Virus record (IMG/VR): IMGVR_UViG_3300040801_002154
Location: 1-33,278 of that record
Length of the DNA stretch: 33,278 bases
Direction: 5' to 3' (one strand)
Source of the DNA: a virus
Shown here in pieces: positions 1-33,278 of this stretch. Positions within the stretch are counted from its first letter, which is position 1, and the number at the start of each line of letters is the position of its first letter. The notes under the pieces are model-generated. The model did not search any database and was not told the origin of the DNA. It saw nothing but the letters and a program-made list of their open reading frames with translations. Both the position numbers and the translations under genes were made by a program.

Positions 1-40
1 ACGATATTTTTAATCTCTTAAAATTGAAATTATAAAGCAA

Positions 41-98
41 TATAAAGCATATAAGTTATAATGTACTAATAATCTGCATTTAACCTATATGCTTTATA
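41..98. repeat. 13-bp perfect inverted repeat
   Basis: Arms tataaagcatata (41-53) and tatatgctttata (86-98) are exact reverse complements separated by 32 bases. A partial direct copy, tataaagca, lies at 31-39, exactly 10 bp before the left arm, and another at 1101-1109. The right arm overlaps the first TTATACT heptamer. It looks like a protein-binding site at the edge of the control region. Function is inferred only. Confidence 0.6.
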
Positions 99-177
99 CT
101 TTTATTATACTTTTTTTATACTAAAATTATACTATATTTATACTTTACTTTATCTTAAATAGTAGTGTATAGTATAA
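94..177. repeat. Five TTATACT heptamers at exact 11-bp spacing, plus one inverted copy
   Basis: The heptamer TTATACT occurs at 94, 105, 116, 127 and 138, each exactly 11 bp from the last, so every copy faces the same side of the helix. An inverted copy (AGTATAA) begins at 171, 33 bp (three steps) after the last direct copy, and overlaps a consensus -10 box. The spacing and identity are seen directly. Use as activator sites for late transcription, a plasmid-like iteron set or a partition site is inference. Confidence 0.75.
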
Positions 178-178
178 T
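150..178 (+). promoter_or_regulatory. Candidate rightward promoter with consensus -10 and weak -35
   Basis: TATAAT at 173-178 is a perfect -10 box. No good -35 lies 16-18 bases upstream (TTATCT at 150 is the nearest). A weak -35 behind a phased repeat array is the usual look of an activator-dependent promoter. It would read toward the terminase and head genes, passing a terminator at 223-250 within about 65 bases. Confidence 0.4.
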
Positions 179-222
179 TGCGAGTGAAATTAAATAAAGA
201 CTAAGATTCTCAAAAAATAATC

Positions 223-250
223 AAGTCGTGAAATGCGACTTATTTTTTTA
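223..250 (+). terminator. Rho-independent terminator in the leader region
   Basis: Stem aagtcg (223-228) pairs with cgactt (236-241) around a 7-base loop and is followed by a run of seven T (243-249). An A-rich stretch on the left side means it could also work on the other strand. It lies just after the candidate promoter and before the first small gene. Confidence 0.65.
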
Positions 251-265
251 TAGATTTTTAAATTT

Positions 266-325
266 GGAGATACAAACCCTAAAATATATTTTTGTATTTA
301 TTATGTGAAAATTATTTGTATCTCC
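266..325. repeat. 11-bp inverted repeat in the leader
   Basis: ggagatacaaa (266-276) and tttgtatctcc (315-325) are perfect reverse complements with a 38-base loop. A ten-base match, tttgtatctc, also occurs near 31089 upstream of the replication gene. Just right of it, aggct and agcct (330-348) can form a further small stem. It may be RNA structure in the leader or a shared operator. No gene was seen in bases 1-365. Confidence 0.45.
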
Positions 326-365
326 TAGCAGGCTAAAGCCAACAAGCCTACTCCCTTATGGTATT

Positions 366-533
366 ATGTTTATGATAAAAAGTATTTTTAAATGGTGTGA
401 AAAGTGTCGGACAATTTCTTTGACTTGGTCTCTGAGATGTCCTTTTTGCTTTTCACCTAGAAATTTTGATATCAATATCAAAATTGATAAGAAGAAAAAA
501 AGAATAAAAAGGAATTTGAATTATGAGAAATAA
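366..533 (+). CDS. Small zinc-ribbon protein (55 aa)
   Basis: This short frame encodes a basic protein with two cysteine knuckles, C11-x2-C14 and C25-x2-C28 (the latter reads CPFC), separated by ten residues, the classic zinc-ribbon layout. The tail is rich in lysine and arginine, which would suit nucleic-acid binding. Its stop overlaps the start of the next gene by 11 bases, which suggests translational coupling. No strong ribosome binding site is visible; a second in-frame ATG at 372 is possible. Function is unknown; comparable phage zinc ribbons may act on transcription, but that is inference. Confidence 0.55.
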   Translation: MFMIKSIFKWCEKCRTISLTWSLRCPFCFSPRNFDINIKIDKKKKRIKRNLNYEK

Positions 534-711
534 AACATTGATTGCTATAATTATGGTATTTATTATAGTTGTATGCTTTTTATTTAGCAACTTTGTCTAT
601 AATAGAGTATATGACAATATGCAACAGAAGGAAAACAAGATAAATAGCAGGATTGAAGAAATTGAAAAATGGCAAAATGAAGTTGAAAAAAATGGGATAG
701 GGATAAAATGA
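523..711 (+). CDS. Small single-pass membrane protein with coiled-coil tail (62 aa)
   Basis: Residues 5-27 are one strongly hydrophobic segment after a short basic start (MRNK), so this is a signal-anchor membrane protein. The remainder, about 35 residues rich in E, K, N and Q, is predicted helical or coiled coil. AAAGGAA lies 8-12 bases before the ATG. The shape resembles spanin-like or superinfection-type small phage proteins, but no family is recognised. It sits in a run of small genes before the recombinase and packaging genes. Confidence 0.6.
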   Translation: MRNKTLIAIIMVFIIVVCFLFSNFVYNRVYDNMQQKENKINSRIEEIEKWQNEVEKNGIGIK

Positions 712-729
712 TTAAAGAAGGTTATTTTT

Positions 730-993
730 ATGGATGAAGATGAAATTTATGAAGTTAAAGAAACTATTAAATTAATTGCTGAATTAAAACAGGCAGAAGA
801 TTGTGAAGAAATGCATGATATAGTACATTCTTATGATTTGCCTGATGTAAGTAGATTATTCTATATGGGATTAATTGAAGGAATGCAATGTTTTTGTGAT
901 GAATTGAGCAAAATAAAAGAAGAATTAATTGATTCAATAAACAGTCATAACGAAGAGTTGTTTGATGACTATAAAAAATATAAAGAATTATAA
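730..993 (+). CDS. Acidic helical hypothetical protein (87 aa)
   Basis: An acidic, probably all-helical protein of 87 residues with four cysteines in its middle part and many E/D/K residues. GAAGG lies 8-9 bases before the ATG. A 9-codon frame at 709-738 precedes and overlaps it and could be a leader peptide. No family is recognised. It is the last of the small genes before a 307-base gap and the recombinase. Confidence 0.6.
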   Translation: MDEDEIYEVKETIKLIAELKQAEDCEEMHDIVHSYDLPDVSRLFYMGLIEGMQCFCDELSKIKEELIDSINSHNEELFDDYKKYKEL

Positions 994-1300
994 TATTTAC
1001 ATAGAAAAAATTACTAATAAATATAAACTATTAATAAAATTAAATGTCAGAATAATTGTCGCTACAAATTATAATCAAATGTGTAATTTTACCAATAGAT
1101 TATAAAGCAGGAATATCAATATATTAAAGTATATTTTGAATTTAACTTTTTGTATGCTCAAAAAGGGCATTTCGAGATATATTGATAATGGGAATTAAGA
1201 GTAATAAATATTATTAATACTTTATATTCCATAACTGTAATAATAATAAATAAAAATTTGAAACAGCTTATTTTTTTATATAGATTTGAGGAATTTAAAA
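994..1300. other. AT-rich intergenic region with 11-bp inverted repeat
   Basis: About 307 bases without a convincing gene. It holds the inverted repeat tatcaatatat (1114-1124) / atatattgata (1177-1187) with a 52-base loop, and a copy of tataaagca (1101) that also occurs twice at the left end. TATAAT occurs near 1070 but no good -35 pairs with it. Because it lies directly before the recombinase, it is a place to look for a recombination or resolution site. Confidence 0.4.
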
Positions 1301-1885
1301 ATGGCAACACATCCAATAAAGAATCGTAGACAGATATTAAGAATAAGAAAACGCTTAAATAATAGAGATAGAATGTTCTTTGACTTGTTAATAAATACTG
1401 GTAGACGTGGATGTGATATTATAAAATTACGAAAAAAAGACATTAAAAAACTTCAATTTGAAACATTGTACATAAAAGAACAGAAAACAAACAAACAAAT
1501 AACTCTACCAATTAACAATCTAAAACCATTAATATCAACATATACAAGTAATTTAAATGATGATGATTTTTTGTTTCAAAGTAGAAAAAAGAATGTAACT
1601 AATCATATTACAACAAAAGGTATGTTAAAAAGAATAAAGGGAGTAATTGTAAACGAAAATATACAAGGAACAAAGGGATTACATATTCTTAGAAAAACAT
1701 TTGTGTATTGGTTGATATACTGGAATCATGGGGATGTTGAACTTGCTAGAAGAGTAATGAATCATTCAAGCTGTAAATATACAAGATATTATGCTGAATG
1801 GGGACAAGCTGATATAAATAGAGCAATGAAAAGATTTAAGGGGTTTTTACCTTATGGGAAGAAAAGGACGAAAAAAGAACAGTAA
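1301..1885 (+). CDS. Tyrosine recombinase, catalytic domain only (194 aa)
   Basis: The catalytic set of the tyrosine recombinase family is present: R36 in TGRR, K62 or K65 in the beta hairpin, HILR (H128, R131), H155 in MNHSS, and tyrosines 163/164. The usual N-terminal core-binding and arm-binding domains are missing, so the protein is about half the length of a phage integrase. The ATG at 1301 is preceded by GAGGAAT; an in-frame TTG at 1286 overlaps that site and is less likely. It overlaps the terminase small subunit by 32 bases, so it is made with packaging genes. A Xer-like dimer-resolving role fits better than lysogenic integration, but this is inferred. Confidence 0.8.
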   Translation: MATHPIKNRRQILRIRKRLNNRDRMFFDLLINTGRRGCDIIKLRKKDIKKLQFETLYIKEQKTNKQITLPINNLKPLISTYTSNLNDDDFLFQSRKKNVTNHITTKGMLKRIKGVIVNENIQGTKGLHILRKTFVYWLIYWNHGDVELARRVMNHSSCKYTRYYAEWGQADINRAMKRFKGFLPYGKKRTKKEQ

Positions 1886-2477
1886 AAATAAATATATTGA
1901 AAATTTTACTAATGCAGTGTATGGATTAAGAATATTATGTCTTGATAATAAAGAAATAGCTAAATATTTTAATGTAAATGAAAATACAATAAGAGTATGG
2001 CTGCATAGATATCCAGAATTTAAAGAGCAGTATTATAAAGGTAGTGCCGAAAGAATAGATAGTGAATTAGGAATAGCATATAGAAAAAAAGCTGTAGGAT
2101 TTAACTATAAAGAAGATGTTGCATTTTTGGATAGTGATGACGAAATTGTTACAAAGGCAATTAATAAATACCATCCACCAGACACAAAAGCATTAAGTAA
2201 TTTAGTTAGAAATAGAATGAAATTTGATAAAGAACTCGAAATGAAGTTAAAGCAGAATGAATTTGAAATGAAGTTAAAAGAAAAAGAATTTGAACATAGA
2301 AAAGAAATGGATAAAAAGAGACTAGAACTAGAAGAGAAAAAGTATAATACAGATTCTACAGATGAAGATAATAAGAGAGCTATAAAAGAATTTATAGAAG
2401 CTACAAAAGCAGATGAAGAGGAATTAGACGAATTATTTGAGGAAGAATTAAATGATAACAAGACAGAAGAAGAATAA
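1854..2477 (+). CDS. terS: Terminase small subunit (207 aa)
   Basis: The small terminase subunit recognises phage DNA at the packaging site and recruits the large subunit. Residues about 25-55 form a helix-turn-helix (LDNKEIAKYFNVNENTIRVW), the usual DNA-binding part, and residues 125-170 are a charged coiled coil suited to ring assembly. The C-terminal tail is acidic. AAGGGG lies about 10 bases before the ATG. The gene begins inside the recombinase gene and overlaps the large subunit gene by 26 bases, the standard terminase arrangement. Confidence 0.85.
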   Translation: MGRKGRKKNSKNKYIENFTNAVYGLRILCLDNKEIAKYFNVNENTIRVWLHRYPEFKEQYYKGSAERIDSELGIAYRKKAVGFNYKEDVAFLDSDDEIVTKAINKYHPPDTKALSNLVRNRMKFDKELEMKLKQNEFEMKLKEKEFEHRKEMDKKRLELEEKKYNTDSTDEDNKRAIKEFIEATKADEEELDELFEEELNDNKTEEE

Positions 2478-3726
2478 AGTATCAAGTTTTCAGTTTAAAA
2501 AGTTCTCCAGGAAACAGAAAAAATTATTGAATTGGTGGCAGCATAAAGTTATAAGAGAAAATGATATTATAATTGCTGATGGTGCAATAAGATCAGGAAA
2601 AACAATATCAATGATTGTGTCATTTATGCAATGGTCACAATATACTTTTTCAAATGAATCTTTTATTATAGCTGGAAAAAGTATAGGAAGTTTAAAAAGA
2701 AATGTTATAAAACCACTATTGCAAATTCTTACAGAGTGGAATTGGAATTATAATTTTAATAGATCAGAAAACTATATTGAAATTGGAGATAATATTTATT
2801 ATCTGTTTGGTGCTAACAATGAAGCAAGTCAAGATGTTTTAGCAGGTTTAACAGCTGCAGGAGCATATGGGGATGAAATTGCATTATTTCCTAAATCTTT
2901 TGTAGAGCAGATGATTGGTAGATGTTCAATAGAAGGCTCTAAAATATTTTGTAACTGTAATCCAGCAGGCCCATATCATTACTTTAAAATTGAATTTATA
3001 GACAAGGCTAAAGAAAAGAATATTCTATATCTACACTTTGATATGAATGATAATTTGACATTGTCTGAAAAAGTAAAAGATAGATACAAGAGAATGTTTA
3101 CAGGTGTATTCTACAAAAGGTATATCCTTGGATTGTGGGTAATTGCAGAGGGTATTATTTTCGATATGTTTAACGAAGAAAAACATGTTATAGATACAAG
3201 TGAAATAAAATTCACTAAATATTATGTAAGTTGTGATTATGGTGTATATAATGCTCTGTGTTATCAACTTTGGGGATATAATAAAAATACATGGTATATG
3301 ATAAAGGAATATTTCTATTCTGGAAGGGATACAGGTAAACAAAAAGATAATGAATTATATTATCAAACCTTAGATAAATTTATAGGGAAATTAAATATAT
3401 TAGGGATAATAATAGACCCTAGTGCAACAAGTTTCATACAGACAATTAAAAAGCATGGGAAATACAAGGTCAAGAAGGCTAAGAACGATGTAAAAGAAGG
3501 GATAGAAAATACCGGGACAGCATTAAATGTTAAAAAAATAATGATAGATAAAAATTGTAAGAATATGATTAGAGAATTTTATTCTTACATGTGGGACGAA
3601 AAAGCAGCAGAGAGAGGCGAAGAAAAGCCGATAAAACAAAACGATCATTGCTGTGACGCTCTTAGATACATGGTTAATACTGTAATGTACAGAAAAAACG
3701 GAAGTTTATATGACTTAGTAGCATAA
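2452..3726 (+). CDS. terL: Terminase large subunit (424 aa)
   Basis: Packaging motor ATPase and nuclease of the PBSX/SPP1 type. The Walker A motif GAIRSGKT is at residues 44-51 and the Walker B-like acidic pair at D141-E142 (YGDEIAL). The C-terminal RNase H-like nuclease half shows D262 in SCDYG, D322 in IIDPSA, and the conserved DHCCDALRYM near the end. The length of 424 residues is normal for this family. GAGGAAG lies just before the ATG within the end of the small subunit gene. It would dock on the portal encoded next. Confidence 0.95.
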   Translation: MITRQKKNKVSSFQFKKFSRKQKKLLNWWQHKVIRENDIIIADGAIRSGKTISMIVSFMQWSQYTFSNESFIIAGKSIGSLKRNVIKPLLQILTEWNWNYNFNRSENYIEIGDNIYYLFGANNEASQDVLAGLTAAGAYGDEIALFPKSFVEQMIGRCSIEGSKIFCNCNPAGPYHYFKIEFIDKAKEKNILYLHFDMNDNLTLSEKVKDRYKRMFTGVFYKRYILGLWVIAEGIIFDMFNEEKHVIDTSEIKFTKYYVSCDYGVYNALCYQLWGYNKNTWYMIKEYFYSGRDTGKQKDNELYYQTLDKFIGKLNILGIIIDPSATSFIQTIKKHGKYKVKKAKNDVKEGIENTGTALNVKKIMIDKNCKNMIREFYSYMWDEKAAERGEEKPIKQNDHCCDALRYMVNTVMYRKNGSLYDLVA

Positions 3727-3738
3727 AGGGGAAAATAA

Positions 3739-5196
3739 ATGTTTACATCACCTCAATTAAAATTAAGAACAGATATTCCAATTTCAGAAGAAGAAATTAT
3801 CAGAGATCAGATAGAAACAGACTTAGTTAGTGAATTTAAAGTAAATGCTCGAAATGGGGTATTATACTATCGTAGAAAAAACACATACATAGAAAACTTG
3901 ATATCTGAGAGAAATACAAAGAATAAAAAGTCTAGTAATAAGTGGATTTGTAACCATAAATGTGGAAGTGGATTTTTTAAAAAGATTGTAGACCAGAAAA
4001 TAAATTATCTTCTCGGAAAACCTGTAATAATAAATAATGCAGATAATTGTATAAAAGTATTTGATATAAATACTATAATAAAAAAAGCAAGTAAAGAAGC
4101 AGCAAAGAAGGGTGTAGAATGGTTACACCCTTACATAAATGCTGATGGTGAATTTAAAGTAATAAATATAGATGGATTGGAATGTATTCCTATTTGGGAT
4201 ACAGAACTAGAAAATGAATTACAGCAAATGATTAGATATTATCAAATTGCTGTCGTTATAGACGGAGAAGAAAAATTAAGATATAAGGTTGAATTGTGGG
4301 ATAAGGAAAAAGTATCTTATTATATGCAAGACGAGGAAGGTAACTATTATTTTGATACATCAATTGACTACAATCCTTATTCACATTGGAATTTAAATAC
4401 TGTGCTAGGTGGAAATGTTATAGATAGCGAAAGTTACGGTTGGGGTAAGGTTCCATTCGTACCTATATGGAATAATGATGATAAGGTAAATGATTTAGAA
4501 GCAATAAAACCTGACATTGATTTATATGATGTAATTAAGAGTGATTTTGGAAACAATATAGATAGATTTCAAGAAGCAATATTAGTTACAAGAAATCACG
4601 CTGCTCTTAGTACAGAAAAGTTTCTCGAACTTCTAAAAGATTATGGAATTATAGAACTCGATGATGATGGAGAGGTCAAGTGGTTACAACTTGAAATTCC
4701 TATTGAAGCTCGTAAAACATTTTTAGAAATTATAAGAGATGATATATTTGAATTTGGTCAAGCTGTTGATACTAGAAGGGTAGCAGATGGGAATACAACA
4801 AATGTAGTTATCAAATCAAGATATGCAGATTTAGATTTAAAAGCTGATGACCTGGAAGGGGAAACAACAACAACAATAAAAGAAACATACTGGTTTGCAA
4901 ATAAATACTTAGAAATTACAGGACAAAAGCAAGATGATTTGAAGAAGATGGAAGTTGTGTATAACAGGAATATCATCTTCAATGAATCTGAAACAATTGA
5001 TAGTGTATTAAAGAGTAAAGGAATTACAAGTGATAAAACCGCATTATCTAATCATCCTTGGGTTGATGATGTGGAAGAAGAGTTACTTTTAACTGCTGAG
5101 GATGAAAAGAAAAACCTAGAAAATATGAATAATGGTGAACCATTTGGGCAAAATAATAAACCTGAAAACATACAAAATAAAGAGGATGAAGTATAA
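3739..5196 (+). CDS. Portal protein, SPP1 gp6-like (485 aa)
   Basis: Portal proteins form the dodecameric ring at the head vertex through which DNA enters and leaves. Length, position directly after the large terminase, and segments such as NYLLGKPV, the WLHPYINADGEF region and the WNNDDKVNDLEAIKPDIDLYD stretch around residues 250-270 match the SPP1-type portal family. The C-terminal 60 residues are acidic and probably flexible. AAAGGGG precedes the ATG. The minor capsid protein that usually follows is not here but displaced to 11752. Confidence 0.9.
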   Translation: MFTSPQLKLRTDIPISEEEIIRDQIETDLVSEFKVNARNGVLYYRRKNTYIENLISERNTKNKKSSNKWICNHKCGSGFFKKIVDQKINYLLGKPVIINNADNCIKVFDINTIIKKASKEAAKKGVEWLHPYINADGEFKVINIDGLECIPIWDTELENELQQMIRYYQIAVVIDGEEKLRYKVELWDKEKVSYYMQDEEGNYYFDTSIDYNPYSHWNLNTVLGGNVIDSESYGWGKVPFVPIWNNDDKVNDLEAIKPDIDLYDVIKSDFGNNIDRFQEAILVTRNHAALSTEKFLELLKDYGIIELDDDGEVKWLQLEIPIEARKTFLEIIRDDIFEFGQAVDTRRVADGNTTNVVIKSRYADLDLKADDLEGETTTTIKETYWFANKYLEITGQKQDDLKKMEVVYNRNIIFNESETIDSVLKSKGITSDKTALSNHPWVDDVEEELLLTAEDEKKNLENMNNGEPFGQNNKPENIQNKEDEV

Positions 5197-5249
5197 ACCT
5201 AGAATTTATATTTTAGAGTTTTTTAAATATATAATAAGAGGTGTTATAA

Positions 5250-5357
5250 ATGATTAAAGCACCAACAGTTGATATAATGGAATTTTATACTATAGAAGAT
5301 GATGATTATAAAAAGCATTATGAGGTAAAAGATGAGCAAAATAATAAGACTAGATGA
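5250..5357 (+). CDS. Very small acidic protein (35 aa)
   Basis: A 35-codon frame with a good ribosome binding site (AAGAGGTG, 6 bases before the ATG). It overlaps the next gene by 26 bases and carries that gene's GAGG site, so it may serve partly as a coupling leader. The peptide is acidic in its middle (IEDDDY). No family is recognised. It lies in the late head operon between portal and scaffold. Confidence 0.5.
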   Translation: MIKAPTVDIMEFYTIEDDDYKKHYEVKDEQNNKTR

Positions 5358-5610
5358 CAAAAAAGAATCTTTAGTAAATTATCTTAAAGAAATATTAGAT
5401 ATGGCCGAAAAAGGTAAGATAAAAAAGATATTAACAATTGCCATAGATGAATCTGAAAATGTAGATACTATGAAAAAAGATATTATGATTGGATTTTACG
5501 ACTTAGATTTAAATGAAAAATATTATTTATTATCTCATTTGCAGGCTGAATTATCTTATAAATTAGTTGAAACAAATGTTGATAAATTGATTGAAATTAT
5601 AAATGAGTAG
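5332..5610 (+). CDS. Hypothetical helical protein (92 aa)
   Basis: A 92-residue, mostly helical protein, with GAGG seven bases before the ATG. The middle contains a segment LTIAIDESENVDTMKKDIMIGF that looks like a short beta strand followed by a loop, and the C terminus (LSYKLVETNVDKLIEIINE) resembles small clostridial phage proteins found between portal and scaffold. Role unknown. It is followed after seven bases by another small gene in the same transcript. Confidence 0.6.
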   Translation: MSKIIRLDDKKESLVNYLKEILDMAEKGKIKKILTIAIDESENVDTMKKDIMIGFYDLDLNEKYYLLSHLQAELSYKLVETNVDKLIEIINE

Positions 5611-5617
5611 GTGAATT

Positions 5618-5782
5618 ATGGCAAGTACAAGTGTATATTTAAATGAAAATTTTACAGAATTAACTGAAGCAATAAAGAATTTTGTTTCTGATGAAAGAAT
5701 AGACGAAGAGATAAGAAAAGAATATTTAGAAAAGATAAATAACATTTTACAAAATTCAAAAGAAAATGGATTTGTAAAATAA
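5618..5782 (+). CDS. Small helical hypothetical protein (54 aa)
   Basis: A 54-codon frame starting ATGGCAAGT after a modest TAGGTG site. The peptide is acidic and helical with no cysteine and no membrane segment. Its stop codon lies 11 bases before a strong terminator, so it is the last gene of the terminase-portal transcript. No family is recognised. The start, spacing and codon use match its neighbours. Confidence 0.55.
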   Translation: MASTSVYLNENFTELTEAIKNFVSDERIDEEIRKEYLEKINNILQNSKENGFVK

Positions 5783-5793
5783 TAAATATATAT

Positions 5794-5816
5794 GACCTTT
5801 TGAAGGTCTTTTTTTA
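5794..5816 (+). terminator. Rho-independent terminator before the scaffold gene
   Basis: gacctt (5794-5799) pairs with aaggtc (5803-5808) around a three-base loop, followed directly by a run of T. It separates the terminase-portal group from scaffold and capsid. A palindromic catgg/ccatg pair (about 5857-5872) and a cgca/tgcg hairpin follow, where a capsid promoter could lie, though no clean -35/-10 pair was found. Confidence 0.8.
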
Positions 5817-5895
5817 TGCAATAAATCGCAACTATGCGTAAAATAGTAACCTTGCATGGACTATACCATGTTAAAAAATGTAAAGGACGGACAAT

Positions 5896-6513
5896 ATGAA
5901 AAGAGAATTTTTAACAGAATTAAAGTTGGATGAAGAAACAATAGAAAAAATAATGATTGAGCATGGAAAAACCGTTAACGGAGTTAAACAAAAGCTTGAT
6001 GAAAAAACAGAAGAATCAAAATTATTAAGTGAAAAAGTAGTTACCTTAGAGAAGCAAAATAAAGATACTGCAACATTATTAAAAGATAATGAAGATCTTA
6101 AAAAACAATATGAAACTTTGCAAAGTACAAGCGAAACAAGTTTAAAAGCTAAAGATAAAGAAATAAACGGGATTATTACGAAAGGATTGCTTAAAGATGA
6201 ATTGATTGAAATGGGTTGTATTAATCCGTACCCAGACCTCCTTATTAAAAATATAAATCTTGAAGATGTCATTGTGAAAGATAACAAAATACTTAATAAA
6301 GAAACTATATTAAAACCTTTAAAAGATAATTTCAAAGACGTATTTAAGGAAAAACAAGTATCAGGACAAAAGCCAGATCAATCAAATCAAAATAATCAAG
6401 GAAATGAAGGTATTAAAAATCCTTTTAGTAAAGATAGTTGGAATTTAACGGAACAGGCAAAGTTATATAACACAGATAAGCAGTTATATGACAGATTAAA
6501 AAATACAAAATAG
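5896..6513 (+). CDS. Head scaffolding protein, GP20 family (205 aa)
   Basis: Scaffold proteins line the inside of the growing procapsid and leave before DNA enters. The start MKREFLTELKLDEETIEKIM with the following EHGKTVNG matches the Tuc2009/TP901-type GP20 family. Residues 30-90 are a long charged coiled coil, and the C-terminal part after residue 150 is rich in Q and N with a final helix that probably binds the capsid protein. AAGGAC precedes the ATG. The gene sits directly before the major capsid gene, as expected. Confidence 0.85.
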   Translation: MKREFLTELKLDEETIEKIMIEHGKTVNGVKQKLDEKTEESKLLSEKVVTLEKQNKDTATLLKDNEDLKKQYETLQSTSETSLKAKDKEINGIITKGLLKDELIEMGCINPYPDLLIKNINLEDVIVKDNKILNKETILKPLKDNFKDVFKEKQVSGQKPDQSNQNNQGNEGIKNPFSKDSWNLTEQAKLYNTDKQLYDRLKNTK

Positions 6514-6524
6514 GAGTGATATGA

Positions 6525-7517
6525 ATGCCTACAGGTGCAACAATTATAAGCGATATCATTATACCTGAAATTTGGGTACCATATATTATAGAAAAAACAG
6601 CAGAATTATCAAGTTTGATTAGATCTGGAATAGTTGTAAGAGATCCAGTTTTGGATGCATTAGCAACAAGAGGTGGTAAATTAATTAATATGCCATTTTT
6701 CCAAGATATTTCGGGTGCTGATGAAGTACTTGCAGATGATACAAGCCTAACACCTGGCAAAATTGGAACAGCTCAAGATATTGCAGCACTATTGCAAAGA
6801 GGTCGCGCTTTTGGTTCTAATGATTTGGCAGGAGCTTTGGCAGGTGCCGACCCATTAGAGGCGATTTCTTCTCTAATAGCTGAATATTGGAATAGAAGAG
6901 AACAGGCAACATTATTAGCAATTCTAGTAGGTGTATTTTTAGATAATGTAAATGATAGTAGTGACTTGATAAATGATATAGCAATTGAAGATGGTGTAAA
7001 TGCTACAGAGGATAATTTGATTGGCTCAGACGCAGTAATAAACACACGTCTATTGCTAGGTGATGCCATGAACAAATTAACAGCTATTATGCTACATAGT
7101 GTATGTTATGGTAGATTGCAAAAGCTTAATTTAATTGACTTCACACCAACAAATGTACAAAATATTGGGTTTGGAACATACTTAGGACATACATTAATAG
7201 TTGATGATGGTTGCCCGGCAACAGCAGGTGGTACAAGTGGATATAAATACACTAGTTATTTCTTTGGTCAAGGTGCTATAGGAAGAGGCGAAGGCATGCC
7301 AAAAGTACCAGTAGAGACAGATAGAGATTCATTGCTTGGAGAAGATTATTTGATACATAGGAGACATTTTATACTTCATCCAAGAGGAATACAATTTGCT
7401 TCTGGAAATGTTGCTGGTACTACTCCAACCAATACTGAATTAGCTTTGGCTGCAAATTGGGATAGAGTTTACGAAAAGAAAAATATAAGGATTGCAAAGC
7501 TAGTAACAAATGGATAA
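6525..7517 (+). CDS. Major capsid protein (330 aa)
   Basis: The position after the scaffold, the length of 330 residues and the sequence pattern mark the HK97-fold major capsid protein of the type found in clostridial siphoviruses. Residues 1-60 contain the typical start (IIPEIWVPYIIEKTAELS, then SGIVVRDPVLDALA), and the middle has ALLQRGRAFGSNDLAGALAG. A basic segment, HRRHFILHPRGIQF, is near the C terminus. AGGAGTG lies 7 bases before the ATG. It is followed by a group of surface proteins. Confidence 0.9.
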   Translation: MPTGATIISDIIIPEIWVPYIIEKTAELSSLIRSGIVVRDPVLDALATRGGKLINMPFFQDISGADEVLADDTSLTPGKIGTAQDIAALLQRGRAFGSNDLAGALAGADPLEAISSLIAEYWNRREQATLLAILVGVFLDNVNDSSDLINDIAIEDGVNATEDNLIGSDAVINTRLLLGDAMNKLTAIMLHSVCYGRLQKLNLIDFTPTNVQNIGFGTYLGHTLIVDDGCPATAGGTSGYKYTSYFFGQGAIGRGEGMPKVPVETDRDSLLGEDYLIHRRHFILHPRGIQFASGNVAGTTPTNTELALAANWDRVYEKKNIRIAKLVTNG

Positions 7518-7572
7518 ATAAATTCAAGGTAGGTGTAAAAGACCTGAATAATTGAATTGGAGGAAAATATAA

Positions 7573-9837
7573 ATGGGAATAAATTGGACTAAAAAACCGT
7601 TTAGGAATAGTTTAAAAACGGTTTATACAGATATAGATACTTACTTAGAAAGTATCGAAAATGAAGGTAGTGGAGCAATAACAGGAAATAAATATTATGT
7701 AGACGGAAACAACGCAAATGCTGTAGATAGTACAGCAGCAGGAAGCGAAAGTGTACCATTTGCAACAATTGACTATGCTGTAGGCATAGCAACAGCTAAT
7801 AATGGTGATGTAATATTTGTAAAGCCTGGGCATACTGAAACTTTAGCAGCAGCAACAGGGCTTGTAATAGATAAAGCTGGAATTAGTATAATTGGTTTAG
7901 GAATTGGAAATGATAGGCCTAAACTAACTTTAGGAACATTAGCAACAACTACAATTACAATTTCAGCAGCAAGTGTAGCATTTAAAAATTTTATAATAGT
8001 TGGTGCTTTAGATGGTCTTAACTCAGCAATTACTGTAACTGGTGATTATTGTGATATAGATGTCGAATATTGGGATACAAGCGCAGCAGTAGAAAGCAAC
8101 ATTGCTATTACTTGTACAAGTGTTGATAAAGGTAAAATTAAATTAAAATACGTTGGATTTATTGCTGGAAACGCTGTAACAAACGCAATTGTATTAGATG
8201 GTTGTACTAGTTTGGCGGTTGATGTTGATTTTTACGGCAATTCATCCGCAGCAGTAGTAGAATTTTTAAATAATGCTTGTCACAATATTTTAGTTGGTGG
8301 ATATTTCTATAATGAATCTAGTGCAGCTTTAAGCCTAATTATAGATGATACAGCAACAGGTAGCACATGGTTTGCTTGTGGTTATGCAGGTAAAGAAGGG
8401 TATGACTTTATAGGTGGTTCAAGTGCAGCCTTATCAGCTTTAAGCACAACTGGTATAGCAGCAGCTTTATCTACAATAGATGGTTTCCATGATGTAACTG
8501 GTGCTGCTGATAGTGCAGCTAATAGTCAAATTCGTGATGTTGTAGGCAGAAAGGATGATACTGTAGCAGGTGATAGTGTAATAGCTCTAGTTAAGCAAAT
8601 TATAGCTTTAGCAGGAACACCAGCAGCAGATTTAGCAGCAGATATAGCAGCAATTAAAGCAGTTGTTGATATTATAAACACTGCAAGCGTAACAGAAATT
8701 GCTGAAATTCTTGCAGGAGTAGACACCGAAATTGCACAAATAATCGCAGCCGTTGCCGTGGTTGATGGATTACAGGATATTCCTAGTATTGACCTTGCTA
8801 CTAATGCAACAATGAATCAAGTGATAGGTAATAAATCAGATACAGTCGGCGGTACTAGTATTATAGCATTAGTTAAGCAGGCTTTAGCTGCATTGGTAGT
8901 GGTTGACGCTTTTCATGATGTTCCTAGTGCTGATAGTGCAGATAATACTGTAGTTAGTGATGTGCTTGGAAACAAGACAGATACAGTAGCTGGTAATAGT
9001 GTCATTGCTTTACTAAAACAAATAATTGAAGATACAGGGACAACCCTAGACGGAGCTATTAGTACTATAGATGGGTTATTAGATGTACCGACACAGGATT
9101 TAGCAACAGACGCAACAATTAATCAAGTTGTAGGTAAAAAGAGCGATACAACAGGCGGCACAAGTATAGTCGCATTAGTTAAACAGGCTTTAGCAGCAGT
9201 AGTAACTGTAGATGGTTTCCATGATGTTACAGGTGCAGCAGATAGCGCAGCAAATAGTCAAATTCGCGATGTAGTTGGAAGAAAAGACGACACCGTAGCA
9301 GGTGATAGCGTAATTGCTTTACTAAAACAAATTATAGTAGATTCTGGAACAGATATTCCTACATTGCTTGGTACTCCTGTTGCTGATGTAAGTACAGATG
9401 TAGCAGCTATTAAAACAGAAGCAGATAAAATTGAGACTCCTAGCGCAGCTTGTAATCGCCAAGCTGGTAAAACTCAAATATTTACAAAAAATATTACAGC
9501 AGCAGCAAACGCAGGAGTTACAACTGTTGGAACAATTACAACCCAACCTTGCTTAATTAAAAGAATTGTTCTTAGGGCAAATGGAGTAACAACAGCAGAT
9601 TTAACAAGTGCAGCAATAGAAGGTGGAGCTTCTCAAGCTGTTGAATTTATTTCAGCAGCAACAGCAGTAACAGCCTCAATTAATGCAGATGACGAACAGG
9701 TCGCATTTTCTGGAGCAGCAATGTTAAAGGCTACAAAAACTATTACAATAGATTTACAAGGCACAGGAGGAACAGCAGTTGATTTAGATGTAATTGTCGA
9801 ATATTGTTCTACAGTAGCAGGTGGTTACATAGCATAG
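7573..9837 (+). CDS. Large repetitive head-fibre or capsid surface protein (754 aa)
   Basis: Residues about 35-280 look like a right-handed beta helix: YYVDGNNANAVDST, then FATIDYAVGIA and GDVIFVKPGHTETL, followed by many short strands with turns of N and D. Residues about 300-600 contain five related helical repeats of two alternating types. The last 130 residues are a beta-rich, Ala/Thr-rich domain with a pair of cysteines, probably the exposed or trimer-forming tip. GGAGG precedes the ATG. The position next to the capsid gene suggests a fibre or decoration on the head rather than the tail; the alternative is a neck fibre. Exact function is inferred. Confidence 0.65.
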   Translation: MGINWTKKPFRNSLKTVYTDIDTYLESIENEGSGAITGNKYYVDGNNANAVDSTAAGSESVPFATIDYAVGIATANNGDVIFVKPGHTETLAAATGLVIDKAGISIIGLGIGNDRPKLTLGTLATTTITISAASVAFKNFIIVGALDGLNSAITVTGDYCDIDVEYWDTSAAVESNIAITCTSVDKGKIKLKYVGFIAGNAVTNAIVLDGCTSLAVDVDFYGNSSAAVVEFLNNACHNILVGGYFYNESSAALSLIIDDTATGSTWFACGYAGKEGYDFIGGSSAALSALSTTGIAAALSTIDGFHDVTGAADSAANSQIRDVVGRKDDTVAGDSVIALVKQIIALAGTPAADLAADIAAIKAVVDIINTASVTEIAEILAGVDTEIAQIIAAVAVVDGLQDIPSIDLATNATMNQVIGNKSDTVGGTSIIALVKQALAALVVVDAFHDVPSADSADNTVVSDVLGNKTDTVAGNSVIALLKQIIEDTGTTLDGAISTIDGLLDVPTQDLATDATINQVVGKKSDTTGGTSIVALVKQALAAVVTVDGFHDVTGAADSAANSQIRDVVGRKDDTVAGDSVIALLKQIIVDSGTDIPTLLGTPVADVSTDVAAIKTEADKIETPSAACNRQAGKTQIFTKNITAAANAGVTTVGTITTQPCLIKRIVLRANGVTTADLTSAAIEGGASQAVEFISAATAVTASINADDEQVAFSGAAMLKATKTITIDLQGTGGTAVDLDVIVEYCSTVAGGYIA
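8479..9336 (+). repeat. Alternating A-B-A-B-A protein repeats in the head-fibre gene
   Basis: Five repeats share a core of the form DxxGxKxDTxxGxSxxALxKQ. Copies 1, 3 and 5 are type A (RDVVGRKDDTVAGDSVIAL) and copies 2 and 4 type B (MNQVIGNKSDTVGGTSIIAL). Copy 1 (8479-8604) and copy 5 (9211-9336) match at 41 of 42 residues but differ in 19 of 42 codons, 18 of them silently. Confidence 0.85.
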
Positions 9838-9849
9838 GTGGTGAAATAA

Positions 9850-10062
9850 ATGGGTTTAGCAGCATTCAACAGATCTAGAAGAATAAAAACAGAAAAAGAA
9901 GCAAATGAAAAAGTAATTAAAAATATTGTTGATGAAGATGATAAAAATAAAAAAACAGATGAAGAAATATTAAAAGAAGCTGCCGAAATAGCAGAAAAAG
10001 AAGTAACAAAGAATGCTATAGAATCAGATAACAAAATAAAAACCCGAAAGGGTGATAAATAG
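9850..10062 (+). CDS. Small charged helical protein (70 aa)
   Basis: A 70-residue protein dominated by K, E and D with no hydrophobic core, probably a single long helix or coiled coil. It opens MGLAAFNRSRRI. GGTGGTG lies before the ATG. Genes of this size and composition commonly sit beside capsid or fibre genes in Firmicute phages, but no family is recognised. It ends directly at the next ATG (no gap), so the two are probably made together. Confidence 0.6.
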   Translation: MGLAAFNRSRRIKTEKEANEKVIKNIVDEDDKNKKTDEEILKEAAEIAEKEVTKNAIESDNKIKTRKGDK

Positions 10063-10671
10063 ATGAACATAGAAGAATATTTTAAAAGGGTATGGGATAG
10101 CACAAGTAATTTTATAAAAGTCGGGTTAAGTGCTGGAAGTGCCTTGATTGGAAAGGTTTCAATCGACCAGACTACCCCAGGTACTACAAATAAGGTAATT
10201 GCAGGAATTGACCAGGTAACTGGAAATGCAAATGAAGTAGTCGTAAAAAGTATAACAGCAGGTAGTAATGTTGTTGGTAAAGTTGGAATTGACCAGACTA
10301 CCCCAGGCACTACCAACAAAGTTAATGCGACAAATAGCACTCATGATAATTTATGTGCAAATGTAAATATTCAAGTAGGTGATGCCGATTCTGACAGCTC
10401 AAACCCTGTAAATGTAGACACAAAAAGTGTTATAGATTCAAGTTTGGGTGTAAATGGAGGTAGCTACATAACTGGTACAGGAGCAACAACTCCAACAGGC
10501 GGTTATACCTTCTTTGCTATTCAAGCCATAACAGATACTGTAATTAGTGCTGTAACTGGTAATATAGATGTTTCTAGTGCTTCAATATCAGCAGGAATCA
10601 TTGTATATGGTGCTTGGTCTAGTATAACATTGACAAGTGGTAGTGTAATCGCTTATCAGAGGGTAACATAA
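10063..10671 (+). CDS. Fibre or neck structural protein with IDQTTPGTTNKV repeats (202 aa)
   Basis: Two copies of IDQTTPGTTNKV begin at nucleotides 10162 and 10288, exactly 126 bases apart, a motif common in phage fibre and neck proteins that form beta structures. The C-terminal half is a beta-rich Gly/Ser/Thr domain resembling capsid or tail surface proteins. The first 30 residues (EEYFKRVWDSTSNF) look like an amphipathic anchoring helix. The stop overlaps the next start (TAATG). It probably belongs to the virion surface; whether it sits on head or neck cannot be told. Confidence 0.65.
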   Translation: MNIEEYFKRVWDSTSNFIKVGLSAGSALIGKVSIDQTTPGTTNKVIAGIDQVTGNANEVVVKSITAGSNVVGKVGIDQTTPGTTNKVNATNSTHDNLCANVNIQVGDADSDSSNPVNVDTKSVIDSSLGVNGGSYITGTGATTPTGGYTFFAIQAITDTVISAVTGNIDVSSASISAGIIVYGAWSSITLTSGSVIAYQRVT

Positions 10672-11498
10672 TGTTAGGATTAGGACATGGAGTAAATAAA
10701 AGTGTTATTCGTAAAAAATATGCATTGGATTATATACCTGGTGGTGTAGAAAACAATGTTTTATGGCTAAGCTATTACCAGATGACAGGGCGTCGTAATG
10801 ATGAATGCTTTAGACTTAGAGACCTAATAACATCTGATGAATGGGACATAGGTAGGATTAACGGTTATGTTGACTATAATAGAGTATTAACTTTGCTTAG
10901 TGGACACACCGGTCTATGTACGAAAATATACAATAATACTTTTGCAAGTGGAGCGCAGGATGCTATACAGGTTGATGTTGCGAACATGCCTGTTGTAGCT
11001 GAGGGTGGAGTTTTTCACCACAATGGGTTTAAATTTGATGCGGCTAGTAATAACTATATGATTATATCTAATTATAACGCATTATCAATAGTAGAACCGT
11101 CTTTTAGTTTATATTTAAATTATTTTCCGAATTCTTCTAATGGATACATATTTGCTAAAAATTTAGAAGGCGCGCATCAGTTTTCGGCACATGCCAGTAA
11201 TGTATTAAATTTTTATTCCGGAGCAACAACTATGACAAACGCACATAATGATGGTGCGGTAAATAAAATGATAGGCGTTTGGAAAGATAAAAATGCAAAT
11301 GGATTGCTAAAAAATATAAATGGGAATCAATACACAACTACACAAGCAAGTACTCTAACTAATTATACAAATGTACAATTAGGAGCTAGGCAGTCATTAA
11401 CGGTCTATGCGTCATTTATGAGCGGCAATATAAAAACGGTATCCATTTCAGCGGATAACCTTTATAACTATTATAATATCTTAGCGGCGAGGTGCTAA
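10671..11498 (+). CDS. Lectin-like (LamG/concanavalin-type) surface protein (275 aa)
   Basis: Residues about 75-275 fit a concanavalin A-like jelly roll, as in phage adhesion proteins: TKIYNNTFASGAQDAIQ followed by FHHNGFKFDAASNNYM, then PSFSLYLNYFP and, near the end, VQLGARQS with SGNIKTVSI. The pattern around TKIYNN resembles the WYDQSG region of the arabinofuranosidase-type beta-sandwich. No catalytic residues can be assigned, so carbohydrate binding is the likeliest role. It is coupled to the gene before by a TAATG overlap and lies in the block of accessory virion proteins after the capsid gene. Confidence 0.6.
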   Translation: MLGLGHGVNKSVIRKKYALDYIPGGVENNVLWLSYYQMTGRRNDECFRLRDLITSDEWDIGRINGYVDYNRVLTLLSGHTGLCTKIYNNTFASGAQDAIQVDVANMPVVAEGGVFHHNGFKFDAASNNYMIISNYNALSIVEPSFSLYLNYFPNSSNGYIFAKNLEGAHQFSAHASNVLNFYSGATTMTNAHNDGAVNKMIGVWKDKNANGLLKNINGNQYTTTQASTLTNYTNVQLGARQSLTVYASFMSGNIKTVSISADNLYNYYNILAARC

Positions 11499-11499
11499 G

Positions 11500-11751
11500 A
11501 TGACAAATTGGTTATTATTCGATACTTATGAGGAAGCTAAACAAGCAGAACAGAAAATATTATCTAATCTTAACGCTAATTGGCATAATAAAGCAAAGGG
11601 ATATAGTGTTATATCTCAATTAGATAATAAGCTATTTGGATTTCCAAAGCCGGGAAATGATTATCCAGTAAATAATACAAAAGATGTAAATATAAAAAAT
11701 GAAAGTATTTATGATTGTAAATGGTTTAGTTCAGAATTGGGAAAAATATAA
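11500..11751 (+). CDS. Small hypothetical protein, possible fibre accessory (83 aa)
   Basis: An 83-residue protein with aromatic-rich ends (NWLLFDTYEEAKQAEQ at the start, CKWFSSELGKI at the end). The first part resembles the small fold that follows fibre genes in other phages and serves as assembly helper or fibre tip, but that is only by position and length. GAGGTG precedes the ATG. It starts two bases after the lectin-like gene and ends at the base before the minor capsid ATG. Confidence 0.55.
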   Translation: MTNWLLFDTYEEAKQAEQKILSNLNANWHNKAKGYSVISQLDNKLFGFPKPGNDYPVNNTKDVNIKNESIYDCKWFSSELGKI

Positions 11752-12339
11752 ATGTTACAAAATACGATAAAATATTATGAAAAAATTACAGATGAAGCAT
11801 TAAAAAATCTAGCAGCAGGTAAAAAATATCAGTTCCGAAAGATGTTAAAAAATCCAAGTTTATTGGCTGCAAATGAGGATTATTTTTTATCCATCCATAA
11901 GTCATCACAGGCAAGGGAATTGATTAAAAAGTATCAACAAGACATGCGAAATATGTATATCTTAGCTAGCAAAGAGTATAATTTAACACTTGCTAAAATT
12001 AAGGCTACAAAAGACCCTGCTCTTATACAAAAGTTGTTATCAGATTATGCAGATTCAGGAGTAATAGGATTTACAGCTAAAAATGGTGCTAGATGGAATA
12101 TAGAAACATATTCTCGAATGTATACAGTCCATGTAAACAATCAATTATACAGAATGTCAGTTAGAGAACAGGCGAAAAGCAATTTGTTCCAAGTATCAGA
12201 TCATGGCACTATATGCGATCTATGTATACCATTTGAAGGTCGTATTTTGACAGGTGAAGAACTTGATAGTAGTACTTTATTCCATCCAAATTGTAAGCAT
12301 TTTATTACAGAAGTAAGCAAAAAAGAAGGTGCGGCCTAA
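11752..12339 (+). CDS. Minor capsid protein, MuF/Phage_min_cap2-like (195 aa)
   Basis: The C-terminal region has the family's cysteine and histidine signature: ICDLCIPFEGRI followed by TLFHPNCKHFITEV, with CxxC and HPNCxH probably binding zinc. The N-terminal 110 residues are helical. At 195 residues it is shorter than usual members, which often exceed 250. Such proteins normally lie directly after the portal gene and attach inside the head near it; here the gene is about 6.5 kb away, after the fibre-like genes. A weak TTGGGAA is the only ribosome binding site seen. Confidence 0.75.
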   Translation: MLQNTIKYYEKITDEALKNLAAGKKYQFRKMLKNPSLLAANEDYFLSIHKSSQARELIKKYQQDMRNMYILASKEYNLTLAKIKATKDPALIQKLLSDYADSGVIGFTAKNGARWNIETYSRMYTVHVNNQLYRMSVREQAKSNLFQVSDHGTICDLCIPFEGRILTGEELDSSTLFHPNCKHFITEVSKKEGAA

Positions 12340-12491
12340 TGTATACAGCAAAAGAAATAAAAGAAGGTCTATTGATTAGCCCTAAATTAGAACCTTTGCG
12401 AAGATGGAAAAGGCGATTAATAGTAGCATTGACTGATGAAGAAAAACAGAAATGCAAGGCAAAAATAAAGGAGTATGAGAGAAAAACATGA
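12339..12491 (+). CDS. Small basic protein between minor capsid and connector (50 aa)
   Basis: A 50-codon frame linked on both sides by overlaps: its ATG shares an A with the stop of the minor capsid gene (TAATG), and its stop overlaps the connector start (ATGA). The peptide is basic, with LRRWKRRLIVALTDEEKQK in the middle, likely helical. Tight coupling argues that it is real. No family is recognised. Confidence 0.6.
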   Translation: MYTAKEIKEGLLISPKLEPLRRWKRRLIVALTDEEKQKCKAKIKEYERKT

Positions 12492-13060
12492 TTACTCTAG
12501 CAGAAACAAAAACATTATTACAAATTTCGGATACTTCACAAGATACTTTTATAACTTTTAATATTCCAAATATAATAAATTCAGTCTGTGACCATTGCAA
12601 AAACCACTTTTTAGATGAAAATATTTATATCAAATCCGAAAATGTAACCTTTGCAAATGCAGATAATTCCATCACTATAACTGATTTTGATGATGAATTT
12701 ATTGCAGGTGACTATATTAGAATTTATGAAAGTGCTAGAAATAACGGATATGCTCTAATAGATAGCATAGATGATACTAAACTAGTTGTATCTGGAATTG
12801 AGATTATAGATGAAACTGTAGAAAGTAACATAATTATTTTTAGATCAAGTTATCCAAAATCATTAAAATTATCAGCAGCAAAAATGTTGAATTTTCTGAT
12901 TAAAAACCAAGACCCTTTTATAAAATCAGAAAAAATCGATGATTATTCTGTAACTTTTGCTGAAAATGAAATGGTTGATGGATTCCCGAAAAATATTATG
13001 AGTGCTTTTAGCAGATTCAGAAAGTTTTATTTAAAAGAAATTTATATAAAGGACTATTAA
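12488..13060 (+). CDS. Head-tail connector protein, gp6/YqbG-like (190 aa)
   Basis: The opening MITLAETKTLLQISDTSQDTF, the helical first 45 residues and the C-terminal SLKLSAAKMLNFLI region match the adaptor proteins that bind beneath the portal (HK97 gp6 / YqbG group). A beta-rich insert lies at residues 50-115, making it longer than the simplest members. Its ATG overlaps the small gene before. The position before tail genes fits. Confidence 0.8.
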   Translation: MITLAETKTLLQISDTSQDTFITFNIPNIINSVCDHCKNHFLDENIYIKSENVTFANADNSITITDFDDEFIAGDYIRIYESARNNGYALIDSIDDTKLVVSGIEIIDETVESNIIIFRSSYPKSLKLSAAKMLNFLIKNQDPFIKSEKIDDYSVTFAENEMVDGFPKNIMSAFSRFRKFYLKEIYIKDY

Positions 13061-13078
13061 AAACGAGGTGATTTTAAT

Positions 13079-13450
13079 ATGGCAATAGTAACACTTACAC
13101 CAGAAGAGGTTGATTACGAAGGATTGGAAGGCAAAACGCTAACAGCTAATTACGATGCAGCCGAGGACGCGACAGGCTTTGAATTTGTAAATGATGGTAA
13201 AACATTGATACATATTGTAAATGCCGATTCAGGGACATGTGTAGCAACTGTAGATAATCCGCAGAGTTGTGAATTCGGAGGCACTACCGTCCATGATGTA
13301 GAAATATCAATTCCAACCGCAGATGATTATTTGATAGGCCCATTTCCTACACATAGATTCAATGCAAGCATTACAGGGAAAGTAGCAGTAAGCTTAACGG
13401 CTGATAGTGATGTAACAGCAATTTCAGCAAGAGCAATAAAATTAGTATAA
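13079..13450 (+). CDS. Small beta-rich virion protein, probable decoration or head protein (123 aa)
   Basis: A 123-residue protein of alternating strands and Gly/Asp turns, without membrane segment, opening MAIVTLTPEEVDYEGLEG. The C terminus (TGKVAVSLTADSDVTAISARAIKLV) resembles capsid decoration proteins seen in many Firmicute phages. ACGAGGTG precedes the ATG. The location between connector and tail tube leaves open whether it sits on head or tail. Confidence 0.6.
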   Translation: MAIVTLTPEEVDYEGLEGKTLTANYDAAEDATGFEFVNDGKTLIHIVNADSGTCVATVDNPQSCEFGGTTVHDVEISIPTADDYLIGPFPTHRFNASITGKVAVSLTADSDVTAISARAIKLV

Positions 13451-13489
13451 GTATAAATATTCTTACTAAAAAAAGTGAGGTGAAAATAT

Positions 13490-14032
13490 ATGTCTACAGC
13501 AATTTCGCCTAAGGTCAATACAGCGACAAATACATGGCGTGGAGATGGTATTTTATATAAAGATTATGGCTTGGCAGGACAGGCAGAGTTAGGAGCAACC
13601 AAGGGCGATATCAAGTTTGATGTTGATAGAGAATTTTATCACGAAGATTATAACGGAATGTATGGACCTACCGAAGGCAATCATGAAATTACAAAAGAAG
13701 TTTCATCGATGGAATTTGAATTGTTAGACTTAGGCTATCAACAATTTACAGACTGTTATGCAGGTTGCGCCGTCTCGGATGAAGGAGCATATCACAAAAT
13801 AGTTGGTGATTTGGCAGTCGCAGCCGGAGACTACCATGACAACATTGTGTGGGCTGGTTATAGAGCGGATGGTAAATATGCAATATTGTATTTAAAAAAT
13901 GCTTTAGGTGATGGGAAAATATCTTTTGCTATAAAATCCAAAGAAAATGTAGTATCTAATGTACATTTTACTGGGTGCTATGGAACTGCAACACCTACAG
14001 TTCCACCTTGGGAAATCAGGCTAGAAGACTAA
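13490..14032 (+). CDS. Major tail (tube) protein (180 aa)
   Basis: The sequence shows the tail-tube pattern: a short early strand (DGILYKDYGLAGQAELGATK), then KFDVDREFYHEDYNGMYGPTEGNHEITKEVSSMEFELLDL, a core typical of phage tail tube proteins (strand, acidic loop, GxxGPxxG, strand). AGTGAGG precedes the ATG. A strong terminator follows after the stop, as expected for a highly expressed single product. The gene lies before the head-closure and tail-completion genes, not after them as in most siphoviruses. Confidence 0.8.
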   Translation: MSTAISPKVNTATNTWRGDGILYKDYGLAGQAELGATKGDIKFDVDREFYHEDYNGMYGPTEGNHEITKEVSSMEFELLDLGYQQFTDCYAGCAVSDEGAYHKIVGDLAVAAGDYHDNIVWAGYRADGKYAILYLKNALGDGKISFAIKSKENVVSNVHFTGCYGTATPTVPPWEIRLED

Positions 14033-14053
14033 TACAATTCATATTAATAATAC

Positions 14054-14078
14054 AGGCTAGGGATAACCTAGCCTTTTT
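14054..14078 (+). terminator. Strong terminator after the tail tube gene
   Basis: An 8-bp GC-containing stem, aggctagg (14054-14061) with cctagcct (14067-14074) around a five-base loop, followed by five T and further T-rich sequence. It probably sets a high tube-to-rest ratio by cutting most transcripts here. Confidence 0.85.
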
Positions 14079-14096
14079 AATTTTAGAGGTTTAATC

Positions 14097-14453
14097 ATGG
14101 CTATAAAAGATTATTTTGGAGATATACATGTATTAGAACAAATAGGTAGTCAAGCAGGAAGGAGCAATCAAATTGGGGGACGAGATCGGCAATGGAATAT
14201 TATATCAACTATACAAGGTGTAATAAATCAAGCTTATTCAAATCAAGATAATAGTCGCGGCAAAGAAGGAGAACAGAGCGAGTATAAAGGTTTTTTTGAA
14301 TATAGTAGTACTAATTTAGACTATTTAGAAGGTAAGTACAGGTTAAAAGATAGTGAAGGACATGTATATAAAATTAAAGGAAAAGCAAAAAATACAATAA
14401 ATAGGAATCATCATTTAAAATGTGATTTAACTTTTGATTCTTATATAAAGTAG
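14097..14453 (+). CDS. Probable head-closure (stopper) protein (118 aa)
   Basis: A 118-residue beta-rich protein with the segment YKGFFEYSSTNLDYLEGKYRLKDSEG, in which the short tip followed by a Gly/Asp turn recalls the stopper fold (gp16/YqbH-like). GAGG lies eight bases before the ATG. It follows the tail tube terminator and precedes a clear gp10-like gene, which places it among the head-tail joining proteins. The assignment is by length and order more than by motif. Confidence 0.55.
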   Translation: MAIKDYFGDIHVLEQIGSQAGRSNQIGGRDRQWNIISTIQGVINQAYSNQDNSRGKEGEQSEYKGFFEYSSTNLDYLEGKYRLKDSEGHVYKIKGKAKNTINRNHHLKCDLTFDSYIK

Positions 14454-14461
14454 GTGGCATT

Positions 14462-14836
14462 GTGGCTTATAGAACTAATGTACCCTCTAATCGTAGTTGG
14501 AATGTAAATTACACAGTAAATAATTTTGATAGGGCTAAGAAATGGATAGAGTTATGTAGCTGGGAAGCATTAAAAGGTATTGGGGAATTTTTAGTTAAAG
14601 AGGCTAAAAATCGTTGTCCAGTAGACACAGGATATTTGAGGTCTAAAACAAAATATTATCTATCTAAAATGTTTGGACAAAACTATTTAACAATTGGAAA
14701 TAATTGTGAATATTGCATTTATGTTCACGAAGGAACTAGAAGAATGAGAGCTAGACCGTTTTTGCGGTATGCAATGCAATCAAACATAGGCAGAGTAGCA
14801 ATATTGGCAAAACAAGCATTTAAAAGAGGTTTATAA
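14462..14836 (+). CDS. HK97 gp10-like tail completion protein (124 aa)
   Basis: The family signature is clear: CPVDTGYLRSKTKYYL in the middle, then YVHEGTRRMRARPFLRYAM near the C terminus. These proteins join tail to head. The start codon is GTG, preceded by AGGTGG; no ATG lies nearby in frame. The gene lies between the stopper-like protein and the tail terminator, in usual order. Confidence 0.85.
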   Translation: MAYRTNVPSNRSWNVNYTVNNFDRAKKWIELCSWEALKGIGEFLVKEAKNRCPVDTGYLRSKTKYYLSKMFGQNYLTIGNNCEYCIYVHEGTRRMRARPFLRYAMQSNIGRVAILAKQAFKRGL

Positions 14837-14838
14837 TA

Positions 14839-15216
14839 ATGTCTACAAAAAATAGAACATATCCGATAAAAATAGCATTCAAAAGTATTATAGAAAAGGT
14901 ATTTCTTAGAGTATATAACCAACTACCTTTACAGGATGTTGAATACCCTTTTGCAGTATACGAGATACTTATATTAGATACATGTCCTTATATGCAAGTA
15001 GAATTAAGTATCGACTTATGGGATAACGAATCAAATCAACTAGAATTCCAAAACAATATTGATGATTTGATAAATAAGTTAGATTTTATAAATTACAATG
15101 ATAAGACAATACATGCAACAGGAAACATTGAAACTATACAAGATGTAGTTACACAAGAAGAGGAATTAATAAGATGCCAAATTAAGGGCATATACGATAT
15201 CGGAAAGGTTGAATAA
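14839..15216 (+). CDS. Tail terminator protein (125 aa)
   Basis: Length, position after gp10 and the pattern YPFAVYEIL, followed by VELSIDLWDNESNQLEFQN and TIQDVVTQEEELIRCQI, match the tail terminator family (HK97 gp11 / lambda U group), which caps the tail tube. AGAGG precedes the ATG. It is three bases past the end of the previous gene and probably translated with it. Confidence 0.7.
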   Translation: MSTKNRTYPIKIAFKSIIEKVFLRVYNQLPLQDVEYPFAVYEILILDTCPYMQVELSIDLWDNESNQLEFQNNIDDLINKLDFINYNDKTIHATGNIETIQDVVTQEEELIRCQIKGIYDIGKVE

Positions 15217-15218
15217 AA

Positions 15219-15560
15219 TTGAAAATTAACGAGAAAGAATTTACATATAAACTTACAAGAAAAGACATGTTTAAATTAGCAAAAATATTATCAAAGCTTG
15301 GCTTAAATCCTCAATCACAGGGGACTAGTGATAAAGATATAGTTATGTCTTTAGTTACAGAATTGATAAATAATTTGGATAAAGCAGAAGAGGAAACACT
15401 TAATTTTATCGCTAAAATTTATAATGAAAAGCCTGAAATTATAGATGAAATAGGATTTACAGCAGAGATTGCACTTTGGTGGAATGTCTACTTTGAGGAA
15501 AAGAATTTTTTTATGAAGCTGCTACAATCAAACGAGCTGGTTGTCAAGAAGGAACAATAG
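15219..15560 (+). CDS. Tail assembly chaperone, gpG-like (113 aa)
   Basis: This is the short member of the chaperone pair found before every siphoviral tape measure gene. It starts at TTG with GAAAGG nine bases upstream. The sequence is helical (LTRKDMFKLAKILSKLGL and later LNFIAKIYNEKPEIID). The last fifteen codons after the slippery site are in the zero frame; a fraction of ribosomes shift back one base there to make a longer protein. Confidence 0.8.
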   Translation: MKINEKEFTYKLTRKDMFKLAKILSKLGLNPQSQGTSDKDIVMSLVTELINNLDKAEEETLNFIAKIYNEKPEIIDEIGFTAEIALWWNVYFEEKNFFMKLLQSNELVVKKEQ

Positions 15561-15904
15561 CATTTGAGTTAGATTTGATTTATAGCAGATATCAGAACCC
15601 TGAAATGATTTTGAATATGGATTATAAAGAGTCAACAATGATTCTCAAATCTGCATATGACAAAATTTTTGATGAGAGAATTTGGCAGAGATGGCTAGTT
15701 GATATACAAGGAATGGATGAAAAAAATTATCTAAATTTCTATGACTATAAAGAAAAATTATTAAATAGTGCAAAGTATAAAAATAGATCCAAAGAAGATA
15801 GAAAAATTGATTATGAACATGCTAGAAAAATGGCAGAAATAGCATTAAAAAAATGTAATCCCAAAAATGATTTAGGCAAAATCCCAGAAAAGAAAAAGGT
15901 GTAA
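15219..15904 (+). CDS. Tail assembly chaperone, gpGT-like -1 frameshift product (about 228 aa)
   Basis: Reading the zero frame to 15512 and then the -1 frame from 15512 gives 98 plus 130 residues. The join reads EEKNFF then YEAATIKRAGCQEGTIA, and the extension contains LIYSRYQNPEMILNMDY and a basic C terminus. The -1 frame has no convincing start of its own (only TTG at 15575 without a binding site), so frameshifting is the natural reading. As in lambda G/GT, the fusion would bind the tape measure protein, encoded right after. Confidence 0.85.
15506..15512 (+). promoter_or_regulatory. Programmed -1 ribosomal frameshift site (T TTT TTT)
   Basis: Seven T in the right phase (AAT TTT TTT ATG in the zero frame) allow both tRNAs to slip back and re-pair fully. 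The -1 frame then stays open to 15904. Confidence 0.85.
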
Positions 15905-15907
15905 TAG

Positions 15908-18517
15908 ATGGCTTTTGAATTATTCCGAATGGCTGGAAGTGTTATTTTAAATACAAGTGAAGCATTGACAGGACTCAAAAAAGTAGAAAACACAGCAACG
16001 AGGACAGGAAAAGTCATGTCAAAAATAGGTAGTAAAGTTTCAGGAGCTGGGAAAATGCTAACAATGGGTGTAACTGCTCCATTATTAGCCGCAGGGGTTA
16101 TGGCACTAAAAACATCTATAAAATTCGAAGCTGCAATGGCTAAAGTTCAAGCAACAAGCGGAGCTAGTACAGAAGATATAAAAAAATTAACTGAAAAAGC
16201 TAAAGAAATGGGAATAAAAACTAAATTTAGTGCAACACAAAGCGCAGAGGCATTAAATTTCATGGCTATGGCAGGATGGAAAACAAAAGATATGATGAGT
16301 GGACTAGAGGGAATAATGAACCTTGCTGCTGCTAGTGGTGAAGATTTAGCACTTGTATCTGATATAGTTACGGATGGATTGACAGCCCTCGGATTATCTG
16401 CAAAAGAGTCTGGAAAACTTGCCGATGTTCTTGCTGCTGCTGCTAGTAATTCAAACACCAATATTGCAATGATGGGCGAAACACTTAAATATGCTGCTCC
16501 AATTTTTGGAACTGCTGGTTATAGCATGAAAGACTTTGCTTTAGCTGCTGGATTAATGGCGAATGCAGGAATTAAGGCCAGTAACAGTGGAACAGCTTTA
16601 AGAATGGGATTGTCTAGGCTTTTAGCTCCTCCAAAAGCTGCTGCTGGTGCTATGGATTCTTTAAAATTTTCAATGCAAAAAGCAGATGGAACTATGAAAC
16701 CTTTTAAAGAGGTTGTTGGAGAACTTAGGGAAAAATTTAGTGGATTAACAAAACAACAAAAAATTGCAAATGCTAGTGCTATTTTTGGTAAAACTGCTAT
16801 GTCTGGATGGCTTGCAATAATAAATGCAGCCCCAAAAGATTTAGATAAATTAAGTAATGCTGTAGAAAACAGTAGTGGTAAAGCTGGAGAAATGGCCGAT
16901 ATATTAAATAATACATTATCTGGTCAACTAACATTGTTAAAGTCACAACTAGAAGGTATTTCTATACAATTTGGTGATATACTCGCCCCTCATATTGGTA
17001 AGTTAGTTTCTTTTATACAAAATTTATCATCAACTTTTTCAGGATTAAGTAATAAAACAAAAACAACAATTGTTATAATTGCTGGTATTGCCGCAGCGAT
17101 TGGCCCTGTTTTAATTATTATAGGTACATTAATCAGCGCAATTGGTTCAATAATTACTGTTATAGGTGCGGTAGGTGCGCCTGTTGTTGGGATAATAGCT
17201 GGTATAGGTTTATTAGCGATAGTAATAGTTAAAATTATTAAACATTTTTACACATGGAAAGAAATTTTAGGTGGCCTTAAAACAGCCTTTAATAATATAA
17301 AAAATGTATTTGCTTTCATTGCTAATTTTTTAAAAAGCGTGTTTACTCCAATTATAGAGATGATTATAAAAAGTATAAAAAAAATTGATTTGAAACCAAT
17401 TATCGATAGTTTTAAACAATTACAAACTTCTATAATTCCGTTAATACCTACCTTTAAACAAATAGCACAAGTTATTGGAACTACCTTGGCTATAGCGGTA
17501 GGTATTGTAATAGGAGTATTTAACGGTATTATAAACGTTATACCGACAGTAATTGCAACAGTAACATCTATTATAGGCGTAGTAGTTAGTGTATTTGGAA
17601 TGATAAGAGGATTGATAACAGGCGATCAAAAATTAATTCATGAAAGTTTTATAAATCTATTTAAAAATGTCGTGAATGTATTTAAAAATGGATTTAAAAC
17701 TATTATAAATTTTGTAAAAGGTTTTGTAAGCGGTATAGTTACTTGGTTTAAGTCGTTATATAATACCATAGTTGGCCATAGTATAATTCCAGATATGATA
17801 AATGGTATTGTTAACTGGTTTAAAAAGTTACCTGGAAGAGTTTTAAGTGTATTAAGTAGTCTAGTTAGTTCAGCAATAAGTAAATTTAATTCTTTGAAAA
17901 GTCGCGCTATATCTTCAATAAGTGGTTTTATAAGTAGCGCAATAAGCAAGATTAGCAGTTTTGTTTCTAATTTTATTTCTAAAATTGCAGGATTACCAGG
18001 AAAAGCAGCGAGTAAATTTAATTCACTTAAAAGTACAGCAAGTAATATTCTTGGGGGAATTGCTAAAAATGCTTATTCATGGGGAAAGAATCTAATTTCT
18101 AGTTTTATAAGTGGGATTACATCAAAACTCGGAGCATTGAAAAGCACTTTAAGTAATACAGCAGGAAAAGTTAAAAATTTCCTTGGATTTCATTCTCCTA
18201 CCAAAGAAGGCCCAGGAAAAGATAGTAATACTTGGATGCCTAACTTGATGAAAATGTTATCAGAATCTATGTTAAGTAAAAGGTCACTATTACAGGATAG
18301 TGTTAAAAAAATAGCTGGTGATATATCTTTTGATAAAGTTAGTGCAGATATAGGAATAAACACAAAAACAGGAAATAGCGGAGCTTTAACAGGTACAACA
18401 AGACATGTAAATATAAATATAAATAATCCTCAAATATTCGATAGACGAGGCGTAAGTATAGTTGCAGAGCAGATTAAAACAGAATTACAAGCATATATGA
18501 ATTTTAAAAAGGGGTAA
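15908..18517 (+). CDS. Tail tape measure protein (869 aa)
   Basis: The longest gene of the window. Residues about 70-260 match the TP901-type core (KFEAAMAKVQATSGAS, FSATQSAEALNFMAMAG and NTNIAMMGETLKYAAPIFG). Several hydrophobic stretches follow at about 385-445 and 530-575, as expected for a protein that inserts in the host membrane. The C terminus has repeating Phe/Ser-rich helices and a SPTKEGPGKDSNTWM motif common to this family. AAAGGTG precedes the ATG. By the usual rule of about 1.5 angstrom per residue, the tail would be near 130 nm. Confidence 0.92.
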   Translation: MAFELFRMAGSVILNTSEALTGLKKVENTATRTGKVMSKIGSKVSGAGKMLTMGVTAPLLAAGVMALKTSIKFEAAMAKVQATSGASTEDIKKLTEKAKEMGIKTKFSATQSAEALNFMAMAGWKTKDMMSGLEGIMNLAAASGEDLALVSDIVTDGLTALGLSAKESGKLADVLAAAASNSNTNIAMMGETLKYAAPIFGTAGYSMKDFALAAGLMANAGIKASNSGTALRMGLSRLLAPPKAAAGAMDSLKFSMQKADGTMKPFKEVVGELREKFSGLTKQQKIANASAIFGKTAMSGWLAIINAAPKDLDKLSNAVENSSGKAGEMADILNNTLSGQLTLLKSQLEGISIQFGDILAPHIGKLVSFIQNLSSTFSGLSNKTKTTIVIIAGIAAAIGPVLIIIGTLISAIGSIITVIGAVGAPVVGIIAGIGLLAIVIVKIIKHFYTWKEILGGLKTAFNNIKNVFAFIANFLKSVFTPIIEMIIKSIKKIDLKPIIDSFKQLQTSIIPLIPTFKQIAQVIGTTLAIAVGIVIGVFNGIINVIPTVIATVTSIIGVVVSVFGMIRGLITGDQKLIHESFINLFKNVVNVFKNGFKTIINFVKGFVSGIVTWFKSLYNTIVGHSIIPDMINGIVNWFKKLPGRVLSVLSSLVSSAISKFNSLKSRAISSISGFISSAISKISSFVSNFISKIAGLPGKAASKFNSLKSTASNILGGIAKNAYSWGKNLISSFISGITSKLGALKSTLSNTAGKVKNFLGFHSPTKEGPGKDSNTWMPNLMKMLSESMLSKRSLLQDSVKKIAGDISFDKVSADIGINTKTGNSGALTGTTRHVNININNPQIFDRRGVSIVAEQIKTELQAYMNFKKG

Positions 18518-18520
18518 AAC

Positions 18521-20038
18521 ATGGGAATTGCTGAACTTCCTCAAAGATTTTTTTATAATGGAACTAATTTAACTGGATATGAAATAACAATCGCGCCAGG
18601 TTGGCAGGTAGAGGAAAGAATCAATAATATAAATGTAATGTCTTTTATTATCACAAATGCAAAATCTCAAACAATCGAATGTGGGAAAGAGTGCTATTTC
18701 TATGACAAAGATTTAAATTCGCTACATGCTGGAATATTAGTAACTAGTGATGATGACGAAGTTAAACAAGATAAATTAGAGTATAGTTGTAGGTTAGAAG
18801 ATTTTACAAGGCTAGCAATGCAGCCAAAAGCCAAAATTGTCTATGAAAATAAATCTATAGATTATATTGTGAAAGATTTAAGAACTAGATATTTAAATAA
18901 TTCTACAGATTCAGAGTATGATTTTAGTATAACAGAAGGTAGCATAGAGACAGGATTACCAACCCTTAATTATATTGCATTTAACTATTTAAGCCTATCC
19001 GAATGTTTTAATAGACTTTGCCAATTTGGTAATTATATCTGGAATATAGACAAAAACAAGGCTTTACACTTTCACACAATAGGTTATGTAGTTAGCTCTA
19101 TTCCTTTTATTCGAGGAATAACAAAGTTTAATAACATGACAAGAAAACGAAATATGGCTAACTATAGAAACTATCAAATTTCTAAAGGTAGTCCATATAT
19201 AGGTGATTTGAGAATACGAGAACTTCCAAGCCCTTATCCTGACGGAATTATAAAAACTTATACAACAAAATATAGAATTGCCGAAACTCCAACTATAGAA
19301 GTTAGTTCTGATAGTGGTACAACATGGACTAATGCAAGTGCTGGTGTTTTGGGGTTAGACAGCGAAGGTGATTTTGATTTTTTCTGGACTTATAATTCTC
19401 AACAATTTAGTCAAAATGACAGTGGTACTGCTCTTGATTATGCAGCAGGAGACAGGATAAGAATAACTTACAAGCCTCTTATACCTTTATTAGTAATATA
19501 TAAAAATACTACAGAGATAACAAATAGAGGGTTGCATGAACATTATGTTGAAAATAAGTTGCTTCAAAATAAATACGATGCCTTGATTTACTCTAAAGCA
19601 CTAATAGACAAGTATTCAGAAATTAGCGATACTATTTCATTTGATTTATATGAACATACATATAACACTATGGAACAGATGACCATAACAGATAGTTTGC
19701 GTGGTATTAGTGCAGAAACTTTCCTTGTTTCATCTTGTACATGGCGGTCTGATGTTGGAAACCATGCAAATCTAGTATATTCATACACTGTAATGGATGG
19801 CGCAGAACTCGGAGGATGGGAAGAATTTTTCAAAAATTTAATCAAACCTGAAAAAATTACTCTTGATGATAACGAAATAATAATAGATTTGAAGGAAGAT
19901 ACAGACACACACACACATGACGGGGAATACGATATAACAATATATGATGATTTATTATACCCTACTACTACGTTATATCCCACTACTACACTATACCCAA
20001 ATAACAATAGTAGCAGTAATACAAGTGTTAACGATTAG
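18521..20038 (+). CDS. Tail hub / baseplate protein (505 aa)
   Basis: Directly after the tape measure gene, where distal tail and hub proteins are coded. Residues 20-60 and 180-230 show the beta-rich pattern of hub proteins (YEITIAPGWQVEERINNINV; NYLSLSECFNRLCQFG). The C-terminal region holds DTDTHTHDGEYD, a His-x-His motif of the kind that binds metal in fibre proteins, and then two copies of YPTTTL with an Asn/Ser-rich end. No separate distal tail gene is present, so this protein may cover both roles. AAAGGGG precedes the ATG. Confidence 0.7.
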   Translation: MGIAELPQRFFYNGTNLTGYEITIAPGWQVEERINNINVMSFIITNAKSQTIECGKECYFYDKDLNSLHAGILVTSDDDEVKQDKLEYSCRLEDFTRLAMQPKAKIVYENKSIDYIVKDLRTRYLNNSTDSEYDFSITEGSIETGLPTLNYIAFNYLSLSECFNRLCQFGNYIWNIDKNKALHFHTIGYVVSSIPFIRGITKFNNMTRKRNMANYRNYQISKGSPYIGDLRIRELPSPYPDGIIKTYTTKYRIAETPTIEVSSDSGTTWTNASAGVLGLDSEGDFDFFWTYNSQQFSQNDSGTALDYAAGDRIRITYKPLIPLLVIYKNTTEITNRGLHEHYVENKLLQNKYDALIYSKALIDKYSEISDTISFDLYEHTYNTMEQMTITDSLRGISAETFLVSSCTWRSDVGNHANLVYSYTVMDGAELGGWEEFFKNLIKPEKITLDDNEIIIDLKEDTDTHTHDGEYDITIYDDLLYPTTTLYPTTTLYPNNNSSSNTSVND

Positions 20039-20046
20039 GAGATATT

Positions 20047-20526
20047 ATGATTTTTAGAAGCAAAGATAAACATAAACATATAGGTATATTCCAAATTTGG
20101 GAAATAGACAAATATAAAAAAACCAAAAAGCAAATAGAAGAAATACATAATTTAATTACAAATGTGTGTTTAGAGGCAGAGGCAAAAATTTTTATGGGAT
20201 ATGCTCCAAATATGCAAATAGAATATATTGCTTTGGGTGATGACAATACAGCAGTTGCAGCAACAGACACGACTTTAACAAATGAAGTGTTCAGAACTAA
20301 TTATGTATCACAAACATATAGTGCTACAGGTATAGTTACAACCGAGTTTTATATTACAGATACGGCAGCGAATGGCGAAGATATACAAGAGTTAGGTGTT
20401 TTTGCAGGTAATACAGCAAATGATACAGTAGATACAGGAAGTTTAATTTCGCATGTTTTATGGAATTATGGTACTAAAAGTAGTGGAATAGAATTTTTAA
20501 TAAGAAGGATAGATACAATTTCTTAG
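20047..20526 (+). CDS. Tail fibre / baseplate protein (159 aa)
   Basis: The pattern GYAPNMQIEYIALGDDNTAV, then TDTTLTNEVFRTNYVS and IQELGVFAGNTAN matches a common family of small phage tail fibre proteins that place a beta-sandwich on the baseplate. The first 40 residues are charged and helical, probably the attachment to the hub. The gene starts after a GGAG site just behind the hub gene. Exact ligand unknown. Confidence 0.7.
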   Translation: MIFRSKDKHKHIGIFQIWEIDKYKKTKKQIEEIHNLITNVCLEAEAKIFMGYAPNMQIEYIALGDDNTAVAATDTTLTNEVFRTNYVSQTYSATGIVTTEFYITDTAANGEDIQELGVFAGNTANDTVDTGSLISHVLWNYGTKSSGIEFLIRRIDTIS

Positions 20527-20535
20527 AGGTGAAAA

Positions 20536-20865
20536 ATGTTTAAATTTGAAAAGGAATATAAGATTAAATTAGGTGATATTGATTATAAAAAAAATATACT
20601 TGCAAGCTTTGGATTTGAAATAATAAATTTACTGAAGGAATGCCCAATAAAAATTTATTCTGTAGATACTTTAGAAGTAGAAAAAGAAGATGATAAGACA
20701 AAAGAAAAATTTGATGTAATGGTTGTAACTGCTAATATAACTAAATTACATCATAAAGATAAAAAAGGAAAATGTAAAAAAATAAATATTCCAGCTACAA
20801 AAAGTAAGTTAAAAATAAATAAAATTGATTTGAAAAACAGCAAAAAGAAGGTAAAAAATGGCTAA
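20536..20865 (+). CDS. Lysine-rich hypothetical protein between fibre genes (109 aa)
   Basis: A 109-residue protein: the first 65 residues are mixed strands and helices, the last 45 extremely lysine-rich. TTAGAGGTG precedes the ATG. The 3' end overlaps the next fibre gene by eight bases. No family is recognised; position suggests a baseplate or fibre assembly protein. Confidence 0.55.
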   Translation: MFKFEKEYKIKLGDIDYKKNILASFGFEIINLLKECPIKIYSVDTLEVEKEDDKTKEKFDVMVVTANITKLHHKDKKGKCKKINIPATKSKLKINKIDLKNSKKKVKNG

Positions 20866-22552
20866 TTTCGGTGATTATACCAAAACAGAATATGTAAATA
20901 CAACAGCACCAGCATTAAACCAAACTAATCTAAATAATAATGAAAATAAGCTTGATTTAGTCGACGAAGAATTAAGAAGGAGTCAGACTTTTAACTTATC
21001 GCAGTATTTAAATATAATGTATCAATGTAACACAAAAGAAATAGCTAGTTTTCAAGATTCTACAGATTGGACAATGGCTGTTGGTGGGACTATAAGTAAT
21101 GATACAACAAATTATAAATTACATAATCAAAGTGTAAAATTATTAGAACCTGATAATGTTTTAGGATATTTATGTATGCATAGAGCTTGTGATTTAGATT
21201 TAGAAATATTTCCAAGCGAAAGTGCAAGTACATCTGCTGATTTGATATTATTAGTTGTTTATATATCTGACGTTAACGCACTTACAAGCTTGTATTTAAA
21301 GCTAGGTACTGATAACACAGATAATTATTATATAAATGTTGCGGCGGCAAGTCTAACAACTGGATGGAATTATATAGTAACTGCTAAAAGTGCATTTACA
21401 AGCGGTGGAACTCCTCCAGGTTGGGATAGCATAACATATATTCGGTGTGAATGGTTATCTAAAGCTAATCAAATAAATAAATATGTATCATTTCAATACA
21501 TTCAAATGATTAGAGAAGATGCCGACAATGCAGGCTATTACAATCCTTTTCAACTTCATGATGGTTCTGCTTGGGAAAACTTAATTGATGTAGGAACATC
21601 TTATCGTTACGTGCTTTGCTATGACAGAAAATATAATAAGTTAGGAATACAAATTTTAAATCCATCTGGTGATGTAAATATGCTACATCTACCTTATCAT
21701 GACGTTTCTAGCTTTATATATAAATGTAAAATGATTTGCACACATGCTGAAGAAAGTCAAAACCTAGTGTGGTATGTAGATGCCGACAATTATATACAAT
21801 GTGCTATGTACGGAGATTTTTTACTACTATTGTGGAATGAGGCAGGAGTAGATGATGCCTATTACGAAGTTTTTAACGAAGTTTTTTCTGATAAAGACAA
21901 GTTTGAACTTACATTCGAAAAAGATGGAAGCCTTGTAAGAGTAATAGCAAAATTAAATGGAATAACTAGAGTACTTGAACATATAACAACAATCACAGAT
22001 TATGGCTGTTTATACTTAGGTTCTATGGATATCGATAGTGAAAGCCTTGTTACAGACATGATTTTAAGTCATTCTCAAGGACATGATTTGATTGAAGATA
22101 ATAAAATAAAAGTAATAGTAAAATCCGTAACAGAAACAGTAAATAATTCTGATGTATTACAAAACGACAATGATTTTACTACACAGCTTGATGAAAATAG
22201 TGTATATGAAATTGAAGTAAAATTGGCTGTAAGTGGTGCAGCAAACGCAGATTTTAAAAGTGATTGGGTTGTAGGTGGAGGAGTTGAGCAATTAACAACA
22301 AAAGCATGTCTAGGCCCATCTACAGCAACAACAGGTAATACATCTACAGTCGTCAGGTGTAGTAATCATAATTTAGATACAGCAGTAAGCTATGGCTGTG
22401 ATGGAAGTACAGCAGCATATATATCAGAAAAATTTCTTGTAAAATCAATAGAAGCTGGAACTTTAACTTTTAGGTGGGCGCAGAATACAGCCCAATTAAG
22501 CGATACAACTATATCAAATAATTCTTATATGAAAATTACAAAAGTAAATTGA
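20858..22552 (+). CDS. Receptor-binding tail fibre protein (564 aa)
   Basis: The N-terminal residues 10-45 (YVNTTAPALNQTNLNNNENK) match the short adaptor found at the start of many Firmicute phage fibres, which fixes them to the baseplate. The remaining 500 residues are beta-rich with aromatic clusters and probably include one or more carbohydrate-binding sandwich domains; the end (TFRWAQNTAQLSD) resembles trimeric fibre tips. It is the last structural gene before lysis, the usual site for receptor binding. The host receptor cannot be inferred. Confidence 0.65.
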   Translation: MANFGDYTKTEYVNTTAPALNQTNLNNNENKLDLVDEELRRSQTFNLSQYLNIMYQCNTKEIASFQDSTDWTMAVGGTISNDTTNYKLHNQSVKLLEPDNVLGYLCMHRACDLDLEIFPSESASTSADLILLVVYISDVNALTSLYLKLGTDNTDNYYINVAAASLTTGWNYIVTAKSAFTSGGTPPGWDSITYIRCEWLSKANQINKYVSFQYIQMIREDADNAGYYNPFQLHDGSAWENLIDVGTSYRYVLCYDRKYNKLGIQILNPSGDVNMLHLPYHDVSSFIYKCKMICTHAEESQNLVWYVDADNYIQCAMYGDFLLLLWNEAGVDDAYYEVFNEVFSDKDKFELTFEKDGSLVRVIAKLNGITRVLEHITTITDYGCLYLGSMDIDSESLVTDMILSHSQGHDLIEDNKIKVIVKSVTETVNNSDVLQNDNDFTTQLDENSVYEIEVKLAVSGAANADFKSDWVVGGGVEQLTTKACLGPSTATTGNTSTVVRCSNHNLDTAVSYGCDGSTAAYISEKFLVKSIEAGTLTFRWAQNTAQLSDTTISNNSYMKITKVN

Positions 22553-22561
22553 GGTAATATA

Positions 22562-22969
22562 ATGAAAAATTTTAACGGAATATCGATATTATTTACACTT
22601 CTAGGTAGCTTTTTTGGATGGTTTTTAGGTGGGTATGATGGATTTATATATGCTTTAGTGGTATTTGTAACAATAGATTATATTACAGGCGTAATGTTAG
22701 CGGTTGTTGATAAAAAAATAAATAGTAGAATAGGCTTTAAGGGAATATTTAAAAAAGTATTAATTTTCGCTATGATTGGCATAGCTAACATTGCAGACAA
22801 AAATATAATCTGTAATGGTGAAGCAATCAGGACAGCAGTTATATTTTTCTATTTAAGCAATGAAGGAATAAGTATAATAGAAAACTCTGTAAAAATAGGA
22901 CTTCCAGTTCCAGAAAAATTAAAAAATATATTAGAAACTATAAATAAAAATGGGAAGGTGAAAAAATGA
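22562..22969 (+). CDS. Holin, phage_holin_4 / Cph1 type (135 aa)
   Basis: Holins form holes in the cell membrane that release the amidase. Residues about 7-52 hold two hydrophobic segments with the family motif DYITGVMLAVVDKKINSRIGFKG directly after, and a further hydrophobic segment lies at residues 65-95. The C terminus is charged. GAGGTAA precedes the ATG. The gene overlaps the amidase start by four bases, as in other clostridial phage lysis cassettes. Confidence 0.9.
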   Translation: MKNFNGISILFTLLGSFFGWFLGGYDGFIYALVVFVTIDYITGVMLAVVDKKINSRIGFKGIFKKVLIFAMIGIANIADKNIICNGEAIRTAVIFFYLSNEGISIIENSVKIGLPVPEKLKNILETINKNGKVKK

Positions 22970-23658
22970 GTTATTCAGTTTATTTAAGTCCATCCACACA
23001 AGAAAATAATGATGGATATGGTAATTTTGGAACAGAAGAATATAGAATGAATCAAGTTTGTGATGTTACCGAAAAAATATTAAAGGAACACAAAGTAATT
23101 ATATATAGAAATAAACCAAGCATGTCTTTAAAACAAGTTGTTGCAGATTCAAATTCATGTCTTCCAACTATACATTTTGCTATACATTCTAATGCTTATA
23201 ATAAAAAAAGTCGTGGTTGTGAGGTATTTTGTTATAAATTTAATAGTGATGGTCACAAATTAGCTTTATACGTATATAATCAGGTTTCAACAATTACTCC
23301 AACATCAGATAGAGGAGTAAAACAAGGCTATAATTTTTACGGAGAAGGCAAGCACATGTATGAGGTTGCAGCTACTACAGCACCAGCCGCATTGATTGAA
23401 ATTGCTTTTCATGATAATAAAGAAGATGCTGAATGGATAATAAAAAATATAGAGCTAATAGGTACTAGAATTGCAATAGGAATATTAAATTATCTTGGAA
23501 TAGCTTATCAATTACCTACTATAAAAAATGTTAAAAAGAAAACTATGTATAGATGTGTAGCTGGTAGCTTTTCTACTCAGGAAAACGCAGAAAATCAGGC
23601 AAAATCATTAAGAAAACTAGGGTATGAAACTTTTATACTTCCGTTCGAGGCTGAATAA
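22966..23658 (+). CDS. N-acetylmuramoyl-L-alanine amidase with SPOR-like tail (230 aa)
   Basis: An Amidase_3 endolysin that cuts the bond between glycan strand and stem peptide. Visible parts: YLSPSTQENN at the start, FAIHSNA (zinc histidine) near residue 70, and LIEIAFHDN with the catalytic glutamate near residue 140. The canonical first histidine is replaced by the SPSTQ form common in clostridial phage enzymes. The last 40 residues (YRCVAGSFSTQENAENQAKS) are a SPOR-like wall-binding repeat. It has no signal peptide and depends on the holin. Confidence 0.9.
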   Translation: MSYSVYLSPSTQENNDGYGNFGTEEYRMNQVCDVTEKILKEHKVIIYRNKPSMSLKQVVADSNSCLPTIHFAIHSNAYNKKSRGCEVFCYKFNSDGHKLALYVYNQVSTITPTSDRGVKQGYNFYGEGKHMYEVAATTAPAALIEIAFHDNKEDAEWIIKNIELIGTRIAIGILNYLGIAYQLPTIKNVKKKTMYRCVAGSFSTQENAENQAKSLRKLGYETFILPFEAE

Positions 23659-23966
23659 TGAAATGTTTAAATCAATTTATGAAGTTGCCTGTTTTAAAAT
23701 ATAATAGTTTACTTGTCTCTAATTTTGATATAGTTCAGTCAAACAAACTTATAGAAGAATTAGAAGAATATATGGCAGAAAATGATTCAATAAAAAAAGC
23801 ATGTGAATTATTCGATATGCTTCAAGTATGCTTTAGTTTTTTTGATAAATTTGACAAGGATATCATTGACCAGGCTTATCAATTAAATATGAAAAAACAC
23901 AAGGATAGACAGAAATTTGATATTATAGGCAAGTATGAAATATTTAAAATTATGCATAAAAAATAA
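23658..23966 (+). CDS. MazG-like nucleotide pyrophosphohydrolase, small (102 aa)
   Basis: The metal-binding signature of the all-alpha NTP-PPase group is present: EELEE at residues 33-37 and ELFD at 50-53, with twelve residues between, followed by NMKKHKDRQKF near 77-87, which matches the K/N..K..R patch of the fold. Such proteins hydrolyse unusual or alarmone nucleotides. It overlaps the amidase stop (TAATG) and is the last gene of the late transcript. The family call rests on motif spacing. Confidence 0.65.
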   Translation: MKCLNQFMKLPVLKYNSLLVSNFDIVQSNKLIEELEEYMAENDSIKKACELFDMLQVCFSFFDKFDKDIIDQAYQLNMKKHKDRQKFDIIGKYEIFKIMHKK

Positions 23967-23990
23967 AAGCCCTTATTGGGCTTCTTTATT
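23967..23990. terminator. Bidirectional terminator between converging operons
   Basis: aagccc (23967-23972) and gggctt (23978-23983) form a hairpin with T-rich sequence to the right and A-rich to the left, so it can end both the rightward late transcript and the leftward operon B. Confidence 0.8.
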
Positions 23991-24273
23991 CTTCTATTTT
24001 TGTTAATATTTCAGGATTTTTCATTATTTCTTGACCAACTTCATATAAAAAATCTTCGACCTCTATTGATTTAATTTCTTTCTTTCCCATATACCACTTA
24101 TTTAAAATCCAATTGTCTCCAATCAAGTCTATAAACTTATCATAAAATGAATTATCTTCTCTTCCTTTTGGGCTATATTTAGCTAATACCCTATTTCCCT
24201 CTGTGTAAATTTCCCAATATTTTAAATGGTTTTTTATATGATTCCTTAATTTTTCTGCTCTTGACTTATCCAT
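23986..24273 (-). CDS. Hypothetical protein, last gene of operon B (95 aa)
   Basis: A 95-residue, largely helical protein with a basic first third (KSRAEKLRNHIKNHLKYWEI) and an aromatic middle (GDNWILNKWYMGKK). AGGAG lies about nine bases before the ATG. It is separated from the RHH gene by a 182-base region carrying repeats. No family is recognised. Small single-domain proteins in this place of a phage arm can be anti-defence factors, but nothing in the sequence proves that here. Confidence 0.6.
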   Translation of the reverse strand: MDKSRAEKLRNHIKNHLKYWEIYTEGNRVLAKYSPKGREDNSFYDKFIDLIGDNWILNKWYMGKKEIKSIEVEDFLYEVGQEIMKNPEILTKIEE

Positions 24274-24305
24274 GCTATCAGCTCCTATAATTTTATTTTT
24301 CTTAC

Positions 24306-24390
24306 ATCTCCTATGGAGCTAATTGCGGTCGTATTATTATTTTAGTTTCAATCTCCTACGGAGCTAATTTACCTAGATTGCGACCGCAAT
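24306..24390. repeat. 19-bp direct repeat pair and inverted operator-like repeats
   Basis: Two copies of atctccta(t/c)ggagctaatt lie at 24306-24324 and 24351-24369, 45 bp apart with one mismatch. Interleaved is the inverted repeat attgcggtcg (24322-24331) / cgaccgcaat (24381-24390). The right arm is also part of a small palindrome, attgcg-ac-cgcaat (24377-24390). The GC-rich arms stand out from the AT-rich surroundings. Confidence 0.7.
24345..24372 (-). ncRNA. Solitary CRISPR-repeat-like unit, candidate decoy RNA
   Basis: On the minus strand this reads gtaaattagctccgtaggag followed by attgaaac. The CTCC-GTA-GGAG hairpin followed by ATTGAAAC matches the form of type I-B and III CRISPR repeats, where Cas6 cuts at the hairpin base and leaves that eight-base tag. 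A decayed second copy is at 24306-24324. There is no array and no cas gene. It may be a phage decoy RNA of the kind that mimics repeats; this is inferred from shape only. Confidence 0.35.
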
Positions 24391-24455
24391 ATTATTTTAT
24401 ACTTTTTATGTAATTTAATCAATAGATTTTCAGATTACGACATCTTATTGTCGTT

Positions 24456-24848
24456 TTATTCATCTTCATCAATGTATTGATGGCTGAAAATTGTTTTATT
24501 TAAATTATTATGCTCTTCATCATCATGTTTATAAATTATATCTCCTTTGTTGTAGTTAAATTCCTCATATTTTATATTTTCATCTGCAATGATTTCTAAA
24601 ATATTTAAACTTCCATATCCATCATCAGTAATTTCCATTTCATCTTTTATCAAAACTTTAAAATTTTCAAATTCAGGTCCAATTGTTATAAAATCCTTTC
24701 TATATTCTTCTTTAATATTATTTTTATAATATTCCTTAATAGCTGTTTCTAATGTATTTGTAAAACTTCTATTTTCTTTAGTTGCTATTGTCTCGACCAT
24801 TTCTAGTATTTCTTTTTCTATACTTAAATTCTTTGATATTCTAGCCAT
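24456..24848 (-). CDS. Ribbon-helix-helix DNA-binding protein (130 aa)
   Basis: Residues 1-45 carry a ribbon-helix-helix fold: a strand (ARISKNLSI), a helix (EKEILEMVETIATKENR), then SFTNTLETAIKEYYKN. The remaining 85 residues are acidic and unlike an RHH domain, so this may be an antitoxin-like or regulatory fusion with a partner-binding tail. The ATG at 24848 has GGAGAGG six bases upstream; a TTG two codons earlier is less likely. It is the natural candidate to bind operators in operon B, although no toxin gene was recognised next to it. Confidence 0.7.
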   Translation of the reverse strand: MARISKNLSIEKEILEMVETIATKENRSFTNTLETAIKEYYKNNIKEEYRKDFITIGPEFENFKVLIKDEMEITDDGYGSLNILEIIADENIKYEEFNYNKGDIIYKHDDEEHNNLNKTIFSHQYIDEDE

Positions 24849-25149
24849 TTTCAACCTCTCCTTCTCCGTTATCCCATTCTATTTCACCAGTATAAAAATC
24901 TATTTTGAAATATAATTCATTGTCCTCAAAATAAATACTACATGGTGTAAAGTTCCAATAATAATTATTTAGACAATTGCCTTTTCCTGCATAAAAATTT
25001 TCTAATCTTGTTGTCATATTTTTTATAAAGTTCATAACAACTTTTGTTTTTGTATATCCTTCTAATTCCCTAAATATAGGGTCTAAACTTCTTAAAAATG
25101 CTCCTATATCTTCCCTTGCATTATCAAGATTTTCTATCTTTTTAGCCAT
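24841..25149 (-). CDS. Hypothetical protein of operon B (102 aa)
   Basis: A 102-residue protein with a helical first half (NLDNAREDIGAFLRSLDPIF) and a beta-rich second half ending in an acidic tail (GEIEWDNGEGEVENG). The ATG at 25149 is preceded by GGGAGG; its 3' end overlaps the next gene by eight bases. No family is recognised. The acidic, aromatic C-terminal strand pair (FKIDFYTGEIEWDNG) is shaped like proteins that mimic or block nucleic-acid sites, which is only an impression. Confidence 0.6.
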   Translation of the reverse strand: MAKKIENLDNAREDIGAFLRSLDPIFRELEGYTKTKVVMNFIKNMTTRLENFYAGKGNCLNNYYWNFTPCSIYFEDNELYFKIDFYTGEIEWDNGEGEVENG

Positions 25150-25151
25150 TT

Positions 25152-26171
25152 TCAATTACCTCCCAATATTTTTTTTGCTTTTTCAAATAAATCATTATTT
25201 TTCCAATTAAATTCATCTAAATGTTTATAAGTAATAGATCCGAAATTATAAGCATTAATTCCTAAAAAATCTTCTATTTCTTCATCGAATTCATAAACTT
25301 CAATAACATTTTTTTCATCATCATAACAAATTGTAATTTTTGTTTCCAAAGATAGTACTAGTAAGCTATTTAACTCGTCAAGATATGTATCATATCCAGA
25401 TTCTGCATCTCCGCACTTGCCATGTAGATTTACCCAACTTAGTTCTCCATTATCTTCTTTATAAAGAAGTTCATAATTTTTAATAATAATTGTATTTCCA
25501 TAGCTATCTTTAAATGTTTGTCCCTCTAAGTCTAAAAGCCTTGCTTCTATTTCTTTTACGATACTATAACCTGGTATTTCTAAAAGTCTTTTTTCAACTA
25601 ATACTAAATAGTCCCTATCAGATTCTTGTACTTCTGTAATATATCCTTTTTCTTCTAGTGCTTCTTGTAATTCAGATACATTGCAATTTCCTATTGCTAC
25701 TTTTCCCATTTCTTGTAGATGTTCAATTGCACCTTCAACGTTTATTTCTTCTTCCATTTCTTCAATTTCAAGTTCATCATCTTCAATAACTCTAGTAATC
25801 CAGTTTCCGTTATCCCAATATTCCCATATACAAGTAGTTTCCATATCTTCTAAATTATCTAAATACCACGTACCACTATCATTATAAACTACATCTGCAT
25901 TTATACTTTCTTCCCATTCTGCTAATAAAGTAGAATTATAAGCAGCTGCGTCTAAATCATTGTATAAACTTTCATCTTTTAATATTTCTTCTAAATCATC
26001 ATTATTTTTTATTTCCATTTCTAAATGCTTAACAAAATCATCTTTTTCATATATTCTCATTCCTCTTAAATCAACCATTTCTTTTATTTCACTTTCTAGA
26101 ACTTCAAATCTAGTAGGTTCGTTTGTTTCAGTATTAATATTAATATAATCAACCAATGTAATTTTTTTCAT
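25152..26171 (-). CDS. Very acidic hypothetical protein (339 aa)
   Basis: A 339-residue soluble protein with a great excess of Glu and Asp over Lys and Arg, including clusters such as EDDELEIEEMEEEINVEG near residue 140. No cysteine-rich or membrane segments. The segments YNDSGTWYLDNLEDMETT and IWEYWDNGNWI suggest small beta modules. AAAGGAG lies 8 bases before the ATG, and its own promoter with operators is just upstream. It is the first gene of operon B. Strong negative charge is a mark of DNA-mimic anti-restriction and anti-CRISPR proteins, but also of other proteins, so the role is not decided. Confidence 0.65.
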   Translation of the reverse strand: MKKITLVDYININTETNEPTRFEVLESEIKEMVDLRGMRIYEKDDFVKHLEMEIKNNDDLEEILKDESLYNDLDAAAYNSTLLAEWEESINADVVYNDSGTWYLDNLEDMETTCIWEYWDNGNWITRVIEDDELEIEEMEEEINVEGAIEHLQEMGKVAIGNCNVSELQEALEEKGYITEVQESDRDYLVLVEKRLLEIPGYSIVKEIEARLLDLEGQTFKDSYGNTIIIKNYELLYKEDNGELSWVNLHGKCGDAESGYDTYLDELNSLLVLSLETKITICYDDEKNVIEVYEFDEEIEDFLGINAYNFGSITYKHLDEFNWKNNDLFEKAKKILGGN

Positions 26172-26199
26172 AATATAATCTCCTTTAATTTTTTATCGT

Positions 26200-26250
26200 G
26201 TAGCAATTTGCTACAATTACATATTATCATAGCACTATGCTATGTGTCAA
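26200..26250 (-). promoter_or_regulatory. Promoter and twin operators of operon B
   Basis: On the minus strand TTGACA (26250-26245) and TAATAT (26226-26221) are 18 bases apart. Between them lies catagca-N3-tgctatg (26228-26244), and downstream gtagca-N3-tgctac (26200-26214). Both share the core TAGCA-N3-TGCTA; their centres are 29 bp apart. The first would block RNA polymerase directly, the second is in the leader. Confidence 0.75.
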
Positions 26251-26275
26251 CATAATAATAATTACAATATCATTA

Positions 26276-26302
26276 CAAAAAAGAAGGAGTTCAATGACTC
26301 CT
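26276..26302 (-). terminator. Terminator of operon A overlapping the last codons
   Basis: On the minus strand aggagt (26302-26297) pairs with actcct (26290-26285), with a T-rich run after. The stop codon of the preceding gene (26291-26293) lies in the loop. It ends operon A. Confidence 0.75.
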
Positions 26303-26749
26303 CTTTTCCCTTTCCTCTTCTTCATCTTCAACATAATTAATATTTAATATATTAGTTGTAGCATTCTTTCTTATCAATAATCCATCAATTTGTGCCTTTT
26401 TATATAGTTCTTTTCTTTTGTTACTATCTATACCAAGACTATTTTCTATGTTTAGCCTAGATGGTATTTTATCGCCATCAGAATTATCCAAAATGAAGCT
26501 TTTGAAACGTATATATAAATTGTCTTTAAAAATTAGGATATTGGGATTTAATATATCATTTTCAACTATATTTTCATCAATTTCGTTTTTATTCTTAAAT
26601 CTTCTAGCTATTTCTAATACTTCATTTGAAGTCTTTGGAGCAACATATTTTATATTTATCCTAATTTCATCATATCCCAATTTGATATCCGAATGTTTGT
26701 TAATTTTAGTAAACAAATTTTTCTTTAATCGCTTAATTAATTTTGTCAA
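26291..26749 (-). CDS. FtsK-partner hypothetical protein (152 aa)
   Basis: A 152-residue protein, basic at its start (TKLIKRLKKNLFTKINKH). Residues 80-145 look like a winged helix (RLNIENSLGIDSNKRKELY then a two-strand wing ending LLIRKN..NILNINY), so DNA binding is likely. It starts at TTG with GGAGG eight bases upstream, inside the 3' end of the FtsK-like gene (17-base overlap), showing tight coupling. The C-terminal EEEEREKRSH is charged. A DNA-guiding helper for the ATPase is the reasonable guess; not a known family. Confidence 0.6.
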   Translation of the reverse strand: MTKLIKRLKKNLFTKINKHSDIKLGYDEIRINIKYVAPKTSNEVLEIARRFKNKNEIDENIVENDILNPNILIFKDNLYIRFKSFILDNSDGDKIPSRLNIENSLGIDSNKRKELYKKAQIDGLLIRKNATTNILNINYVEDEEEEREKRSH

Positions 26750-28079
26750 GATTTACACCTCCATGAAGTTTATTTGATAAATCCTCATAAACTTTATTGT
26801 ATTTTATTTCATCAATAAAAAATGCTTTAAACTTTTTTACCTCTTCTATGTACTCCATTAAAAATTCACCATCTTTTAAATTCTCTGTTCCATATATTCC
26901 AGCCATTCTTTGTGTGTTTTTATCTTTTATTCTAGCTGAAAACTTTGTACCAAATCTATCACGAATATTAGTATTTATTTGGCTTCCCGATGGTCTTTGT
27001 GTTGCTCCAATTACAATAATTCCTGCTGCTCTTCCTTGGTTCATTATCCTTGTCAAAGTATTTTCTATTGAATCAGTTAACTTTGTATCTGTTGTCAATC
27101 TTATATCGCTCATTTCATCTATTATAAGTACAATATAAGATATTTTTTTACTAGGATTTTTTTTATTATATTGACTTAATTTTTTAGTTCCAGAAGCTTT
27201 TAATTTCTGGTATCTGCTATCCATTTCTTTTTCGAGATCTAACAGTTGATCGTTAAACTCATTTAATTTCTCAATTATTGTTGTGTTATTAAAATCTGAA
27301 TATTGATACAGTTCTACTCCACCCTTAAAATCAACCATTATATAAAATATATTGTCATTCAAATACATCATAGATTGTATTATTACATTAAGTAAATTGC
27401 TTTTTCCTCCACCCTGCATACCTGCTATAAATGTATTTGTAAGCTTTATTAAATCAAATAATAATATATTTCCTTTTTCATCTATACCAGTTGCAAACAT
27501 AATCTCATGTTTTTTGTTATTTTCAATTTTGTGAAGATATTCTTCAAATAGATATATTTGTTTAAGTTTTTTCTCCTTATTACCTTCAGCTATTTTAGTT
27601 TTTATTGTTATCAGTCTAAAGTTTTTAGGATCTCTTTTTGTTGTTTCAATTTCTCTATTTAGAAAATGTTCTATACTTGCTAATTTTTTTTCTATTTCTG
27701 CTAAAGGAATAAAACTATTTAATTTAAATGTTCCAGTATTTTTATTTGATTCAATTACTCTTACTTTATTATCAAATATCTTAGATATACCCTTGTATTT
27801 CAAGGCAACTGCATTTTCTTTAAGTTCCTTATATATTCCTTTTATAAAAAAATATAATATTGGATTTATAAAATAAAATCCTGGTGCAGCTTTGTTATAA
27901 ATCAAGAAAATATATGATATAATCAAATAGCAAATAAACAAAAATTTCTCTTTGGTTTTGAATATGGAGCGGATATTTAAAAATTCCGCTCCTGCTCTCT
28001 TTGATATTTTAAATAGTCTATTCAAGCCCCACTCGAAAATTTGTACTATTCTTTCATCTTGTTTGCTACTTTTAGCCAC
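26733..28079 (-). CDS. Membrane-anchored FtsK/SpoIIIE-type DNA translocase (448 aa)
   Basis: The ATPase has Walker A GMQGGGKS (residues 220-227), Walker B IVLIIDE (316-322), and a following IIVIGATQRPS, then TNIRDRFGTKF, all typical of the FtsK/SpoIIIE/TcpA family. Two N-terminal hydrophobic segments lie at about 45-62 and 68-83. It lacks the long linker and gamma domain of chromosomal FtsK, so the size resembles conjugation coupling proteins of Tn916 or pCW3. The GTG at 28079 has GGAGG eight bases upstream, inside the previous gene. The protein would move DNA at the membrane; whether for segregation, transfer or exit is unknown. Confidence 0.85.
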   Translation of the reverse strand: MAKSSKQDERIVQIFEWGLNRLFKISKRAGAEFLNIRSIFKTKEKFLFICYLIISYIFLIYNKAAPGFYFINPILYFFIKGIYKELKENAVALKYKGISKIFDNKVRVIESNKNTGTFKLNSFIPLAEIEKKLASIEHFLNREIETTKRDPKNFRLITIKTKIAEGNKEKKLKQIYLFEEYLHKIENNKKHEIMFATGIDEKGNILLFDLIKLTNTFIAGMQGGGKSNLLNVIIQSMMYLNDNIFYIMVDFKGGVELYQYSDFNNTTIIEKLNEFNDQLLDLEKEMDSRYQKLKASGTKKLSQYNKKNPSKKISYIVLIIDEMSDIRLTTDTKLTDSIENTLTRIMNQGRAAGIIVIGATQRPSGSQINTNIRDRFGTKFSARIKDKNTQRMAGIYGTENLKDGEFLMEYIEEVKKFKAFFIDEIKYNKVYEDLSNKLHGGVNLDKIN

Positions 28080-28326
28080 CGAATACACCTCCTACAAAAT
28101 TTACTAATAATTTAACCATTTCAACAAATCCATTTAAATCATTAACAGCCCACAATAAAAGCCCTGCAAGCAATACAGACATTAAAGCCGCATAAGTCTT
28201 GCCACTCAACATATTTTTACCAACTATAATAATCATGCCCATTCCTACTACTGCTGTTATAATTCCATTAAACTGTGTTAATACAGTTGTATCTATTTTC
28301 ATACTATTCATTATTAAACTTAACAT
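28072..28326 (-). CDS. Small multi-helix membrane protein, TcpD/VirB2-like shape (84 aa)
   Basis: Two or three hydrophobic segments (residues about 18-37, 44-62 and 66-82) with a Gly-rich C terminus (VGGVFGG). The ATG at 28326 has AGGAGGG at good distance; a TTG at 28365 would add twelve codons but lacks as good a site. Length and shape match small membrane subunits found beside coupling ATPases of Gram-positive conjugation modules. No signal-peptide site is clear. Overlaps the FtsK-like start by eight bases. Confidence 0.6.
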   Translation of the reverse strand: MLSLIMNSMKIDTTVLTQFNGIITAVVGMGMIIIVGKNMLSGKTYAALMSVLLAGLLLWAVNDLNGFVEMVKLLVNFVGGVFGG

Positions 28327-28357
28327 CATTGACCCTCCTATTATTTTAAATATAAAT

Positions 28358-28708
28358 TTATTCAAGATACTTCACTCCTTTTTTGAAATATATCGTTTCT
28401 GTAGTCGTAGTTGTATTTGTTGTTTTCCTTTCAATTCTATCCACGACAGGTGCGTTATTATCTTCTTTATAATCCATATAATCATTATTAAAATTAGATA
28501 CTTCATATTTTGGCTTATTTTCAAATTGTCCAGATATAAAAAGCGAAAATGGTATCATTCCAAAAAACAACAATGCTTTTGTCCAGCTTGCCTCCATAGC
28601 AAAATAAATTATAAATGTTGATATGACAGCAATTCCAAAAATTATTCGTGTTAGAGGAATTATAAATATGTTTTCAATTCCTTTAAATATAGAAAATATT
28701 ATTTTCAC
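28358..28708 (-). CDS. Two-helix membrane protein, TcpE-like position (116 aa)
   Basis: Residues 14-36 and 43-60 are hydrophobic, followed by a polar tail of about 55 residues with a run of threonines (TTNTTTTTET). The start codon is GTG with GGAGG eight bases upstream. The arrangement (short N terminus, two helices, cytosolic tail) is like TcpE-type proteins next to coupling ATPases in conjugative elements, but similarity is by shape only. Its 3' end carries the GGAG of the neighbouring gene, so the two are linked. Confidence 0.55.
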   Translation of the reverse strand: MKIIFSIFKGIENIFIIPLTRIIFGIAVISTFIIYFAMEASWTKALLFFGMIPFSLFISGQFENKPKYEVSNFNNDYMDYKEDNNAPVVDRIERKTTNTTTTTETIYFKKGVKYLE

Positions 28709-28711
28709 TTC

Positions 28712-28936
28712 CTACACCTCCTGATCTTTTCTAAAATCATATATTTTAATTTGATATTCCAGTATTTTATTTTTATAGTAATTTATATATAATTCATATC
28801 TTTTTTTAAAATCATATTCACTATTTATTTTTATCCAACGTTCAATTTTTAATCTTTCCCACATTGCAAGACTTTTTTTATATCTATATAACTTCCTACA
28901 TAATAATTTTATATGTCTTTTTTTTGCTTCATCCAT
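28712..28936 (-). CDS. Basic helical hypothetical protein (74 aa)
   Basis: A 74-residue protein rich in Lys, Arg and Tyr with one cysteine, probably two long helices (RHIKLLCRKLYRYKKSLAMW; YELYINYYKNKILEYQIKIY). The ATG at 28936 has GGAGGG seven bases upstream within the end of the previous gene. No family is recognised. A positively charged surface would suit contact with DNA or acidic membrane lipids between the membrane proteins around it. Confidence 0.6.
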   Translation of the reverse strand: MDEAKKRHIKLLCRKLYRYKKSLAMWERLKIERWIKINSEYDFKKRYELYINYYKNKILEYQIKIYDFRKDQEV

Positions 28937-28938
28937 CA

Positions 28939-29937
28939 CTATCCCTCCAATACAAATGTTTTGTTCCCATTTGTTTTTATTGTTTTTTCCTTTTCTAGTT
29001 GTCTTTTAGCAGCTTGTATTGTTATTTTTTTAAGTCCTGTCAATTCTATCAATTTTGTTAAAGATGGTGCTTGATTACCTGTTTTATATTTAATAATTGC
29101 ATTTTTTACAATTTCCAAATCATTTGCGCTGACAGAATCATAAACGTTTTTGTTTTCTGTATCATTGTTATAATTTAAATCGTTTTCTGTCTCATTTGCG
29201 CTTAGTGAATTTAATTCACTTTTTCCTATCTCAATCTGCTTTATTTCTTTATTTTCAATTTGCTTATTTTTTGTTACTCTGTCCAAGTCAGGTTTTAGTA
29301 ATCTAAGTTTTGGTTTAATTTCTTCAATTTTTATTTCTTCTGTTCCTACAACTTTTTTATGTAGATTATCAATTAATCTTTCAGGAATTATTATCATTAT
29401 TTCTTTTAATTTATCTATGTTTGATATTGCATAAGTTTTTCTATCATAATCCTTTTCTAAAAACATTATCGGTGCAAGTATTGGTAGGAATATTATAAAA
29501 GCTTCTACAAGTATAGAAAGGGACATAGTCGTCAAAAACTTAGAAAACTTAAGCGGTATAATATTTAAAATTTGCATGTAATCATATAATAAAGTTGTTA
29601 TTGCACTTGCTGGTGATCTTTCTATTTCTCCACCAGACATAAAGAAGTTTAAGCTGGCCATAATAGATAAGAAAAAACAAATTTTGAGATAAAACAATAC
29701 TTTTCTTTCTCTTGCCGAATCTCTGTATTTCATAAATGGATAAGCAACAGCAAGCATAATTTTTATAAATTCTAACATTCCAGCAAGTCCACCCATTGCC
29801 CACATATTCCAACCACTTTGACTATTAGAGTAGAATACAATTGTAAAGTAAGCAGATAAACAAGCAAGTAGCAATGTACAGATGTAACATAATATTGCAA
29901 ATAATACTTTTGGGATAGTTATAAAAAATTCCTTCAT
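28939..29937 (-). CDS. Four-helix membrane protein with winged-helix tail (332 aa)
   Basis: Four hydrophobic segments at about 8-35, 47-68, 79-100 and 136-160, then a charged linker (about 165-265) and a C-terminal winged helix-turn-helix (about 270-330; APSLTKLIELTGLKKITIQAAKRQLEKEK). So the protein sits in the membrane with a DNA-binding domain in the cytosol. No family is recognised. It overlaps the gene before by an ATGA junction. It could tether phage DNA to the membrane near the FtsK-like motor, or sense something at the membrane and switch transcription. Confidence 0.7.
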   Translation of the reverse strand: MKEFFITIPKVLFAILCYICTLLLACLSAYFTIVFYSNSQSGWNMWAMGGLAGMLEFIKIMLAVAYPFMKYRDSARERKVLFYLKICFFLSIMASLNFFMSGGEIERSPASAITTLLYDYMQILNIIPLKFSKFLTTMSLSILVEAFIIFLPILAPIMFLEKDYDRKTYAISNIDKLKEIMIIIPERLIDNLHKKVVGTEEIKIEEIKPKLRLLKPDLDRVTKNKQIENKEIKQIEIGKSELNSLSANETENDLNYNNDTENKNVYDSVSANDLEIVKNAIIKYKTGNQAPSLTKLIELTGLKKITIQAAKRQLEKEKTIKTNGNKTFVLEG

Positions 29938-30110
29938 GTCCTCACCCCATGTAATAATTTTATTCTTGAAATAGCTGTCTTTGATTGAATCTTTTCTTCT
30001 AAATAATTTCTAGTAATCTTTTTACATTCAGGACTTGGAAAAGCATTCTCAACAGCTAAAGAACCACTTACACAATGTTCAATTCTTTCAATTTCTTCAA
30101 TACTTTTCAA
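29934..30110 (-). CDS. Orphan VbhA-like antitoxin (58 aa)
   Basis: The start is TTG at 30110, eight bases after a strong AAGGAGG; a GTG twelve codons earlier lies within a hairpin and has no site. The peptide contains SLAVEN (residues 17-22), fitting the SxxxE(G/N) motif of Fic-blocking antitoxins, followed by PSPECKKITRNYLEEKI, the usual helix pattern of the VbhA family. No Fic toxin (HPFx-type motif) was seen in the window. It is the first membrane-module gene after the leader hairpins and overlaps the next gene by four bases. Confidence 0.6.
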   Translation of the reverse strand: MKSIEEIERIEHCVSGSLAVENAFPSPECKKITRNYLEEKIQSKTAISRIKLLHGVRT

Positions 30111-30142
30111 ATTAAAAACCTCCTTTTTATTGTTTTTCTTTT

Positions 30143-30180
30143 CCACAGAGGTTATAATAAAAATGTATTATACTCTGTGG
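30143..30180. promoter_or_regulatory. Long imperfect hairpin in the operon A leader
   Basis: ccacagag (30143-30150) pairs with ctctgtgg (30173-30180); inside it, tataata pairs with tattata after a two-base bulge. No T-run follows on either strand, so it is not a simple terminator. TATAAT within it could be a -10 for the minus strand, but no good -35 is present. It may be an operator, an RNA element or a processing site before the antitoxin gene. Confidence 0.55.
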
Positions 30181-30197
30181 AGGGTTAAATATGAGAG

Positions 30198-30235
30198 ATA
30201 GCAACATTTTAGAATCGGTCTTTGGGTGTTGCTAT
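30198..30235. repeat. Second inverted repeat in the operon A leader
   Basis: atagcaac (30198-30205) and gttgctat (30228-30235) with a 22-base loop, just after the stop of the zinc protein gene. The arms share the TAGCA core found in the operon B operators. Confidence 0.5.
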
Positions 30236-30243
30236 TTCTATGT

Positions 30244-30399
30244 TTATAAGTTTAATTCAGAATCAAGCATACAATCATTGCATATATCTCCATTTAAGCA
30301 ATATTTACAGACTGTATTACCACATTCTTTGCATATTGCTTGTTTATCTGTTGTAAATTCATCATTACAACATTCACATTTAAAAGTCTCTCTATCCAT
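30244..30399 (-). CDS. Eight-cysteine zinc-finger protein (51 aa)
   Basis: Four CxxC knuckles are present: C8-C11, C23-C26, C31-C34 and C40-C43 (C10 is extra), spaced x11, x4 and x5. This is the pattern of cross-brace or treble-clef zinc folds (RING/FYVE/B-box-like), packed into 51 residues. The ATG at 30399 has GGAAG eight bases upstream; another ATG two codons earlier is too close to that site. It overlaps the end of the RHH gene by eight bases. The role is not known; protein or nucleic-acid binding is likely. Confidence 0.65.
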   Translation of the reverse strand: MDRETFKCECCNDEFTTDKQAICKECGNTVCKYCLNGDICNDCMLDSELNL

Positions 30400-30616
30400 T
30401 TTCATCACTTCCTTTTTCTAATATTGCAGTCAATCCATCTAATGCTATTTTGTTTTTAAGGCAGTATAAATCTTTATTTCCAAATCTAGTTTTTATGATT
30501 CTTAATGCTAATTTAATCGTAAAACTTATATTTGTTTGTTTTCCTAAAAATTCTATTATGTCTATATCCTCTATATTATTAAGTTTTACATGTATAGAAC
30601 TATTAGCTTTAGCCAT
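30392..30616 (-). CDS. RHH/ParR-like small DNA-binding protein (74 aa)
   Basis: The opening strand (SSIHVKLNNIEDIDIIEFLG) followed by two helices (TNISFTIKLALRIIKTRFG) fits a ribbon-helix-helix protein such as CopG, ParR or a relaxosome accessory factor. GGAGG precedes the ATG by about eleven bases. It is the first gene of operon A, transcribed from a good promoter at 30691-30663 (minus). No ParM-like ATPase was seen. It could bind one of the dyads in the control region or a centromere-like site. Confidence 0.6.
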   Translation of the reverse strand: MAKANSSIHVKLNNIEDIDIIEFLGKQTNISFTIKLALRIIKTRFGNKDLYCLKNKIALDGLTAILEKGSDENG

Positions 30617-30662
30617 ATTTTTAATACCTCCTATTTATTTACATGTATTTGTTTTCTATAAT

Positions 30663-30691
30663 ATTGTATAATAATTTAGAACTAATTGCAA
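30663..30691 (-). promoter_or_regulatory. Leftward promoter of operon A
   Basis: Minus strand TTGCAA (30691-30686), 17 bases, then TACAAT (30668-30663). The distance to the first ATG (30616) is about 45 bases. Confidence 0.65.
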
Positions 30692-30734
30692 CATAAAATT
30701 TTAATATATTTGCCTAGCTAGAAAAATTATGTTG
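30689..30734. promoter_or_regulatory. Symmetric operator over both -35 boxes
   Basis: caacataa (30689-30696) and ttatgttg (30727-30734) are inverted copies, each overlapping the -35 of one of the two diverging promoters. An eight-base palindrome, ctagctag (30714-30721), lies between them. A repressor dimer bound at both would shut both promoters. Confidence 0.6.
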
Positions 30735-30760
30735 ACAAAAGAAAAACACCTCATTATACT
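30732..30760 (+). promoter_or_regulatory. Rightward promoter of the XRE gene
   Basis: TTGACA (30732-30737), exactly 17 bases, then TATACT (30755-30760): a near-perfect vegetative promoter. Confidence 0.8.
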
Positions 30761-30793
30761 TATAATTACAAATATATTTTGTTGGAGGTAATT

Positions 30794-31006
30794 ATGTTAA
30801 ATTATACAAATAAAATAAAATCAATAATGGCACTTCATGGACTTACTCAAATTGAAATCTCAAAAAAGATGGGGATGTCTGTATCTAATTTCAATAAAAA
30901 ATTAACAAGAAAAAATAAGGCTAAATTCACAATAGATGAGGCTATGTGCTTGGCTAAAATTTTAGAACGTACTTTAGATGAGGTTTTTTTAAAAGAAATA
31001 GCATGA
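30794..31006 (+). CDS. XRE-family helix-turn-helix regulator (70 aa)
   Basis: A single Cro/CI-type domain: helix LTQIEISKKMGMSVSNFNKKL is the helix-turn-helix, with the closing helices ending DEVFLKEIA. The ATG at 30794 is five bases after GGAGG; the in-frame TTG at 30779 overlaps that site. It is transcribed away from operon A and toward replication, and it most likely binds the dyad over both promoters. There is no second, longer CI-type repressor in the window, so this small protein may be the only switch. Confidence 0.85.
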   Translation: MLNYTNKIKSIMALHGLTQIEISKKMGMSVSNFNKKLTRKNKAKFTIDEAMCLAKILERTLDEVFLKEIA

Positions 31007-31021
31007 TAGGCACAAAGCAAA

Positions 31022-31042
31022 AGAAGCCCCGCACAGGCTTCT
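31022..31042. repeat. GC-rich hairpin after the XRE gene
   Basis: agaagcc (31022-31028) and ggcttct (31036-31042) with loop ccgcaca. On the plus strand no T-run follows; on the minus strand a T-rich stretch does, but no minus gene lies to the right. It may be a weak attenuator of the early transcript. Confidence 0.45.
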
Positions 31043-31140
31043 AGCAAGTAAATAATTAAACTTTTCCCTAATAAATATCATACACATTTTTGTATCTCTA
31101 AAATGGTACATAGATATTTAAACAATGTATATATTTTAAC

Positions 31141-31177
31141 ATTTTATAGAAATAAAAGCAAGTTATTTCTATAAAAT
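31141..31177. repeat. 15-bp perfect inverted repeat upstream of the replication gene
   Basis: attttatagaaataa (31141-31155) pairs perfectly with 31163-31177 around a seven-base loop, aagcaag. No T-run follows. It lies about 55 bases before the replication initiator start, so it may be an operator, an RNA switch or a single-strand initiation site. Confidence 0.65.
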
Positions 31178-31180
31178 ATA

Positions 31181-31209
31181 GTCACGTGATATCACGCTAC
31201 AAGTCACGT
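31181..31209. promoter_or_regulatory. Palindrome and direct repeats at the replication gene leader
   Basis: cgtgatatcacg (31185-31196) is a perfect 12-bp palindrome, and gtcacgt occurs at 31181 and 31203, 22 bp apart. The sites lie 24-50 bases before the start codon, where a repressor could act. Confidence 0.55.
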
Positions 31210-31232
31210 ATAAATAAAGGAGTGAGTAATTT

Positions 31233-32135
31233 ATGGGTAAAAAATATTATTGGTTACAACTTAAAGATGATTTTTTTAATCAAAAAGAAATTAAGAAATT
31301 AAGGAAAATTGCTGGTGGTGATACATATACAGTTATATATTTGAAAATGCTATTATTAAGTTTAAAAAATGATGGTAAATTATATTTTGATGGAGTTGAG
31401 GAAAATTTTGCAGAAGAAATCTCTCTTGAAATAGATGAAGAAATAGATAATGTTAAAATTGTTGTTATGTTTTTACTTAAAAATAATCTTATAGAAGAGA
31501 TTTCAGAAGATGAATATTTTATGAGTGCAGTTCCTGAGCTAATCGGAAAAGAATCAGACTCAGCATCTAGGGTAAGAAAATATAGAGAAAAAAAGAAATT
31601 ATTAGCAATCGAAAACAAAAAAACGTTACAATGTAACAGTAGTAACGTTACAAGTAACGAGTGTAACAATTTATGTAACACAGAGATAGAGATAGATATA
31701 GATATAGAGAAAGATATATATAGTAATTCGAACAATCCAGAAAATGTAAATTATTGTCCGACAGATGACAGTCGATTGTCAGTCAAAGAAAAAGAAATCG
31801 AAGATAAATCTTCTCCATCTATAATTTTATCTAATATTAATAATAATTTTGAAGAATTATGGAAACTATATCCAATAAAAGAAGGAAAAGGAAATGTTAA
31901 AGCAAAAAAGAAAAAGGAACTTTATAAAATAGGCTTTGATAAAATGAAATTGGCAATTGAGAGATACTTAAAGAATACAGATTTAAGAAGATTAAACTTT
32001 CCAGATCTAAATTATAAAAATGGAAGCACATTCTTCAACTCTGGATATATTGACTTTTTAGAGGAAACATTTGAATTTTACAAACCTATAGAAAAATCTG
32101 TAAGTCAACCAATTCAGTCAACTAATTATGAGTAA
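31233..32135 (+). CDS. Replisome organizer / replication initiator (300 aa)
   Basis: The first 115 residues match the phage replisome organizer N-terminal family: KKYYWLQLKDDFFNQKEIKK followed by LRKIAGGDTYTVIYLKMLLLSLKNDGKLYFDG. The middle (130-190) is low-complexity and encodes the iterons described separately. The C-terminal third is helical (EELWKLYPIKEGKGNVKAKKKKELY), resembling the DnaD-like or partner-binding part. GGAGTGAG lies before the ATG. A stop at 32133-32135 is followed in the same frame by a further 20 codons that look coding. No helicase loader gene follows, unlike in most relatives. Confidence 0.85.
   Translation: MGKKYYWLQLKDDFFNQKEIKKLRKIAGGDTYTVIYLKMLLLSLKNDGKLYFDGVEENFAEEISLEIDEEIDNVKIVVMFLLKNNLIEEISEDEYFMSAVPELIGKESDSASRVRKYREKKKLLAIENKKTLQCNSSNVTSNECNNLCNTEIEIDIDIEKDIYSNSNNPENVNYCPTDDSRLSVKEKEIEDKSSPSIILSNINNNFEELWKLYPIKEGKGNVKAKKKKELYKIGFDKMKLAIERYLKNTDLRRLNFPDLNYKNGSTFFNSGYIDFLEETFEFYKPIEKSVSQPIQSTNYE
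31625..31722 (+). other. Probable replication origin inside the initiator gene
   Basis: GTAAC occurs at 31633, 31642, 31654, 31663 and 31675, with alternating steps of 9 and 12 bp, giving a 21-bp (two-turn, seven-codon) period. Inverted copies (GTTAC) are at 31625 and 31647. Directly after (31682-31722) is an almost pure purine/AT tract (agagatagagatagatatag and on), suited to melting. Origins within the initiator gene are known for lambda O, SPP1 gene 38 and Tuc2009. Confidence 0.75.
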
Positions 32136-32195
32136 CGCGAATACAGTGACGAGTTTTTTGACAGTCTGATAAAAAATAAAGATACTGCATTATAA
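32136..32195 (+). pseudogene. In-frame extension after the initiator stop codon
   Basis: Immediately past the TAA, the same frame reads REYSDEFFDSLIKNKDTAL and then a stop. It has the charged, amphipathic look of the end of this protein family. Either a nonsense change removed the last 20 residues, or the sequence is a leftover. A 13-codon frame starting at 32128 also overlaps. Confidence 0.35.
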
Positions 32196-32217
32196 ATTAA
32201 TTTAAAGGATGATTTAA

Positions 32218-32421
32218 ATGTTAGAATGCTATAACTGCAAGTATGCAAAGAAAATAAAACGTATAACCAAATATAATAATCAAGATATTGGCTGTAGATC
32301 TTTTTACTGGATACTCTGCACAAAAAGTGGAGTAGCAGAAACCGCAGAATTATTACAAAATAAACCGTTAACATGCGAAATTGCAGAGGAGAATTTTAAT
32401 AATTTTATGGAGGAAAAATGA
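32218..32421 (+). CDS. Cysteine-containing small protein (67 aa)
   Basis: Cysteines at positions 4, 7, 26, 34 and 53 suggest a zinc site (CYNC at the start). The rest is polar with a basic patch (KKIKRITKYN). AAAGGATG precedes the ATG. It lies in the early replication transcript, where small zinc proteins are frequent. No family is recognised. Confidence 0.6.
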   Translation: MLECYNCKYAKKIKRITKYNNQDIGCRSFYWILCTKSGVAETAELLQNKPLTCEIAEENFNNFMEEK

Positions 32422-32422
32422 A

Positions 32423-32761
32423 ATGTTATTATCTGAACAATTGAAAATGATTGAAGATATGCATGATAACACTAAAATTCTCGACACTAAAAACGATGAA
32501 TGTATAGAGCATAAATTACTTAATACATGGGCATATGAGTTTATAAAATCTTTGAAAACTGGAACTATTATAAAATTTATAAAGAAATCAGATTCAAGGA
32601 GACATGCAGAATTTATCCAACAAGGGCAGGTTAAAAAAATTTACAGGGATAAGTTTGTATTATCTGTTAAAAGCAGCAATGACAGATTTATAACTGAATT
32701 TATAACTGTAAATATGTTAATTGCAGGAGATTGGAGGGAGTATGATGATAATAAGCAGTAA
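32423..32761 (+). CDS. Hypothetical early protein (112 aa)
   Basis: The start is ATG at 32423, nine bases after GGAGG; the reading frame is open further upstream without a good site. Residues 45-105 look like a small beta barrel (GTIIKFIKKSD, QGQVKKIYRDKFVLSVKSS, FITEFITVNMLI), as in proteins that hold RNA or DNA. No family is recognised. The gene ends within the start region of the next one (about 20 bases overlap). Confidence 0.6.
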   Translation: MLLSEQLKMIEDMHDNTKILDTKNDECIEHKLLNTWAYEFIKSLKTGTIIKFIKKSDSRRHAEFIQQGQVKKIYRDKFVLSVKSSNDRFITEFITVNMLIAGDWREYDDNKQ

Positions 32762-33086
32762 ACTTTATAAAGAATATTCAGATTTACAAGATTCACTTTG
32801 GAAAGAATTAAATGAGAAATCAAAAATATTTGAAGATAATAATAAATTATTAGAAAATAGCAAACTTGATAAATCTGATATTGAAAAACTTGAAAAAGAT
32901 ACTAGAAAATTAGAATTAGAAATAAATAAAATAGCAGGTAAGTCAAGTATATTAAGAAAATTTTTGCATTTTATAACCATGGAAAACTTAGAAGAAAACA
33001 GCAAAAAGACTATGCTTAAAGATATGATTGATAATTGTATAGATGAATATTTTAAGAAAGAGAGTGAAGAAGATGAAAAACAATAA
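32745..33086 (+). CDS. Coiled-coil early protein (113 aa)
   Basis: Almost wholly charged and helical, with heptad-like spacing in residues 10-70 (LQDSLWKELNEKSKIFEDNN and on), so a coiled coil is likely. GGAGG is seven bases before the ATG at 32745 (an ATG directly before, at 32742, is the alternative). The C terminus is acidic (KKESEEDEKQ). It overlaps the last gene by 14 bases. Function not known. Confidence 0.6.
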   Translation: MIISSKLYKEYSDLQDSLWKELNEKSKIFEDNNKLLENSKLDKSDIEKLEKDTRKLELEINKIAGKSSILRKFLHFITMENLEENSKKTMLKDMIDNCIDEYFKKESEEDEKQ

Positions 33087-33278
33087 TAAAACACCTGAAA
33101 TAACAACAAATGTTTTAGGCGAAAAAAAGACCAATGAAGAATTAAGAGCAGTAGAAAGACATCTAAGGAAAATCGCGTTAAGAAATGAACTAAATGAAAA
33201 ATTAAAAGAATTAACTGAGATTGAAAAGAAAGTTTATGATAAACTCGTTGAATTAAAATCAATAAAACAAGCTTCTGA
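33073..33278 (+). CDS. Partial gene at the right edge, possible late regulator (at least 68 aa)
   Basis: Starts at ATG 33073 inside the gene before and is still open at the window end. The visible 68 residues are charged, ending EIEKKVYDKLVELKSIKQAS, which resembles the first helices of sigma-like or ArpU-type phage regulators where a helix-turn-helix follows. Joined to base 1 of the window the frame continues E-R-Y-F and stops, which would give 72 residues. A late activator at this position is usual for Firmicute phages, but the helix-turn-helix is not seen here. Confidence 0.5.
   Translation, partial: MKNNNKTPEITTNVLGEKKTNEELRAVERHLRKIALRNELNEKLKELTEIEKKVYDKLVELKSIKQAS

Follow-up and report, generated by a model that had tools for sequence, protein, structure and literature searches.

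The repeat-like element upstream of an orphan gene in a phage genome probably controls an accessory cassette with a single gene (a moron), as an ordinary repressor-controlled switch. The element lies in the window, i.e., the whole 33,278-nt stretch of DNA that was analysed (IMG/VR virus record IMGVR_UViG_3300040801_002154), which encodes a DnaD-like replisome organiser and a terminase closest to that of a Clostridioides phage (61%). A probability of about 0.58 is assigned to the reading of the element as a regulatory leader that serves an Aca-style accessory gene. This reading accounts for the duplication of the element, its palindrome, its position and its absence from a related phage (L056), but leaves unexplained the exact placement of a CRISPR-like tag, ATTGAAAC, after the first hairpin copy. 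The locus is small and testable: an orphan 95-aa gene with a putative Aca-style operator lies in a variable island, and the phage has Clostridia-like genes. A functional CRISPR resemblance would add an RNA anti-CRISPR or a leader that senses CRISPR; otherwise, the locus is an instructive case of CRISPR repeats being imitated by duplicated operators and leader hairpins.

A one-gene accessory cassette

The cassette and its surroundings comprise the following features:

23,965–23,985, unstranded: bidirectional terminator hairpin, left-hand boundary of the cassette
23,986–24,436, minus strand: cassette (leader and 95-aa gene), absent from L056
23,986–24,273, minus strand: gene for the 95-aa orphan protein, the cargo of the cassette
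24,437–24,454, plus strand: conserved hairpin ACGACA..TGTCGT with a T-run, right-hand boundary of the cassette
24,456–24,848, minus strand: ribbon-helix-helix-like regulator gene, about 51–52% identical to its L056 counterpart

The extent of the cassette is revealed by comparison with L056, a syntenic relative found by a holin-based search, whose identities to the window are 63% for the last late gene, 76% for a 332-aa protein and 85% for the replisome organiser. In L056, the late-operon terminator is directly followed by the hairpin ACGACA..TGTCGT and then by the regulator gene, whereas the window holds about 450 bp extra between the two conserved hairpins, containing the element and the 95-aa gene. 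Since L056 lacks exactly the leader and the 95-aa gene, the two form one accessory cassette. A more distant relative, L029, likewise lacks the region.

The element is intergenic and co-directional with the 95-aa gene. The preliminary description had placed it inside an early operon; it is, instead, the leader of a separate one-gene cassette. The presence of small unknown genes nearby is upheld, the neighbours being small proteins without database relatives; one of them, which is ribbon-helix-helix-like, would be the DNA-binding protein. For the 95-aa protein, no relatives were found in phages, plasmids, IMG/VR, Pfam, PHROGs, NCBIfam or PADLOC, and its structure model (pLDDT 58) is too poor for a fold search.

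On the other side of the regulator, the segment leading to the FtsK-like operon in L056 (8700–9240) is also accessory, with no match to the 104-aa and 339-aa genes of the window. The result is a variable island around the conserved regulator.

Tandem duplication of the hairpin block

The element itself is made of the following parts:

24,345–24,399, minus strand: block A, TAAAATAATATTGCGGTCGCAATCTAGGTAAATTAGCTCCGTAGGAGATTGAAAC, tandem duplicate with block B
24,306–24,344, minus strand: block B, TAAAATAATAATACGACCGCAATTAGCTCCATAGGAGAT, 10 nt shorter than block A
24,345–24,369, minus strand: copy 1, AATTAGCTCCGTAGGAGATTGAAAC, hairpin CTCC-GTA-GGAG abutting the CRISPR-like tag ATTGAAAC
24,301–24,324, minus strand: copy 2, AATTAGCTCCATAGGAGATGTAAG, hairpin present, tag lost, predicted anti-Shine-Dalgarno arm

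The minus-strand hairpin and tag first reported for this site are confirmed at 24,363–24,345, with a stem of 4 bp and a tag of 8 nt. The report of a decayed second copy 45 bp away is equally borne out, the 19-nt cores (24,351–24,369 and 24,306–24,324) being 95% identical. In copy 2, the hairpin remains intact (CTCC-ATA-GGAG, 24,318–24,308, minus strand) and the tag alone is lost, ATGTAAG standing where copy 1 has ATTGAAAC. No further match to the 19-nt core was found elsewhere in the window with up to three mismatches (0.04 expected), and CTCCNTAGGAG is confined to the two copies within the window (0.01 expected).

The unit had been taken as solitary, but the hairpin ends a larger, tandemly duplicated 55-nt block, consisting of a promoter-like -10, the TTGCGGTCGCAA palindrome and the terminal hairpin. 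The duplication thus exceeds what was described earlier by the -10-like stretch and the TTGCGRYCGCAA palindrome, with a 10-nt indel between the copies. Local alignment of the two neighbourhoods pairs TAAAATAATATTGCGGTCGCAATCTAGGTAAATTAGCTCCGTAGGAGAT with TAAAATAATAATACGACCGC, a gap of 10 nt and AATTAGCTCCATAGGAGAT, for a score of 43.5 (versus 28.5 as the highest among 3000 shuffles). The 20 nt that separate the hairpin copies are homologous to what precedes copy 1, and the alignment, therefore, indicates that this stretch is a copy of the sequence upstream of hairpin 1, rather than a CRISPR spacer acquired elsewhere.

Operator-like palindromes and the adjacent regulator

Three features precede or overlap the hairpins:

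24,377–24,390, unstranded: palindrome ATTGCGACCGCAAT (minus strand TTGCGGTC), proposed operator
24,323–24,335, unstranded: second, decayed operator-like site, TTGCGGTCGTATT
24,394–24,422, minus strand: promoter-like TTGATT-17-TAAAAT just upstream of the palindrome, a consensus match only

Promoter-like matches are no commoner in the window than in shuffled sequences. The string TTGCGGTC (or GACCGCAA) is the sole G/C-rich 8-mer that the element has in common with the L056 regulator promoter region, where it is included in a dyad, TTTGCGGT-N7-ACCGCAAA (8717–8738), located just downstream of a -10-like box and upstream of the regulator gene. L056 (15.3 kb) has just two occurrences of TTGCGGT, which are the arms of this one dyad; the window has three, two of them inside blocks A and B. 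None of 749 other L056 pieces has a G/C-rich 8-mer in common with the element; for the L056 promoter, such sharing is seen in 3 of 657 other pieces of the window. Because the dyad lies in the promoter of the L056 regulator, the palindrome is probably the operator of the adjacent ribbon-helix-helix-like protein, this putative assignment being drawn from one relative.

Aca repressors of anti-CRISPR genes act on inverted repeats in promoters that drive small early genes. The arrangement seen here appears similar: a small putative DNA-binding protein is encoded beside a small orphan gene, and an inverted repeat (TTGCGGTC) at the promoter of the latter is also present in the regulator promoter of one relative. 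The locus differs from an Aca-regulated anti-CRISPR operon in that regulator and cassette are separate transcription units, the regulator gene of the window belonging to an operon with another promoter. The anti-CRISPR-type context suggested at the outset stands in part: an accessory cassette adjoining a ribbon-helix-helix-like regulator fits an anti-defence locus, but neither cassette nor regulator matches any known Acr or Aca family.

The class of the regulator is suggested by a profile of the two regulator proteins, which matched Arc, CopG and the EndoAI antitoxin in one register over residues 1–52 (E 0.15 to 1.3), although a better score (0.0027) went to an unrelated Cas9 chain, in a different part of the profile. 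These ribbon-helix-helix matches are below Pfam cut-offs, and the structure model of the regulator (pLDDT 46) is too poor for a fold search. By analogy with Aca repressors, the protein encoded at 24,456–24,848 would bind the palindromes over the transcription start and repress the cassette. The duplicated block, together with an operator-like palindrome common to the promoter of a relative, would account for most of the anatomy without CRISPR.

Predicted folding of the leader RNA

A second level of control is suggested by RNA folding, and involves one additional feature:

24,277–24,285, minus strand: Shine-Dalgarno site of the 95-aa gene, GGAGCTGAT, with AUUAGCUCC of copy 2 (24,323–24,315) as its predicted pairing partner

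The predicted pairing spans 9 bp between AUUAGCUCC and GGAGCUGAU, which contains the Shine-Dalgarno site, and is kept in all eight leader lengths folded. For leaders starting at 24,387 or 24,396, the copy 1 hairpin is predicted with a probability of about 0.9 and the copy 2 hairpin is not formed; the copy 1 hairpin is lost in the prediction for one shorter leader with downstream sequence. The folding z-score is -2.95, and the predicted Shine-Dalgarno occlusion of the 95-aa gene ranks second among 48 genes, with several others close. In the regulatory model, copy 1 would fold on itself as a small hairpin, and translation would be kept low by pairing of the copy 2 arm, AAUUAGCUCC, with the Shine-Dalgarno site; the ATTGAAAC tag after copy 1 would be mostly a coincidence.

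Resemblance to CRISPR repeats and competing explanations

Solitary repeat units and RNA anti-CRISPRs (Racr) have been described by Camara-Wilpert et al. 2023 (PMC10651486); they are found near promoters and acr genes, and a Racr may share its transcript with an acr gene, as in a bicistronic acr-racr locus (PMC10651486). A possible but less probable alternative is that copy 1 is such an RNA: it would mimic a host repeat, Cas6 would bind or cut between GGAG and ATTGAAAC, and Cas proteins would be sequestered, maybe jointly with the 95-aa protein. This decoy reading accounts for the exact tag and suits the type of locus; it is also compatible with the regulatory reading, given that a Racr can be cotranscribed with an acr gene. 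The element is similar to a Racr in its intergenic repeat-like hairpin with canonical hairpin-and-tag geometry, on the presumed transcribed strand of a phage accessory locus with a regulator and a small orphan gene alongside. In line with the original statement that array and cas genes are absent, no CRISPR array was found in the record, and a search of it for Cas6 (PF10040) gave no match. The CRISPR resemblance is genuine in geometry but statistically weak, and it is partly built in, as the site was picked for its tag. A hairpin of at least 4 bp with at least 3 G/C pairs, followed by ATTGAAAC, is expected by chance 0.017 times per window (first-order Markov sequence of the same composition), which makes it noteworthy in a single window, but not rare across a large scan.

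The closest repeat was obtained by BLAST of 34 nt against a plasmid collection, which returned two records, one being a real array of 22 repeats (19 nt exact, E = 0.3). Its repeat, GTTTCAATCTCCTACGGAGTATTTACAGCTTATACC of Allomeiothermus silvanus pMESIL01, shares 19 identical nt (GTTTCAATCTCCTACGGAG) with the element, but the other 17 nt differ and the host is distant. Rfam gave no match at the gathering cut-off. At a relaxed threshold, CRISPR-DR31 (RF01357) aligned over 41 nt (24,345–24,385) with 19.5 bits, against a gathering value of 35 and with E = 9.2 in the whole-window search; GUUUCAAUC..UACG..GCUAA and the UUGC-ACC ends are shared, but the inner stem sequence is unlike. Weaker sub-threshold matches to DR10, DR9, DR60 and DR36 at the same site bring the CRISPR-DR families to five. 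Against the decoy reading, no full-length host-type repeat was found in the plasmid, phage and IMG/VR collections or Rfam. The 21 IMG/VR matches to CTCCNNNGGAGATTGAAAC are all single, chance-like and inside open frames, without any array; CTCCRTAGGAGATTGAAAC has none in IMG/VR; a literature text search for the repeat strings returned no CRISPR paper; and the Calditrichaeota-labelled MAG containing L029 holds no array-like match. The published SRUFinder rules ask for a known repeat to be matched at 90% identity or more across 90% or more of its length, with a bit score of at least 41.1; the best match found here has 38 bits and 19/36 nt. They also exclude units with another repeat-like copy (>70% identity) within 100 bp, whereas a 95% identical 19-nt copy, duplicated together with the operator-like palindrome, lies 45 bp away. 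The proposal of a Cas6-type tag keeps its geometry, its presumed transcribed strand and the 19-nt array match, but the tag is missing from copy 2; that of an RNA decoy keeps the repeat-like geometry and the accessory locus, but no host repeat was found in these collections and the published rules speak against it. Separately, exact AGCTCCRTAGGAGAT was tried in IMG/VR and rejected, its 27 stretches being in unrelated contexts and none having TGAAAC directly after.

Other explanations are much less probable. A palindromic site acting as DNA only, for instance as a replication origin or in transfer or recombination, is very improbable. It would suit the recurrence of palindromes in this AT-rich intergenic region and the FtsK-like and DnaD-like genes of the phage, but the site is upstream of a gene, is missing from L056, which retains the FtsK-like and DnaD-like genes, and has its palindrome also in a promoter. 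A degenerate CRISPR mini-array or creA-like guide, in which host Cas6 would process copy 1 along with a short spacer and a terminal repeat that has decayed, is very improbable. Its order and polarity (an intact repeat followed by one whose 3' end is degenerate) agree with the element, and creA genes do have two degenerate repeats each (PMC8501985). In place of an unrelated spacer of normal length, however, the 'spacer' has just 20 nt, and its homology to the sequence upstream of copy 1 points to an origin by whole-block duplication, rather than spacer acquisition. The least probable reading, highly speculative, makes the leader an RNA switch sensing host Cas6: binding of Cas6 to the repeat-like hairpin would change the fold of the leader and release the Shine-Dalgarno site from its pairing with copy 2, so that the 95-aa (anti-defence) protein would be made only where the host has active CRISPR; copy 1 might be a decoy too.

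Other features of the window and its relatives

Protein searches of IMG/VR found no relatives of the 95-aa, 132-aa, 339-aa and FtsK-like proteins. The 339-aa orphan protein (25,152–26,171; pI 4.1, 25% Asp+Glu), for which no relatives were found, may be a DNA mimic or anti-restriction protein. Its gene has a promoter, TTGACA-16-GATAAT (26,199–26,250), with 11 of 12 consensus bases and two palindromes, CATAGCACTATGCTATG in the spacer and TGTAGCAATTTGCTACA near the start, which are probable operators; such promoter palindromes favour the regulatory reading of the cassette leader.

An FtsK/SpoIIIE-like ATPase is encoded at 26,733–29,937 beside small hydrophobic and 332-aa proteins, and is also found in L029 (61%) and L056 (41%). 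L029 is a phage contig related to the window that is binned in a Calditrichaeota-labelled MAG (RQOG01000151.1), probably through contamination. The array of the Allomeiothermus plasmid pMESIL01 (L030, 1378–2912; about 22 repeats) is unannotated and lies beside a VapC toxin-antitoxin pair, with no cas gene within the 3 kb examined. Finally, a palindrome, CGTGATATCACG, flanked by GTCACGT repeats, is located just upstream of the replisome organiser gene (31,185–31,205), and is possibly an operator or an origin.
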